The notes beneath the pieces were generated by a model. That model was given only the letters and a program-made list of their open reading frames with translations, searched no databases and was not told the origin of the DNA. From Craspedostauros australis (taxonomy: Eukaryota; Bacillariophyta; Bacillariophyceae; Mastogloiales; Achnanthaceae), in contig JAMXDE010000020.1 of NCBI GenBank assembly GCA_026770025.1, positions 992,001 to 1,056,000 of the forward strand: 64,000 nt of DNA. The letters are read 5' to 3'. This document shows positions 1-64,000 of the stretch, in pieces. Within the stretch, counting starts at the first letter, position 1. Each line of letters begins with the position of its first letter. The position numbers were made by a program, and so were the translations under genes.

Positions 1-96
1 GAAAAATGCAGAGTTCGCTGGGATGCACATCGCGTGGCTCCGTTCCATACAAGAGCCTCGCTGTGCGACGTATTATACATTGCGTGCGTTGGGGAA

Positions 97-2291
97 TCAA
101 TTGCCACCATAATCAAACAACGAATCCTGACGGATCAACGTTCCGACCTTGGCCTCGTTCTCAGACCGCACTTGCTCCATGTGGTGTTCCTCTGTCATCT
201 CCTTCATGTCGTTATGGCGAGCGTCACTCCTCTCGCTGTCATTGAGATCGTTGAACCGAACATGCCGCCCATTCGCCGCGTCTTCTTCCTCTTTGACCTT
301 GTAGCCAACGCCTCTCATGGCGCTGTAATCTCGAATAACATATGGCTTGATGACAGTCTCATCTGGAATGGCAAAACAAAGTGTAGTGCAACATCAATCA
401 AATCCGAGATGCGTCCAAAAAGAGAAGAGCGGGGTGATGTGAGTTGTTGGTCACGACGATGATCAACTGGCGACTGCACAAACAATCACCAACAAAGAAA
501 TCCAAATGGAGAGGAGCGCTCAATCAAACGTCCGAATCGATAGTCTTGCGATGGGTACGAATTCAATCATACAAAATGCTTACCAAACCTGGAGATTCCG
601 GATGCGACGAGCGGTTCTCGCAGATGCTTCTTCATGAACATGTTCTCATCGACGCCCGTCGTGATATCCAGCAAACCCAAGGTCATATCTGTGGAGCTGC
701 CAAACAGGAAGACGGTGATCAGCACGATTGCCATCGTCGTCATCGTGAATTCCTTCTGATGATCGAAGCCATCTGGGAACCGTCTGACGCAGGCATATGC
801 CACGGCCCCACGCAAACCGGAGAACCAAAGCATGTGCTGCGTCTTCGGCCTGATCTTGAGATCTTTACGTCTCACGGGCGTGCTGGTCGAGTGCGACATG
901 AAACTTTGTTCCGAAAATGACATCACGGCCCGATTGCCAAGCACCATTCCGTCATCGAGATCTTGTTGCGAAGACGGATCCAAAGTCTGCGTCAGGGCGG
1001 AGTTAGAAGTCGCCTTGGCGTCGTACCTCGTGGTCATTTCCGTGCCGCCATCTTCCTCTGCCTGCGGTGGGGAAGCCCGATTGGTGCCAGCAATGGTGAT
1101 GTTCTTGATGTCGACGCCAACACCATCTTCATTTCGCAATAGCAAGCCATTGAAGAAGAGAGCGATGGGATATACATTTAGTGCCCGGCCGATGAGGCAT
1201 GCCAGCAACGACCAACCGATGAACTGCCAGTTCCAATGGCCGATCAATCCAAACACTGACAGTCCCAGTTCCAGAAAGATGCTCGTCTCGGAAAGGTGAG
1301 CAAGCAACCGGAACAGCATGTCCGCATTGACCTGCGTGACAGGGGACAGGTTGGGAACGACGTAGCGATTTGCCGTGATTCCGGTGAACAGGATCGTGAC
1401 GATACCTGAGAGATGCATGATCTCCGCCAGCAGGAACGGGATGTACATGAGCACGATGTAGGTGGATATCTCCAGCACCTTCGTCTGTCGCATGTCGATG
1501 TGCTTGAACAGCAAGGCGACCATCAATCCGCTGGTCACGCCCAGAATCAAGCTCCCGAACGAGTCTATGAATAGATTCCAGGCGAATTCGAAGAATCCAA
1601 GGGCGATAGTCCCTGCCGTTGACTGCTGGGCCACGAATTGCGCGAATGCTTCGAAGAGCACGATCCCGAGGGCGTCATTGAGCACGGACTCGCCGAATAC
1701 GAGGTAGAATAGCTGTGGATCAACGCGCTTGGCTTGAAACACCGCCAAGGTGCTGACGGGATCCGTGCTGGAGATGAGCGCACCGAACGCCAGCAACTCC
1801 GAGAAATGCGGCTGGAAGTAGGAGCCGTTGTCGCTTCCGGCCAGGCCAAACCCCACGACGATGCGAAGCATGAACGCGATGGAGATGGCGCTGACCGTCG
1901 TCCCGACGATTGCCAGCATGCAGATGGGGACGATGTGCCGAAAGAACAAGGCCCCGATGCGCAAGCCCGAATTGAAGATGATTGGCGGCAGCAGCGCGAT
2001 GAAGAAGATGTCCGGGTTGAATGAGAGCAGCGCCGACAGGTCGCTGTCGACGGCCACCGCATCGTCGTCACCGTCCGCGTTTGCTCCGTTTGACATTGCC
2101 TGCCTCGCGTCATCCCCGATGATCAGATGGATGCAAAAGCCAGCAATCATGCCGACGGCCAGCACCATCGCAGCCTCAGGAAGCACCGATGCCACCTGCG
2201 GATGATCATGCAAGAACTTGGACAGAACCAGCACCAAGGCCAGCAATGCCGCGAAGAACACCAGGAACACGGATATGCTTTGCTGTCCCAT
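97..2291 (-). CDS. Na+/H+ exchanger, NHE/CPA1 type, two exons
   Basis: Predicted monovalent cation/proton antiporter that exchanges Na+ (or K+) for H+ across a membrane. The protein is a polytopic hydrophobic domain with family signatures: a LLPPIIFNSG-like segment near residue 100, ISSTDPVSTLA near 175, and GESVLNDALGIVLFEAF near 200 with the Asn-Asp pair used for cation/proton exchange. A hydrophilic loop rich in Asp, Thr and Ser interrupts the membrane part around residues 385-460. The exon that starts at the ATG runs to 584, where the frame meets a good donor (GTAAGC). A second exon starts at 362 after CCAG and keeps the frame (phase 1), adding a charged cytoplasmic tail that ends at 97. 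The model is 657 residues with a 221-bp intron (363-583). Without the second exon the protein would stop four codons into the intron. The family is clear; the membrane and ion preference cannot be read from the sequence. Confidence 0.88.
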
Positions 2292-3523
2292 TCTGCATCA
2301 ATCGATAACGATACTTGGCAGTGTAGTGTAGTGTGGTGTATGGTATGGTTGTGTGTGTCGGAAGATGTTCTAAAGTTGCCCCGCTGTGAGTCCTCGGATG
2401 CATGTGCTGCACTGTGTTATGATGTGATCTGGTATCCTTTGCAGCCGCGGAAGGACAAAGAGGTGAAGCAACGAGAGAACGAAACGAACAAATGGAGAGA
2501 TTCAGCAACATGATGTCCATCACACCTCACAGGATCAACTTCTGCGACAACGCCGTTGTGTCCGTTGTTGGCATCAGCGTTGCGTACTTCAGCGTTGCGG
2601 ACTTCGGCGCGACACCTTTGAATCTCACTAACTGTAGGAATGGCGTTATTTTGATGTTATTGAGATATGGTTTGAACCGACGAAGGACAATGACATCTGG
2701 TCGTGATTGACTGCTCCGAGCAATCGACTTCAATCACGGTTTATGATGGGAACTCGTGATTGCGGGATTCTCAAATCAGAAACAGAACAAGCAGCTGTTG
2801 TGCGTGTCACATGACGAACGTTGACGCACTCCGTGTTTCTCGTGCGATGGGTTGTGTCCGTGTGATTCTGCCTGTGTGTTTGGGGAGCAGAGAGGTGATG
2901 GCTTTGTTCTCGAAACTGAGCTTCGTGGGCGAAGGGCGCAACAGGGAACCTTCTCTCCTGATCGTCGCGGGTGCGAAGATGACGCGTCGCTGCGGAGACA
3001 GAGGAGAGGAACGAACCAAAACGAGAAACAGAGAGAGAGCAAAGATCACAAGAGAGCAACTGAGTTGATTTGCATCGGCTTGAACGTATAATACGACACA
3101 GATACGACTACACGCAGGCATCATCATAAGAGAGGATTGGGATCAGAGAGACCAAGTCCAGAGCCAAGCAGCTGAGCAAGTGAGTGAGCGAACAGGAGAA
3201 GAAAGACGACCAGCACGCTGTCGGGATCTTCGAAGAAGACATCCAAAGGAATTGAATCGAAAAAAGGTCGTGTCATCGCACTTGGACCTTCCTATCCGCA
3301 TCTCGCATAATACGTCCGCACAAAGCAGAAGGACCAGAACGAACCAGAACCCCCGTTTGAGCAGCAAAGAGGCATCAGTTCCCTCTGTGCACTCGTATTC
3401 CACACAAACCAGCAACAGCAGACAGGCATCGTCAGCAACGCAACTAACAGCAACACAGAGTCAATCAGCAACCCTCCCTGGCCCTCTTCCACCCAACCAA
3501 CTCATCAGATCCGCACATCAAAG
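2292..3523. other. Intergenic, divergent promoter region
   Basis: This 1.2-kb spacer separates the starts of the exchanger (-) and the unknown protein (+). Only short overlapping frames are present and none looks coding. A GTATAATA motif lies at 3086-3093. The last 350 bases before the + gene are A/C-rich, as expected of a 5' leader. Confidence 0.5.
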
Positions 3524-4795
3524 ATGCAACGTTTCTCCATGCCACGAAATGCGTCGCGCGCACAGGCCTGGCGTTTCTCTTCCTTCGTGAGGAACGACTG
3601 GCAATCCATCGGCACCCGATCGTGCTGCGTGCAGGCACCGTCGGCTGCTGCCGTGCGCGGCGCGGAAAACGAGGCCCGGTTCAATTCCTCCACGGTCAAC
3701 CGATCCACGCTCTCCGCATACGCGTGGCGTCACAGCGCCGCGCCACGGGGTGTCTCGCACCGTTCCTTCGGTTCCAAGGGTTTCAACGGCAACAACCCAA
3801 CCGACATCACCTCCACAGAGCCAACTTCAACATCAACGTCGTCGTCGTCGTCGTCGTCAACCCCAACTTCACAAACTACCGCTTCCAAATCCAAGACGTC
3901 GTTTGCCCAGATGGCTTCGTCGGAAGACACGCCAGCCAACGGCGGATCAGATCTCAACCTCAACAGCGACGGCGCAGCCGTCAACTCAATCTCTGCTGAC
4001 AGCAGCAGAGACGGATTGCCCAGAGCTCCCAAAAAGGTTTCGTTGGAGGATCTCACCAATCCTGCTCACGGAGGAGCGGGGAACATCAACGGTGGTGTCG
4101 CCACCACCACACCATATCCACCGCAGTTGCTGCTATCCCCATCCTCGTCCTCTCCATCGCCGCAGTTGACGTATTCCGCAGAGTGGGTGCGCTTCGTCCA
4201 CGTCCACCCGTTGTCGCAGATCATTTTGCAATACCTTCAGAACAAGCACCACGAGTTCCTGCAAAATCAAGGATTGACGTTGCTGCGCCTTCATCGCGAC
4301 GGATCCTTTGAGCTGCTCCAGGAGCCCGAACCCCAAGAGTCTCCCACCTCAGCCAAGGGGATGGGGAACGGCGGTACCAACGACAGTGATGCAGATCTTG
4401 CACAGAAGAGTGGCATCCCTGTCATCGACAAACGCAAGGTCGCTGCAGGACATGGAAACGCCTCGAAAACCACCGGCCAACTTGGTGCCGAAGAACATGC
4501 CCCAACTCGCTACGGAACGTTGCGCATTTGGACCTCCTACGACGAAATGGAGAAGAAGCATTGGCTCACGGTGCGCAATGTGGAATCCGAAGAGGACGAC
4601 CACGCTGCAGCCGGTCCTCATTCGAAGCCGCCGAATGGCGAAGGAGAGCAAAGCAAGCCATCCTTGTACCGCCGATTTTTGCTCCAGGACAACCTCCTGC
4701 CAGCATGGCATGGAAGCACCCGCCGCATTAGCTTGCCATCCCGCATCCACGAGAGTGTCGAGCAAATGGTCGAGACCATCCTTCGCGCCAAGTAA
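3524..4795 (+). CDS. Conserved-looking unknown protein, probably mitochondrial
   Basis: A 423-residue single-exon frame of unknown function. The first 60 residues are rich in Arg, Ser and Ala and poor in acid (Met-Gln-Arg-Phe-Ser start), which suggests a mitochondrial presequence. Residues 80-210 are a low-complexity Ser/Thr/Asn/Pro linker, including a run of eight Ser from TCG/TCA codons at about 3836-3860. From residue 220 the sequence becomes ordered: one block around YSAEWVRFVHVHPLSQIILQ, then a strand-rich block with LLRLHRDGSFELLQEP, then YGTLRIWTSYDEMEKKHWLT, ending in an amphipathic helix (ESVEQMVETILRAK). I recognise no family. The start is the first ATG of the frame in a good context (aagATGcaa). 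Differing composition of linker and C-terminal block supports a real protein. Confidence 0.75.
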   Translation: MQRFSMPRNASRAQAWRFSSFVRNDWQSIGTRSCCVQAPSAAAVRGAENEARFNSSTVNRSTLSAYAWRHSAAPRGVSHRSFGSKGFNGNNPTDITSTEPTSTSTSSSSSSSTPTSQTTASKSKTSFAQMASSEDTPANGGSDLNLNSDGAAVNSISADSSRDGLPRAPKKVSLEDLTNPAHGGAGNINGGVATTTPYPPQLLLSPSSSSPSPQLTYSAEWVRFVHVHPLSQIILQYLQNKHHEFLQNQGLTLLRLHRDGSFELLQEPEPQESPTSAKGMGNGGTNDSDADLAQKSGIPVIDKRKVAAGHGNASKTTGQLGAEEHAPTRYGTLRIWTSYDEMEKKHWLTVRNVESEEDDHAAAGPHSKPPNGEGEQSKPSLYRRFLLQDNLLPAWHGSTRRISLPSRIHESVEQMVETILRAK

Positions 4796-5372
4796 CAAGC
4801 CGGGCGCACGACCGATCATCTCAGGGCCCTTTCATAGTTCAAATTGACGAGAGTAGAAACACAAAAGGAGATTAATCATGGATGACGAGAGGAGAAGGAC
4901 GGAGGTCTTAATTGCAGTCATGAATACAGCCCAATAAATACAGATCAACACAAAAGTAGACCATCTTGCAACCGAATGAACTGAGTCCACGATCGCTTGG
5001 AGACTTGTTGTTGCGATGGTCATAAGCGGTGCGATACGAGGAGGCACAGCTCTCGAGTGTCGTGAGATCTGGTGTTTCCGGCGAGTTCCTACGAATATTG
5101 CGGCTAGGGTGGGCGTTTGGGCTGTAGTCTTTGCGTAAAAGTGTAAATCTTGTACTCTATTGTACTTTACAGTTGTTATCCTTAATATTAATATCGTGCA
5201 GTGTACGGCACGCTATTCGGCGTGCTACGTGCATTGTGTATTCATGTAATTGTGGTCTGATGCTGTCACCATGAAAATCGCAACGCAGGTGGTTGCTGCT
5301 GATGCTCCTTGTGATCTTGCATCGATCCATCCACTCTTTGGTAGAATAGTTTGTTCTCCCAGACAGGGCCCA
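4796..5372. other. Intergenic, tail-to-tail 3' flanks
   Basis: A 577-bp spacer between two convergent genes. An AATAAA hexamer at 4933-4938, 138 bases past the + stop codon, is a possible poly(A) signal. The stretch 5100-5250 is AT-rich. No gene is seen. Confidence 0.5.
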
Positions 5373-8096
5373 TCACGTCGTCAGAGACATGACACCGTCC
5401 AACACATCGGCCTGCTTCATCTGGCACTTGCGTCGGAACAGCGGAACATCCAAACAGGGATGTTCGATCATCAGATCGCACATCTCGTCGTCGAATGTGC
5501 CGTAGAACTCGTTCAGGTATTGCCGCGTCGTATCCAGCATGGCATCGTACGAGGCCTTGTTCATCGGGTTCTTGTCGCGTCGGTCGCCAAAGGAGGCGGC
5601 TGCCGTTGCGTTGGATTGCAGTGTGTACGTGCTCTGTGTCACTTCCTCTGCGGCCGCCTTGTTGGGCATGCCGACGAAGTCATAGAGGCGTTCCACCTCG
5701 GTGCGTGGGTCGACGGACACATCGAAGAGATGGACCTGGGAGCATTGGAAGTGCGACAGCCACTCGGAGAAGACCTTGGAATACATCGCCCGCGACAGCC
5801 AGCCGCCGGCCTGGACCATGTCGCTTGGCAGGCACTTGCGATAGTTCGCGGCCGTGCATCCGTTCTGCGTCCATGTGGCAACGACGCTGCGGATGTACAT
5901 GTCAAAGTGGGCCGGGCCCTTCTGGACACCGTCGCTCTTGCTCTTGCTGTTGCTGCCTTGATTGCTTGCGCTGGCACTGTCTTGAGATGTGAAGACTCCA
6001 AAGTGGTTGTATGCTGAGTAGGTGACGTCGACGGAATCGCGGACGGTGACGAGAAGATTGGCCTCCGGTTGCATGTGGTGAAAGACTTCTGGTAGCGACA
6101 CGCCGCGGATCTTGTCAAAGCTGTGGTCCCAGATGTTCATCTCATCGAACAGCGGCTTCTCCTCCTCTGGGAAGTACGGAACCGCGGAGACGGCAAGGTC
6201 TTCGTCACTACCACCAACACCAGAATCAGCTGTGGCAGCAGCAGATGCGGGAGCAAAAGCGGAAGCGGGGCTGGAGCAGACACCGTTGGATACCTGGCCG
6301 TTGAGCAAGGCGTAGTCATCGAAGCTGCATGTGGACACGACCCTCGTTCTTGGTTTCTGGAGGAAGCTGGGAGTGTGTGGCGCGGCTGTCTTTGCCATCG
6401 CAGCGCATTGCTCTTCTTCCACCTTCATGGTCTTCTCCGTCAGCCATCGGGTTGGATCCTCGATGTACCCTGTGCTCGCCAGACCTGGATGTCCGCTCAA
6501 GTACCGCAGGATGGACTTGGTACCGGCCTTGTGAACACCGACAACGTGGTACGATGGCAGGCAGCTGACGCTGCTGGATGGCGTGTCAAGCTCGTTTTCA
6601 CCGTTGATGGAACTTCCAGCTGCATGGTTGCACCAGCAGTGTCCGGTGCGTGATGCCTTGCCCTTGGCTGGGAGAGGGAAAGAGAATCGTTCCTCAACGG
6701 GCGGGATCTCACTCGTGAGGCCCTCCTCTTCAAGAAGGTCCAGCATCAAGGAGTACTTCTTTCCTGACGCGAAATGAGCGATGAAGTCGCCGTGTTGCCA
6801 TTGGCCGTCCTCCTTCTCGTCTGCGCTGCTGAAGGAATGCTCGCGTCGGAAAGAGTTCATGGTGCGCTTGGGAACGATGGTGACATGCACGCCACGTTCC
6901 AGTTCCGTCTTTGGCGGCCACTGCAGCTCGTTCTGAGCAAGCAGCACGGACATCTGGAGCGGCTGGTCGATGAGGGTGCGGCCGAGGAAGCGGGTGTACG
7001 CATACTTGGCGGTGAAGATGTCGAAGCAATGCTGCAGCGACCATTCGTTGCTCTTGAGGAGGAAGATTCCGTTGTTGATGCCGTGCACGAACTGCCAGTT
7101 CCCACCACGTGTCGCGATCAAGCTGGTGCTGTTGGATGGCTGGGTGCTGTCGATGAGGGAGGGCAAGGTGATGTCCATGTTGGTGAAGAGGGCGTCGGCA
7201 TCCAGCATCATGACCCATTTGTAACCGCGTTGCACGGTCCATGCCAGGAGGAGGTACTTGAGCATCTTGGGGTGGATGCCATCGACGTTGGTGGACATTG
7301 GCAGGTAGTCGTAGCCGTGGGTGTCGGCGTAGTGCTGGTGGTTGCGCTTGGAGATGTCGCACAGATCCATTCCGACACAGATGCTCACAATGGCGTACTC
7401 TGGCGAATCTCTGCCATGCAGGTTGTTCTGCTGTTCAAGCTGGGACGACCGTGCTTGGAGGGAGCGGCCGATCTCGGAATCGTCAAAGATGGTTCTTGCG
7501 AGTTTGATGAATTCCTTGAGCGTCTCCGGTCTGTACTCGCCCTGGAAGCCGGTTGGCAAGGGAACGACGGCCATCGGCTGGGTGATTTCGTTTTGCGTGC
7601 TGTAGGTCTTGCGCACGGTCTGGAAGGATCGAGTGGAGATGGGAGTGCCAGCGAAGATTGGATCGCTGTGAGAGACGAAGAAGTTCTCCCCGTCGTCCTT
7701 GTTTCCGTAGTTGTTGGCGAGAGCCCGCATGTCTTGGCCTGAGCCGTCGACCATGATGTATTCTTTGGGAGACACGACGTAGATGTTGCGCAAGTACTGC
7801 GTGCGTGGCAGCACTTGCTTCAGCATGGTGCAGTTCAGTTGGAGAATGCAGAAGACGCAAGCGGCCATGCTTGCGACAAGCACCATGTGCCGGGTGATTC
7901 CAGGATGGTGGGATCTCATGTTCCTGGCGACCAAATGGGTTGGGGTGCGTTGTGACATGGGGGACCTGAATTGGTTGGTTGTGGTTGGTTGTGCGTTGTG
8001 GTTGATGAGATTGTGAAATTGTGAGCACATTGACTTGTCTTCAACCCGAGGCAGCACTCTTTCGAATGGTTCCTGTGGTGGTATGTCACACCGCAT
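5373..8096 (-). CDS. Golgi-type glycosyltransferase fused to carbohydrate sulfotransferase
   Basis: One frame of about 907 residues holds two enzymes. A single hydrophobic segment (residues about 69-90, LVASMAACVFCILQL) after a basic stretch makes a type II signal anchor, the Golgi topology. Residues 230-450 form a GT-A glycosyltransferase resembling GT34: VMMLDADALF with the DxD metal site near 300, GINNGIFLL, a DQPLQ segment, and GDFIAHFASGKK near 440. Residues 505-890 form a PAPS-dependent sulfotransferase resembling CHST15/uronyl sulfotransferases: VVGVHKAGTKSILRYLSGHP near 520 (5'-phosphosulfate loop), IWDHSFDKIRG, and LLVTVRDSVDVTYSAYNHF near 690 (3'-phosphate site). The first ATG is at 8096; an in-frame ATG at 7958 lies closer to the anchor and could be the real start. 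Expected job: extend a glycan and sulfate it in the Golgi lumen. Acceptor and sugar donor are unknown. Confidence 0.85.
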   Translation of the reverse strand: MRCDIPPQEPFERVLPRVEDKSMCSQFHNLINHNAQPTTTNQFRSPMSQRTPTHLVARNMRSHHPGITRHMVLVASMAACVFCILQLNCTMLKQVLPRTQYLRNIYVVSPKEYIMVDGSGQDMRALANNYGNKDDGENFFVSHSDPIFAGTPISTRSFQTVRKTYSTQNEITQPMAVVPLPTGFQGEYRPETLKEFIKLARTIFDDSEIGRSLQARSSQLEQQNNLHGRDSPEYAIVSICVGMDLCDISKRNHQHYADTHGYDYLPMSTNVDGIHPKMLKYLLLAWTVQRGYKWVMMLDADALFTNMDITLPSLIDSTQPSNSTSLIATRGGNWQFVHGINNGIFLLKSNEWSLQHCFDIFTAKYAYTRFLGRTLIDQPLQMSVLLAQNELQWPPKTELERGVHVTIVPKRTMNSFRREHSFSSADEKEDGQWQHGDFIAHFASGKKYSLMLDLLEEEGLTSEIPPVEERFSFPLPAKGKASRTGHCWCNHAAGSSINGENELDTPSSSVSCLPSYHVVGVHKAGTKSILRYLSGHPGLASTGYIEDPTRWLTEKTMKVEEEQCAAMAKTAAPHTPSFLQKPRTRVVSTCSFDDYALLNGQVSNGVCSSPASAFAPASAAATADSGVGGSDEDLAVSAVPYFPEEEKPLFDEMNIWDHSFDKIRGVSLPEVFHHMQPEANLLVTVRDSVDVTYSAYNHFGVFTSQDSASASNQGSNSKSKSDGVQKGPAHFDMYIRSVVATWTQNGCTAANYRKCLPSDMVQAGGWLSRAMYSKVFSEWLSHFQCSQVHLFDVSVDPRTEVERLYDFVGMPNKAAAEEVTQSTYTLQSNATAAASFGDRRDKNPMNKASYDAMLDTTRQYLNEFYGTFDDEMCDLMIEHPCLDVPLFRRKCQMKQADVLDGVMSLTT

Positions 8097-8806
8097 CACA
8101 CCACATCATGTTGTATCGTGGATTGTAACAGTCCATGGTAGTTGGATTTGGCGGCGTGGACTGCCTTGTTCTCACATCCGTCCCAAGGATTCTTGGGTTG
8201 GACGCGTTTGGCCACGGTCACGTCTGTTCATCAAAGAGTTGTACGTAAACACCAGTGCTGATGTGACGTCGTCGTATGGTGTGGTTGGCATTTGCGTTTG
8301 CTGTGCGTACGCTGGTACTCGCATCGATGTGTGAATGACATCGACTGCGACAAGTAGTCCCGAGGGCAGGAGTGGAACAGATCTTGCCATCGATCAATTT
8401 GGCACGATACAATGTTGCATCGAAGTCACTGATGCCCATCCTCGATCAAGGAGGCAGGAGCAGAACGCATTTATTGGCCGTCCCATGCGAGCGGTGACGC
8501 ACTTCCATCCTCTTCCTCTCTGTGTCTGTGTCCTTGTCTCAGTCTCTCTGCCTTTGGATACACGGGACCTTTCCTTTCGTCTTGTCCACCTTCGTTCTCC
8601 TTTCTGTGCTCCTCGTTGCTGTCGTTGTTCTTGTTCTTGTCCGTGCCATGTCAACTCCAACAACTTGATTCCTCCAACACGATTCAATGCTATCTCGCTA
8701 TTGGTGGTCAGCGTTCGAGTCGTGAATAATGGTGCTATTGAGCATAGCGCAAGGTACGATGGTTGGACGTGGCGAATACTCTATGGTCTCTCTACTCACA
8801 GAGACA

Positions 8807-8832
8807 AGAGAGAGAGAGAGAGAGAGAGAGAG
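8807..8832. repeat. (GA)n microsatellite
   Basis: Uninterrupted AG/GA dinucleotide run of about 26 bases in intergenic DNA; a similar 19-base run is at 9221-9239. Confidence 0.9.
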
Positions 8833-9220
8833 GGCATACGATTAGGGTAGAGTGCAGCACTGCAATTCATGTTGGCAACGATGACAACAGCGCATGACGA
8901 TCAGAGAGCAAACAAGCCCCGCCGTCACAGACTGCTTCGCCTCTCTTTTGACGGGATCGACCCAATGGTCACCACATGGCTCTACTATTATACAGGCAAA
9001 ACACACGATTGCATTGCGAGATCGGCACCAGTGACGGAAGCGATCACCTTCGGCAACAGATCTGATTACCATGGCATTGCATCGTGCCACATCTTGAGTG
9101 TTGGAGTAGGCAGCGTTGCCTCCAGTTGCGCCACGTCTGTGATCTTTCATTGCCGACAAACGAATGCAGAGTACTCTAACAAGTTCCACTACTATACTCT
9201 CCAGTCTCTCTACCAATAAG

Positions 9221-9239
9221 GAGAGAGAGAGAGAGAGAG
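9221..9239. repeat. (GA)n microsatellite
   Basis: Uninterrupted GA dinucleotide run, intergenic. Confidence 0.9.
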
Positions 9240-10844
9240 GAGTCCAAGTTGCTCATATCATGTAAAATGTGAGGCATAAAATCGGCGGATACTCGCAGGA
9301 TCGGCAAGGCCAACAACGAACGGCAACAAGACGAAGGACGACTGGTATTCAACACCAGTGAGGAGCGAGAAACGGACACGGAAGAGATCCCGAAATACGT
9401 ACGAAACCTCGATCCAGGACAAGGAAGAGGAATGAGCGAATTCACTGCAAACAGAGAATGGAAGTGAACAATCGTGTAGAGTGGGCGCACCGCCATCCAT
9501 GCTGTTGGTGTGCCAAGGCTTTCCCAAATGTGCGCCATTGCTGCTCCGCTTCGTCCCTCATGTTCTGGTCTCGCGCGACGGAGATGAGGAATACAAAGTG
9601 CACAGGGGAAGTCAGAAGGAGTCGGAACTTCTGAATTTGGCAGCCATTGTACGTAGTCTATCTCGCAATTGTCAGGCCTCGGATGTCTATGGTGCGAGTA
9701 TGGGAGTGCGACGGCTTCTCCTGGTATCATGACTGTTCCAAGATATAATAGCAGCTGATGATCTCTGTGTACTCATACAACACGACACAAAGCGCAACAC
9801 TATCAATCCCACCAGCATGCTCGAAGTTAGTTAGTTGGTTCGTCAGTAGCAAAGCGTCATCTAATGCATTCGTATGATTCACTCACACACGAGTTACAGC
9901 TGCGATCTTCAGACACACTTGTTTGTTGTACTCGTGTTCGTCTGTACTGATGCATATTATACCAGTGGATCTCACCAGTACCAGCATGGAATGATACGAA
10001 CCAAGACGTGAACCAGGGCAAGATTCACTCTCGTGTATGGTACTCGTACGTATCTTTGGTCAAGTCGGACCAAGGAGTGTGGCAGAAGCGACGCGGCAGT
10101 CTTGTGCTATCTTCAGATACGGTTACCACTTGATGGGTGAGAGCATCAAGGACCGCAAAAGAAAGGAGAAGCGGACGGGTCAAGATTCACCAGAGCAGAA
10201 TCTCGAGTGCTCTGACTGTCTCATTGATCGACGGATCCAAGGCGCGAGCAAGTGGCAAGAAGATGGAAGTGAGTCCAATTGTTTCCGTTCAATCGTTCAC
10301 ATTTCATCACCGAAGATCGCAATCGTTCATTCCCCAGGCACATGCGCACACCCGCGACCGTCCATCAATTCATTTCTTCCTGCCGTCTCATCCCTTTCAT
10401 GTACGTGCAGAGTACTAATATGTTGGATAGCTGGGCGGGTATTCGTCGATTTCCGAGAATATCCCGTGCATTCTCTCTCAAGGACGGCGATGCAAGGATG
10501 GAGAGACACGTACCATACAATGTTGTCTGACTATGGCCACGTTTGCCCGCGTCATTCGTGGTGGCAGGAGCTCCCACCAAAAGCGAACCTCCGAGAGCGA
10601 AACTCTCCATTCTCTGTTCTGCTCAATGCCGTTTGCTCTGGAGACGAGCCTTTTCTTGTGCGTCTCATGTCTTCAACAGGACATGGACGACGGGATGGTG
10701 GTATTGAAGCTGGAATATAACTCCAATCGTGTGATGGCTGGCCTCTACAACCTTGGTGGATCGGTTGGTACGATTGAAATCTACTATCTGTCTATATGCC
10801 ATACGTCGACGATACCAATCGAGTGATGACATTCAGATTGCAGA

Positions 10845-12908
10845 TCAAACAACGTCAGTGAAGGTGACATCAGCTCCTCCATCCACTTCTCCATCTCCTT
10901 TGCCGAGGGTAATGACGACGAACAGTTGAGGACCCAGCTTGCGTACTGTCATCACAACAGGTGTGATTCCAAACTCCTTCCGCAGCGATTCCATCCAGTC
11001 CTTCACGACGAACGTCACAGGAAGCCGCAGTCCCAGAATGGTCGGTGCCAAGTGATCAAAGCACTTCGCGATCACCTCATTCAAACTCCACCGCCCCATT
11101 CGTATCGTGGAATGCACCTCGTCCTCCTGCTTGTAATCGATGCCGCCCCACGGTGGGTCCATCACGAGGATCATACTCTGGTCGTGTTTGCCATGTGTGC
11201 GTTCGTCTGCCAACACAGGTAGAGCGCTCATGGCGTCCATGTTCCTCACATCCACCGCTGATCTGGCGCTGAAGCCATGCTTTGTCATGTTGTGCTGACA
11301 GAGTTCGGCGCGGATCGGATCGATCTCGATGGCGATGACCTGTTGGAAATAGTTTGTTTTGGCCAATCCAAGAGTCATGCCACCGACGGATGCTGTGAGA
11401 TCGACCGCCACAACATCGCTGTGTGTCGTTTCTTGGTTGACCACAGTAGGGTGCAGGTGAGGCTTGTCGCATTCATCTTTTCCATACTGCCCGCAACCGC
11501 TGCCGTTACTGCTGCCACCACCGCTGTGGAATGGAGATTGTGGAGATGTGCAGCTCCACACCATGATGTTCGCCATGGCTGTCGACCACTTCGATGCTGT
11601 CACAGAATACAAGCCTTGATGATCCACCGCCATCCTGCTGTGGCCAGGAGGCTGGTGAGAAGTTCCGACCTGCGAGATGCTGCCACTGCATGTGCTATCT
11701 TTGTCGTTCTTTGTGACGGCATTGCGCATGTCGATGGTGGGATGATCCTTCATGCGCAGCTCCATATCACCGCTTGCAATCTGCTCCATTCCCAACCCAT
11801 CAAACAAAACTGGAAAGGCCTTGACCAGGCCGCTGAAGTCCCGGCCGCCAAGGCATTCCTTCACGGACAAGTACCGATGGATGAGAAGGGAGAGCTTCAT
11901 TTGCGTTCCACCATCCTGGCGCAGACACTCCATGATGACGGCAGCAGCTCGTTTCGCCTCCTCTTCTGCCCACACTTCGGATGTTACATCTGCAACTGCT
12001 GCTGTGGTTGCTCTCACGGTCGCTGCCATTGCTGATATGCAGATCTGGTTCCTCTCGTCGATGATATCGTATCGCTCTTGAGCGTGTTGTTGCAGCAGTC
12101 GCTTCACAGCTGGCAACACTGCCTTTGCCCATTGCGTGGATCCGACCGGACAGTACGCTTGCTTGCGCGGCTCTTGCTGGCCATCGCTGGTGTGGAGGCC
12201 TTCATGCTTACTGCTGCAGTCGCTGTTGCTTGGCTGATGTGAATGTTCACGCACGTTGATTGCACCGTCAGATGATGCTCGATCTGCTGGCAGATTGAAA
12301 CTCCCATAATGCTTGACGTAAAAGTTGGTTTCGCGCAGCCATGCGTGGGCCGGCGTTTTGCATTGTCGGATCAACCAATCAAGGCTGCATTCTGGCCGGC
12401 CGTTGCTGCGTTGATGCCCTTGGTTCTTCTGCCGCCTTATCAGTTTGGCTTGTCGCCTGCGCATCACGATGCTGACATACTGCAACAGCTTGTCTTGGCT
12501 GTCGTGGTATCTTTCATTGTCCCAAACGAGCAGATGCTGTTTCTCAACGTTGCTGTGAGTGTCGTTGTTGCTCTCTTCGCTGCTGCCATTGTCCTCGTGC
12601 GCGGCCGCGATAGGGCTGTTGCTTGCAGCGCAGAAGAGGGTGACGTAACTGTTCTGAATCAAGTGGACGAGATGCACATTGGTGCTGGTGTCCACACGAA
12701 AGATGGCAGGGTACCTTCGGCAGAACGAAAGCAACCCCTTCGACCCGATGCTTTGCACCAGCAGTCTGTCAACGTGCCTTGGACGCGCAAGGTGATCCTT
12801 GAGGGCCGTGGTCATGGTAATTCCGCCATCTTTGTGGATCTCGTTGCTCAGAATCTCCAGCAGTTCATGATCAGCAGAACTGGCGAGCGGCGAATCGACG
12901 GATGGCAT
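10845..12908 (-). CDS. TGS1-like RNA cap guanine-N2 methyltransferase with N-terminal duplicated helix-turn-helix-like modules
   Basis: A 687-residue single-exon protein. The C-terminal third (about 430-680) matches trimethylguanosine synthase: YSVTASKW near 431 (family SVTPE region), DLTASVGGMTLGLA near 500 (SAM-binding glycine loop), VIAIEIDPIRAELCQHN (acidic residue for SAM ribose), and MDPPWGGIDYK near 583. The Pro-Pro-Trp of the last motif stacks on the m7G cap base in this family. Such enzymes convert m7G caps of snRNA, snoRNA and some other RNAs to m2,2,7G. The DPPW and DLTA forms differ from the usual SPPW and DAFCG forms. The N-terminal half holds two similar modules (about 14-85 and 320-390), each with an ILxxxxxDGGxxM helix, then a KxFPxxF/RRYPAIF segment; they resemble winged-helix or LOTUS/OST-HTH folds, but this is only by eye. 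The frame opens upstream, but the first ATG is at 12908. Confidence 0.78.
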   Translation of the reverse strand: MPSVDSPLASSADHELLEILSNEIHKDGGITMTTALKDHLARPRHVDRLLVQSIGSKGLLSFCRRYPAIFRVDTSTNVHLVHLIQNSYVTLFCAASNSPIAAAHEDNGSSEESNNDTHSNVEKQHLLVWDNERYHDSQDKLLQYVSIVMRRRQAKLIRRQKNQGHQRSNGRPECSLDWLIRQCKTPAHAWLRETNFYVKHYGSFNLPADRASSDGAINVREHSHQPSNSDCSSKHEGLHTSDGQQEPRKQAYCPVGSTQWAKAVLPAVKRLLQQHAQERYDIIDERNQICISAMAATVRATTAAVADVTSEVWAEEEAKRAAAVIMECLRQDGGTQMKLSLLIHRYLSVKECLGGRDFSGLVKAFPVLFDGLGMEQIASGDMELRMKDHPTIDMRNAVTKNDKDSTCSGSISQVGTSHQPPGHSRMAVDHQGLYSVTASKWSTAMANIMVWSCTSPQSPFHSGGGSSNGSGCGQYGKDECDKPHLHPTVVNQETTHSDVVAVDLTASVGGMTLGLAKTNYFQQVIAIEIDPIRAELCQHNMTKHGFSARSAVDVRNMDAMSALPVLADERTHGKHDQSMILVMDPPWGGIDYKQEDEVHSTIRMGRWSLNEVIAKCFDHLAPTILGLRLPVTFVVKDWMESLRKEFGITPVVMTVRKLGPQLFVVITLGKGDGEVDGGADVTFTDVV

Positions 12909-14795
12909 CGCTAGTGGGCTCGCCTCCAGTTGCACTTCGGGCGCACAGCTCCACTTTCGCGGTTGCGCTGTCTGATCTTCTCACAGAACCAACGGGATCG
13001 CTACACACAGGAGGCGTCACATGACCATGGCATTGCCATCGCCGTTGTTGTGTCGCGCTGGATCTTCGCTCATCGTTCATGCGTTTGTCGGAGTGTTCGC
13101 CGTTGTTGATTGAATTCGTGAATGGTTTCGTTCCATCTTTTTCATTCTCGACACGACTCACATCCAACAAAACGAAGAACAAGAAAGAGAAAAAAGATTG
13201 CGTTCGTGTTGGTCGCGGATCAGATTAGGCTGTCCGACATCGAAGCAGGATTGTTGACAAAACACGGTCATTGACGAAACAAAGGAAACGGGGCATCAAC
13301 ACATTAACACTTGCACACACACACCAACACATCAACGCTTGCGCAAAGATACGGATGCGGTTGGCATGTCCCCATCGCGCTTCTCACTCCCTTGTTGCAT
13401 GCCCTCTCTGACTTCGTCACTCCACTTCCAAGTATTCTACGAGACATCTTGTGAGCTCCTCCCCAAGCCTCATCTCGGCATCGTTTGGATGGTCATCGCT
13501 GCTGGGTGTTGCGAATCAGAGAATCAAAGCAGGTGCGACGCATTGCAATACTCGTATGTACATACAGCTGCATTGTGTAAATTGAAGCATGGCTGACCGT
13601 GGACTTAATAACTGTCTGATCGATCCTTCTTCGACATCACGACGGTTGCTATACCACGGGACATTGAACTCAGCGATGGTGTTGATCGTTGCGGCTGCGT
13701 GGCATGGCTTCACGTTGGATGCATTCGCATGCGTGCACGTTAGCCGACGACCACGCAGCATGTGGCACACGTCACGCGATATGACCCATGGCACAGATTT
13801 TGCAAGGCATTGATGGACTGATTGCGTACGAGTATGTATGTGATACCACCATGATGATGGGTTGCACTGACCCTACGTTCGTACCTCTCTACTTCTCTCT
13901 GCATACCGAATTGAACCATGCACATACGAGGGTGCATAGCATGCAAAGGCATCGTCGATATCGATGACGAGAGTGTCTATCAATAGCTGGCGGCGGTTGT
14001 TAGCATCGAGACGAGATGGATGTTCAACGGTGAAGTGCGACAAGAAGCTGCAATGGGACACACGTGGTTCTCATAGAGTGTGCTGCTGAGTGTCATCCGC
14101 TGCATCACTGTCGGTTTGGATGGAAGAGGAAGAGATGAATGGATGTGTTGTGCTGTCGAGTTCCTGATTATTATTGGTGCCACTCAGTTCTGAGATCGAA
14201 CACCAGGGGGTCCACCCACGCACCGAAGGGACGAGAACGGCCCGAAAAGAAGACAGCCGACCTGTGTAAATCAGCAACAAACATGAAACAGGCGAAATGG
14301 TGCATTCGCAAGTTGGTGGTTGATGCGAGGTGTTTCAACTCACGCTGCCTTCATTGTGCGCTCTAATGGTAGTCGCAATGAAAGGAATTAGAGCAGGTTG
14401 ATTGCCGTCCTCCATCGCAAAGTTGTAGACAGAGATCATCCTTCATCATCATCTTGCTTGCTTCGGTGTGGTAGATGGTGATCGCGTAAGTTCGTGATAC
14501 CAATACAACGGTATATAGATAGAAATGAAATCAAAAGATAGAACTGCCACAACTCCCATCGTTCACGAAGGAACACGACACAAACACAAGAACATAGCGG
14601 CGAGGTTGGACAGGACAACAAGTGATCTCACAACTTAGCTGAACCCAACCCACTACACAAGAGATCATCAAGGGTTGCGACAAGGTTGGCGAGGAGGAGC
14701 TTACGACACATGATCCTTTCTGGCCTTCATATTGTGTAATATTATACAAGAGAAAGATAAAGGCAAACGAAGGCACACAAGCAAGGAGACGAAGG
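12909..14795. other. Intergenic, head-to-head promoter region
   Basis: This 1.9-kb spacer lies between the starts of the methyltransferase (-) and the polyQ dsRNA-binding protein (+). No coding frame is convincing. TACTCGTA-type motifs lie at 13549-13556 and 13827-13834, and a TATTATAC motif just before the + start. Confidence 0.45.
14740..14747 (+). promoter_or_regulatory. TATA-like core promoter motif TATTATAC
   Basis: TATTATAC lies 48 bases before the ATG at 14796. The same octamer recurs before other starts in this window (25663, 54702 on the minus strand), so it may be the local TATA-type element. The leader would be very short if so. Confidence 0.4.
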
Positions 14796-16108
14796 ATGGA
14801 AAGAGCAGAGGGAAACGAGCAATTCGTGGTGTCAGATGGTGACAGTTCTCACCAACATCAACACCAACATCAACCGCAGCAGCAGCAGCAGCAGCAGGCA
14901 GCACAAGTGGGAGCACCAACAGTAATACAGAGAAGCAACAGCAACAGCCACAATCGACAACAAGATGGATTGAATGACGATGCTTCTGACGTTGGGGATG
15001 GCAATCGCAATCGCAATCTCGCAGAGACCAACAACAGCAACCACGGCAATATTGTCAATGACAATGGCAATGGCAATGACAGCAGCGATGAAGAAGGCGG
15101 AGATGAGACAGACCAGTCGTTTCGTATGGAGGCACCATCACCACTTGACATGCAGCACATCAACATGCATCCTCCCTCTTACCAACAGCACCGACATCCA
15201 CCACAACAGCCGGGTCACGCATTCTCGCCTCATGCCGCAGTCAATGGATTTGGACAACCATACGCATTCGCTCAGTTCGCCGCTCCGCCTGTCCCAACGA
15301 TGCTCTCTCCCGTCTTTGGGAACGTCCATGCCCTGTCACCCTTCCAGCATCATCCATCCTTTCCGGTAGCAACGGCAGCAGTCACTCCGTCTCCTCTATC
15401 TCACGGAGCTTTTACTGTGCAGAATCCGAATCCCAATCACCATCATCATCCAACGCAAGCACATCCATTTTCATTGCCGCACAGCGGCTCTGGCCTCCAA
15501 CTGCAGAGCACACACCCAACTCCAGATGCCACTTCCGCGCCAGGATACGATCACTTCGCCTTTTATGACTTCAAGGTCATCACGCCTTCGCCGCAACACA
15601 TCGACCATGATGGATCCTGCGGGGACAACGATGATGCCAGCACAAGGGCAAAGACACCAGCGCAAACACAAACGATCTTCAAGAAGGTTCGGCTGTCTGA
15701 TCGCATGTCATTGCAGGAAGCCATGGTAGAGCTGGGCCATCAACTCAAGCCAAAGAGACGATGCGAAACGCAGAATGACGGCACGGAAGATACAAGAGAC
15801 TTCACTGACCGCATCGAATCCATCACATGCGGAGACTACGACCTTTGGGACAACGCGCAGTACACGCTCGAGGATTTGACGAGCAAATCCACGCCGCTGA
15901 AGGACGTTGAGCTTCTGGTGCGATTGAGATCAGCGGAACGAGTGGAACGCCATCGTGATGACGGGGAGAGCAAGGGCGCCGAACGCGGCATCAGCGAAGA
16001 TAAGGAGGCAGAAAGGATGGAGCAGGATGGGCAGGATGCGGAAGACGATGGGTCGACGGCACAGGATTCGTCGATGATGCAGGGAGATGTATATCTTCCT
16101 CATCATCC

Positions 16109-16157
<49 letters not shown>

Positions 16158-16518
16158 GGTGACAACCATGCATATGCCCATCACTTTGCGCAAGCTCATG
16201 CTCCGGCCGTTCCGATGTCGCCTGCAACGCCAATCAATCCATTCGGTGTTCACCCCCATGTTGCTACTCATTCGCTGGGAATGGGGTTCGGTATGGGCAC
16301 AACTTCGCAGGTGAACTTTTCGTTCAGCCAGGGACCCCCATTTCACCCATTCCAACCTCATTTCCATTCACATCCGCACCATCAGCAACCACCCCATCAG
16401 CCATTTCCTTCTTTTTCTCCCTTTGTTCCATCCCACCAAGGGCAGGCTGCTGTTCCTCATCCCTCCAACAGCAGCAACACCGGTCAAGATACGAACCTCC
16501 ACTATCACCACTACCAGC

Positions 16519-16555
<37 letters not shown>

Positions 16556-19500
16556 CCCGCTCGGACAAGGACCTAGCGAAAGCAACGCTCAGCACATCCC
16601 AAGCGGCCCTCGCAATCGCCAGCAATCTGGTACTCACCGTCACAACAGACGAAAACGGCACCAACGAGACCGGGCCGCTGCCTACTCACATACTAACCAT
16701 CGGAACGCGATAACATTCAAGCCGCATGATGCCAGCAGCAGCCATCGTCGGCCCACAAATGAGGGAAGTGCCACTGGCACAACGAACAGGTCGGGAGCAG
16801 ATCAGCAAAATCAACTTCGATCAAGAGATGGCAACGATGCTGACCCTGATGCTGTCAGCATGAGCATGGACATGGAATCCAAGGATGGGAGAGAGGGGCG
16901 AAGGCGTCGCCGGAAAGTGCATCCCCAGCACTCAACCGTTGCAGCGAACCATGACCCTGCTTCCGGGTCTACTTCTGCTCCTGCTGCTCGAGATGATGAC
17001 GTTATGTGCACATCTTCCAATGAAAACACAAATGCGCATGCGGGCATGGCCAATAGCAGTAACAAGGACGGTGCCAGCGCCCACGACAGTGGAAACCGAC
17101 GAAGGCGACGCAAACCATTCCGATACAACCTATCGTCTGGCCAATCCTCGGAGAATGATGGGAACGGAAGGTGGGGATACGCATCCACCAGGAAGAAGAA
17201 AGCGCGTGCACCTCCCAATGACGACAGCTTGATCGGAAAGACGCCACTGGCCGCGCTACATGAATGGTGTGGGAAACGACAAACCGCTCCAACATTCAGA
17301 CTGGAGGAGCTGGCATCAAGTGGTAATCAAGGCGGCGCGAAGGCAGGAGAAGAATCAACCCTGAATGCAAACGCAAGCGGGAGCGCAGGTGTGGCATCAC
17401 TCGCACCAGGAGCCAAAGGGTTGGCATCGGCAGGGGGGTCGCATGTCGACTTCCAATTCACCGTCTTCGTCCACGAACGAGAGTGTGGCAAGGGAAGAGG
17501 CCGGAACAAGGCAGCGGCTCGTCAGGATGCTGCGGCACGGGCGCTGACGACGCTCAAGCCTGGAATCGCCTTTGACTGCGAAACTGGTGTCGTCATTGCA
17601 TTGCCATCAATTGACGGTGTTGCCACTGCCATTCAAACAACTACGGCAACATCAACGGCATCATCAGCAACCATACCAACAAGCAAAGATGGAAAATTGG
17701 CACGCAAGCGATCTCCGCTCAGCCGATCCACGGAACCAATGGAGGAGCTGGCACCGAGCCTTGCCAAACGATTGGCCATCGGGCGACCCCAATTGGAAGA
17801 GGCTGACAAAGGAAGTGCCGCGGCAAAGGCTGTCCGCGGTGGATTGAAGCATGTTGGCACATCGGCGGATGAGGATCATTGCAAGAAACGACAGAAATCA
17901 GTTGGCGTCAGCGATGTGTGCACGACCAACCCCTTGCCCCATCGCGCGCAAGATGGAGACGATGCTCAGATCAAGTCCATCATTGAATCGTCCAACCAAC
18001 TGTCTGTCGCAGACGACGCAAAACAAAGCATCCGAGACAAGGTGTCTGGCACCTCAATTCAGCGTCGCGGCGTTCACACGGACCGCCATGTTGATTGTGG
18101 TAGCGATGAACACGACATAAATGACAACGATGACAAGGAAGAGGACGAGGAGGAAGACGAAGACGCCTACCTTGCTTCAAGAGGAGCGTCGGCCTGCAGC
18201 ACACTGCTCCACGCCATGTTTCAGATCGACGAAAGAATCAGGACTCCGCCTTCCTTCTCATACAGCACATCCAGAACAACGTCCGGCACTGCATCAGTAA
18301 CATCGACTGTGTCGCTACCTCCATCGTCATCGTCGTTGCCGTTGCCGCCATCGATGCAATCATCTGCCACAAAGCCAGTCGTCGTGTTGCACAAAGTAAG
18401 CTTCACTTGCGTTGCAAATCTAGTCTTGCATCATCCACCAAGGCGATGCGATCATCATGCCACGCAGATCGATGCTGGAGCTGGGGCAGATTCCGAACGC
18501 AGTGTTGATACTTGTGACAGTGCAAAAGCCATCGCCTGCTCACAAAACGACGAAAAGCCGGACTCCGTGACGGATCAAGCCAAATGCGATTGTGACTGCA
18601 GCCACAGCGAAGATCGAGTGGAAACTCTCGAGGCTGTGGGAACGTCTGGGAGCAAACGAGATGCAAGGTACATTGCGTCTGCGAAGCTGTTGGCGAAGCT
18701 GTTTCCTGATTGCAATGGGATGGTGCAGGTGAAACGGGCAGCAGAAGCAGCGCGCGGTGAGTATTGATCGTCTGTCTGGGTTTGGACGTTGCCAAGACGA
18801 GATCGAGCATTAATCATGTGTATGGTACTGTGCTGTTCCATGGTGTAGGTGCCCATACGAGGTGATCCATCTCTGTCCTCTTCTCACTCTGCTGCTTATC
18901 ACGATTTACCGTCTCCTACTTCATTCCTCACAGAACAATTCGCAGTCAGGAAGACGCAAAAACGAAAGGTGAGGCGCAGAATGATAGCGCACCAAAAGAT
19001 GATGTCTGCTTCCTCGCATTCGCCTCACTGTGATGCTTCTCGAACCGACGCGGACAATGATGCGCAACATCTTCATTTGGGGTACGCGCTTCATGACCCT
19101 CTCCAAGATCCACCATTGTTGCAGAGTGATGTGGCATGCACACGGAACAGCGATGTTCCCTGTCGACCAAACGGCACGGCTCAGCACAAGCGAACTGGCA
19201 CTGCCAACGTCGACACGTCGGAAGCCAGGGTGCTGAGTCGTCAGAAGCAACTCGTGCGTCAAGTGGGCACAGCCCTTGCGCTGTTGAACGAGTACGACGA
19301 AGAAGGCAGGTCACGACCGATCGAGATCACTGAAAATGATGTCGGGCGCACGATACTGCGGCAAGCCACGGTCGATGACATCGGGTGGATTCAAGTGCAG
19401 CTCGCAGGTAGAAAGGATGCAAGCAACAGCGCAAAGACGACCACCAGTGCCAACGCAGATGCAGATGCAGCTTCAGGAACAGCAGCGAAAAAGACGACTC

Positions 19501-20417
19501 TGCATGCGGAGAAAGGCACCGACACATTGGCATCCACATCCACATCCACACCCATGCTGAACCTGCTACTGGACACTAACCACAGCCGCGATGGACCCAG
19601 CGACAAAGATGCAACGATTGTGTCCAAGCCTTGGTCGTCATCCACGTTCGTATTACTTCTGTGTCTGGCGATCGCTCCGCACGATGATCCGCCCTTGGGA
19701 TGTGCCATGCTGATGACTGGATTCTCCATGACACATGGCAAAGTGCTTCGTGTTGTTGATCTGCTGAGCGAGCCCCATCTACCGAGGGAGCGGTTTGTGG
19801 AGTGCCTTTCAAGCTTTGCGGAATACATGTCCTGCAAGCTCGAGCTGGGTGGGCATGGCGCGAAGAATGTCGACGATCGTCTCAACAGCTCGATCAGCAG
19901 AATGAGCGTGTCTCAGTCGGCATCGAAGACACTCGTGGCAAACGATGATGAAGACGAAGAGTGGAAGCATGATGGCGAACAACCAGTTTCATTGCATCTT
20001 CGATTGGATGAGTTGCGGGCCATCTGCGATTCGTATCCAGGCACCAGGCAGACAGTGAGAGAGCCCCATTGCGACAGTGGCGAAACGGATGCGAGCACAC
20101 CACACACTCAATGTCAGTCAACGGGCGTCGGAAGCAGTGGCAACGCCGCCGAAGACAGAGCTGATGACCATGGGAAGGATGGAACGGGTACAAAGGACGA
20201 GATGGCAGCGGCTGGCTACGCTCGCTTGGAAAGATCCAGCCGCAAAGGACGAAGTGACGATGACGACGACTGCGATCTTGTGGTTGGCGTTGGCGTTGAT
20301 GCCGGCAGCAACGCTGGCAGCCGCGAAGCAACGGTGAAGCATGCCGAGGAGCAGCAGCATGGACAGCGGCGCAGCACTGTCAGCGACAAGCCGACGAAAC
20401 GATCAAGAATGGAGTGA
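14796..20417 (+). CDS. PolyQ-rich double-stranded-RNA-binding protein with GNAT-like C-terminal domain, two exons
   Basis: Exon 1 is 14796-18756 and ends in a strong donor (GTGAGT); exon 2 begins at 18934 after CTCACAG and runs to 20417. The join is in frame (phase 1; Ala-Ala-Arg-Glu-Gln-Phe) and gives 1814 residues with a 177-bp intron. The first 800 residues are low complexity: Gln, His, Asn and Pro runs, acidic patches and an RRRRK segment. Residues 812-922 read as a dsRNA-binding domain: TPLAALHEW, a FQFTVFVHERECG strand pair, then GRNKAAARQDAAARALTTL. A second, more diverged copy is near 1200-1320, ending in SKRDARYIASAKLLAKLFPD. Exon 2 (1455-1625) has TILRQATVDDIGWIQ and PPLGCAMLMTGFSM, resembling the start and core strands of GNAT acyltransferases, but no RxxGxG acyl-CoA loop is visible. 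Likely an RNA-associated nuclear or cytoplasmic factor; the RNA target is unknown. Confidence 0.75.
16110..16154 (+). repeat. (CAG)15 polyglutamine tract
   Basis: Fifteen pure CAG codons inside the dsRNA-binding protein gene encode a polyGln run. The uninterrupted CAG form is prone to slippage. Confidence 0.9.
16518..16553 (+). repeat. (CAA)12 polyglutamine tract
   Basis: Twelve pure CAA codons in the same gene, after one CAG, encode a second polyGln run with the other Gln codon. Confidence 0.9.
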
Positions 20418-20491
20418 GGATGGGCACTTGTATCGCCCCATCAGCATTTGAGTATTCTATAACAGTCTACTTGTATCATGTGGTGTTTACT

Positions 20492-21796
20492 CTATGGTTC
20501 GGTTGCCTCACGAATTGATGTGCAGGCTTCGACCTGATCGCACATTCCAACATACCTGGCCATCCGTCTCATTGGTCTCGTCAATGTCCTGGATGTGCAG
20601 GCAAGGAGTTTGGCCCGTTGCGACGGGGTGAGAGTGGAGGGTAGTCTGCACTGCGCCTTCAACACGCTGCGCACCACCCTCCTTCTATCTTGGACGAGCA
20701 CGGGAAAGATGTGCCGCTCCAATCCTCTGGCAGCTGCGGATGCCGAAGAAGTCAGCGGAGATGGGGTCTTGGGTTGGTGAGTGGCACGCGGCGATGCATA
20801 CAGATCAGGCGATGGCGGAGGTGACCATGATGGCGACCACGATGGGGATGACGAAGGTGGTGGTGGGACCATTGATGAGGTGATGGATGGCGCGCCTGGT
20901 GATGTGACCGGTGGCGTCTGTCGATCAGCAAGAGCGCTGAAATGTTGCAGCGCTTGTTGATACTGCGTAACGTACTGAGCGCATGCAGTGGTGTTTGGTA
21001 CCGGGTCTTGGGCTGATGGCATTGGTTGAGCTTCATCAACTCCGGTGGGCTCACAGGCCATAACATCGCTGGCATTGTGTTCATCGATGGTGTGGATGCG
21101 TCTGCTGTTGATGCTGTCATCGTTCGTCATGCTGGTGAAGGCGTCGGTGACCGCATCCTGTTGGTTGACCTCCAGCCGGTACATGCGAGCGACCTGTTTG
21201 GCACGGCGTTTGATCTGCACCGCCTGCTTCGGAGACCACCACATGCGCGCCCGTTCGTATTCCATCATGATGACTCGGTCATGGTTGACCCAGCTGGAAG
21301 ACTTGGCAGTGCTGACATCGGTGTTGGTATTGTTGCATTCGGGATGCATTGGTGTGTCTGATGATGGGATTGGCGCTGGCAGCAAGTCAAAGCGGACGCG
21401 CTTGCTTGGCTTGCATGCTGCTGGTGCTAGTTGAACATCGGGTGCGGCAGGCAGCGTCATGCGACCATTGCACATTCCCTTGATGCTGTTGATGTCGCTG
21501 TCTGTGGAGTTGATGCCAACCTTGCTGGTCAATGCGGCCGCTCCGACATCTTTGTGGAGTGTCAGCTTGTCAAAGGAGGAAGGCGCACTACGAGTACTGT
21601 TGCCCATGACTGCAACGCCTCCGTTGCTTTGGTGCATGGTTTGTGAGTATTGCTGCTGGTGCTGGTGCTGGTGTTGGTGCTGCTGTTGCTGCTGTTGCTG
21701 CTGTTGGTACTGCTGATGTTGGTGTGCATGCGAGTGCATGAGATGTAGCTGAGGTGGGTAGGAGGCAGCGGTCATCACGTCCATGTTTCTGTTCAT
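20492..21796 (-). CDS. Q/H-rich lineage-specific protein with basic helical blocks
   Basis: A 434-residue single-exon protein with no catalytic family recognised. A Gln/His-rich N-terminus (residues about 20-50) is followed by a short basic motif (SKRVRFDLLPAP). The region around 160-200 reads MMEYERARMWWSPKQAVQIKRRAKQVARMYR. The C-terminal 80 residues start RGLERHIFPVLVQDRRRVVRSV and are strongly basic and helical. The pairing of an aromatic W(W/Y)S-K block with a later RGLE block is a pattern I associate, from memory only, with abundant diatom-specific hypothetical proteins. The Pro/Ser-rich linker in between (about 320-365) is disordered. The frame is open upstream, but the first ATG is at 21796. 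It lies tail-to-tail with the dsRNA-binding protein, only 74 bases apart, so transcripts may overlap. Confidence 0.7.
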   Translation of the reverse strand: MNRNMDVMTAASYPPQLHLMHSHAHQHQQYQQQQQQQQQHQHQHQHQQQYSQTMHQSNGGVAVMGNSTRSAPSSFDKLTLHKDVGAAALTSKVGINSTDSDINSIKGMCNGRMTLPAAPDVQLAPAACKPSKRVRFDLLPAPIPSSDTPMHPECNNTNTDVSTAKSSSWVNHDRVIMMEYERARMWWSPKQAVQIKRRAKQVARMYRLEVNQQDAVTDAFTSMTNDDSINSRRIHTIDEHNASDVMACEPTGVDEAQPMPSAQDPVPNTTACAQYVTQYQQALQHFSALADRQTPPVTSPGAPSITSSMVPPPPSSSPSWSPSWSPPPSPDLYASPRATHQPKTPSPLTSSASAAARGLERHIFPVLVQDRRRVVRSVLKAQCRLPSTLTPSQRAKLLACTSRTLTRPMRRMARYVGMCDQVEACTSIREATEP

Positions 21797-23915
21797 GAGT
21801 TCAGGTTCTTCCTTCACTGGTCGCCACTGGTCACGGCTGCTGGTGGCTCGTACGACAAAGCTGGTTGCTTGTTTGTCTTTGCGTGCCTTGGAGATGAAGG
21901 TGGTGAAGGTGGTTGTGGTTGGCGATTTGGATTATGAGTGGAGGTGAATGATCTGTTGAGGCAGCCCGCCCATCAAAGTGCTTGCCTGTGTGGTCTGTGG
22001 TCTATGTTGTGTTGTGTTGCGTTGTCTCTTGTGCTGCGAAGTGAAGTGGGAATAATCAGCCAGAAGAGTGCATGGAGTCAGAAAACGACGGAAGCCTGAA
22101 AGCTGTGATCACGCAGATCGTACCGGTTGTTTTGTGTTGTTGACCTGCTACGAGTACCACACTCTGCATACCAGGTGATGGACGCTTGTACTGCTTTGTC
22201 GTCAACCACAGGATGGGAGAAAGGTGGGCTGGCAGAAAACGAACGCGAAGTGGAGACACCCGACAAAACACGAGTAGGCGGTGGTGCTGGTGGTGGCGAA
22301 GAGACACGGAGAATGCAGAGAGGGAGAGGACAAGACGTCCACTCGTCTCCATCAGCTCTCAGGTTATGTTCTGCTGTATCAGTTGGAGATGGTGTTGGTG
22401 TTGGCGTTGACGCGCGGTCGCTCTCTCCGCGCTGCGCTTCATCGCTTCCTCTCTCTTTCAGTCTTTCTTCTTTCTTCCCAACGCCGGTTTGGATTGTCCC
22501 CATCAAGAACACATCCTTCGTCACGCGTTTACCGCCATGATGGATCAATGTGATGCGTCGGCCTCCCAAAAGCCATCCACAGCGCGTACGAGTGCACACA
22601 CCAACAATGAAGACGCACTTGGACAGCTTCACACAAGACAAACAACGCAAACAACACAAACAACGAAGACAACCGCCACGAATGATGTGAGGAAGAAACA
22701 TCTGTTTCCCATTCCGCCCAAGTGATCGCTTGTTGGGAATGATGATACTGGTATGGACACACTGAACAAGACAAGAATAAAGTCAGAGACACAAAGCAGA
22801 CATGTAATCGTTATCAATCACAATGTATATATGGTGATTCACGCACAATAAGGGACTGACAATCATCACATAGGAAGCCAAATGCCGCTCTCGATCACGA
22901 GTCACTTGTGGACGGCCAGTAGACCTCCTTCTCTGTGACATCGGTATCCTTCTTCGTGACTTATCTCGACAATCATCACACGATTGGTTCGAGTTGATGG
23001 TGCTCATGATGGCGTGAGTGATACAAATCGTTGGTCCTTTGTTGCGACAATCGGGAGCATATCGAGTCACGAGTCATTGGTTGTTGTTGAAGCGAACGCT
23101 GGGCGATGTCACTAATTCTACGACCTGTACCAGACTCGTTCCATTCCAACAACAACACCACACAAATTGCACATCACGACGTGGATCATCACAACATCGA
23201 GCATCACGACAGGGTACGCAACAAATACCAAACCCCCACAAGGAACAACATCACGTGAGAGCAAACACCCAACACCCATCGCAGATTGCAGATCGCAGAA
23301 TGGGACATTGAACTCTGGGAGCAGAGACTGGAAGATGAACAGAAACCGAAACTGAGACGAAGAGAGGTTCACAAGGATGGCGGAATGAGATTCGGTCCTG
23401 GTTTCTGATGGAGCATGTTTCAATTGGGGATTGACGATCGAATCTGCTTGTGCCCTCTCTTGCGCCCCTTTGGGCCTGTGCGGCAAAGCATTGCGCGCTC
23501 TCAGGCTTGTGTGTTGTGATACACCTGTACCTGTTGGTTCAGCTTGCTCTTGCCGGATTGGAATTGAGTTGGGTTGAGTTGAGTTCATCATGTGTGTGCG
23601 TGTGGAGTAGTACGTTGGTTGGGCTGCGATGTTTCAGATCGAGCAACTTTTGCATTCATTCACGTGCGTGCTCGCATTCAGGTGCCTTCTTCGTGTATCC
23701 ACATCCATTCGAAGCAGTGCACCCGGTGTATGGACGAGTGTGCTGTGTGAAGTGATGGAGGGCAAGCGCCATCTTTCCCAGTCGATCACGCTCCAGACAT
23801 GTCTGTTCGTGAAATCCATCCACGCATCGTGAATCGAGGCTGTGTTGATCGCTGCAGCAAGATGTCAACATGTCTTGGTGGTAGGTGTCAGTACGTGATG
23901 GAGTAGGCTGTGGTT

Positions 23916-24347
23916 TCAAGGAAGCACGGGCGACATGGACATAGAAGATGTCGTTGAGATTCTGGTTGAGGTTTGGTTCGTGGTGCCGATGGTGGTGATG
24001 GAAGTGATGGGCGAGGCAATTTCGTTGGTGTCATCACGCAACTGCAGAGAGAAGGAAGGATCAAGAACAAAGACAACGACCAGAACAACCGCAAACATCA
24101 AGACACGTTTGAGCTGCTTTGTGAGCACAGAATCCCGCGAAGGAGTCAAAAAGGAAGGGAAAGCGGGAAGGACAAGGAAGAAGCACAGGAGAGGCACAGG
24201 CAGCCATGATAGAAAAGTGTTCAACAAGAGACAGAGCACCATACGAAGGTGTAAGTCGTAGGCAACACCAACTAAGGGACAGACAGATAGCAGGCGAGCA
24301 AAGGGGAGCGACAGCGCTTGAAGAAGAACGAAGGCGGAGGTGGCCAT
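23916..24347 (-). CDS. Possible small membrane protein (weak)
   Basis: A 143-codon frame starts in a good context (gaccATGGCC). It has a signal-like or membrane segment at the N-terminus, a second hydrophobic block (about 35-60) and a third (about 80-95), then a Ser/Thr/Ile-rich tail. The opposite strand is Lys/Arg/Glu-rich, and the complement of such sequence is often hydrophobic by chance, so this may be spurious. No family recognised. Confidence 0.22.
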   Translation of the reverse strand: MATSAFVLLQALSLPFARLLSVCPLVGVAYDLHLRMVLCLLLNTFLSWLPVPLLCFFLVLPAFPSFLTPSRDSVLTKQLKRVLMFAVVLVVVFVLDPSFSLQLRDDTNEIASPITSITTIGTTNQTSTRISTTSSMSMSPVLP

Positions 24348-25662
24348 GGTCGCATCACCCTCCGCACGTGGTCTCTGACTGATCCACGATCATGCCTCCT
24401 CGTGATCGTGAGTAACAAGCGGCGGACAAGGGGAGCAATGCTCGCAGGTTGGTTGCGCATGGCTGAAATGTTGATTCACACAGGGCATGGATGTTGCATA
24501 CCCATGGCGTTGGCATGCGATGCGATCACAAATCTTTCCAGGCCAGCTCAGTTCGAATGAGCGAGTGCGATACCTGTTGGGATGAATAGTGTACCATACG
24601 ACCTACTCCAGAGAACTATGATAATGAGAGAGGCATGTGTGGCAGCTTCTCTCGGGAGAGTAGATCGAACTTTCCATCCCGAAGCTGCATAGTTGTAGAC
24701 GTGGAGATATCTTGGTTGTTCGCCTCTGTGTTTGCGTCGCCGCCAACAAGTCCCTTCGTTTCTCCATCCATCGTGCTCACTCTCCCCCCTCCTATGCATC
24801 TCTTCACACAGTCATGTGGATTGCACGATTGGTGCCTCCTTCTGGACTGTGCTCTGGCCACGGTCGTTGACGATCTGTCTGTGCTGGAGAGAGCGACGTG
24901 GCGATCGCTGATGGGCTCTTTTGCATCTCTTCTTGGCTCTCCGTGACACTGTGAACCGAGCCATGGTTGATACCTACCAACAGAGGGACGCCTATTGGTG
25001 CTCTCTAATGTATGAAAATGCTCCCAATCTTCCCCTCTGGTGCTGCTTGTATTGGTATCAACATGAGTTCCATTCACCCTGTACTCTGCAATAGTCTACA
25101 TGCCGATGTTGCCTTCTCCTTCACGATCAATGGCAAGGTAAGCGCAGAAGGATCATGTCCGGGTCTGCGTCAGGTTCCAAATGTCCTTTAGCAACGCTTT
25201 CTCTGCGCATGCAGCGAAGCAGAACAGACAGGTGCAGATCTCCAGAAAGGTGAGTTTGGACATGGAAGCCAAGTGCATACAGTTGTCATCCTTCTGTGGA
25301 AGCGCTATCACGACGGGTGTCTTGTCGTCTTTGTCGTGAGAGGATCGGTTTATGTTTCCGGTTCTATCTTCCGATGTCAACAGCTAGCGATTTAGTCAGG
25401 TCAGTCAGCCACCGCACGACCTGTCGAAGGACAGACTGATGATTGGGTTGAAGCACGTCACAAGAATCGTGACGAGAACTCGCGATGATGACGACAACAG
25501 TGATCTTTCTGTGTCATTCCAGTTGGCGAACGCATCGCTCAGCTGTTGCGACAAAGATCGCCGCCCACATCTCCCTTCAAGCACTTCGCTCTGCCCGCAA
25601 TCAATCACCAGCTCAGGATCATCTGGCGTTGCTTTCTTGGCAAATACCTGGAGAAGGCACTC

Positions 25663-25670
25663 TATTATAC
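25663..25670 (+). promoter_or_regulatory. TATA-like core promoter motif TATTATAC
   Basis: TATTATAC lies 108 bases before the ATG at 25778, with a second AT-rich stretch (catataata) just downstream. It is the same octamer as at 14740. Confidence 0.35.
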
Positions 25671-25777
25671 TTTGCAACAGTCATATAATAGCAAACACTG
25701 GTGGAACGATCAGTTGTTCGATCATCATACTCAGAAACCCACGTCGATTCACATCATCCCAACCCACTCGGTTAACC

Positions 25778-26620
25778 ATGAACTCGCAACTGCGTTCCAC
25801 CAGCATGATGGGAATTGCGGCCATCGTGCTGATGGCTTCTGCCATGACCTCTGCTTTCCAAACGACTTCGCTCGCATTCAGTGGAAGAGTGTCGACTTCA
25901 TCATCGCCAATGGCGGGGTCCATCGCTCTGTATGCGAAGAAGAAGGGAAAGAAGCGACGTGCCTCCAAAGGATTCAGCCAGGAGGCGCCGGCGCCACAGA
26001 AGACCAAGTCGGATGCTGCTTCTCCCGCCGCGACCACCACCACGACCCCTGCTTCTGGAATGCAGCAGCAGCAGCAGCCAACGTCCGCAATGTCGTCACA
26101 GGGCACAGACTTCCTGACGTCCGTCCAAGGCGGATCGGCAGAGAAGCCCACCATCGACCCCAGCCTGCCCGTCGAAGAGCGAACGAAACAGATCCTGCGA
26201 AAAGGATACGGACTGCGAACGATGGAGGAGCAGCAAGAGGAGAAGCGACGGGCCGAGAAGGCCAAGGAGGAGCGCAAGAAGCTCGCACAATGGAAGAGGA
26301 TGGCGGATAAGGGCGAGGACTTTGACATCATGACCACCGTGCCCCCGCAGTTGCTCATCTTCATCGATCGGTTCCTCAAGATCGGATTGGCCATTTGCAC
26401 CGTCCTATTTGTGTCGGCCGGTGGTGCCATCACCGTCGAGGCCTGGAGCAAGGCCACGGATAGCCCGTTGCCGGAGAACATTGACAGCTTCATCGTCGGT
26501 ATTGTCGAGCCGAACTTCACTTACGGCCTTCTGGTGCTGTTGGGATTCTCCATCAGTTTGGGAGCCTTCGCCGCCGCCCAGTTGGCATCCGCCGGATCCA
26601 CGTACCGTGAAGACTCTTAG
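25778..26620 (+). CDS. Plastid-targeted two-TM protein, LPA2-like candidate
   Basis: A 280-residue protein. The frame is open further upstream, but the ATG at 25778 (aaccATGaac) is followed directly by a signal peptide (MMGIAAIVLMASAMT) with the plastid cleavage motif SAFQTTS, so this start is preferred. A Thr/Pro/Gln-rich linker and a charged helix (EEQQEEKRRAEKAKEERKK) precede two transmembrane segments near residues 185-210 and 235-260. They are separated by SPLPENIDSFIVGIVEPNFT. That loop, with LPExxDxF and PxFT, resembles my memory of LPA2, a thylakoid protein needed for photosystem II assembly. This is a suggestion, not a firm call; otherwise it is a conserved plastid membrane protein of unknown function. 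Expected location is the plastid, probably thylakoid, with the charged N-terminal part in the stroma. Confidence 0.7.
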   Translation: MNSQLRSTSMMGIAAIVLMASAMTSAFQTTSLAFSGRVSTSSSPMAGSIALYAKKKGKKRRASKGFSQEAPAPQKTKSDAASPAATTTTTPASGMQQQQQPTSAMSSQGTDFLTSVQGGSAEKPTIDPSLPVEERTKQILRKGYGLRTMEEQQEEKRRAEKAKEERKKLAQWKRMADKGEDFDIMTTVPPQLLIFIDRFLKIGLAICTVLFVSAGGAITVEAWSKATDSPLPENIDSFIVGIVEPNFTYGLLVLLGFSISLGAFAAAQLASAGSTYREDS

Positions 26621-27480
26621 ACAATCGCACTGAAGTGGATTGGATTGGATTGAGGTGGTGCTATATACCGGAGCGTCTCGTTGGCACACCTGCACAAACC
26701 TACTCAGGGCCACAAATGATTAGAGGCATGATGGAAAGATTGCACGGAAGTCAATGAGTGATGCAATCTGATCTATGGCTATCAACATGTTGTCCGGAGG
26801 AATATGACACAGTTCAATGAGATTGTGGGCCTGATGGCGACCACGGAAGAGTTAAACAGAGCCATTCGATACAGATGGATGGCTTGCCATTGATTCTGCC
26901 ATCGTTCTGATCGTGCCGAATGCTCCACGCAACTTCAGATCATGCATGCCTCAAGCACAAATAAATTGTATTATGGTTTGCATCGATCCGACAGTCTGAA
27001 GCACTCGTCTTTCATTCAATATATTATTTATGATGTACCCGTAGCTGTTGTCATGAACTGCTGGAGTCCACACAAAGCAGAGTCGGATTTCACAAATTTT
27101 GGTGCCGTCAGGGATGAACAGATTGGTCAAGTTGAAGCTGGTGTCATTCGTTCATCATGTGTTTGCGGTTGACGGTTGCTGGCGAACGATGGACTGACGT
27201 TTGCGTTTCGTGAGATTTTGCCATCAAACAAGATTCTCGCACAGTTCTCGTGTCATCACTCTCATTGGAAATGCTGCTGAGGAATGCCTCCACGCACTCC
27301 ACTCAAAATCGGTGTTGCCGATCGATCAATCATCTGTTGACGGGCTCACTGTCTCTTGCTGACGAGTGCATGGTATCCTCGTCCCAAATCGCATCCGTAT
27401 CCGTATTCGTATCCAAATTCGTATCCGAATTGAAACTCAGACTCAGACGCAAGTCCAGTGCCAAGCGAAGAAGAACGAAG
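26621..27480. other. Intergenic
   Basis: This 860-bp spacer lies between two co-directional plastid-protein genes. It is AT-rich around 26940-27050 and holds only short frames. Part of the 3' half may be the leader of the downstream gene, because its frame is open back to 27250. Confidence 0.45.
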
Positions 27481-30400
27481 ATGGGCCGTGCAACGAGTGT
27501 TGCTGCCAGCCAAAGATGGCTTCATCTCGGCTTGACCGCGGTTGCTGCGATCGGCATGTGCTGCCAATCATCGGTGCGGTTGCCATTGCCAACGGCATCG
27601 GCATTTGTGGTTCCCTCTGCCAGCACCTTCCGTCAGCAGCCGCAGACTCCTCTGTTTGCCGCAGCATCCGATGACACTGCTACAAAGTTGACGCCACAAG
27701 CCGTTGCAAGCGGACACTCCCAGAACATCGACCTCGTGCAAGCCCTGCAGGAGGCGACAGAGATGGCGAAGCAGGCATTGCCCAGCGATTCATCCCTCCT
27801 CGACGTGGATTTGGCCATCGTCTCCATCAGCAGCCTCTACAGTTCATCGCCTTCCACCGTCATCCCGACCGTCACGGAAGTTGCCAAACCTTTCAACATC
27901 AAGAACCTTATCGGCTGCACCAACGGTGGATTCATCAGCAGTAGCGCCAATCTGGAATACTCGCGCCCATCGACGGGGTCATCTGCCGCCTCTGCAACGT
28001 CCAGCAGCGATGGTGGGGCTTCGAGAAACGATGCGGAGGATCTGGAATTGCTGCGTGCCTGCCGACCTATCGAAGAGGAAGGTGTGCCAGGCGTTTCCGT
28101 CGTGCTGTCCATGCTCCCGGATGTGGATATTCAGGTGCGTCCAATTGTCAGTCATCGCAAAAACAGAGATGGCTTGCCCCTCTTCGTCGAACAAGCCATA
28201 CTCAAGCAGTCGGGGTTGACCAGACACCGACATGTGAACAATACAATATCTCACGCTTCTCCTTTCCCAACATCCCAACATCCCGCTGCATCCCTACCCG
28301 TGCGCACATTCGTTACTATTCTCAGACTTTCCACGTCATCGACACCGACGTGCCGGATGATTACGGCCGCGTCCCCAAGGACGATTGGAAGGCGGCCGTG
28401 GGACTCTCGTCCTTTCAGGAAAAGGAGGATAGCAACTCCGCATTCATGCTTCTGCCATCGCCGGCCTTCCAGAACGATGTGGATGATTTGCTGGGCGGCC
28501 TCGGAATCAACTTTCCCAACTCGAGGGTCTTCGGTGCCATTGCCTCCACCGTTAGCTCTCTCAGCCGTGCGCGTTTGTTCCGGTATCAGCAGGTGGACGG
28601 CGCGGAACCGATCATCCAAACATTGGCGGATGGTTGCGTCGGCATTGCTATGACAGGCGACATCGAGATCCAATCCATGCTGGCGCAGGGCGCCAAGCCC
28701 GTTGGCGGTGTCTACCAGATCGTCAAGGGCGGTGCATCCACCATTCAATCCATCGTCTTGGACGAAACTGCCACGGAGCTGGTGCAGCAAGCCGAGGCCG
28801 AGTTGACGGATGAAGCGGATGGCGCCGTGACAGACGACGACGACGACGACGAGGATGAGCAGGATGCGGGTGAAATGGATGCCAGAACCAAGATGCGCAA
28901 CGCGTATGCCAAGGCGCGCATTCCAAAGCCCGTGCTGGCCGAAGCGAACTTTCTTATGAACGTCCTCAGTGATGATGATCAAGCATTTATGCGCAAGGCG
29001 TTGCTGATCGGACTCGAACGTGCGGGGTCCGTCGGTCGCAGCCCATCCGATCTAATTCGTCTGTCCGAAGGCAAGGGACATAGATTCCAGGTTCGCCAAG
29101 TTGCCAGCGCCGGAATGAAGGACGGTTCCGTCACGTTCCCCCTCGGCAGCGTGGAGGTGGAACCCGGCACACGCCTGCGCTTCTACGTGCGCGAAGGTGA
29201 TTTCGCCAAGAGGGAGGTCGAAGCCCTGTGGATGGGATACAAGAGACGCCTTCTCGAAGAGAGCATGCAATCCATTGGTAACGATGAATCGGAAGATGAT
29301 AGCAGCAATGGCGCACCATTTGTGCCCTCCGCATGCTTGATGTTTCCCACCTTGGATCGTGGCAGCAAATTCTTCCTGGGCAAGGGTGGTTTCGAAAGCA
29401 AAGCAGTCTCTGAATTCGTTCCAAATGTCCCATGCATCAATGGCTTCTTTTCCAATGGCGTGATAGGTGCGCTCGGCCTCCAGGGTGACAACGGGAAGGA
29501 ACCAGTCAGCGTCCAAGGCAGCTCGACCGGGTACGTCCTGATCGGCAGCAAGTCCGGCAGGCCTGTGTACTCGCCTGCCAAGGCCGCAGCGGATGCCGAA
29601 CGCAAGGCAGATGCAGAGCTGTCGTCATCGGAAAATGATGAAAATGACAACGGCACTGACGATGAAGCCGATTCCCCATCAAGCGATGAGGCAACGACGA
29701 AGAAGCTGGATGTGGATACAATCAAGAACGCACCAAGGGATGAGAATGGCGAGTTGATCATCAAGCGCCGCGAAGTGCATTCGGGACGCGCGCTCACTGT
29801 GTCGACTGTCGAATGGAGCGTAGCCGAGAAGACTGCCAAGCCCACCAGCGCGTTGGAAGGGTTCATGTGGGACAAGGAGACGGAGGTGGACCGGTTGCGG
29901 GAACGTGTCCCTCTGGCAAACCTTCTGTCGCAATGCAAGCTCTTTACCATGGATCCGACGAAGCCCAAGCCGCGCGATTGGTTCGGTCCTATCCGCGAGG
30001 AAGCTGCCGCGAACGATGGAAAGCTCGTCATCATTCCTGAATGCAAGCGTATGGAACCCTCGACGGGGAGCTTGCGGAAACGATACAACCTTTCCAAGCT
30101 CATCAAGCAGTACACCTTATCTGGCACCCCGGCCTTCAGCGTGAATTGCGACGCTGTTCTATTCGGTGGATCGTTGGAAGATGTGACGAAGGCACGCGCG
30201 GCATCGACCAGCGCAGCGTTGAAGAAGCTAGGCATGACCTCCGAAGGCAATGAGAGCGAAAATGAGGCAATTGATGACTCGTTCGCGCCACCTATATTGG
30301 CGTCTGATTTGCTGCTGTACCCGTACCAGCTGTACAAGCTCCGGTTGGCCGGTGCCGACGCGGTCAGCCTGGTCGTCGGCGCGCTCCAGGCCAAGGACTT

Positions 30401-30806
30401 GCTGTATCTCACCAAGATTGCTTCCACCATGAACATGCAATCGTACGTGACCGTGACATCCAAGCAGCAGATCAAGGATCTCTCCGTCCTGTCCAAGGAC
30501 GGTGGCCCAACTGGCTTGATCGTGTCCAACCGTCAACTCGAGGATTTCTCATTCGATATGACAGGACAGCAGGCTCTTGACATCCTGCGGAGCGACGAGC
30601 TCGCGGAGTTCAAGAACAAGTACGGCGACGATATGCCCGTCTTGGTGGAAGGCCGAGTGGGAATCATCGAACGGCCAACCACGGTCGCGTACTTGGATGC
30701 ATTGCAGGAGGCTGGCGCCATGGCCGCCATCGTCGGTGGAGGAATCGCCATGGAGGAGGCAGCCTCGGCCCCGTCGAGCCTCCAGGAGTTCATGAAATCG
30801 CAATAA
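27481..30806 (+). CDS. Plastid FIST-domain protein fused to an indole-3-glycerol-phosphate-synthase-like barrel, two exons
   Basis: Exon 1 is 27481-28134 and exon 2 is 28326-30806, joined in phase 0 (GTGCGT donor, TTCTCAG acceptor, 191-bp intron) to give 1044 residues. The N-terminus is a signal peptide ending TASAFVVPSAS, a plastid targeting signal. Residues about 60-510 read as FIST_N plus FIST_C, a sensory/ligand-binding module: VDLAIVSISSLYSSS, LIGCTNGGFI, a FHVIDTDVPDD segment, LARLF-type GAxxPVGG repeats (GAKPVGGVYQIV), then LMFPTLDRGSKFFLG. After an acidic linker (560-620), residues about 736-1040 follow plant-type IGPS (TrpC): EVDRLRERVPLANLL, IPECKRMEPSTG, YPYQLYKLRLAGADAVSL and AAIVGGGI. 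Glu and Lys of ExK are kept, but the KDF lysine is Ser, VEVH is VTVT, INNR is VSNR and ESG is RVG. Tryptophan-pathway activity is therefore doubtful; a ligand-binding role is more likely. Confidence 0.85.
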
Positions 30807-31184
30807 CTAAATGAGACAACTCTGCTATCCGTACGTAGTACAACCGTACGAGCTATAGTACGAGCATCATCAATGGCGAAGCAACATGCTCTCAGAGGCT
30901 GGCGTTGTGTTCAGCATAGAAGTCGGGCACTCGTATTAGTAGAGTGAAAGAAATGAAAATGAAAACTCTAGAGAGACAGTCACAGTGACTTATGTTTTTG
31001 CGGAGCCGATTGCTCGTGACGACCAAACCAACCATGACGAACACGCTTGAGTGGACAGCAGCCCATAAGCGTCGCTGCGCTCTCAGGTTCTCGATGCATC
31101 CGGCGCTGCTATCAGCCCTTCCGCGAGCACGATCTCCGCTGCTGCCCGTGTTGGTTGAAAGACCGGTTTCTCCGTTGGTGGTCC
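30807..31184. other. Intergenic, tail-to-tail 3' flanks
   Basis: A 378-bp spacer between convergent genes; it holds GTAC-rich sequence at 30828-30875 but no gene. Confidence 0.5.
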
Positions 31185-33746
31185 CTACGCGGTTGGCTGG
31201 GCCGTCATTGTTGGCGCCGGGGATACGGTGGGTGGGGAGGTCTCGTAGTCAAACCCAATCACCCTATCGATGACATGCATCACGCCGTTTCGTGTGTAGA
31301 CTTCCTCCTGGATGATCTTCGCCCCTCCAACCCAGACGCTCTCCTCCATTGTGACGTTGTCGTACTTGACTTCAACGCCCATGTCGAAACCTTCCAGCGG
31401 CGTGAGTATTGTGCTCTTCGCCACAACATCGATGTAGTAGAGTCCACGAATGACGTGCTGCTCGACGATGCCTCTTGCCTTCGGTGCTGGGTAGGAGATT
31501 CGACGGAATGCTCGGTTGTACGGGATGAAGCCCGTGAGTGGAAGATCGCGGTCGATGAGATCTGTCAAGCGCACGTAATCCACGGTCGTCGCGAATAGCG
31601 TGAGGCCGCTGTAGGTGCGGTTTGATTCTTTGCAGTGGTCGTAGAGCGTTCGTGAAACTGACGGAGGTTCCAGGACCTTGTCGATGATGTGGAAGTACCT
31701 GTTGGTGTTGATCAGGTCGGTTCAGATCCAATCGGATGCATGCGTGGTGCGAGTAGTGGTAGGGTGTGTGATGGGAGCGAAGAAAGCAAAGGAATTGTGA
31801 GCTACTGTTTGTTTGCTTGCTTGCTTGTTTGTTTGCCGTTGATGTGTGTGTGTGCATGATCAGGACACTCGCGAGTTCAGACATCGCTGGTTGCTGCCTT
31901 TGGTGTCAGCCAGTCGTTGCGCACGACAGGTCGCAGCATACCATAGATGGCACCAGCAGAACAGAGCAGGCGCCACACTCCGGAGATTGCGTCTGATTCG
32001 TCTGAGACCAAACTTACCCGTCCGTGGAGATCATGTCACCAAATTGGATCACCGATTTGTCAATCCTGGGGGATGTGCCCTTGCGTTTGAGCTGGTACGT
32101 CTCACCGCTCAACATGGTGATGTTGCCTGGAGCCTCGGCGTAGTAGTCGGCGATGGTCATGGCTGGGGAGCTGATGTGGTGGGACAGGAAATCTCTCAAG
32201 TGACGCTGCCACTCTGGCTCGATGAGACGGTCGTACACGGCGCGGTCGAAGGCGGCAAATGCAGCGTCATCCGGGCAGAACACGCTGACGGTGTCGTTGG
32301 CCAACTGCGCGAAGGTTTCAGAGGTCCACGCGGAGGCGACGAACATTCTGTTGCAGGGTTCGGTATCCCACGACGTGGAGACACGCATGAAGTTAGCAAA
32401 GTCGGATGCTTTGGGCGGTGCCAGCGGCATGTCCAATCCATGGAACACTCTGCGTACGAAATGACATGTGTGTTATGATCGCAGATGCGCGAAGATGGCA
32501 TTTGAGGACGGAGATTTGTGCGAAGGTGAGATGACGAAGGATGATTGTCAATAGCATGAAAACGATGATCAGTAGGAACGCTCTCCAAAAACGAACGTCT
32601 GTAGGAGGCCCAAAGCATTTACCACGCATTGCGTGAGCAACAGCACTCCAAGGTAATGCCGTTAGCACCGACCATATCACGCACACAGGAAAGGTAGCGG
32701 TTGCATGAGACCCAGCAGCGCAATATAATTCATATGGGTGCATCCACACACAAGATGAGTGCATTCCCAACGACTCACCCATTCTTAGTCACCTGATCCT
32801 GCAGCAGCACTTCGCTGGATTGGAATCGGAACTTCTCATCCGTCGTGGTGATCCATATGTGGGTGCCGAGCATGGTGACAATGAAGTCCTGCTCCGTGTT
32901 CTTGGCCGCGTGACGCGCCTTGACGGTGTCGAAGAATTGATTGCCAGGCAGCATGTGACACAGGACGAAGGCGCGGGTGTAGTCCTTGGAGTCCTCGTGC
33001 AGCAAGGTGGGCACATCGATTTCGGCACGATTGAAACGGCGATTGGGTGGCACGAGGAAGGTGAGGCCGTCCTCGTAGATCTTGTTGAGCTCCTCCTTGA
33101 GGCCGGCAAAGAGGGCGATGTTAGCCATGACGTTGAAGGAGAACTTGTCCGAGAAGTCGCGGAACATGCGGTCGAGCATGGGCAGATGCAGCATGGGAGG
33201 GATGATGATCTGGTTCAGGACGTGCACCATGCCGTCCGTCATGGCCCTGTTGGTGGCAACCATGGCCGCTCTCGGCACGCCGTCCAGCGTCTGCTGCACC
33301 GGGCGCACGTTGATTTCGCCCACCATGTTCTGCAGCTTGGTCCTGGCGCCGTCGAAGATCTGATCCTGCGTGAGGACGTCCTCGTCCACGAAGTGCCACA
33401 GCATGAGAAGGCGCCTGTGGATGAAGAAGGCGTCCTTGCTGTAGCGATGGTACATAATCGGATCGCTGGTCTTCCACCTGTCGAAGGCGGCGTTGTTGAG
33501 CGCGAGCAGGGTCTGCGCATCGCTGGGCGAGATGCCCAATCCCTGCAGCATCGTGCGGAGCGTGGAGAGCTGCTCCGTGTCTTCCACGAACTTGGCGATT
33601 GACACAGGAGGGTCGCTGGGTGTCTGGGCGCTGGCGGCAGGGATCTTGCTCATTGCCATCATGCCAACACCCAGCATGACCAGCAGCGACGTCATCGTCA
33701 TGGTCATCATCGAGGAACGCCTCTGCCTTCTCCAACTCGTCTTCAT
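31185..33746 (-). CDS. Secreted protein with four fasciclin (FAS1) domains, three exons
   Basis: Exons are 33746-32779, 32449-32018 and 31698-31185 on the minus strand, with introns of 329 and 319 bp. All joins are GT-AG and in frame, giving 637 residues. The ATG at 33746 is the first of the frame and opens a signal peptide (MLGVGMMAMSKIPAASA, cleavage before QTPSD). Four FAS1-like units follow, each closing with an H2-type motif: DGMVHVLNQIIIPP, NGVFHGLDMPLAPP, DGYFHIIDKVLEPP and NGVMHVIDRVIGF. The C-terminus is a short Thr/Pro/Ala tail (SPPTVSPAPTMTAQPTA). FAS1 proteins mediate adhesion and matrix contacts outside the cell; in microalgae they are often secreted or wall-associated. Both introns split the Gly codon of an (N/D)G-x-x-H motif at the same phase. 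No GPI signal is obvious. Confidence 0.85.
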
Positions 33747-34853
33747 CTTGTTTCGTGTATGGTTTGTATGGTTTGTATGGTTGGTATGGTGCAGAGCTAT
33801 TCCAATCCTTCGCCGCTCTGCCACTCTGCGACTCTCCCAATCTGTTGTATCTTGCTTTGCCTTGCTTCCTGTCCCGCAAACGAACCTCAGCAGTCAACGG
33901 TGCTCCCTTCAACGAACGATCTCTCTTGGAGTATGTACAGTATGAGCACCAATGGTATACGTGGTAGGTATGATCTATTATATGATCTATGGCGCAAGCG
34001 ATGGATGTGAAGAGTATCGTCGGAGATGAAGAGGCGATCCTCTCTCTTTCGCTCTCTGTTTGTGCACAACGGCATCATCGAGGAGAGATCGAGAGAGAGA
34101 TCGAGAGAGGAACGCCTTCTCGCTTCCTGTGCGGCAAACGCAGCGAAAATCAATCGAATGGATTCTCCGTTCCCACACAGCCAGAATGACCGCACTCGTG
34201 CATGTCCTGTGACAACCAACAATTATGGATGATGACTCAACTGCGACATAGGCAGTCGTTCGTTTTTTCCCACAAGATTGTTGGTCGGATCAAGACCAAC
34301 CAGAATGCATCCGATTCTCAACCCAATCGTGTTTCTCGTATCGGCCTATCAAAACAGCGTCTTGTCTGTCCGTGTTGGCGGCGAACAATCACGAGTCCAT
34401 GAATCCCGTATTGCCACCATGTCTGAATCATCCGACCACTTCGCCGACGCAAAACGCAAAAAGAACAAAACACCTCAGCTCATCAGTGACGATGGTGGAT
34501 GATGGTGTAACGTGGGAGCGTGGATTCTTCATCCATTCTCGTTTCTGCGTTGTTGCTGTTCTCGTTGTTGAACTGGTTTGTGTGGGGGCGCGAGGAGGAA
34601 TGCCCATGATACGATTGGCAATACTCATCGCAGCCCGTCGAACATTGCACTTGTTCAACACGGCCACACAATCCCAACTGCGTGACGATCGCCACAAGCA
34701 ACATCCCGAGGACCTCAGAGGATAGAGTAATAGTCACATAATTCATACACGATCTTGGGGGAGTACCCTGCTCTACCTTTCTCGCACAACACGTTGACAA
34801 ACACACACACACATACGCACACATAGGCACGTGCACACACACACGCAACAAAA
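33747..34853. other. Intergenic, head-to-head promoter region
   Basis: A 1.1-kb spacer between the fasciclin gene (-) and an ABC1 kinase gene (+). It contains short TTTGTATGG-type repeats at about 33757-33790, an AT-rich element (ctattata) near 33975, and a CA-rich run at about 34796-34846 just before the kinase start. Confidence 0.5.
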
Positions 34854-37800
34854 ATGAAGCTATCGATTCCGCAAGCGGCATTCCTGCTGCTGGCCTTCCA
34901 GCAGTCGGCTGCGCCATCGTCGACATCGTGCAGCGCCTTCGTGGTTCCAAGACATGGCACCAATAGCATCCCGGCAAGGAATGTCGGGCCTTCGGTCTTG
35001 ACCACATCACCCTCACAATCACAAAACAGCGCATCCGCATTGGGACTTTCCGTCGCAGATGCCATCGCATCGAAGGATGTGGCCGTGATGCAGCTGTCCA
35101 ACGTCGTGCATGCCATCAACGACATCGTCTCCACGTTCCTTCAGACCAAACTTGCGATGATGCTGCAGCTCGTGCAATCGCTGCTGGAGACAGCCGAACT
35201 TGTGGACGTGGCCAATGAACTGGTAACGGCTGTTTCGTCTCAGTTCGATCAGTACCTCAAGGCCAACTATCCGGGCTTCGAAGTGCAGTATGCCAATCTC
35301 GTGGAATCCATCTCGGCGGCGATCACTTCGGCGGGCATCGATCCGGCCGTGCTGCTGCTCACCTCTTCCGTTGTCGCCTTTTCGATCGTCGTGGTGGCAT
35401 CGGGCGGTGACAATGAGGAAACACCTCTGCGACCGTATCCCACCAATCGCTACGATCCGGAATCGGCGCGTCTGTACTTCAAGCCGAGGGTGGGGGAAGT
35501 GCTGGCACGCAGCATCGGCATTGCCCTGCAATCGGCCAGGTTCGGTCTGTCGCTGCTGCAGGACAAGCTCAAGGATGAAATTGCGGTCAACGAGGAGAAG
35601 CGTGCATTCCAGTTGGCGGAGCTACTCACGAAGTTGGGGCCAACCTTTATCAAGAGTACGTCGTGATACGATGCAATGCAATTCGAGTGTTTCTGCCTTG
35701 TTGATCATGTTGCGAGATTGCGGTTCAGTAATGTTGTGCAAGCACATACCACTGATGTTTCCTGATGTTCAGTTTCAACCCCCCTTGCATGACACAAAGA
35801 CGTTTCCAAGAGACATGTCCCTCACATTTTGTCGTCCCACAATGCCATACATCCATTCATCGAACATCACCCACTTTCTCGACTTCATTCTCATCACTGT
35901 CCATCTGAATCACACTTGTACATCACAGTCGGCCAATCGCTTTCGATCCGAACAGACCTGCTCAGCCCAGCTTACGTGCGCGGACTGTCCAGCTTGCAGG
36001 ATCAGGTCAAGGCGTTCGATTCCGACATCGGACGTGAAATCCTGCAGAAGGAATGGGGCGGTCGCTCCGTGGATTCGGTCCTCAAGACCATCTCCGACGA
36101 ACCAGTCGCCGCTGCCTCCTTGGGACAGGTCTACAAGGCCACCATGATGGACGGGCGCGAGATCGCCATCAAGGTGCAGCGTCCCAACATCATGAACCAG
36201 GTCGCCCTCGACATGCACCTGCTGCGGGAATTTGCACCCATCGCCAAGAACACCTTCAATCTCAACACCGACACCACCGGAACGGTCGATGCGTGGGGAT
36301 CAGGATTCGTGGATGAATTGGACTATTTGCAGGAAGCCAAGAACGCGCAGGATTTCATGGAGAAGATCCAGGAGACACCGTTGAAGGATGTCGTGCTGGC
36401 ACCCGATGTCGTCGAGGAGCTGTCGACCGGCAAGGTACTCGTCACGGAATGGGTCGACGGTGAGCGTCTCGATAAGAGCAGCAACGAAGACATCACCGTC
36501 CTCTGCAGCATCGCCATGAACACCTACCTCACGATGATGCTCGAAATTGGATTGCTGCATTGCGATCCTCACCCCGGCAACCTGCTGCGCACTACGGAGG
36601 GCAAACTGTGCGTCTTGGATTGGGGCATGGTCACGCGTCTCGACTCCAATCTGCAGCTCACCCTCATTGAGCATATGGCACATCTCACATCCGCCGATTA
36701 CGCCGAGATTCCCAGGGATCTTCTGCTGCTCGGCTTCATCCCGAAGGACAAGGCGGACCTGATCGAGGACAGCGGCGTCGTCGAGCTCTTGGCCGACATT
36801 TACGGTGCCTGGAGCACGGGTGGTGGCGTTGCCGCCATCAACGTCAACAAGGTCATCTCCCAGCTGCAGGATCTGACGGCTGAGAAAGGAAATCTGTTCC
36901 AAATCCCACCCTACTGTAAGTGTGCATGCATGCTTGCATGGTGCCCATGTTCGTTTTCTTTTTGGTACCATCGCTCGCGTTTGTTTGTTTGTTTGTTTGT
37001 TTGTTTGTTTGTTTGTTTGTTTGTTTGTTTGTTTGATTGATTGATTGATTGATTCCTTCTGATTCGACTCGCTCACCCATCAACATGCATACTTTCTCCT
37101 TCCTTTCATTCCACTTTCGCCAACTGCATCCAATCTTCCTCATTCCTCCAGTGTAAGTACAATCGCAAATCCATGCGGCACGTCGCTTGCGTCGCATGTC
37201 ACGATCGCTGCGCTCGTCGCTCTGCTCTGTTCTGTTCAGCCTCGATTCCTTCTCTTTTCTCACCACCTGTGCTATTTGCTCCATATTTTGCCAATCATTG
37301 ATCTCAATGGCGACTCTACGACTTATTATTTGTCGCCCGCACAGTGCGTACATTGCCAAGTCATTCTCCGTGTTGGAGGGCATCGGACTGTCCAACGACG
37401 ACAAGTACAGCATCATTAACGAATGCTTGCCATACGTGTCCAAGCGTTTGTTGACGGACAAGTCGCAGATGGGACCAGCCCTGTCGACCTTCATTTTCGG
37501 CCCAGACAAATCCAATGTCGACACACGCATTGTCGATATCGACCGAGTCGAACAGCTCGTCACCGGCTTTGGCAACTACACGACTTCGGCGTCCGGTGCC
37601 ATGCTGGGACAACAGAATGTCACTGCCGTGCAGACCCTTGAAACCGCCGCTGATTACCTGCTGGATATTGTGTTCACTGAGGAGGAGTCGCCGGTACAGG
37701 ACATCCTGCTGGAGCAGCTTGCTAAGATCGCCACATCCGCATCGCGGTCCGTGTGGTCGGGCGTGCGTCAGAATTCTGGAACGTTGCCAGGAGGTCGCAC

Positions 37801-38305
37801 AGTGTTGGGAACCATCGTGGATCCGCTCGGTCTCTTCCGACAGTCGTCGTTGGTGGAGATGAGCGAACTTGACCACAAGACCGTCGAAACGACGAGACGG
37901 TTGGTCGATCTGCTGCAAAAGCAGGCCGCAGCCAATGGGCAGACCGTGGATCTGTCCGAACTCCAACCCAACGATCTGCTACAGTTGTCCACGATCTTGG
38001 CGCAGAAGTTCTGGGACAGACGGCTCGGTCTGGTTATGACTGGAAGTCGATTCGCCACGAAGCTGCTCAAGCTCACGGCCGACAAGCTGGAGTCCGCACC
38101 GCCGATTAGAAGACGGCTTGCCCCAGCAACACCACCAACAGCAACAACATCCGACGAAGACACAGACAAGACGGATGAGGCAACCGCATCGCACAACGCG
38201 AACCAGCCTGCGCCTTTGGCCGTGCCCGACAGCGTCCGCACCGAATCCAGCCGCCTGATGCATGCCCGGAGTCAGTTGGCCAAGTACGACAATGCCAGCA
38301 ACTAG
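34854..38305 (+). CDS. Plastid ABC1/UbiB-type atypical kinase (ABC1K), with an apparent one-nucleotide exon
   Basis: Exons are 34854-35655, 35929-36915, probably a single base at 37152, and 37345-38305; with that base the product is 916 residues. The N-terminus is a signal peptide with SAFVVP, so plastid targeting is likely. The ABC1 kinase domain has the diagnostic set: TKLGPTFIK-IGQSLSIRTD (KxGQ, spanning intron 1) near 268, EPVAAASLGQVYKA (Ala-rich loop replacing the Gly-rich loop) near 328, AIKVQRP, CDPHPGNLLR near 480 and LDWGM (DWG in place of DFG) near 497. Downstream are the LFQIPPY and FSVLEGIGLS motifs typical of plant and cyanobacterial members, then a diverged helical C-terminus. 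The family regulates prenylquinone metabolism (plastoquinone, tocopherol) at plastoglobules. A paralogue lies 7 kb away on the other strand. Confidence 0.85.
36916..37344 (+). other. Two abutting introns separated by one base (micro-exon or nested intron)
   Basis: Exon 2 of the ABC1 kinase ends TAC-T before GTAAGT at 36916. A pyrimidine-rich acceptor (CTCCAG) ends at 37151, one T follows, and another strong donor (GTAAGTAC) starts at 37153. The final acceptor (CGCACAG) ends at 37344 before T-GCG-TAC. Removing 36916-37344 as one intron shifts the frame. Keeping the single T gives TAC-TTT-GCG (Tyr-Phe-Ala), matching the PPYFAY expected in this family. The proposed splicing is inferred. Confidence 0.5.
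36979..37053 (+). repeat. (TTTG)n / (GATT)n tetranucleotide repeats in intron
   Basis: A run of TTTG units followed directly by GATT units, inside the 236-bp intron of the ABC1 kinase gene. Confidence 0.9.
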
Positions 38306-38742
38306 AGAGTAACAAAACAGACAAACAAACAAACAAGTGCCACCTGCAAACTTTCCGAGGAGTACTAATCGAGAAGAATGGAGCGGAGACATTGAGATCG
38401 AGATTGAGACTGCCCTGATGATCCAGAAATGATTTGTGTTGAACCTGTCTGCATTGCTTCCAAGTCTACCAGGTGCCGTGCAATATTTGTCGACATATGT
38501 GCTATTACCGTAACTCCCAATCATCCATCAGAGAAAATCTCTGTCAGTCGTTCTTGGCTTATTCGACCACTTCGACTATTGCGAACACAAACCTCCAGAG
38601 TGGAATAGAGGAGAGGAGCATGCGTAGTCGTACAGTTCACCGGCAACTGGCTGCTCCACTCGACAGTCGCACTTGCGCACGAGCACCTTTGCCTCTATCT
38701 CCTCGTCAATCGGTGCTCCCTTCAGAAGAAAGTGACGCGGCT
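38306..38742. other. Intergenic, tail-to-tail
   Basis: A 437-bp spacer between the ABC1 kinase and the SDR. An AAAC repeat (acaaacaaacaaac) follows the kinase stop codon. No gene is seen. Confidence 0.5.
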
Positions 38743-39597
38743 CTATTGCTTTCGCATGGGATCATTCTGCGGATTTGCGTACTGTCTAATGCCATGTCCA
38801 CCATCAACATCAAGGATGACGCCCGTAGTGAAGGGGGCGGTTGCAAGGTAGTAGATCGCGTCACCCATGTCGCTTGGCTGGCCGACCTTTTGCAGAGGCA
38901 AAGACCCTGCAGTGTTTGCGAACATGCTTGCCTTCCGTTCTTCGCTGAGGTGATCAAACCTCTCGGTGTCGCAGAATCCGGGCGAGAGGCAGTTGACACG
39001 AAGTCGAGGGCCCCATTCCAATGCCAACGACCGCGTCAGACCCTCCAGGGCGCCGTTGGCCATGGCGAGAGGGGAGCAGTTCATTCCAGGTCTCCTGTTG
39101 AGGATGCCGGCGACGAACGTGACGGAGCCGCCCTCATTGAGCTTGACAGAGATGTGCTTCGCGCAGTGGTATGCCGTCCACACCTTCGTCTCCATCATGT
39201 CGCGCGCGTCGGATGTGGCGAGGCTCGTCATGGGACCATGCGGTGCTTTCCCGGCCGCGGAGATCACCAGTCCATCCCAACTGCTCTCCTCCAGCGAGTC
39301 TGCAAACTCTGCGACCGCCGCTTCATCGGACGCGTCCAAGACTTGCGTCGCGATGGATGCGTCGGGGATCTTCGACAGCAGCTCTTCCCTTGCCTTCTCC
39401 AGCTTGTCAGACGAACGGCTCACGAGCATGACCTTGCCACCCTTCTGCACTGTCGCCAACGCAGCCGCCTTTCCCATTCCCGAGCTTCCTCCGACGACAA
39501 TGACGTTGGGTGCGGCCATTGCGGAGACCCACTGTCCTGACAGGCACAGCAACGATATCAGCGTTGCTAATGTTGCATGCAGAATTAGGAGCCTCAT
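38743..39597 (-). CDS. Atypical short-chain dehydrogenase/reductase with signal peptide, lacking YxxxK
   Basis: A 284-residue SDR-fold protein. An N-terminal hydrophobic segment (LATLISLLCLSGQWVSA) looks like a signal peptide leading straight into the Rossmann fold. The dinucleotide motif VVGGSSGMGKAAA is near residue 36, followed by MLVSRSSDKLEKA, suggesting NADP(H) by its Arg-Ser. DGLVISAAGKAPHG stands where NNAG is usual. The active-site region reads VTFVAGILNRRPG then PLAMANGALEGLTRSLALEW: the catalytic Tyr and Lys of YxxxK align with Leu and Asn. RVNCLSPGF and TTGVILDVDGG complete the fold. I recall bacterial SDRs of this type with A(A/V)NGA(L/V)E in place of YxxxK, so this is probably an inherited subfamily rather than a broken gene. 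The substrate is unknown. No Phe-type plastid motif follows the signal peptide, so an ER/secretory or other compartment is possible. Confidence 0.82.
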   Translation of the reverse strand: MRLLILHATLATLISLLCLSGQWVSAMAAPNVIVVGGSSGMGKAAALATVQKGGKVMLVSRSSDKLEKAREELLSKIPDASIATQVLDASDEAAVAEFADSLEESSWDGLVISAAGKAPHGPMTSLATSDARDMMETKVWTAYHCAKHISVKLNEGGSVTFVAGILNRRPGMNCSPLAMANGALEGLTRSLALEWGPRLRVNCLSPGFCDTERFDHLSEERKASMFANTAGSLPLQKVGQPSDMGDAIYYLATAPFTTGVILDVDGGHGIRQYANPQNDPMRKQ

Positions 39598-40164
39598 TTC
39601 GTCGATCTCGGCTAATCACTGACGATGAAATGGATGGAGTAGGTGCGAGTAGTCGTATGGGTGTGCTGTAATGGAGCAGAGTAGGATTGTTGGATGTGGA
39701 GTACGACTATAGGTAGTATGTATGGTACGAGCCAGGTCGCATGTACGCGTATCGGTGGATTGTGTTGTTGGTCTTGTGACCAACATCAAGACGGGTCAGG
39801 AGACACGATGTGATGTGTGGATTCGTCATCCTTGTGGCAGTCCTGTTTGATACGTCCAGTCATGAGTGGAAATGATGCCGACAACAACAACAAAAAGATC
39901 CGTCAATCAATCGACTCCAACGACAACAAGACAAAAGATCTGCAAAGAAATGAACACGCACTTGGCAATCCATCAAACAGCGATCCTGGCCAACAAACGC
40001 CATCGGCATCCCAACCACCTCTGGCGTTCACGTCCATCGCCAGTGCCCATGATTTTCGACTTCTTCTCTCAATTCAGCAAGCGAACGACAACATTGGCAA
40101 CACTTGCAACAAAGTCACCGAAATCGATATCAACGTTGGAAGCGCGCGGCAGTGACCACGCACC
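39598..40164. other. Intergenic, head-to-head promoter region
   Basis: A 567-bp spacer shared by the SDR (-) and the thiamine enzyme (+). It contains GTAC/CGAGTA-rich sequence at about 39645-39730. I looked for the conserved TPP riboswitch strings (CTGAGA and ACCTGATCTGG types) and did not see them here or in the 3' flank. Confidence 0.45.
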
Positions 40165-42210
40165 ATGTCGTTGATGAATAGACTGAATTCGAGCGCACTG
40201 ATGAGGGTCCCGACAAAAAGGTGCTTCCTTGCGTTGTGCGCATCGATCTTCATCGCCAGATCTTCGTGCTCTCTATCCGTGGGGTCTGGCGGCGCTCAGC
40301 GCATCTTTGGCCGCCAAAGCCGTGCAACCTCCCAACCTTGGGTGCGATCTGCGGCAACCGCCAACGATGATGGTGAGGCCACCACCTTGACGCCGGTCCC
40401 CATCGTCTACACCATCGCGGGCTCGGATTCGGGCGGCGGTGCTGGCATACAGGCCGACCTGCATGCGATCCACGCCTTCGGGTGTCACGGATGCTCCGCC
40501 ATCACGTCCTTGACGGCGCAAAACTCACAGGGTGTGTCCGGTGTGCACACACCGCCAACTGACTTTCTGCAGCAGCAGCTCGATGCGCTGACCGACGATC
40601 TGCCGCCAATGGCAGTCAAGATTGGAATGCTGGGCAGCAAGGATGTTGCCATGACGGTATCCAACTTCCTGAAGCGAATCCGAGCGGATCGCAAGGTCTG
40701 GGTGGTTCTGGACCCCGTCATGATATCCACGTCAGGGCACAATCTCATCGGTGATGAGACGGTGCAAACCATGATCAAGGAAGTCTTCCCCCATGTGGAT
40801 GTGGTCACGCCGAACAAATTCGAAGCTGAAGCTCTACTGGGAAGGCGGCTGTCGACGCCGGAAGACATCGAACAGGCCGCCCGTGATATCATTGCGATGG
40901 GATGCAAGGCTGTGCTCATCAAGGGTGGCCACACCCTCATCGAGCGCAATGACAAAGATCCCTCCGACAGCGATGTGGACGCCGACACCATCAGCAACGT
41001 GGAGAGTACGTTGCGATTTGCACAGGATTACTTCATGTCTACTTTGGGGGACGGCGAAGCACCGATCGCCAAGGCTGATGAGCGACTGTGCGATGGCGAA
41101 AGGGGCGTTTGGCTTCGCTGCCCGCGGTGGGATTCGGAGGACACGCACGGCACGGGCTGCACGCTATCTTCCGCCATGGCAGCCGCGCTCGCGCTGGGCG
41201 AGCACAAACGGCGGGACGAGCTTGGAGAACCGCAAGGTGCCACGAGCGCCATCGAGATGATCGATGCATGCTGCCTCGCCAAGGCGTACGTCTCTGCCGG
41301 AATCCAACGCGGCGTTCAGCTTGGTCAGGGCCCTGGCCCAGTCGTCCAAACGGTTTTCCCTGCATCGAGCGAAGACTTCCCATCCATTGTCAGCGACCCT
41401 CGTGACGATGTCAGCGGTTTCATTCCCATGACATCGTTCGACCAGCAGCGCAACCGTGACTCTGAGTCTTCGAATGATGAGACTGCTGATGCGGTTGCGG
41501 AGGCTGTTGCGGAGGCTGTTGCGGATGATATTGGCAGCGCCGCAACTCATACGGTTGATACAGATGTCGAGCCAATGCTATTGCCATTGCCAACACTTGG
41601 ACGGATATTCCCGATCGTGAACAGCGTCGAATGGATCGAGAAGCTGTCCGTGGTCGAGGGTATCGAGGACATCCAGCTGAGAATAAAAGGCGAGAAGGAC
41701 CCAGCCAAATTGCTCGAGATGGTGAAAGCCAGCCAAAAGATATGCAGCGAAGCTGGCATCCGGTTATGGGTCAATGATTATTGGAAGCTGGCAATCGAGG
41801 CTGGTTCGTTCGGTGTCCACGTCGGACAGGAAGATCTGGTCGGCCTGCACGACAATGGCGGACTGGAGATGCTCAAGTTGCAGGGCATCGCTCTTGGCGT
41901 CTCCACCCATTCCTACGGTGAATTGGCTGCAGCGCTCGGGATTAAGCCATCGTACATCAGCATGGGACCTATCTTCGCCACGTCCAGCAAGAAGCTCAAG
42001 TTCGACCCGCAGGGTTTGCGCACGGTAGCCAAATGGCGCGAACTCATCCCAGACAGCATCCCCTTCATGACGATTGGCGGCATTGGGGATGACGATGCCG
42101 CCCTGAAGAATCGACAAGCCGGTGCCGACTCCGTGGCAGTGATCGGGGCAATCACGGGATCAGATGACATACCTGCAACGGTCAAGAAGCTCAATGATGC
42201 CATGTTTTGA
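40165..42210 (+). CDS. TH1: Bifunctional HMP-P kinase / thiamine-phosphate synthase (ThiD-ThiE, plant TH1 type)
   Basis: A 681-residue single-exon fusion for two consecutive steps of thiamine synthesis. Residues about 73-375 are ThiD: TIAGSDSGGGAGIQADL, TAQNSQGV, VKIGMLGS, VLDPVM, TPNKFEAE and the catalytic DTHGTGCTLSSA. They phosphorylate hydroxymethylpyrimidine (phosphate). An extra segment of about 45 residues sits before the DTHGTGC motif. After an acidic, repetitive linker (DAVAEAVAEAVADD), residues about 470-681 are ThiE: IQLRIKG, LWVNDYWKLA (Mg-binding Asp), FGVHVGQEDL, GVSTHSYGEL, GPIFATSSKK and MTIGGIGDD. They couple HMP-PP with the thiazole phosphate. The start (caccATG) precedes a basic, hydrophobic N-terminus (CFLALCASIFIA) that suggests organelle import, with no clear Phe-type plastid motif. 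All key residues of both halves look intact. Confidence 0.93.
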   Translation: MSLMNRLNSSALMRVPTKRCFLALCASIFIARSSCSLSVGSGGAQRIFGRQSRATSQPWVRSAATANDDGEATTLTPVPIVYTIAGSDSGGGAGIQADLHAIHAFGCHGCSAITSLTAQNSQGVSGVHTPPTDFLQQQLDALTDDLPPMAVKIGMLGSKDVAMTVSNFLKRIRADRKVWVVLDPVMISTSGHNLIGDETVQTMIKEVFPHVDVVTPNKFEAEALLGRRLSTPEDIEQAARDIIAMGCKAVLIKGGHTLIERNDKDPSDSDVDADTISNVESTLRFAQDYFMSTLGDGEAPIAKADERLCDGERGVWLRCPRWDSEDTHGTGCTLSSAMAAALALGEHKRRDELGEPQGATSAIEMIDACCLAKAYVSAGIQRGVQLGQGPGPVVQTVFPASSEDFPSIVSDPRDDVSGFIPMTSFDQQRNRDSESSNDETADAVAEAVAEAVADDIGSAATHTVDTDVEPMLLPLPTLGRIFPIVNSVEWIEKLSVVEGIEDIQLRIKGEKDPAKLLEMVKASQKICSEAGIRLWVNDYWKLAIEAGSFGVHVGQEDLVGLHDNGGLEMLKLQGIALGVSTHSYGELAAALGIKPSYISMGPIFATSSKKLKFDPQGLRTVAKWRELIPDSIPFMTIGGIGDDDAALKNRQAGADSVAVIGAITGSDDIPATVKKLNDAMF

Positions 42211-42520
42211 GTAGTATGCCAGTATAATTGAGCATGCGGCGCATAGAATCATACTAGTATTGTGCTCTTGAGTTACTTGGTGTCATTGATTACCGATCCT
42301 GTTTAGGGTTGCCGTTGTTCACAGAAGATCAGGCGCGCCAACGCGTAAGCCAAACGTGGGCATCGGTCGACAAGGATGCAGGTGGCCGCTTTGTACCGTA
42401 TGGTAGCGTAGAAGCACTTTGATTAGAATTAAAACTTGTTCCTCCTGGTACGTGCGTGTAGGCATGGAGTATGCTTTGAGTGCTGCACAGGGGTACGAGA
42501 TGTGCCATGGGCTGTTTGGT
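42211..42520. other. Intergenic, tail-to-tail
   Basis: A 310-bp spacer between the thiamine enzyme and the second ABC1 kinase, both ending here. No gene or riboswitch-like fold was recognised. Confidence 0.5.
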
Positions 42521-45500
42521 CTACGTTTCCACCTTCGTGGCAGCCTTTTCAGATCCCTCTTTGACATCCAAAACATCGGCAAGAGACTTGTTTGCATCTG
42601 CGATCGCCTTTCTTGCGTCCTCTGGAAGCTCCGAGGTCTGCTCCGCCCGGTACGCTGCCCGTCGCAGCAATCCAGCACCGACACGACGACCGAGGGTAGC
42701 AACGCCAGGAAGCTGCTCGGCCAGAAGCTGGCGAGTCTCGTCATCCGACAACGCTGATGACAGAGATGTTAGATCGATATTTGGTTGACTTGTGAGGCCG
42801 GGTGTCGCGTCATGGCTGTCGTCTCCGTCAGATGAAGATGTGGATGAGAGACGCGATGTGACAACCTCCCTGAGCTCCGTGGCTGTGTCGAGGATGCGTT
42901 CATCGTTGGCGCTTGTGGCCAGCGCGGATTCAATAAGCTGAGGCAACTCGGCGGGACGGTCCACAAGCGCAGCCTTGAGGGATTTTGGCAGGATTCCGGA
43001 CAGTGGCGATTGGTCGAACAATTCCTTGCGCACGCGCAGAGCATTTGCCGCCACCTTGGCAGCTGGGCTTTCGACCAGGGATGCCTTGAGGGCGGCGCGT
43101 GTGGCCGCGTCACCGAGCCTGGCAGTCTCCTCGACAAGAATGTCCTGCAATGTAGATCCCTTTGGATCCAGGAGCAGCTTGGCGAACTCTTGTGCGGCTG
43201 CTGTTTGCCCGACACCGTCACGGTCCACGGTGGCCGTGGCGGCAGTGTATGAAGCAAAGCCCTCCGACATCTCCAGCAGCTTCTTTGGCCGGATGGCGTT
43301 GCTCTTGGGTGCATCTTCTCCATTTGCACCGGCTTGGACGATGGCGAGGGAGCTTGGCGTGGATGCTGCGTGCACCTGCATGTCCTCTTCCTCAGGATCC
43401 TCCGCCAGACCAAGCATGGCGCGCAGAGCCCTCTTGGCACGTGGGCTGCGATCCGTGAAGAGTCGGCGTGAAAGATACGGGTAGCATTCCTGAACGATGG
43501 CGTAGTTCTCGTCGATGCTGAGGCCGATGCCCTCCAAGGTCGAGAATGCTCTTGCGACGTACAGCACGTACGGTGGCAGCTGGAAGAGCTCTCTGTTGCG
43601 TCTAGAGATTTCCTCCATCACATTTGTGACGCCCTTGACGTCAACGCCCTCGGACTCCAGCTGCTGCTCCATGCGTTGCATCATCTCCGCTCTGGCTGCC
43701 TCCTGCAGTTCCTTGTCGGACAAGTCAGATCCGTAGCGTTCCTGGAATTCCGCCTTGACACGTTCCTGGATCTTCTTTGGTCCACCACCTGCGCTGAGCT
43801 GGCGGAAGGTGAAACTGAGGCCCTCTGTGATTCCGCTGTCCTTCAACTTCTCAGCTGTGACGCCCTCTGGGGAGAATCCCAGGTTGATAAAGTCCTGTGG
43901 CACAGCATCGTAGTTCTCGGAGTTGATGTGCGCAATCAGCTCCAGGAGGGCGTACTGAAGATTGGGTGGGACATCCAGCGTCATGCCCCAGTCCAAAATG
44001 CAGAGCTTGCCATCGGTCGTTCGCAACAAGTTGCCTGAAATGACCAGTGTTGTTGCGTGGAGTATGTGTGTTGATTGATTGGTTGATTGATCCGGATGAG
44101 CATGTGTGCAACAGGGATGAAGTGTGAGTTGGAATGTCGATGATTCGAAATCATGAGCACATTGGTGCATGTGTCAGAGCTTGTGTCTGCCAAGTGATGA
44201 ACAGAAGCTGAAGTCAAAGCAAACAATGGTCGTGCAACGCCGTCTGTTTGGCACATCAACATGAGTTGTACTGCGATAAATGAATGAACGCACCTGGGTG
44301 TGGATCGCAGTGCAAAACACCTGTGTCCAGAAGCATGGTGAGGTAGGCATTGATGGCGACACCACAAAGGCGTGGAATATCCGGCGACGCATCACGATCC
44401 AACCGCGTTCCTTCGATCCATTCCGTGACCAGGACGACGTCTCTCACGTATTCGTCGACCACCGGCGGCGCGCAGACGGCCTCCAAACCGCGCTTGCGCA
44501 TGGCGGCCTCGAAGTCCCTCGTGTTCTTCGCCTCGAGGCGGTAGTCGGTTTCGGCGACGAATCCACGTCCCCATTCGTCGACGAGAGAAATGGCGGTGTC
44601 GATATCATCCTGCGACGTCTTGACCCCGTTTGCGGCATTCTGCAGGATGGTTTGGATTGGTGTGAGGACGCGCAGCACATGCAGATCGAGCGCAATTTCT
44701 GCCAAGATGCCTGGACGTTGCACCTTGACGGCGACGTCCTTGCCGTTGGCCCGCAGCGTTCCACGGTACACCTGGCCAATGGATGCGGATGCCACGGGTT
44801 CGGCGGAAAGGTACGTAAAGACCTCGTTGAGGTCATTGACACCAAGCTCCCTTCTCAGAACGTCGTAGGCTTCGTCGCTGTCGAACGGCGGCACGGCATC
44901 CTGCAGCTGTCTGAGCTCCAAGGCGTACGCCTCCGGGATCAAATCCGTACGGATGCTGAGCGCCTGTCCCAGCTTGATGAAGGTGGGCCCCAGTTGCTCG
45001 CACAGTCGCAAGGCCTCCTTCGCGCGACGTGGCTCGGCCTTTTTGAGTGCGGTGTATTCTTCATCCTTGAAGAGCTTGCCCAGGACCAGCCAGTCGAAGA
45101 TGAGGCCAGTGTTGAATTTGCCGGTCAGGAACGCAAGTCGCAGGATGCGCTTGGCGACCAAGAGCGGGCGTTTTGAGTAGAATTCGGCCGCGGCTTCGGG
45201 ATCGTACGTGGTCGTTCCCGGCTTGTAAGGCGCGTCCTTCTGGTTGTCCGGCGACGTGATGAACCAGAGGAACGAACTGCCCAGTGTAAACGCGGCGACA
45301 GCCTCCAGATGCCAGGGGGTGGAGAGTGCTGTGACCAGTTTCTCATTGAAGATGCTGGCATCCACGCCGTCCGGCAGGTTGATGTTGGATAGCAGGCTAG
45401 TGACGAGGGTCTGCACGGCATTGGGACCCGCGGCGGCATCCGGTGAGGTAGATGCGGCCGCGATCGCCGACGAGGCTGTTTTCGCCTGATCGAGCAGCGA

Positions 45501-45701
45501 GTTGCCTCCGTCGACGATCCATGATGGCAGTTGGACGTCCAGGGATACGTGCGACGGGATTGCTTTGGTGGCGGTCGTGGTCGTACTCGTAGTTGTACTC
45601 GATGCTGCCTGTCGCATTGGCGGCACGAATGCGTCCGCGAAGGGTGAGAGAGTTGCCTGCAGGCACACGGCCAACAGCGCGAGGTTCTTCCGCGATACCA
45701 T
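42521..45701 (-). CDS. Plastid ABC1/UbiB-type atypical kinase (second paralogue), two exons
   Basis: Exon 1 is 45701-44294 and exon 2 is 44034-42521, joined in phase 1 inside the Gly codon of DPHPG-NLL (GTGCGT donor, TTTCAG acceptor, 259-bp intron); the product is 973 residues. The ATG at 45701 is the first of the frame and opens a signal peptide ending PFADAFVPP, a plastid motif. Kinase signatures are intact: QLGPTFIKLGQALSIRTD near 243, EPVASASIGQVYRG near 302, VAVKVQRPG, CDPHPGNLLR near 467 and LDWGM near 485. LFQLPPYVLYVARAFSTLEGIGLS follows, with the Phe of the other paralogue replaced by Val. A segment of about 100 extra residues (GGPKKIQERVKAEFQERYG onward) precedes that motif. The C-terminal 250 residues are Ala/Ser/Asp-rich helices. 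Role as for the paralogue: likely regulator of prenylquinone and plastoglobule metabolism. Confidence 0.9.
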
Positions 45702-46751
45702 CGTCAAAAGCTTGTGTAGAATAGCGTGTTTGTTGAGTAGCGTCCTTGCTGAAGCCGTCGAGTTCCTCGGCTTGCTTTGCTTCGGTGCAATGGTCGATTC
45801 TATGAGCAGTCGTGTGGAACTGTGTGGTACCGATTAGTGCGATTGCGATGGCCGTGAGAGCAGAGACGAAAGGCGAAAGGTGAAGGATCAGAGACGAGCA
45901 ACGAATCGGATTCGCCACGTTTCACTATTCTTGTGCTGGTTTGTTCTCGTTGGCCACGCAGATGCCGCATTTTGCCTCTTCGGTCTGCCATGTTTTTGCT
46001 CATCGTTCGTTGTCGCGATTGATTCGGTTTCGGTTGCTCGTTCGATGACGATGTGGTGGTGTTCTGGTTTTGTGATGACGTGTGGTGAGTCAGATGATGA
46101 TGGGTTGGTTCACTTTCGCATCCACGATTCGGAGGGAGGCAGCGCAAACTCCGGACTTTGGGTCGAAGTTGTCGATGGTTGTCGGCATCTGTTGCGTTCC
46201 GAGAATTTCATTTGTTCTTCGTGACAGCGGTCTGATGTGTGGCTGTGCTGCGCAGGGAGGTCACCGAGAAGAGAGATGAGGGACAAGCTGCTTCGCTCCC
46301 TCCACCAATCATTCCAGTGGTCTTCGTTGATCTTTGATGGACATCACAACAGGTGTCTGGCATCTGGAGATGGATCGGCGACAACAGCAGAACACGCCGT
46401 GAATCGCTGCCTCGCCGATCTTTTGTCTCGTGTCAACGAATGATCAGTACAGTCATCCGCGCAGTTGCCAACACGGGACGATCGCCAAGACACATAACGT
46501 ACTTGTGCAGTTCAATCACCAACGCAAGGCAATCGCGTGATTGGTGTCAACACAAAAGCAGCATCGTCGTCGTCGTCATCATCATCGACATTAGCATCAG
46601 CATCGGAATCACAATCACTGCACTGACAAAAGTATCTGCAGCAACAGCAACAAGCATAACAACGTCATTTTCTACCAATAGAGCAACTGGAACAACAACT
46701 TCCGGGACCAACACCTGCAATCAGTCATACAAAAGGAACATCACCAGAAGA
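45702..46751. other. Intergenic, head-to-head promoter region
   Basis: A 1.05-kb spacer between the ABC1 kinase (-) and the first transporter (+). The frame of the transporter is open back to 46353, and an ATG at 46440 could extend it, but the extension is low-complexity (Thr/Ile/Ser) and absent from the paralogue. Confidence 0.45.
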
Positions 46752-48672
46752 ATGACCATGGAGACACCACCAGCGGCTATCGGCCATCCTGCCTCAGGCG
46801 TGCTCACCCTGCCTGCCGGCATGACGATGCTCTCCAAAAGTACCAAGTATTCCATCCTCCGAAATGTCGAGAAACATGATGACGACTACTCTGTGGGTAG
46901 CAACTACCACGAGGCATCGCCGAACGATCTCACCTACGTGCAAGGTGCGGTGCTGATGGTCGCGGACTGCATGGGAACGGGCATACTGGCATTGCCTGCC
47001 ACCGTCTACGCCTTGGGAGATGGATTCGGCATGGCATTCCTCGTTTTCGTCGTCTTCGTCAGCTACTACGCTGCGGTGCTTCTGTCGCAGGCTGCAGTTT
47101 TCGTGGAAGCAAGGCAGCAGCTTGAGAACCTCGCGTCTGCCGGGGCAATCAAGATTGATGTCAGCACCAGTCCGCGTGGTCCAGACAGGGCTATCACAGC
47201 CATGTCATCTGCAGAAAAGAGCGGCGAATCATTCGAGGATGAAGTTGAATTGTCTGAGGAGCACTCAAGCACTATGTTGGCTGCTGAAGCACACAAGGAA
47301 AGCTACGGCTCGTTGCTGCAATCGGGTCCCCCCGTTGGCACGGATGAGGGAGATGGCAATGCCTTGCAGCAGCAGCTGCTGCACCATGACACCGCAACCT
47401 TTGATTTCATCGGGATGACATCAGCTCTGTTCCACGACAACAGCGCCACCCAATGGGTCATGCTGCTGTTCTACGGCAACATATTTCTGGTGATGGGCGA
47501 CTACATTCTCGTCATGAGCCACTCTGTCGCTGCCATGATCGGCGAAGATCGCATTTGCATCCCGACGGCCGGTCTCATCGCTTCCACCCTCATGTTCGGA
47601 GTGTCCCAGCTCCGAACCATGGCATCGCTGGGCCGCGTCGTGTCGGTGGTCTCGCTGGCCGCGCTTTTTATTGTTGTGCTGCAATGCGTGTACGCGCTGC
47701 AATACCAGGCCGATGACCTCGATTCGCAGAACCCGTCGGACGAAAACGGCGAGTCAGAAATCATGCAGTCCGCCGTCACGAGGCTCTTCCGAAAGTCAGC
47801 GGCGCTTGGTGGAGTCGGCTTTGCGGTGACTCCGCAGAAGCTGTTCCTCAACGTCCGCCATGAAATGAAGGATCGCAAAGAAGCCCCCTTGTCGTTGGCC
47901 CTCTCGCTTGTACTGATGGCTGCTGCATACATTGGAGCAGTCCTAGTTGCCGGTGACAGTAAGTGATCCTTGATTCAACATAGCAGTGAGAGTGCCAGAG
48001 ACGAATGAAGCGCTCTGGGATACGATTCACTCAAGGGACGTGCAATGCATTGACGCAAAACTCACCAATCTCAAATGTCTCCGCTTCCTCAACTCCATGT
48101 GCGCCTCCCGCGCAAACTTACACAAACGAACAATGGCGACGACCATGATCACGACGTTGACGATGACGACGATAACAACAGATCCACCTGGATTTCTCTT
48201 CGATGTCATCCCTCGAGGTCTCAACCGCAAAGTGGCTGGACTCCTTCTCTGGATCCACGTCGTCGTCTCCTACGCAATCAACTCGCAAGCCATCTGCGCC
48301 TCCATGGACAGACTCTTCCTGTCCAAGATGAGGTTGTTCGAGTCTGCAACAGACAGACAAAGGTGGCTCATCCTCACCAGCGGAATGGTCGCCTCCACTT
48401 TCCTCGTTGCCAACGCCATCCCTTTCTTCAAGGATCTCGTCTCATTCACGGGTGCCCTGACGGATGTGCCATTGAACCTGCTTCTACCAGCCATTTTCCA
48501 TCGCAAGATCCTCCGAGTTCCCATCTGGTCACCGACATGGGCCACGATGCAATCTTACAGCCTGTTGGCGTTTGCTGTTGTGTTCATGGTGGTAGCCGTG
48601 AGCAGCTCTGTGTACACCATCGCGATGGATTGGGAGGAGCATCAAGGTGGATTCTTCTCGTGCCATAGCTAA
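46752..48672 (+). CDS. Amino-acid transporter, AAAP/tryptophan-permease-like, tandem copy 1, two exons
   Basis: Exon 1 is 46752-47958 and exon 2 is 48182-48672, joined in phase 1 (GTAAGTGATC donor, ACAACAG acceptor, 223-bp intron), giving 565 residues. The start was chosen because the conserved part shared with copy 2 begins just downstream (STKYSIL, HDDDYSV, NYHEAS). Membrane signature of the AAAP superfamily: ALLMVADCMGTGILALPATVY-type first helix, then a soluble acidic loop of about 110 residues, FDFIGMTSALF, VMGDYILVMSHSVAAMIG and about five further helices. Exon 2 encodes the last three or four helices (DPPGFLFDVIPRGLNRK onward). It should be a proton-coupled amino-acid importer of the plasma or vacuolar membrane; the substrate cannot be told. 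Copy 2 follows 1 kb downstream in the same direction. Confidence 0.85.
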
Positions 48673-49682
48673 TGCTGATGGAGGCTTGTCGTTCACCCCG
48701 ATCCACTCTCCCTATTCGTACCTCGCCGGGATTCCAAATGTACTTGCCCTTGCGTCCCCGCGCCTTCTGCGCCGGTGTTGTAGAGAAGTTGGTACAGCAT
48801 GAAGCAACGAATGCAGATCATATTCGCATGATGTCTGTGCTTTGACAACGCGGACACATCAAGTATGCCATGGCGAGCAGAGCATTTCCTTGGGGTCAAA
48901 GAAAGAATGCGTCACGTGTGGTGACACATGCGCTCATTACGCTTTTCTCGTAGCGTCATGCTTTGCAATTGAAGCTAGATTCTAGCTTTGCATGCTATAC
49001 CCAAGTAAGATAGGGATAGTACTCGTGTAGATTGGGAGGTCACCAGAGAACCGCACAAAAGCCAACTTTCGCACGTGGGCGAGAAACGATAAATAACTGT
49101 GCGACTCATTGGACAATGCCAATGGAATCTGGACTGTTGTGTGCGAGATGGATGTGATGAGTTTGGTGCTGATTTCCCGAGATGGACGGGGATTGTGGGG
49201 TGGCTGCTGATGTTTGCAGTTCAGCTTCCGCCATTTCACTGTGCTTCTGTGTTTGTGTGTGCCTGTTTTGTGTGTTCTTGTTTTGCCATTGTGGCTTGCG
49301 TATCTTTCGCCTCTGTGACTGGTGACTGGTGACTTGATGCGTTTGACCACTTCGACCACGGTTCCAATAAATGTCAACAAAGTTCACAAAAGTTCCGAAT
49401 CCAAACGAACAGTGGTCGTGTTGTCGTGCGAACACAAGGAGTAATTCAACCACCAACAACCACCTACCGACAACCGACAAACACTGATGGTGTGTAGGCA
49501 GCGAACCGGCATGGCGACATCTGCAACACGAGAGAGAAGACTGCGGTGCGCCTACAATTACTTTATTCGTCCTGTCATTCGGTATCCAAGCGCCAGTTGT
49601 TCGATCGTCAAGGAGGGGCAAGCATGGAAGTGGGATCAATGGCATTGTCATCGTCATCAGCATCACAAGCAGACGCAGAAGC
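48673..49682. other. Intergenic between tandem transporter copies
   Basis: A 1.0-kb spacer; an AT-rich patch lies near 48960-49020. The frames here (for example 209 codons on - at 49106-49735) overlap the next gene start and look non-coding. Confidence 0.45.
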
Positions 49683-52008
49683 ATGGAGATGACGGCGACC
49701 AACTTGGGCGATTCTGGCGTTGGCAGCGGCGTCACCGGAACCCGTCAGCTTGCTCCGTCTGAGGGGATGGCAACGCTTTCCGCCAGCACGAAGTTCTCGA
49801 TCGTCCCAAATGCTGAGAACCATGACGACGACTATTCAGTGAGAAGCAACTACCACGAGGCATCAACTAATGACCTCACTTGCGTACAGGGCGCAGCGCT
49901 GTTGGTCGCCGAATTCATGGGAACGGGGATACTGGCATTGCCCGCCACAATTCACTCGATGGGAACCTTTCCTGGCTTGGCTTTCATGGTTCTGAACCTC
50001 CCGATCAATTACTACGCTGGGGTCATTCTGGCACAGACTGCCACCATAGTAGAAGCAAGGCAGAGGGTTGAGAATCTCACTTCTGCTGGGGCAATCGAAA
50101 TCGATGTCGATGGTGATTGCGATTGCGATTGCGATTGCGATCAAAGTGACAACGACCACGCCAATCACAATCATGAAAGGCTCAATCAAAATGGAAAGCA
50201 GCCAAGCACTTGCAACACTGCTCACATCGATGTTGACAGCATTACCAGGTTGGGCATTGACATGGATCCTGAAAACGAAAATGGCGACGTTGGCAGTTTG
50301 AATGATACTGGTACAGCCAACCCAGTGGCACCGAAGAATGCCAAGGGAGCCGATGCTTTCGAAGATGAGCCAGAAACATCGGTAGAAATTGCAGGCAGCT
50401 TGAATCTTGATGACATCCGGGAGGCAAACCTCAGCTCCGTTCAGCCATGCAGCCCTGACAACGATGGGAATGACGTCGGTGGAACTGATTCGGAGCCAAA
50501 CCAACATGCCGCAACTAACAACCCGCTGCACCATGACACAGCAACCTTCGATTTCATCGGGATGTCATCAGCTCTGTTCCACAACAACAGCGCCACCCAA
50601 TGGGTCATGCTGCTGTTCTACGTCAACGTATTTCTGGTGATGGGCGACTACATCCTCGTCATGAGCCACGCTGTCGCTGCCATGATCGGCGAAGATCGCA
50701 TTTGCATCCCGACGGCCGGTCTCGTCGCTTCCACCCTCATGCTCGGAGCATCCCAGCTCAAAACCATGGCGTCACTGGGCCGTTCGGTATCACTCTTATC
50801 ACTGGCCGCACTATTCGTGGTTGTGGGGCAATGCGTGTATGCTCTGAGGTATCAAGCAGGTGAGCTCGACTCTCAGAACATGAGAGATCAAAATGATGAG
50901 TCAGATACCGCCACATCTATCACAGAGGCATTCTTTCGAAAGTCATCCGCACTTGGCGGCGTCGGGTTTGCAGTAGGCTCGCAGAAGCTGTTTCTGAACG
51001 TTCGCCACGAGATGAGGGATCGCAAGGAGGCTCCCAGATCGCTGGCGCTTGCGCTGGGGTCGATGTGCATCACGTACATTGGAGCAGTCCTGGCTGCAGG
51101 CGACAGTAAGTGGCACAAGACGATCATACCGCAGAAAGTACTAGAGCATGGCCGGCTTTGGGAGGTGCGATGGTCCTTGAGGACCTGATTTTTGTTTTGT
51201 TATTGCTGAAGAGTGGGTTGCATCAGAGGTTTTCCATGATTGCAACAGCGACAATATCCCTATGTGGTTGATATGCGCGGCAGAAGTCGTGATCAGGGTA
51301 TTCGATCTTGGATCTGGTGAGATGAATCACCTGATGCCATGCATGTTGATGATGCATGCTGATGCAAACTCACCAATCCTCGGCATCGACCTCACCAGCC
51401 TTCGTCAACTTGCAAATCCCATCCGATGTTGAACATCTCACACTGTCTCAAATCGAATGAAATTGGATCAAACGAAACTGAAATCATTCCATGCTTTGAC
51501 GACGACGATAACAACAGATCCACCTGGATTTCTCTTCGATGTCATCCCGCGAGGTCTCAACCGCAAAGTGGCGGGATTCCTTCTCTGGATCCACGTCGTC
51601 GTCTCCTACGCAATCAACTCGCAAGCCATCTGCGCCTCCATGGACAGACTCTTCCTGTCCAAGATGAAGTTGTTCGAGTCTGCAACAGACAGACGAAGGT
51701 GGCTCATCCTCACCAGCGGAATGGTCGCCTCCACTTTCCTCGTTGCCAACGCCATCCCTTTCTTCAAGGATCTCGTCTCATTCACGGGTGCCCTGACAAG
51801 CGTGCCACTGGCTTTGCTGCTGCCAGCCATTTTCCATCGCAAGATCCTCCGAGTTCCCATCTGGTCACCGACATGGGCCACGATGCAATCTTACAGCCTG
51901 TTGGCGTTTGCTGTTGTGTTCATGGTGGTAGCCGTGAGCAGCTCTGTGTACACCATCGCGATGGATTGGGAGGAGCATCAAGGTGGATTCTTCTCATGTC
52001 ATAGCTAG
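49683..52008 (+). CDS. Amino-acid transporter, AAAP-like, tandem copy 2, two exons
   Basis: Exon 1 is 49683-51105 and exon 2 is 51518-52008, same phase-1 junction as copy 1 but with a 412-bp intron; the product is 637 residues. Exon 1 is clearly homologous to copy 1 yet diverged, with a longer hydrophilic loop (about residues 140-280) rich in Asp, Asn and Glu that includes repeated GATTGC codons (Asp-Cys-Asp-Cys). The FDFIGMSSALF and VMGDYILVMSHAVAAMIG segments match copy 1 closely. Exon 2 differs from that of copy 1 at only about 19 of 491 positions by eye. The ATG at 49683 starts the frame. Same predicted role as copy 1; the different loop may change regulation. Confidence 0.85.
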
Positions 52009-53488
52009 TGCTAATATTGGCTTTCATCGCTCAGTTGCGAAATGCCATTCTACCAATACATACCACTTCTCGTGAGCCTAGTTTGGCATGTCCACCAGAC
52101 CACGGGTTTAGCTCTCCCTGCCAGCGGCAAAGTGGCCTGGTCGGAAGGTGAGAACAATTACACTCACCTATTGTGCGAGTACGAGCAATGAGTAGGAGCA
52201 ACGTGCAATACCAGAAGCACCCACACCGTTCATCATGGAATGCAAGAATACTCCGTCGCGACCTCCTTTTCATTCGATGCGCGTCGAACTCGGTGTCTTC
52301 TTCAAGGGAATGAGAAGGCTTCGCTGCATACAAGTACGAGTACGAGTGCAAAGTAGACTATTGGAAAACAGCACCAGTGGCTCTTGTGGATGTTCCATTC
52401 CCTGGTCGATCTGCGTTTGCGTTGAACGCTCTTGAACTGGAGACGAGGTTGCTTCGGATTGGAATACCGTTCCGGAGCAGAGAGCGCATCGAGATGCCAT
52501 GACAGCCCAGAACTTTGGCGCCTCCCATGTAACAGAACACCAAGGCTCCAACACAGACATAATATGTATTATACATAGTCGTACGAGTAGTATGAGGCGA
52601 CAATGCACTCGCCGAGGCAATTCAACAACGACAGTCGCACAGTGGAACGCGAAGTTTGGAACGTCCGTGCCACCAAGTTGCGCAGATTGCTCCTCGAAGA
52701 CTGCGAAAAGGACGGCGGTGGAATACAGTTCTCCGCAAAGATGAACATCGGTGTTTGGGTCAAATTCTGCTTCCCGGAAATACGTGTGGTGAACGGAAGG
52801 ACTCGTATGCTTCTCCCCTAGTCCAATAAAATATCCCGCATTTCGGTCGACTCCTAACTGCGCCAAGTGATTTCGCAATTTCGGAGGAGTAATAAGTGCG
52901 TGGACAAAACGGTCCTCGGCTCCACAATAAAGCGAAGCCATCACAAGCTACAGAAAAGCACCTCACATCAACTTCACGTCATTCGAGTCACTTCGTTTCC
53001 TGGTCCGGTCCCTGGAAGTGCTCCCAACAGCACGAATGCATGCATGTACAGTAGTAGAGAAGCAGTTACTCTCCTACGCTGTTCATCATCTCGTGTCAAA
53101 GATCCTATTCTCCAATTCAGCACGGCGCTGCCTCTCGCTACGACAATGTGCAATTGAGGAGCATTGAATCATGTGCTGGATGCGATGCTCCATGAACTCG
53201 TGCGCCAGCACAACTGGCAGTGCTAGCGGAAGCCACATGGCCGTGATGAGAGTGACCCAGACAGCGATAATGAAGACAACTACAACACGTTTATTCTACT
53301 AATTCCGCCAATGCAGCCCTACCCTACCAGATAACGGTGTGGAGATGGATTGATCTTGGGGGGTCAGTTCAGCACTCAATACGAGCATGGAGTGGAACTG
53401 CTGGGATGAGCACAAAGGCATCGCCTCCGCAAACCGGATTACGAGGAAAGGGCCGGCCCAGGTATTGGGCGTTGGTCCCAAGCCATCT
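52009..53488. other. Intergenic, no convincing gene
   Basis: A 1.5-kb stretch. A minus-strand frame of 224 codons at 52270-52944 lacks recognisable domains. TATTATAC at 52567-52574 and a TACGAGTA motif at 52582-52589 lie close together, and another TACGAGTA is at 52335-52342. Confidence 0.4.
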
Positions 53489-54568
53489 TCATCGCCTTTG
53501 GCTTCTTCGTGTCATCTTGGGGCGACGAAGGTACCAGACCATGCCCAGCGCATTGAGGCGATCCAACCGCTCGTTGGTCATCGACGACTTCCAGCCAAAT
53601 CTGAACAAGTTGTACTGTCGGCGTTGGCCCTTGACCCATACACCCAATGCAGGGTTCCTGTCATATTCCGTCGGCACGTTGCAGTTCCCGTGCTGCCGAT
53701 GGAATTCAACGAGCTCGGCGTACCGCTGTTCCCAGATCAGCCGGTGCGAATTCCAAATGAAGCCGAGTCCGTTCAATGCTTGGATTCGATCTTCTGTCAG
53801 GGGAGAATGCTTCCCTGCAAGCTTGATCTTGAGCTGATATCTCTGACGCTTGACCCACTGCGACAGAGATGGGTATTTGCACGTGCTCACAAGGCAATGC
53901 CCGTGCCTTTGGTGATATTGCTTCAGTTCCTCGAATCTGCTTTCCCAATTGCTGGGTTGAATCGCCGGCAAATCAAGAGCACCGAAGTTGGAGACCTGCG
54001 AAATGTCGCATGGAATCGGCACGTGCGAGGACGAGGACGAGGCCACCGCCGGCGGTGGCATATCGAGGGCAGGGTCATCTTGGTTGAGAAGAGGAGACGC
54101 TGCTCGAAGCTTTTCTACTTCAGATACGGCAGCGTATCCCTGCGTACCTGGCCGAGGCACAAGCGCTGGCGCACTCGAAGTTGTCTGCCCATCGGAGCAT
54201 GCGAGCTCAGCTGATGCTCCAAATATGTCTACAATAATTTCAGCTGACTCGAGTTCCCAATGGGTATCCCCAATCTTGACTTGATTGACGATATTCATTC
54301 TCTCTGTTATGATGGGGGTGGGATCTTGCTGATATCTGAAATCAAGGCTACTGCGACGATTGCAACAGCCACGAACAGCGGCCGTGCTCCTACAGCTCTG
54401 AAGATCCGTTGCAGGTTGCCGCATGCCCATGTACGAGTACATTGCTTCTTGGGAGAGCTTTGACTGCACGTGCGGGGAGACTCGCGCCGGTGTCGACAAG
54501 GTGGAGAGCGTCTGCAGAGACGGAGTTGGAGAATTGGCGTATTCCGGGTTCCCAGCAAGAGCCACCAT
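53489..54568 (-). CDS. Protein with two helicase-associated (HA) repeats, no helicase
   Basis: A 359-residue protein. The C-terminal part holds two helicase-associated repeats. The first (about 205-275) has NWESRFEELKQYHQRHGHC then LSQWVKRQRYQ and LNGLGFIW. The second (about 280-345) has WEQRYAELVEFHRQHGNC then LGVWVKGQRRQY and LNALGMVW. The spacing W-x9-H-x2-HG-x-C, WV-Q-R and L-x-LG-x-W is the family pattern. Repeats like these occur in many stand-alone diatom and bacterial proteins and are thought to bind nucleic acid. The N-terminal 200 residues are Ser/Thr/Pro/Ala-rich and disordered. An in-frame ATG at 54706 overlaps a TATTATAC promoter motif (54702-54695), so the next ATG at 54568 is preferred. 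Confidence 0.75.
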   Translation of the reverse strand: MVALAGNPEYANSPTPSLQTLSTLSTPARVSPHVQSKLSQEAMYSYMGMRQPATDLQSCRSTAAVRGCCNRRSSLDFRYQQDPTPIITERMNIVNQVKIGDTHWELESAEIIVDIFGASAELACSDGQTTSSAPALVPRPGTQGYAAVSEVEKLRAASPLLNQDDPALDMPPPAVASSSSSHVPIPCDISQVSNFGALDLPAIQPSNWESRFEELKQYHQRHGHCLVSTCKYPSLSQWVKRQRYQLKIKLAGKHSPLTEDRIQALNGLGFIWNSHRLIWEQRYAELVEFHRQHGNCNVPTEYDRNPALGVWVKGQRRQYNLFRFGWKSSMTNERLDRLNALGMVWYLRRPKMTRRSQRR

Positions 54569-54694
54569 TGTGCGGATAGCACTACTTGCCTGCTGCTGGT
54601 AGGGAGATGTCAGATCGGCTGGTGTATTCGCAGAGCGTTGCGGGAGAAGTGTCAGTGAATTGGCCAGCGAAGCTTGACCTTCAGATCGAGATTG

Positions 54695-54702
54695 GTATAA
54701 TA
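54695..54702 (-). promoter_or_regulatory. TATA-like motif TATTATAC before the HA-repeat gene
   Basis: On the minus strand TATTATAC runs 54702-54695, 127 bases before the preferred ATG at 54568. This fits a short leader and argues against the ATG at 54706. Confidence 0.35.
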
Positions 54703-56223
54703 CCATGCATGACGCTTCGAGATCAGGACATGGCACGAATCATCAGGACGCATGGACCTGCCTGCACTGGATTGCTCCTACATGGCTGAGCTGCCGGCGT
54801 CTCTCAGAGCACTTACTATATTAGGTCTGTCCCTGCGATTGCCGCCAATCGCCAACACAATCGTTTGCAGTATAATAGAATACAACCGCACTTCGTGGAA
54901 ATTGATCCCAATTGCGAATTCCTGAAGTGGTATCAGATAGAGCGTATGGAGACAAATTGCTCTTGCTGAGATGTTTGAGAGAGCACTGCGAGGGTCGCCA
55001 GCACTCCACTTGCTTCTGTCTCCGCGCTGATTCGATGCCACGAAACGCTGGCTTCGGTGCTATGGACACAGTTGTAGAGGTCGCTGTTGCTGATTCTGAT
55101 GCTGATGTTATTCTGACGCTGAGGTTGATGATGGTTCTCGTCTCGGTTTTGATGCAGACACGACGTGTATTATGCGGGTGTGGATGTGGGACTTCTTGGT
55201 GCGGTTGCTGCTGCTGCTGCTGCCGGTCGTGGCTGTCGTGGCACTGAAGACACGGTCGAAATCGAATGTAGGGCTGCGGCAATGTTGACGAGCAGCGTTG
55301 AGCGTGGTACGTGTATGCTAGGGTACTCGTAGTCTGGATGGTGGCCTGAGTTCTGATGTTGTCTGACGTGACCGCAACCAGCAGTCAAGGACATATAATA
55401 AAACCGAAGGCACCGCAAATGTTCGAACGACACGCGCTCTGGTTGGCAACAGTGGTGCTGGTTGTTCTGTTAGCCATCTTGCCTGCGTGTGTGTTGCTTG
55501 CGTGGTCTTGCTTTTTGGTCTGTGAGTAAACACGAGTACGAGCGTGGGTATCTGCTGCGTGCTGTGTCTGTATGTTCGATCGATCCGCGAATCCATGTTT
55601 ATCACAAAAGGGGACGCGTTCGCTTGCCCATGATGCACGACCAGCTGCTGTCTCAACAACCGTTCCCTGTTGCTGTTTCGGACAGCCATGTCGCGAAGGA
55701 TTCCCTGGGTTCGCGATTTGTCGCCCACCATGGCCACCCAATAAATTGATTTCTGCGCCTCTCTCTGTCGTCGGCAAGGTTGTGTGTGTGCCAACGGCGT
55801 CGCAATCGCGGTTAGTGATATCTCGCAGATGTTCAATCAAATGACAGCAACAACAATGCGGAAAGTCAAGTTGGCAAGGAACAATCAATTTTTCATCTGG
55901 TCGTTGTGCACAGAAGAATGATATTTTCAAGTGCCATGTGTGACAAAGGAACAAGCTCGCAGCCAAACACGACCACCGCATTTGCCAACAATACCCAGCG
56001 AACTCTGGTGTTCTGGTGCCAATGACGTGCAGACCACGGTTCGAATGTACGCGCATAGAGAGCACATGAAATGCTTGAGTCAACGCATCTTCCTGTGGTC
56101 GCAGCGGCGCTCGTCTGGCCTTCTGTTGGCGTCTGCTTGGGCCACACAGGAAAGAAATGTTGCCCACCCACGAGCAGCTCGTACGGCAACAGCTACCGCG
56201 AGGTTGGGGTGTATGAAGCTATT

Positions 56224-56225
<2 letters not shown>

Positions 56226-56266
<41 letters not shown>
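56226..56266. repeat. (GA)n microsatellite
   Basis: Uninterrupted GA dinucleotide run of about 41 bases, the longest in the window. Confidence 0.95.
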
Positions 56267-56268
<2 letters not shown>

Positions 56269-57214
56269 CGTGTGCTTGTGTCGGTGGGCTGCCGTGGTTG
56301 TTGTGACAAGAAACGTTGACGAAATGACGAGAATGCTTCTGTCATCCACAACGGTAGACGGAGGGCATGATGCGGAACTGAATTGCGGCGATGTTTCTGT
56401 TCATCAAAAACTTTTGACCAAAGGATGCGTTGTTGGGCCAGGCCCAGCCACTCGCAAACATCAGCACCCTTGGTCGTGCAATCCCTTGCTTCCAAGAGCT
56501 CTCTGTTGCCTCGGCCCTACAGCGCAGCTGATGTCGCGCCTTGTTCTCCATGAAGCAAATCACGAAACTCTGCAAGTACTGGTCCTTTTGTACTCGTATA
56601 ATAGCTCGTATCATGGAACCGTGCCAACATACACGCTCGACGAGCAGCGAGTGGTCTCATCCGAACCGCAAACGAAGTCGCAGATACAAATAGTTTGCGG
56701 TGCTGCTGCTATCCTTCGGGACTCATTGGTGTTACCTGGGTTCTCGTTGAGGTCTCCGGTACCGTGGGCGCCATGCCAGTTGACGCGAAGGAGATATTGT
56801 CTCCGGAAATGAACGCAACCAACAGAGAATCACTGGAAGAGAGCTGAAAAGTCCGCGCGATGGTGCAGAATGGCGCATATAGGTCCAACACACCAACTCT
56901 GTATCTTCTGCCGCCGCATTCGCTCTCCCACCAAGCCACATTTCTTCCGAAAAGGAAGGAAAGTGACAGCAAACAAACTCACAGAAAACAGCATCGACTT
57001 CGGGTGGTGGATGTTTTCGTTTGCGCAGCATCGGCGTGTCGATACTTTCGAGTGGCCAGAGCGTATTGAGTATTCTGTGATATGTACTGCTGTCTGTCTG
57101 CGTCTGCATATATGGTGTGATGTGATACTACGATCGATGTTTGGATCTTTCTTCTTGCTTCCCATCTGTACGAGTGTACCGTCTCCGTCCGTCGACGTTC
57201 CGAGTTGTGATGGT

Positions 57215-57420
57215 TATTAGAGCACTATCGAAAAATCACAAGGGGTGAGCAAAAGCAAAGTACCATGCCGGGATTCGAACCCGGAACCTCAGTTAGAATT
57301 ACTGGTGCTCTACCGTTGAGCTACAGGCGATGCGATTGCTGATCCGAACACAAGTGAAATTTATAGATAGTGGGGGCTACGGGAGTAACGTACTTAGCAC
57401 TATTCAGTTTTGTGCTGATA
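57215..57420 (-). repeat. Terminal direct repeat, copy 1 (206 bp)
   Basis: Identical to 57672-57877 over all 206 bases. On the minus strand it contains a TATAAATT box (57365-57358) upstream of a tRNA-like segment and a TTTT run after it. Confidence 0.9.
57261..57330 (-). ncRNA. tRNA-like sequence with intact Pol III A and B boxes (copy 1)
   Basis: On the minus strand the A box reads TAGCTCAACGG (57323-57313) and the B box GGTTCGAATCC (57281-57271). The D stem (GCTC/GAGC) and the five-pair T stem (CCGGG/CCCGG) are perfect, and a T run follows. The acceptor stem pairs at only about four of seven positions, and the anticodon loop lacks the invariant U33 in the best fold. It is therefore more likely a tRNA-derived Pol III promoter or a tRNA pseudogene than a working tRNA. 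It lies inside the terminal repeat of the mini-element. Confidence 0.6.
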
Positions 57421-57671
57421 CTCCCCTACGCTACGACCGTGGACCACCCGCTCAAGAGCACTATGACGGAAAGTTGTCATCTCCCGCGTCTCCCCATCTC
57501 GGGGCACCCTCATTGCTGGGTGGCTAATACTGCCAGACGAAAGTGGGAGTGCTGCCGTAGCAGACAAGTGTGAGACTGGGTCGAAATCCGGTGATCGCAA
57601 CGCGCCCACGAAGGCGTGTTGTGCAAGGTTGTCCTAACTCAGCGATGTAGAACTAGCTGCGACTGTTAATC

Positions 57672-57877
57672 TATTAGAGCACTATCGAAAAATCACAAGG
57701 GGTGAGCAAAAGCAAAGTACCATGCCGGGATTCGAACCCGGAACCTCAGTTAGAATTACTGGTGCTCTACCGTTGAGCTACAGGCGATGCGATTGCTGAT
57801 CCGAACACAAGTGAAATTTATAGATAGTGGGGGCTACGGGAGTAACGTACTTAGCACTATTCAGTTTTGTGCTGATA
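57672..57877 (-). repeat. Terminal direct repeat, copy 2 (206 bp)
   Basis: Identical to 57215-57420, offset 457 bases; followed directly by the ATGGT duplication. Confidence 0.9.
57718..57787 (-). ncRNA. tRNA-like sequence with intact Pol III A and B boxes (copy 2)
   Basis: Identical to the copy at 57261-57330, in the second terminal repeat, with the same faulty acceptor stem and intact internal promoter boxes. Confidence 0.6.
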
Positions 57878-59899
57878 ATGGTATTACATGATTGCAGCGG
57901 CAGCAATTGTTGCGTGTGGTTTAGCAGTCCGCGGTATGCTCCAAGCAACATGCTTCCCCTTAGCTCATCCCACACATGACGAATCGTCGAAAGATGCCCA
58001 CTGAAGGTCTTGGCCGTCCCACGAATACTTCCCTGTGCGTGTTGAGCCAGCGGACGGTGTGGACCTGCGCATGGTGTGAGCCAGCGCACGGTACGCTCGC
58101 ATGCATTATACATCCCATCACCTCGAAGCTGAGATGGAGGCACCATGCTAGTTCACACAGCCCGTTTCCGTCAGCGAAAAGACGATGCGCCAAGCTTTGT
58201 GCCGAATCAGAGAGTGTAATTCTTGCAATCGGTACAATGAGAGGGAGGAGCACATCGAGAGTTGATTCCGTGCCTTGGGCCACGTCACTATCTTTCCTAC
58301 TGCCTCTGCTGGCAATGCGATGCTGAGTGCTGATGCAACGCCGGGTGCGAGACAGCATGACGGCGGAGAGGCATGGCGATATCGGCAGTGGCCATCATCA
58401 CTGCGAGGATGGAATTGCATAGGACAGCACTGATCAGGGCAGCTGGCCTTGGAGTTAATCTCCCTCAGACAACCCAGGCAAAAACGCATGACTTCTGCGA
58501 TGCACTTCGGTTGGCATGCATTTTTCAGATCTGCATTCCTTTCGTGGGCCACCACCAAGAGAACAATCTGCGGCATCGGGATGGCCGTGGTTCGTCTTCG
58601 ATTCGAGATACCCGGTCAATATTGAAGGCGTCGCGGCTTTGAAAATTGAGGGGGTGGTGGGTTCGAAAAATCCTGACCGAACACGTACGCATCGTTCGGA
58701 CGAAGACCTTGACGAGTGTGCATGGGTCGCGGCGGCTTGATCTTTGCCGTTCGTTGGCGTGGCATCAGGTATCCACAATTCGGCGTTGCCGGCACAACTT
58801 GTACTACATCCGGGCATTGCCCATGTTGCCAACATCAGCGTCGCGAATCTAACTTCATGGTTCGTGGGCTGAGCACACAATGGTACAGAGCCGAGTATGG
58901 CGTGAGCAAAAAATGGCATGTTGCAAAATGGATGTTTTCGGTGGTGGAAAGTGGCGTCGCTGGCAGTATTCGCATGTATGCAATAAACCAACAAGACCCA
59001 CCATCGTGGGCGATCTCCCAGTCTCATCCTCGTGGAACTCAATAATGACACCAAGATTGCCTCGTCCACTTCAGATGAAACGTAAATGACGCAAATATTT
59101 CGACGCTCTGCCGTCGAAGGGTGAAGCGAAAGACTCGAATAATCTTCGCAGCCGTCATGATTCGGCTACAGACTTGACATCCAGCATGGTCTCAAGAGCC
59201 ATCGTTCCTCAAGTGCAAGATCGCAATGATCCTGGGCGATCTGTACAGTTATGTGGCGGTGTGAGCGTGATGCTTGGGGGTCGAGTCTGGCGCAATGCTG
59301 TCTTCGCCGCTGACCTGAGGGGATTGGGATCTGGGGGAATTGATTCCAACGATGCCAACTGTCAACTTCTTCGGGACAATCACCACCATTGCATTCGTTC
59401 GCGCTCGTCTGAAGATGCGCTCCGAGGGCCAATGAACGCATGTCATGTTATCACCCTTTTCATCCCTCCAACTCTGAATCGTCGTCTCATGACGGATTCC
59501 GGCTGATGCGAAGTAGAGTCCTCGTATGGAAGATGTTGAATCGCTTGCACCCCCAGCAACGGCACTTCTGTGATGCTCCGAAGAGGAGTTAGCTGGGCGA
59601 TGGGGTTGCGCGGTCTTGATCGTGGAATGAATTGGAATGAGATGAGGTGGAATGAGGTGAAATGATTCGATGCCATTCGAAGCATCAAGACCGCCATTGG
59701 CTGTGAATGGGGTACTCGGTGTGAGCGCAATGGTGATATCATGGTCTCCAAGTATGCAGTCCATAAGCGCTTCGAGTGAGAGCGTTGATATAAGCAGAGC
59801 ATAAACATGCACGATTCATCATGTTCGTCTGGCAAAAGCGCACATTGGTACTGATCACGTTGAGGTCTGAAGCAACCGCTTCGTGCACGATGCAAGTAG

Positions 59900-59934
<35 letters not shown>

Positions 59935-60954
59935 TATCCAAGTCTTACCTTCATACTGCGAACGGATAGCGTGGAGTTTACCACATTCGTCCACGTTGAA
60001 TTTGCTCACCATGCTTTCTATTCTGTGTGCATGCGGATAGAGAAGGTTGGTGCCGTCATCGCCAGCCTCCTTCTTTGAATGCCCTCATCTGTTGCTCTTG
60101 CTCTTGCTCTGTCTGTCTTTTGTTTCGCCATTTTCCATGGTCGTTTCTGCGAGTGCTTCATGCAGAGTTCAGCACTCACGTCTCTCTCTCTCTGCCAACA
60201 GACGTGAGTCACAATACGACCAGCCCAAAACGTCATTCGTTGACGACCACAAGAATGCGTCAGTTGGTGCGAAGCAACACGAGGAGATGAACATACGACT
60301 ACTTGCACCAAACGTTTGTGTCACTTTTGTGAGGAATCGATCGAGAATTTGAGCCGTTTTCAGCATGTCCGTTCTTTCATCTATACCTTGTACGAGCAAG
60401 TTCGGATGGAACGGCCTGTTGATTTGGAGCGCCTGATTCACACGGTCAACATGAACGGTCCACGTGAGGTCTGAAGAAGTACTTTGAGACAATCTCATTC
60501 GATACCTCTGAATGCTGCCAACGATGTTTCAACAAAGTTCAGAAATCTGTGTCGATAACTGCAAAAAGGCGAAGACGAACACATGAAAATAGAAATAATC
60601 ACACGACTCCAAACGACTCGAAAGACTGAGTAAGAGTTCCCTCCGCACCAAGACGGCACCAAGACGACACCAGGATAACACTGACGACAACGTTGTGGAC
60701 AATCGACGATGAGCGGGAACATCACCATTCACAAACACACAGACACAAACCGAAGACGACTTCGGATACGACGATCTAATAGTTTGGGCAAGATCAACAA
60801 GCATACTCGCAGAACTCGAGGAGCACCACAGAGGAGCGCATCTTACATAGCACAAGCAAGTATAGTACGATAGTGAAACGGCGAATCAGCAAAGCAACCT
60901 AAGGACGTTCAGCGCTCGTTGCAGACGTATGGACACGGTCCCTTGCCCACCACC
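57878..60954. other. Gene-poor intergenic region
   Basis: About 3.1 kb with only short, mutually overlapping frames (for example 204 codons on - at 58455-59069 and 187 codons on - at 59249-59812). None shows a domain, a credible splice partner or consistent composition. It could hold decayed sequence, but I could not identify any source. Confidence 0.4.
59902..59931. repeat. (GA)n microsatellite
   Basis: Uninterrupted GA dinucleotide run of about 30 bases. Confidence 0.9.
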
Positions 60955-62352
60955 ATGTCGATTGCTTTGCACTACAACTATCCCGTGGGGTCCAATGAGA
61001 CCGAGGAGCAAGAAGAAGAGAAGCTGCAGTTGTGCATAAAGTCGGAGGTTCTACCACGCGCCAACAAGATCCTGCAACAAGTGAGAAATGGCATCCGAAA
61101 CACCTCATTCCGATTTCTCTCGTTCGAGGAGATGCCGGACACGGTGATGGACAATCGGGAGTTGCGACACGCCCTCTTCGATCTTGCCGTGTCGCGAGAG
61201 TGGGATTCGGTGGCGTTCAAGCGATGCGACGATCCGGACTTCCAGCACCTTATCGAGCGCTGCTTGCTGATGAACAGAGCGCGCAGCATGGACTTCGATG
61301 TCCACTTCGGCATCAACTTCTCTCCCGAGAAGCTGGGGTTGGCGTTGCGCAACGGTCTGCAATACACGCGGTCGTTGCGCAAGCTCGTGCTTGGCGCCAT
61401 CCGGTTGACGGAGGATGCGGCAGCATCGATCGCCGACGGTCTGGCACAATGCCAATCGCTGCACGCCATGGAGGTCATCGCCACCATCTTCGAGACGGAG
61501 CAAGTTGTGGCACATTTGGGGCGCGGGATAGAGCACAATGGGAGCATTCACCGGTTGACGTTGGATGGGATCGACGAATGCTTGCCCATCTTGGTGGACT
61601 GCATTGGAAGGCGAGCGTGTCCATTGGATGAGCTGCACATCTTGTCAGAATCGTGCAATTCCCTCAACAGCGCCATGGAGGAACTTGGTGCCGTCATCTC
61701 GAACGGTCGCGTCATTGAGATGCTCGATCTGTGCTCGAGACCGACGCAACAAACGAAGCACGGCACCGACAAGCTCGCAATAGCACCACTGGCACGTGCG
61801 TTGCGAGGAGAAGGTCACAAACTACAGGCGCTATCCATCACCTGCCAGCGGTGTGAACCGAACGACCAAAAGTTGCTGCACCGCGCACTCGCATATCGGA
61901 CATCGTCGCTGCAGCACTTGGGGCTGGTAGTGAGAGACAGATCGTGCTCAGTGCAAGCAGACTTCGTGTCGTTCCTGCCATCGTTGCATTTGAAAAGTCT
62001 GAATCTTGGGTTGTGGCGCGTCATGCACTGCGACGAAGTCGGCGGCTGGATTCGTGCAATGTCCGACAACTACGAACTGAAGTCTGTGATTTGCAGACCG
62101 GTCTACATAGGGCACATGTGCGATGAAGGGATTCGTCTTTCGTTCCGAGTCATGACACAGAGATACTGCCGATTGAACCGCAGCGGACGACACCTGTTTC
62201 GAGCAGGAGACACGATCCCTGCGTCTCTGTGGCCTGTCGTGCTGGGGCGAATCAATCGTCTACACTTCTCGGACCCAGATTTTGACGAGGACCATTGCAA
62301 GGCTGATCTGATCTATGAATTTCTGTGCAATGCCATTCCCCTTGTGCTGTGA
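60955..62352 (+). CDS. Leucine-rich-repeat-like protein
   Basis: A 465-residue single-exon protein starting in a good context (caccATGtcg); the frame is open slightly upstream but without an ATG. From residue 115 the sequence has spaced leucine-rich units of 27-30 residues: LGLALRNGLQYTRSLRKLVL, SIADGLAQCQSLHAMEVIA, LGRGIEHNGSIHRLTLDGI, LGAVISNGRVIEMLDL, LARALRGEGHKLQALSI, and YRTSSLQHLGLVV. This is the irregular, RNI-like LRR form with alternate helix and strand, common in diatom proteins. The N-terminal 110 residues contain an acidic helix (TEEQEEEKLQ) and FRFLSFEEMPDTVMDN. No kinase, F-box or membrane segment is seen. Probably a soluble protein-binding scaffold; the partner is unknown. Confidence 0.75.
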   Translation: MSIALHYNYPVGSNETEEQEEEKLQLCIKSEVLPRANKILQQVRNGIRNTSFRFLSFEEMPDTVMDNRELRHALFDLAVSREWDSVAFKRCDDPDFQHLIERCLLMNRARSMDFDVHFGINFSPEKLGLALRNGLQYTRSLRKLVLGAIRLTEDAAASIADGLAQCQSLHAMEVIATIFETEQVVAHLGRGIEHNGSIHRLTLDGIDECLPILVDCIGRRACPLDELHILSESCNSLNSAMEELGAVISNGRVIEMLDLCSRPTQQTKHGTDKLAIAPLARALRGEGHKLQALSITCQRCEPNDQKLLHRALAYRTSSLQHLGLVVRDRSCSVQADFVSFLPSLHLKSLNLGLWRVMHCDEVGGWIRAMSDNYELKSVICRPVYIGHMCDEGIRLSFRVMTQRYCRLNRSGRHLFRAGDTIPASLWPVVLGRINRLHFSDPDFDEDHCKADLIYEFLCNAIPLVL

Positions 62353-62965
62353 GAACTTTGAGCCTTGCTCCACTCCCCAGGAGGAGCACAAAGGCGATTG
62401 GAGTAAACAGTTGAAAGCTGACGGCTGACAGTTGACAGTCGGCACACACATGGAGAAAGAGAGGGAGGAGAAGGAGCACAAGACCGAGGATGATGGCGGT
62501 ACTGGTGCATGTGAGTAGATGCGCATCCTCGCGCAGCGACGTGAAGAACACCATTGTTGATGAACACAAAGAGCGCAGATGATTTTTGTCAATTTTGCAC
62601 CACGAAACACAATATTTCCGTGTCTTGTTAATGTCGCACTGGCGATTTTTCGGTTATTCTGGCTCTTGTTGTCGGAGTTGTGATGCTCATTTCTTTGTCG
62701 CACGAACACAGAAACGCTGCAAAAGTACGTTGGAATCGTATTGACGCAAGTGAGAAACATGAGAGCGATGAGTCGTCCCCAACGAACCTCCGACTGTGTT
62801 CCTTGTTGCATTCTGCTCCACCTCATTTCGTTCAACACAAAACCATAGCGGTGGACATCACGGGTCGGCCAACACAATGGGACCCCTGTAACAAAGGTTG
62901 CCATCAGAATCAGCATCAGCATCCATACTGGCAGTTGTCTTGCTGCTCCAAAATCGCGCACAACG
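62353..62965. other. Intergenic between two LRR-like genes
   Basis: A 613-bp spacer with no convincing coding frame. Confidence 0.45.
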
Positions 62966-63640
62966 ATGGCACACCTGAGGAGCGGATCGATGACAACGGC
63001 GCTGCAGGTACATCCATGGCGAGATGGGCATGACAAGACGTTGGACCTGCTGCAAAAGACCGACGAACTGAGTTTCGTCACGGAAGTCTCCGTCTTCTTC
63101 CTCGATCATGAATTGGAGCACATGGTCGAGGACGATGAGGTCATGTCCATCTTCGAGTCCCTCGGCACAAACCTGCCCAAGCTGCGGACGGTGCGCATCG
63201 AGCTGAGCACGTCGCCGCACTTCCCCATGACGTCCATCTCCGTGCCACCCCTCCAGGCTCTGACGTCGCTGCTGCTGGGCGGCGGCAACCAGCTCAAATT
63301 CCTGTTCCTGCGCAATCTCAGGCTGCTCGGCGACGACTACGACGCCAACGGTTTCTTGGAAGCACTGAGGATCCATCCCACCTTGCACAGCGTCGAGATC
63401 ATCAATTGTTGGTTCTCGAGCAGCAAGCATCTGAGCGGCATCAAATCCGCCCTCTCGGAAAGAAGGAACATGCGACACATCGACCTTGACCGTTGCATCG
63501 TCATCAATACGACACAATCGACCGATAGCGGATCGCAAGAAGGAAATGGTAGAGGTGATAATACATGGTGCACGCTGCCGGCCTGGTTTCCGAGCAGCCT
63601 ATCCTGGTGCGTGTATCCCATCAGGTGCTGTCAAGCGTGA
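62966..63640 (+). CDS. Short leucine-rich-repeat-like protein
   Basis: A 224-residue frame with LRR-type units: LGTNLPKLRTVRIELS, PPLQALTSLLLGGGNQLKFLFLRNLRLL, FLEALRIHPTLHSVEIINCWF and KSALSERRNMRHIDLDRCIV. It is of the same general type as the upstream gene but much shorter. The last 40 residues (after TTQSTDSGSQ) look non-coding. An alternative is a short intron from 63549 (GTAGAG) to 63624 (CATCAG), which would replace them with a charged tail ending at 63662, just before an AATAAA signal; its 76-bp length is short for this window. ATGs at 62966 and 62990 are both possible starts. Function unknown; possibly a truncated or partial duplicate. Confidence 0.6.
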   Translation: MAHLRSGSMTTALQVHPWRDGHDKTLDLLQKTDELSFVTEVSVFFLDHELEHMVEDDEVMSIFESLGTNLPKLRTVRIELSTSPHFPMTSISVPPLQALTSLLLGGGNQLKFLFLRNLRLLGDDYDANGFLEALRIHPTLHSVEIINCWFSSSKHLSGIKSALSERRNMRHIDLDRCIVINTTQSTDSGSQEGNGRGDNTWCTLPAWFPSSLSWCVYPIRCCQA

Positions 63641-64000
63641 ATACGAATTGGCAATTGTATGATGATGGAATAAAAATAGAGTGTGTAGAGCTTTACATGC
63701 ATGCATCGGATAATCCCAGCAAAGCAAAATGCTGCGTAGTAGATGCAGAGGAGAGTACATCGACGAAGCACATTCGTTGCGCAATGTGCCATGTTGTGCT
63801 GGGACTTGAGCTGCGAAGAGACGGCAATGCAATTGGTTGCTGCTGTTGTCCTTTCCATTAAACCATTCCGACCGCGCTTGTCTCGGTGCACTCCACTCGG
63901 ATCTCGCGATCCCACCACAGCGTCGATCTCTTCCTCAGTGATTTGTTGTTTAGCTGCGTCTACGCTCCGCTTGGCAAACCGCTGTTTGGTGACACTGGAG
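63631..64000 (-). CDS. Partial gene running off the window edge (C-terminal part, unknown)
   Basis: The minus-strand frame entering at 63999 is open and has a coding-like, charged composition (KQRFAKRSVDAAKQQ, then TEEEIDAVVGSRDPSG, then HRDKRGRNGL) down to about 63865. Below that it becomes Cys/Ile/Tyr-rich and probably non-coding although it stays open to 63631, so a splice donor near 63860-63870 or an altered frame is likely. The start lies outside the window. No family recognised. Confidence 0.35.
   Translation of the reverse strand, partial: SSVTKQRFAKRSVDAAKQQITEEEIDAVVGSRDPSGVHRDKRGRNGLMERTTAATNCIAVSSQLKSQHNMAHCATNVLRRCTLLCIYYAAFCFAGIIRCMHVKLYTLYFYSIIIQLPIRIHA
63669..63674 (+). terminator. 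Possible poly(A) signal AATAAA
   Basis: AATAAA lies 29 bases after the first stop codon of the short LRR gene and 7 bases after the stop of the alternative spliced form. Confidence 0.3.

Follow-up and report, generated by a model that had tools for sequence, protein, structure and literature searches.

A Helenus-type TRIM with tRNA-like terminal repeats, its likely Copia helper and a hybrid insertion in a probable diatom genome

The stretch of DNA analysed here (64,000 nucleotides; the window) carries a 663-bp element on the minus strand, which is very probably a Helenus-type TRIM, a non-autonomous LTR retrotransposon mobilised by an approximately 8.5-kb Copia family that resides in this genome. 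The sequence-only reading that preceded this work knew of no described example of such an element; the design has already been published and was named Helenus by Kojima in 2024 (PMC10886601, available text). The design itself is therefore known, and what is new is the probable diatom host, the likely Copia helper and a hybrid insertion.

Structure of the element

The element consists of two 206-bp repeats (100% identical) around a 251-bp core, which is too short to encode mobility proteins, and the sequence-only reading was accurate to the base on the repeats, the core and the flanking duplication (TSD) ATGGT. Because the minus-strand purine tract GTAGGGGAG abuts the repeat at 57215-57420, this repeat is the 3' LTR. 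The LTR termini are TATCAG...CTAATA, not TG...CA. The features are as follows.

57210-57214, unstranded: TSD ATGGT, copy beside the 3' LTR, same as 57878-57882
57215-57420, minus strand: 3' LTR, 206 bp, starting TATCAG and ending CTAATA in element orientation; 100% identity with the other repeat; LTR family in the genome
57231-57235, minus strand: TTTTT run in the 3' LTR, possible Pol III terminator (from sequence)
57251-57254, minus strand: TTTT run in the 3' LTR, second possible Pol III terminator (from sequence)
57266-57325, minus strand: tRNA-like sequence of the 3' LTR (RF00005, 35.4 bits)
57271-57281, minus strand: B box GGTTCGAATCC of the 3' LTR (sequence and Rfam tRNA alignment)
57313-57323, minus strand: A box TAGCTCAACGG of the 3' LTR (sequence)
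57358-57365, minus strand: TATAAATT of the 3' LTR, 42 nt upstream of the A box (sequence)
57421-57429, minus strand: polypurine tract (PPT) GTAGGGGAG, abutting the 3' LTR; edge 13-mer TAGGGGAGTATCA common with the Copia family
57421-57671, minus strand: core (internal region), 251 bp, without a T4 run; 21 genome copies at 81-100% identity
57657-57671, minus strand: PBS GATTAACAGTCGCAG, abutting the 5' LTR; first 14 nt complementary to tRNA-Asn(GTT) nt 27-40
57672-57877, minus strand: 5' LTR, 206 bp, identical to the 3' LTR, with the same boxes
57688-57692 and 57708-57711, minus strand: T runs of the 5' LTR (sequence)
57723-57782, minus strand: tRNA-like sequence of the 5' LTR (RF00005, 35.4 bits)
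57728-57738, minus strand: B box of the 5' LTR, same as in the 3' LTR
57770-57780, minus strand: A box of the 5' LTR, same as in the 3' LTR
57815-57822, minus strand: TATAAATT of the 5' LTR, same as in the 3' LTR
57878-57882, unstranded: TSD ATGGT, copy beside the 5' LTR, same as 57210-57214

The minus-strand purine tract and the A box, B box and TATAAATT in each repeat had been recognised earlier, and sequence inspection bears them out, together with the RF00005 match (35.4 bits) for the tRNA-like part. The earlier classification as a mini-LTR (TRIM) element with tRNA-derived, promoter-like LTR sequence likewise holds, given the two LTRs, the PBS, the PPT, the 5-bp TSDs and the same Rfam match. 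The core matched no known RNA family at E values up to 1, and an exact search of prokaryote genomes and viral contigs returned none of the LTR pieces, a result that says little about eukaryotes. Elsewhere in the window, a GTTT tandem repeat was observed at 36979-37051 (18 copies, 98% matches).

A mobile family in the genome

Genome searches were performed on a 74.8-Mb assembly of 90 contigs (C1 to C90), in which the window is part of C18. All 21 candidates from the core search matched at 81-100% identity, the window copy included, and all 40 best-scored candidates of the 135 returned by the LTR search matched as well. A 30-bp LTR segment containing the A box occurred at 128 sites with up to 3 mismatches, against 0 in the reversed control, and it was unchanged (0 mismatches) at 76 of these 128 family sites.

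Insertions were read at 31 loci picked from the LTR and core searches, and both ends could be compared in 28 of them; the remaining three were the hybrid on C40, a C13 copy with an interrupted core and an old C5 copy. An exact 5-bp TSD was found at 28/28 testable loci (18/18 full copies and 10/10 solo LTRs), with 27 different TSDs among them and a few, such as TTTTT and CTCTC, lying in simple sequence. The earlier reading had expected further genome copies, different 5-bp duplications at each and solo repeats, and the 21 cores, the 128 A-box sites, the 27 different TSDs and the ten solo LTRs with TSDs answer these expectations. With 21 core copies and exact TSDs at every testable locus, the window element is neither a chance arrangement nor a local duplication.

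Full copies were uniform in length (662-664 bp in 18/18) and thus under 1000 bp, as for Helenus and TRIMp3. The two LTRs were identical in 16 of the 18 full copies, differing at 8 and 6 positions in the other two, so the family has been recently active, and the parasite is apparently young in this genome. Three variants of the LTR 3' end (CTAATA, CTTTCA and CTATCA) were found, all in loci with 5-bp TSDs, and insertion seems to tolerate different LTR ends. A search for the empty allele of the window insertion found only the filled locus in the assembly (two matches, both its own flanks).

At C13:1591130-1597200, the Helenus core breaks off at position 240, and the PPT edge and an LTR segment follow about 5.4 kb further on; this is probably an insertion within the Helenus core. 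An old Helenus copy at C5:1700586-1701048 (core 81%, LTR 87%) adjoins another Copia within C5:1699100-1704900 and is without its 5' LTR, other sequence occupying that place. It was left out of the hybrid count and provisionally taken for a nested insertion.

Priming signals and the likely Copia helper

A search of the assembly with the tRNA-Asn anticodon arm returned five sites, all called tRNA-Asn(GTT) by ARAGORN (5/5), and the first 14 bases of the PBS are the exact complement of nt 27-40 in all five of these nuclear genes. Since the PBS pairs with this internal segment, priming would be by a half tRNA and not by the tRNA 3' end. An antisense tRNA-Asn copy extending past the 14-nt PBS, suggested by visual inspection, was rejected, as 29% of 5000 shuffles were equally good and it was also equalled by 7541/20000 shuffles and by 6645/18276 34-mers of the window. 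No pairing of the LTR tRNA-like sequence with the PBS was seen by eye.

The exact PBS 15-mer occurred at 49 sites in the assembly and at 0 in the reversed control. Helenus cores accounted for 20 sites, including C40:418652, where the core follows the Copia LTR of the hybrid; 28 (27 and one on C42) directly follow the end of a Copia-family LTR, by a by-eye match over 40 bases; and the last, C40:426445, is where a Helenus LTR of the hybrid is joined to the Copia body. The PPT-edge 13-mer TAGGGGAGTATCA was found at 78 sites (0 in the control), comprising 19 Helenus core ends, C13:1596975 (whose spacing to the listed LTR segment fits a Helenus LTR), 29 Copia elements and three positions in Copia tandems; the other 26 of the 78 were assigned to neither family, which we count against our explanation.

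The Copia family was read from the hybrid locus on C40, where a 709-bp Copia LTR precedes the Helenus core, with its purine tract ATAGGGGAG and a Copia body upstream. Within this body, a 1636-aa open frame encodes a reverse transcriptase of Copia type (RVT_2, 82.3 bits); the reverse transcriptase was the only domain of the hybrid's Copia recognised by Pfam, the downstream frame being without a match, and this too counts against our explanation. When the C40 Copia LTR was searched against the assembly and the best 40 of 212 candidates were scored, at least 12 LTR pairs were found to bound elements of 8453-8514 bp (approximately 8.5 kb). Four of these Copia elements, at C32, C22, C42 and C8, have LTRs of the form TATCAACATC...GATTATCA (TATCA...TTATCA), the PBS GATTAACAGTCGCA, whose first 14 bases are those of Helenus, and 5-bp TSDs, and the PPT/LTR junction CTATAGGGGAG/TATCA (AGGGGAG/TATCA) was read at C32, C22 and C42.

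The PBS, the PPT edge and the LTR start are what the comparisons show Helenus and this Copia family to have in common. The Helenus core or LTR was compared with the first 1500 nt of the C40 Copia body, its last 540 nt and its LTR (six comparisons), and the sole match to score above the best of 200 shuffles was the 15-nt PBS, by a narrow margin (30 vs 29). That the one Copia compared (C40) showed no similarity beyond PBS, PPT and LTR start is counted against our explanation. Judged by the common signals, the approximately 8.5-kb Copia family is the likely helper of the Helenus element, and it matches the larger autonomous relative that had been expected.

A cycle can be proposed on this basis. 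Some transcripts would pass the T4 and T5 runs in the 5' LTR without terminating and stop at their counterparts in the 3' LTR; the resulting RNA would be approximately 550 nt long and terminally repeated over about 90-105 nt. This RNA would enter Copia particles, where the 5' half of tRNA-Asn would prime the minus strand and the purine tract the plus strand, and Copia integrase would insert the product, making the 5-bp TSD.

Copia tandems in which two bodies have one common LTR (PPT, one LTR length, PBS) were observed at C26:762449-763179, C26:778679-779409 and C37:640751-641481, recognised from pattern positions alone. Copia reverse transcriptases are very numerous in the assembly, and among the best 150 of 1493 candidates there was a large class with open frames of approximately 2050-2084 aa.

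A hybrid Helenus-Copia insertion

The hybrid occupies C40:418210-426665 on the minus strand within a single TSD (TCCAG), in the order Helenus LTR, PBS and Copia body, PPT, Copia LTR, PBS and Helenus core, PPT, Helenus LTR. Its Copia LTR shows at most 96% identity to the 39 other best-scored LTRs (of 212 candidates), making an assembly chimera with another copy less likely. A C at position 22, present at just two other aligned loci, is common to both Helenus LTRs of the hybrid. The sole differences between these two LTRs are at positions 204-205, the 5' LTR ending CTATCA instead of CTAATA; to judge from these sequences, the outer LTRs derive from one Helenus. The CTATCA end looks like the Copia LTR end (TTATCA), but a solo LTR at C13 also ends CTATCA, so this ending alone is no proof of exchange. 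End-to-end joining of finished cDNAs was rejected as an origin of the hybrid, since it would set LTR against LTR.

This arrangement suggests that Helenus and Copia RNAs were copied together. Our tentative reading is that an RNA made by Pol III was packaged and copied with Copia RNA, needing only the 14-15-nt PBS, the approximately 13-nt PPT/LTR edge and compatible LTR ends, and that C40 preserves the outcome of a single particle where strong-stop DNAs swapped templates; at the PBS that the two elements share, the strong-stop DNA of each would have moved to the minus strand of the other. If true, C40 would document, in a natural genome, that a TRIM with a Pol III promoter and its helper were reverse transcribed jointly, and in the literature examined no such record of joint copying is described.

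The hybrid may instead have formed after insertion, when a circular Copia DNA with one LTR recombined at the PBS with a Helenus already in place; this possibility is to be taken seriously, and it would make C40 uninformative on joint reverse transcription. It accounts for the addition of exactly one Copia body and one Copia LTR at the LTR/PBS boundary, the rare position-22 C would be shared as from one resident Helenus, and the three one-LTR Copia tandems (two on C26, one on C37) show a like arrangement between Copia copies. However, matching LTRs would equally result if one Helenus RNA had been copied along with a Copia RNA, and the joints share only the 15 bp of the PBS, or 18 bp with the preceding TCA. 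Both joints moreover carry the Copia-type TCA beside the PBS, which is not expected from one simple crossover without repair. Joint reverse transcription is favoured only slightly over circular-Copia recombination.

tRNA-like sequence and transcription signals

Each LTR matched RF00005 (tRNA) on the minus strand at 35.4 bits against a gathering score of 29, with the alignment running over positions 6 to 65 of 71, so that the D and T arms are present and most of the acceptor stem is absent. ARAGORN found no tRNA over the window, which indicates that the LTR tRNA is degenerate; the best 63 of 1610 tRNA candidates in the genome all scored at least 58.3 bits, compared with 35.4 for the LTR sequence, and tRNA-Arg(TCT) was the closest to it among the nuclear tRNAs read. 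The tRNA-like RNA folded no better than shuffles (z of -0.26 and -0.90). Both the A and the B box are intact in the window copy, while the remainder of the tRNA is degenerate. Across 50 LTRs, the variable columns numbered 2/11 and 2/12 in the A and B boxes, 13/70 in the whole tRNA-like part and 16/55 at LTR positions 1-55; in these 50 LTRs, the boxes were not clearly better conserved than the rest, and this was counted against our explanation.

Upstream of the A box, the LTR carries TATAAATT at 42 nt and CAA at 15 nt, and its T runs lie at positions 167-170 (TTTT) and 186-190 (TTTTT), with none in the core. Among 39 nuclear tRNA genes read, a downstream T run of at least 4 was present in 36, being exactly 4 in 22, and these runs lay within approximately 38 nt downstream at a median of 2 nt past the tRNA; T4 is accordingly a usual tRNA terminator in this genome. 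A CAA between 25 and 7 nt upstream of the A box was present in 28/39 of these genes (shuffles: mean 18.3, maximum 27 in 1000 runs). They also showed an AT-rich zone approximately 40-52 nt upstream of the A box, a distance similar to that of the LTR TATAAATT, and strict TATA matches upstream were found in only 4/39, which again weighs against our explanation. With its promoter and terminator signals, the LTR is laid out like a tRNA gene, from which we, like the earlier reading, infer Pol III transcription of the element. Against this, most Pol III transcripts should end at the two T runs of the 5' LTR, and full-length RNA would require read-through to be assumed.

Pol II could use TATAAATT just as well. 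On this reading the TRIM and its helper are the same, the TRIM is transcribed by Pol II from TATAAATT, and the tRNA-like part is a relic or has another role (RNA stability, packaging). TATAAATT is suitably spaced for initiation close to the tRNA-like sequence, Pol III would be impeded by the T4 and T5 runs, and the conservation counts given above do not clearly set the A and B boxes apart from the LTR. We nevertheless regard Pol II transcription as unlikely, because the window copy retains an intact A and B box despite the degenerate tRNA, the 30-bp A-box segment is unchanged at 76/128 family sites, and the one Copia LTR examined (C40) is without TATA[AT]A, so that there is no evident Pol II box in common with the helper.

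The A and B boxes of the tRNA-like sequence would also suit a tRNA-derived SINE, or a tRNA region that has simply been duplicated locally, a reading that is hardly credible for an element with two LTRs, PBS and PPT at the core edges, 21 dispersed cores and constant 5-bp TSDs at 28/28 loci, 10 of these solo LTRs. tRNA-derived SINEs have no LTRs, a variable TSD and a LINE-derived tail, and the present element differs in its LTRs and constant TSD length.

Comparison with known elements

Helenus and TRIMp3 are defined in PMC10886601, whose available text gives fungi, animals and Selaginella as their taxa. The present element agrees with that definition in being under 1000 bp without mobility coding, in that both LTRs contain tRNA-derived sequence with an A and a B box and are bordered on their inner sides by PBS and PPT, in having TSDs (5 bp; class range 4- to 6-bp) and solo LTRs with TSDs, in having sequence common with an autonomous LTR retrotransposon, and in that its tRNA-like part, as mostly in the class, is not a functional tRNA. 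Fungal Helenus elements are described there with anticodon-loop PBSs, 5-bp TSDs and Copia helpers, the helper case resting on PBS similarity to Puccinia hordei Copia families and one internal match between two rust species (PMC10886601, available text). The likeness extends to the A box (TRGCY...YGG), a B box with GGTTC, the PBS and PPT, the 5-bp TSDs, half-tRNA priming (tRNA-Asn-GTT is used once in fungal Helenus) and a Copia as likely helper, argued in both cases from common PBS sequence (PMC10886601, available text).

The two cases differ in that the host here is probably a diatom, outside the taxa of Table 1 of the available text, and in that the internal-sequence match reported there lies between two species, whereas here the likely helper is in the same genome (PMC10886601). 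In addition, the PBS 15-mer here is exclusive across the assembly to the two families or their hybrid, and the PPT edge, the LTR start and the hybrid insertion are further evidence of this genome's own.

Cassandra, the 5S rRNA TRIM of land plants, is alike in carrying a small-RNA Pol III promoter inside its LTRs and differs in that this is 5S, not tRNA-derived; for Cassandra, the available text reports no indication of an autonomous helper (PMC10886601). Drosophila copia and yeast Ty5 prime reverse transcription at the tRNA anticodon loop, a likeness to the predicted use of tRNA-Asn nt 27-40 here (PMC10886601, available text). The tomato family TARE1 is similarly Copia-like, with short LTRs (194 bp) starting with TA instead of TG; the available text mentions no tRNA-like promoter for it (PMC3701649). 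The available text of PMC12859917 adds no further Helenus or TRIMp3 taxa, that of PMC4247016 contains nothing on TRIMs with tRNA-like LTRs, and that of PMC2806351, on diatom retrotransposons, has 0 occurrences of tRNA, TRIM and non-autonomous. Among the matches listed from the open PMC literature, there was no stramenopile TRIM with a tRNA-like LTR.

How the dependence of TRIMs on an autonomous partner is maintained is not known according to the available text of PMC10886601, and a parasite and its likely helper in one compact genome, together with a hybrid insertion and three short signals common to both, would make this question directly testable. The range of TRIMs with Pol III promoters (fungi, animals and plants) would come to include a stramenopile, a case that fits the view of the design arising several times (PMC10886601, available text).

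Organelle contigs

The plastid-type contig C90 encodes cytochrome c550, with best PDB matches to 8iwh, 6jlu and 6j3y, which we take to be diatom photosystem II entries. The probable diatom host is read from this one plastid protein and agrees with the earlier reading. C83 and C89 carry matching runs of organelle-type tRNA genes, with ribosomal-protein frames beside one of them, and are probably two copies of the mitochondrial genome.
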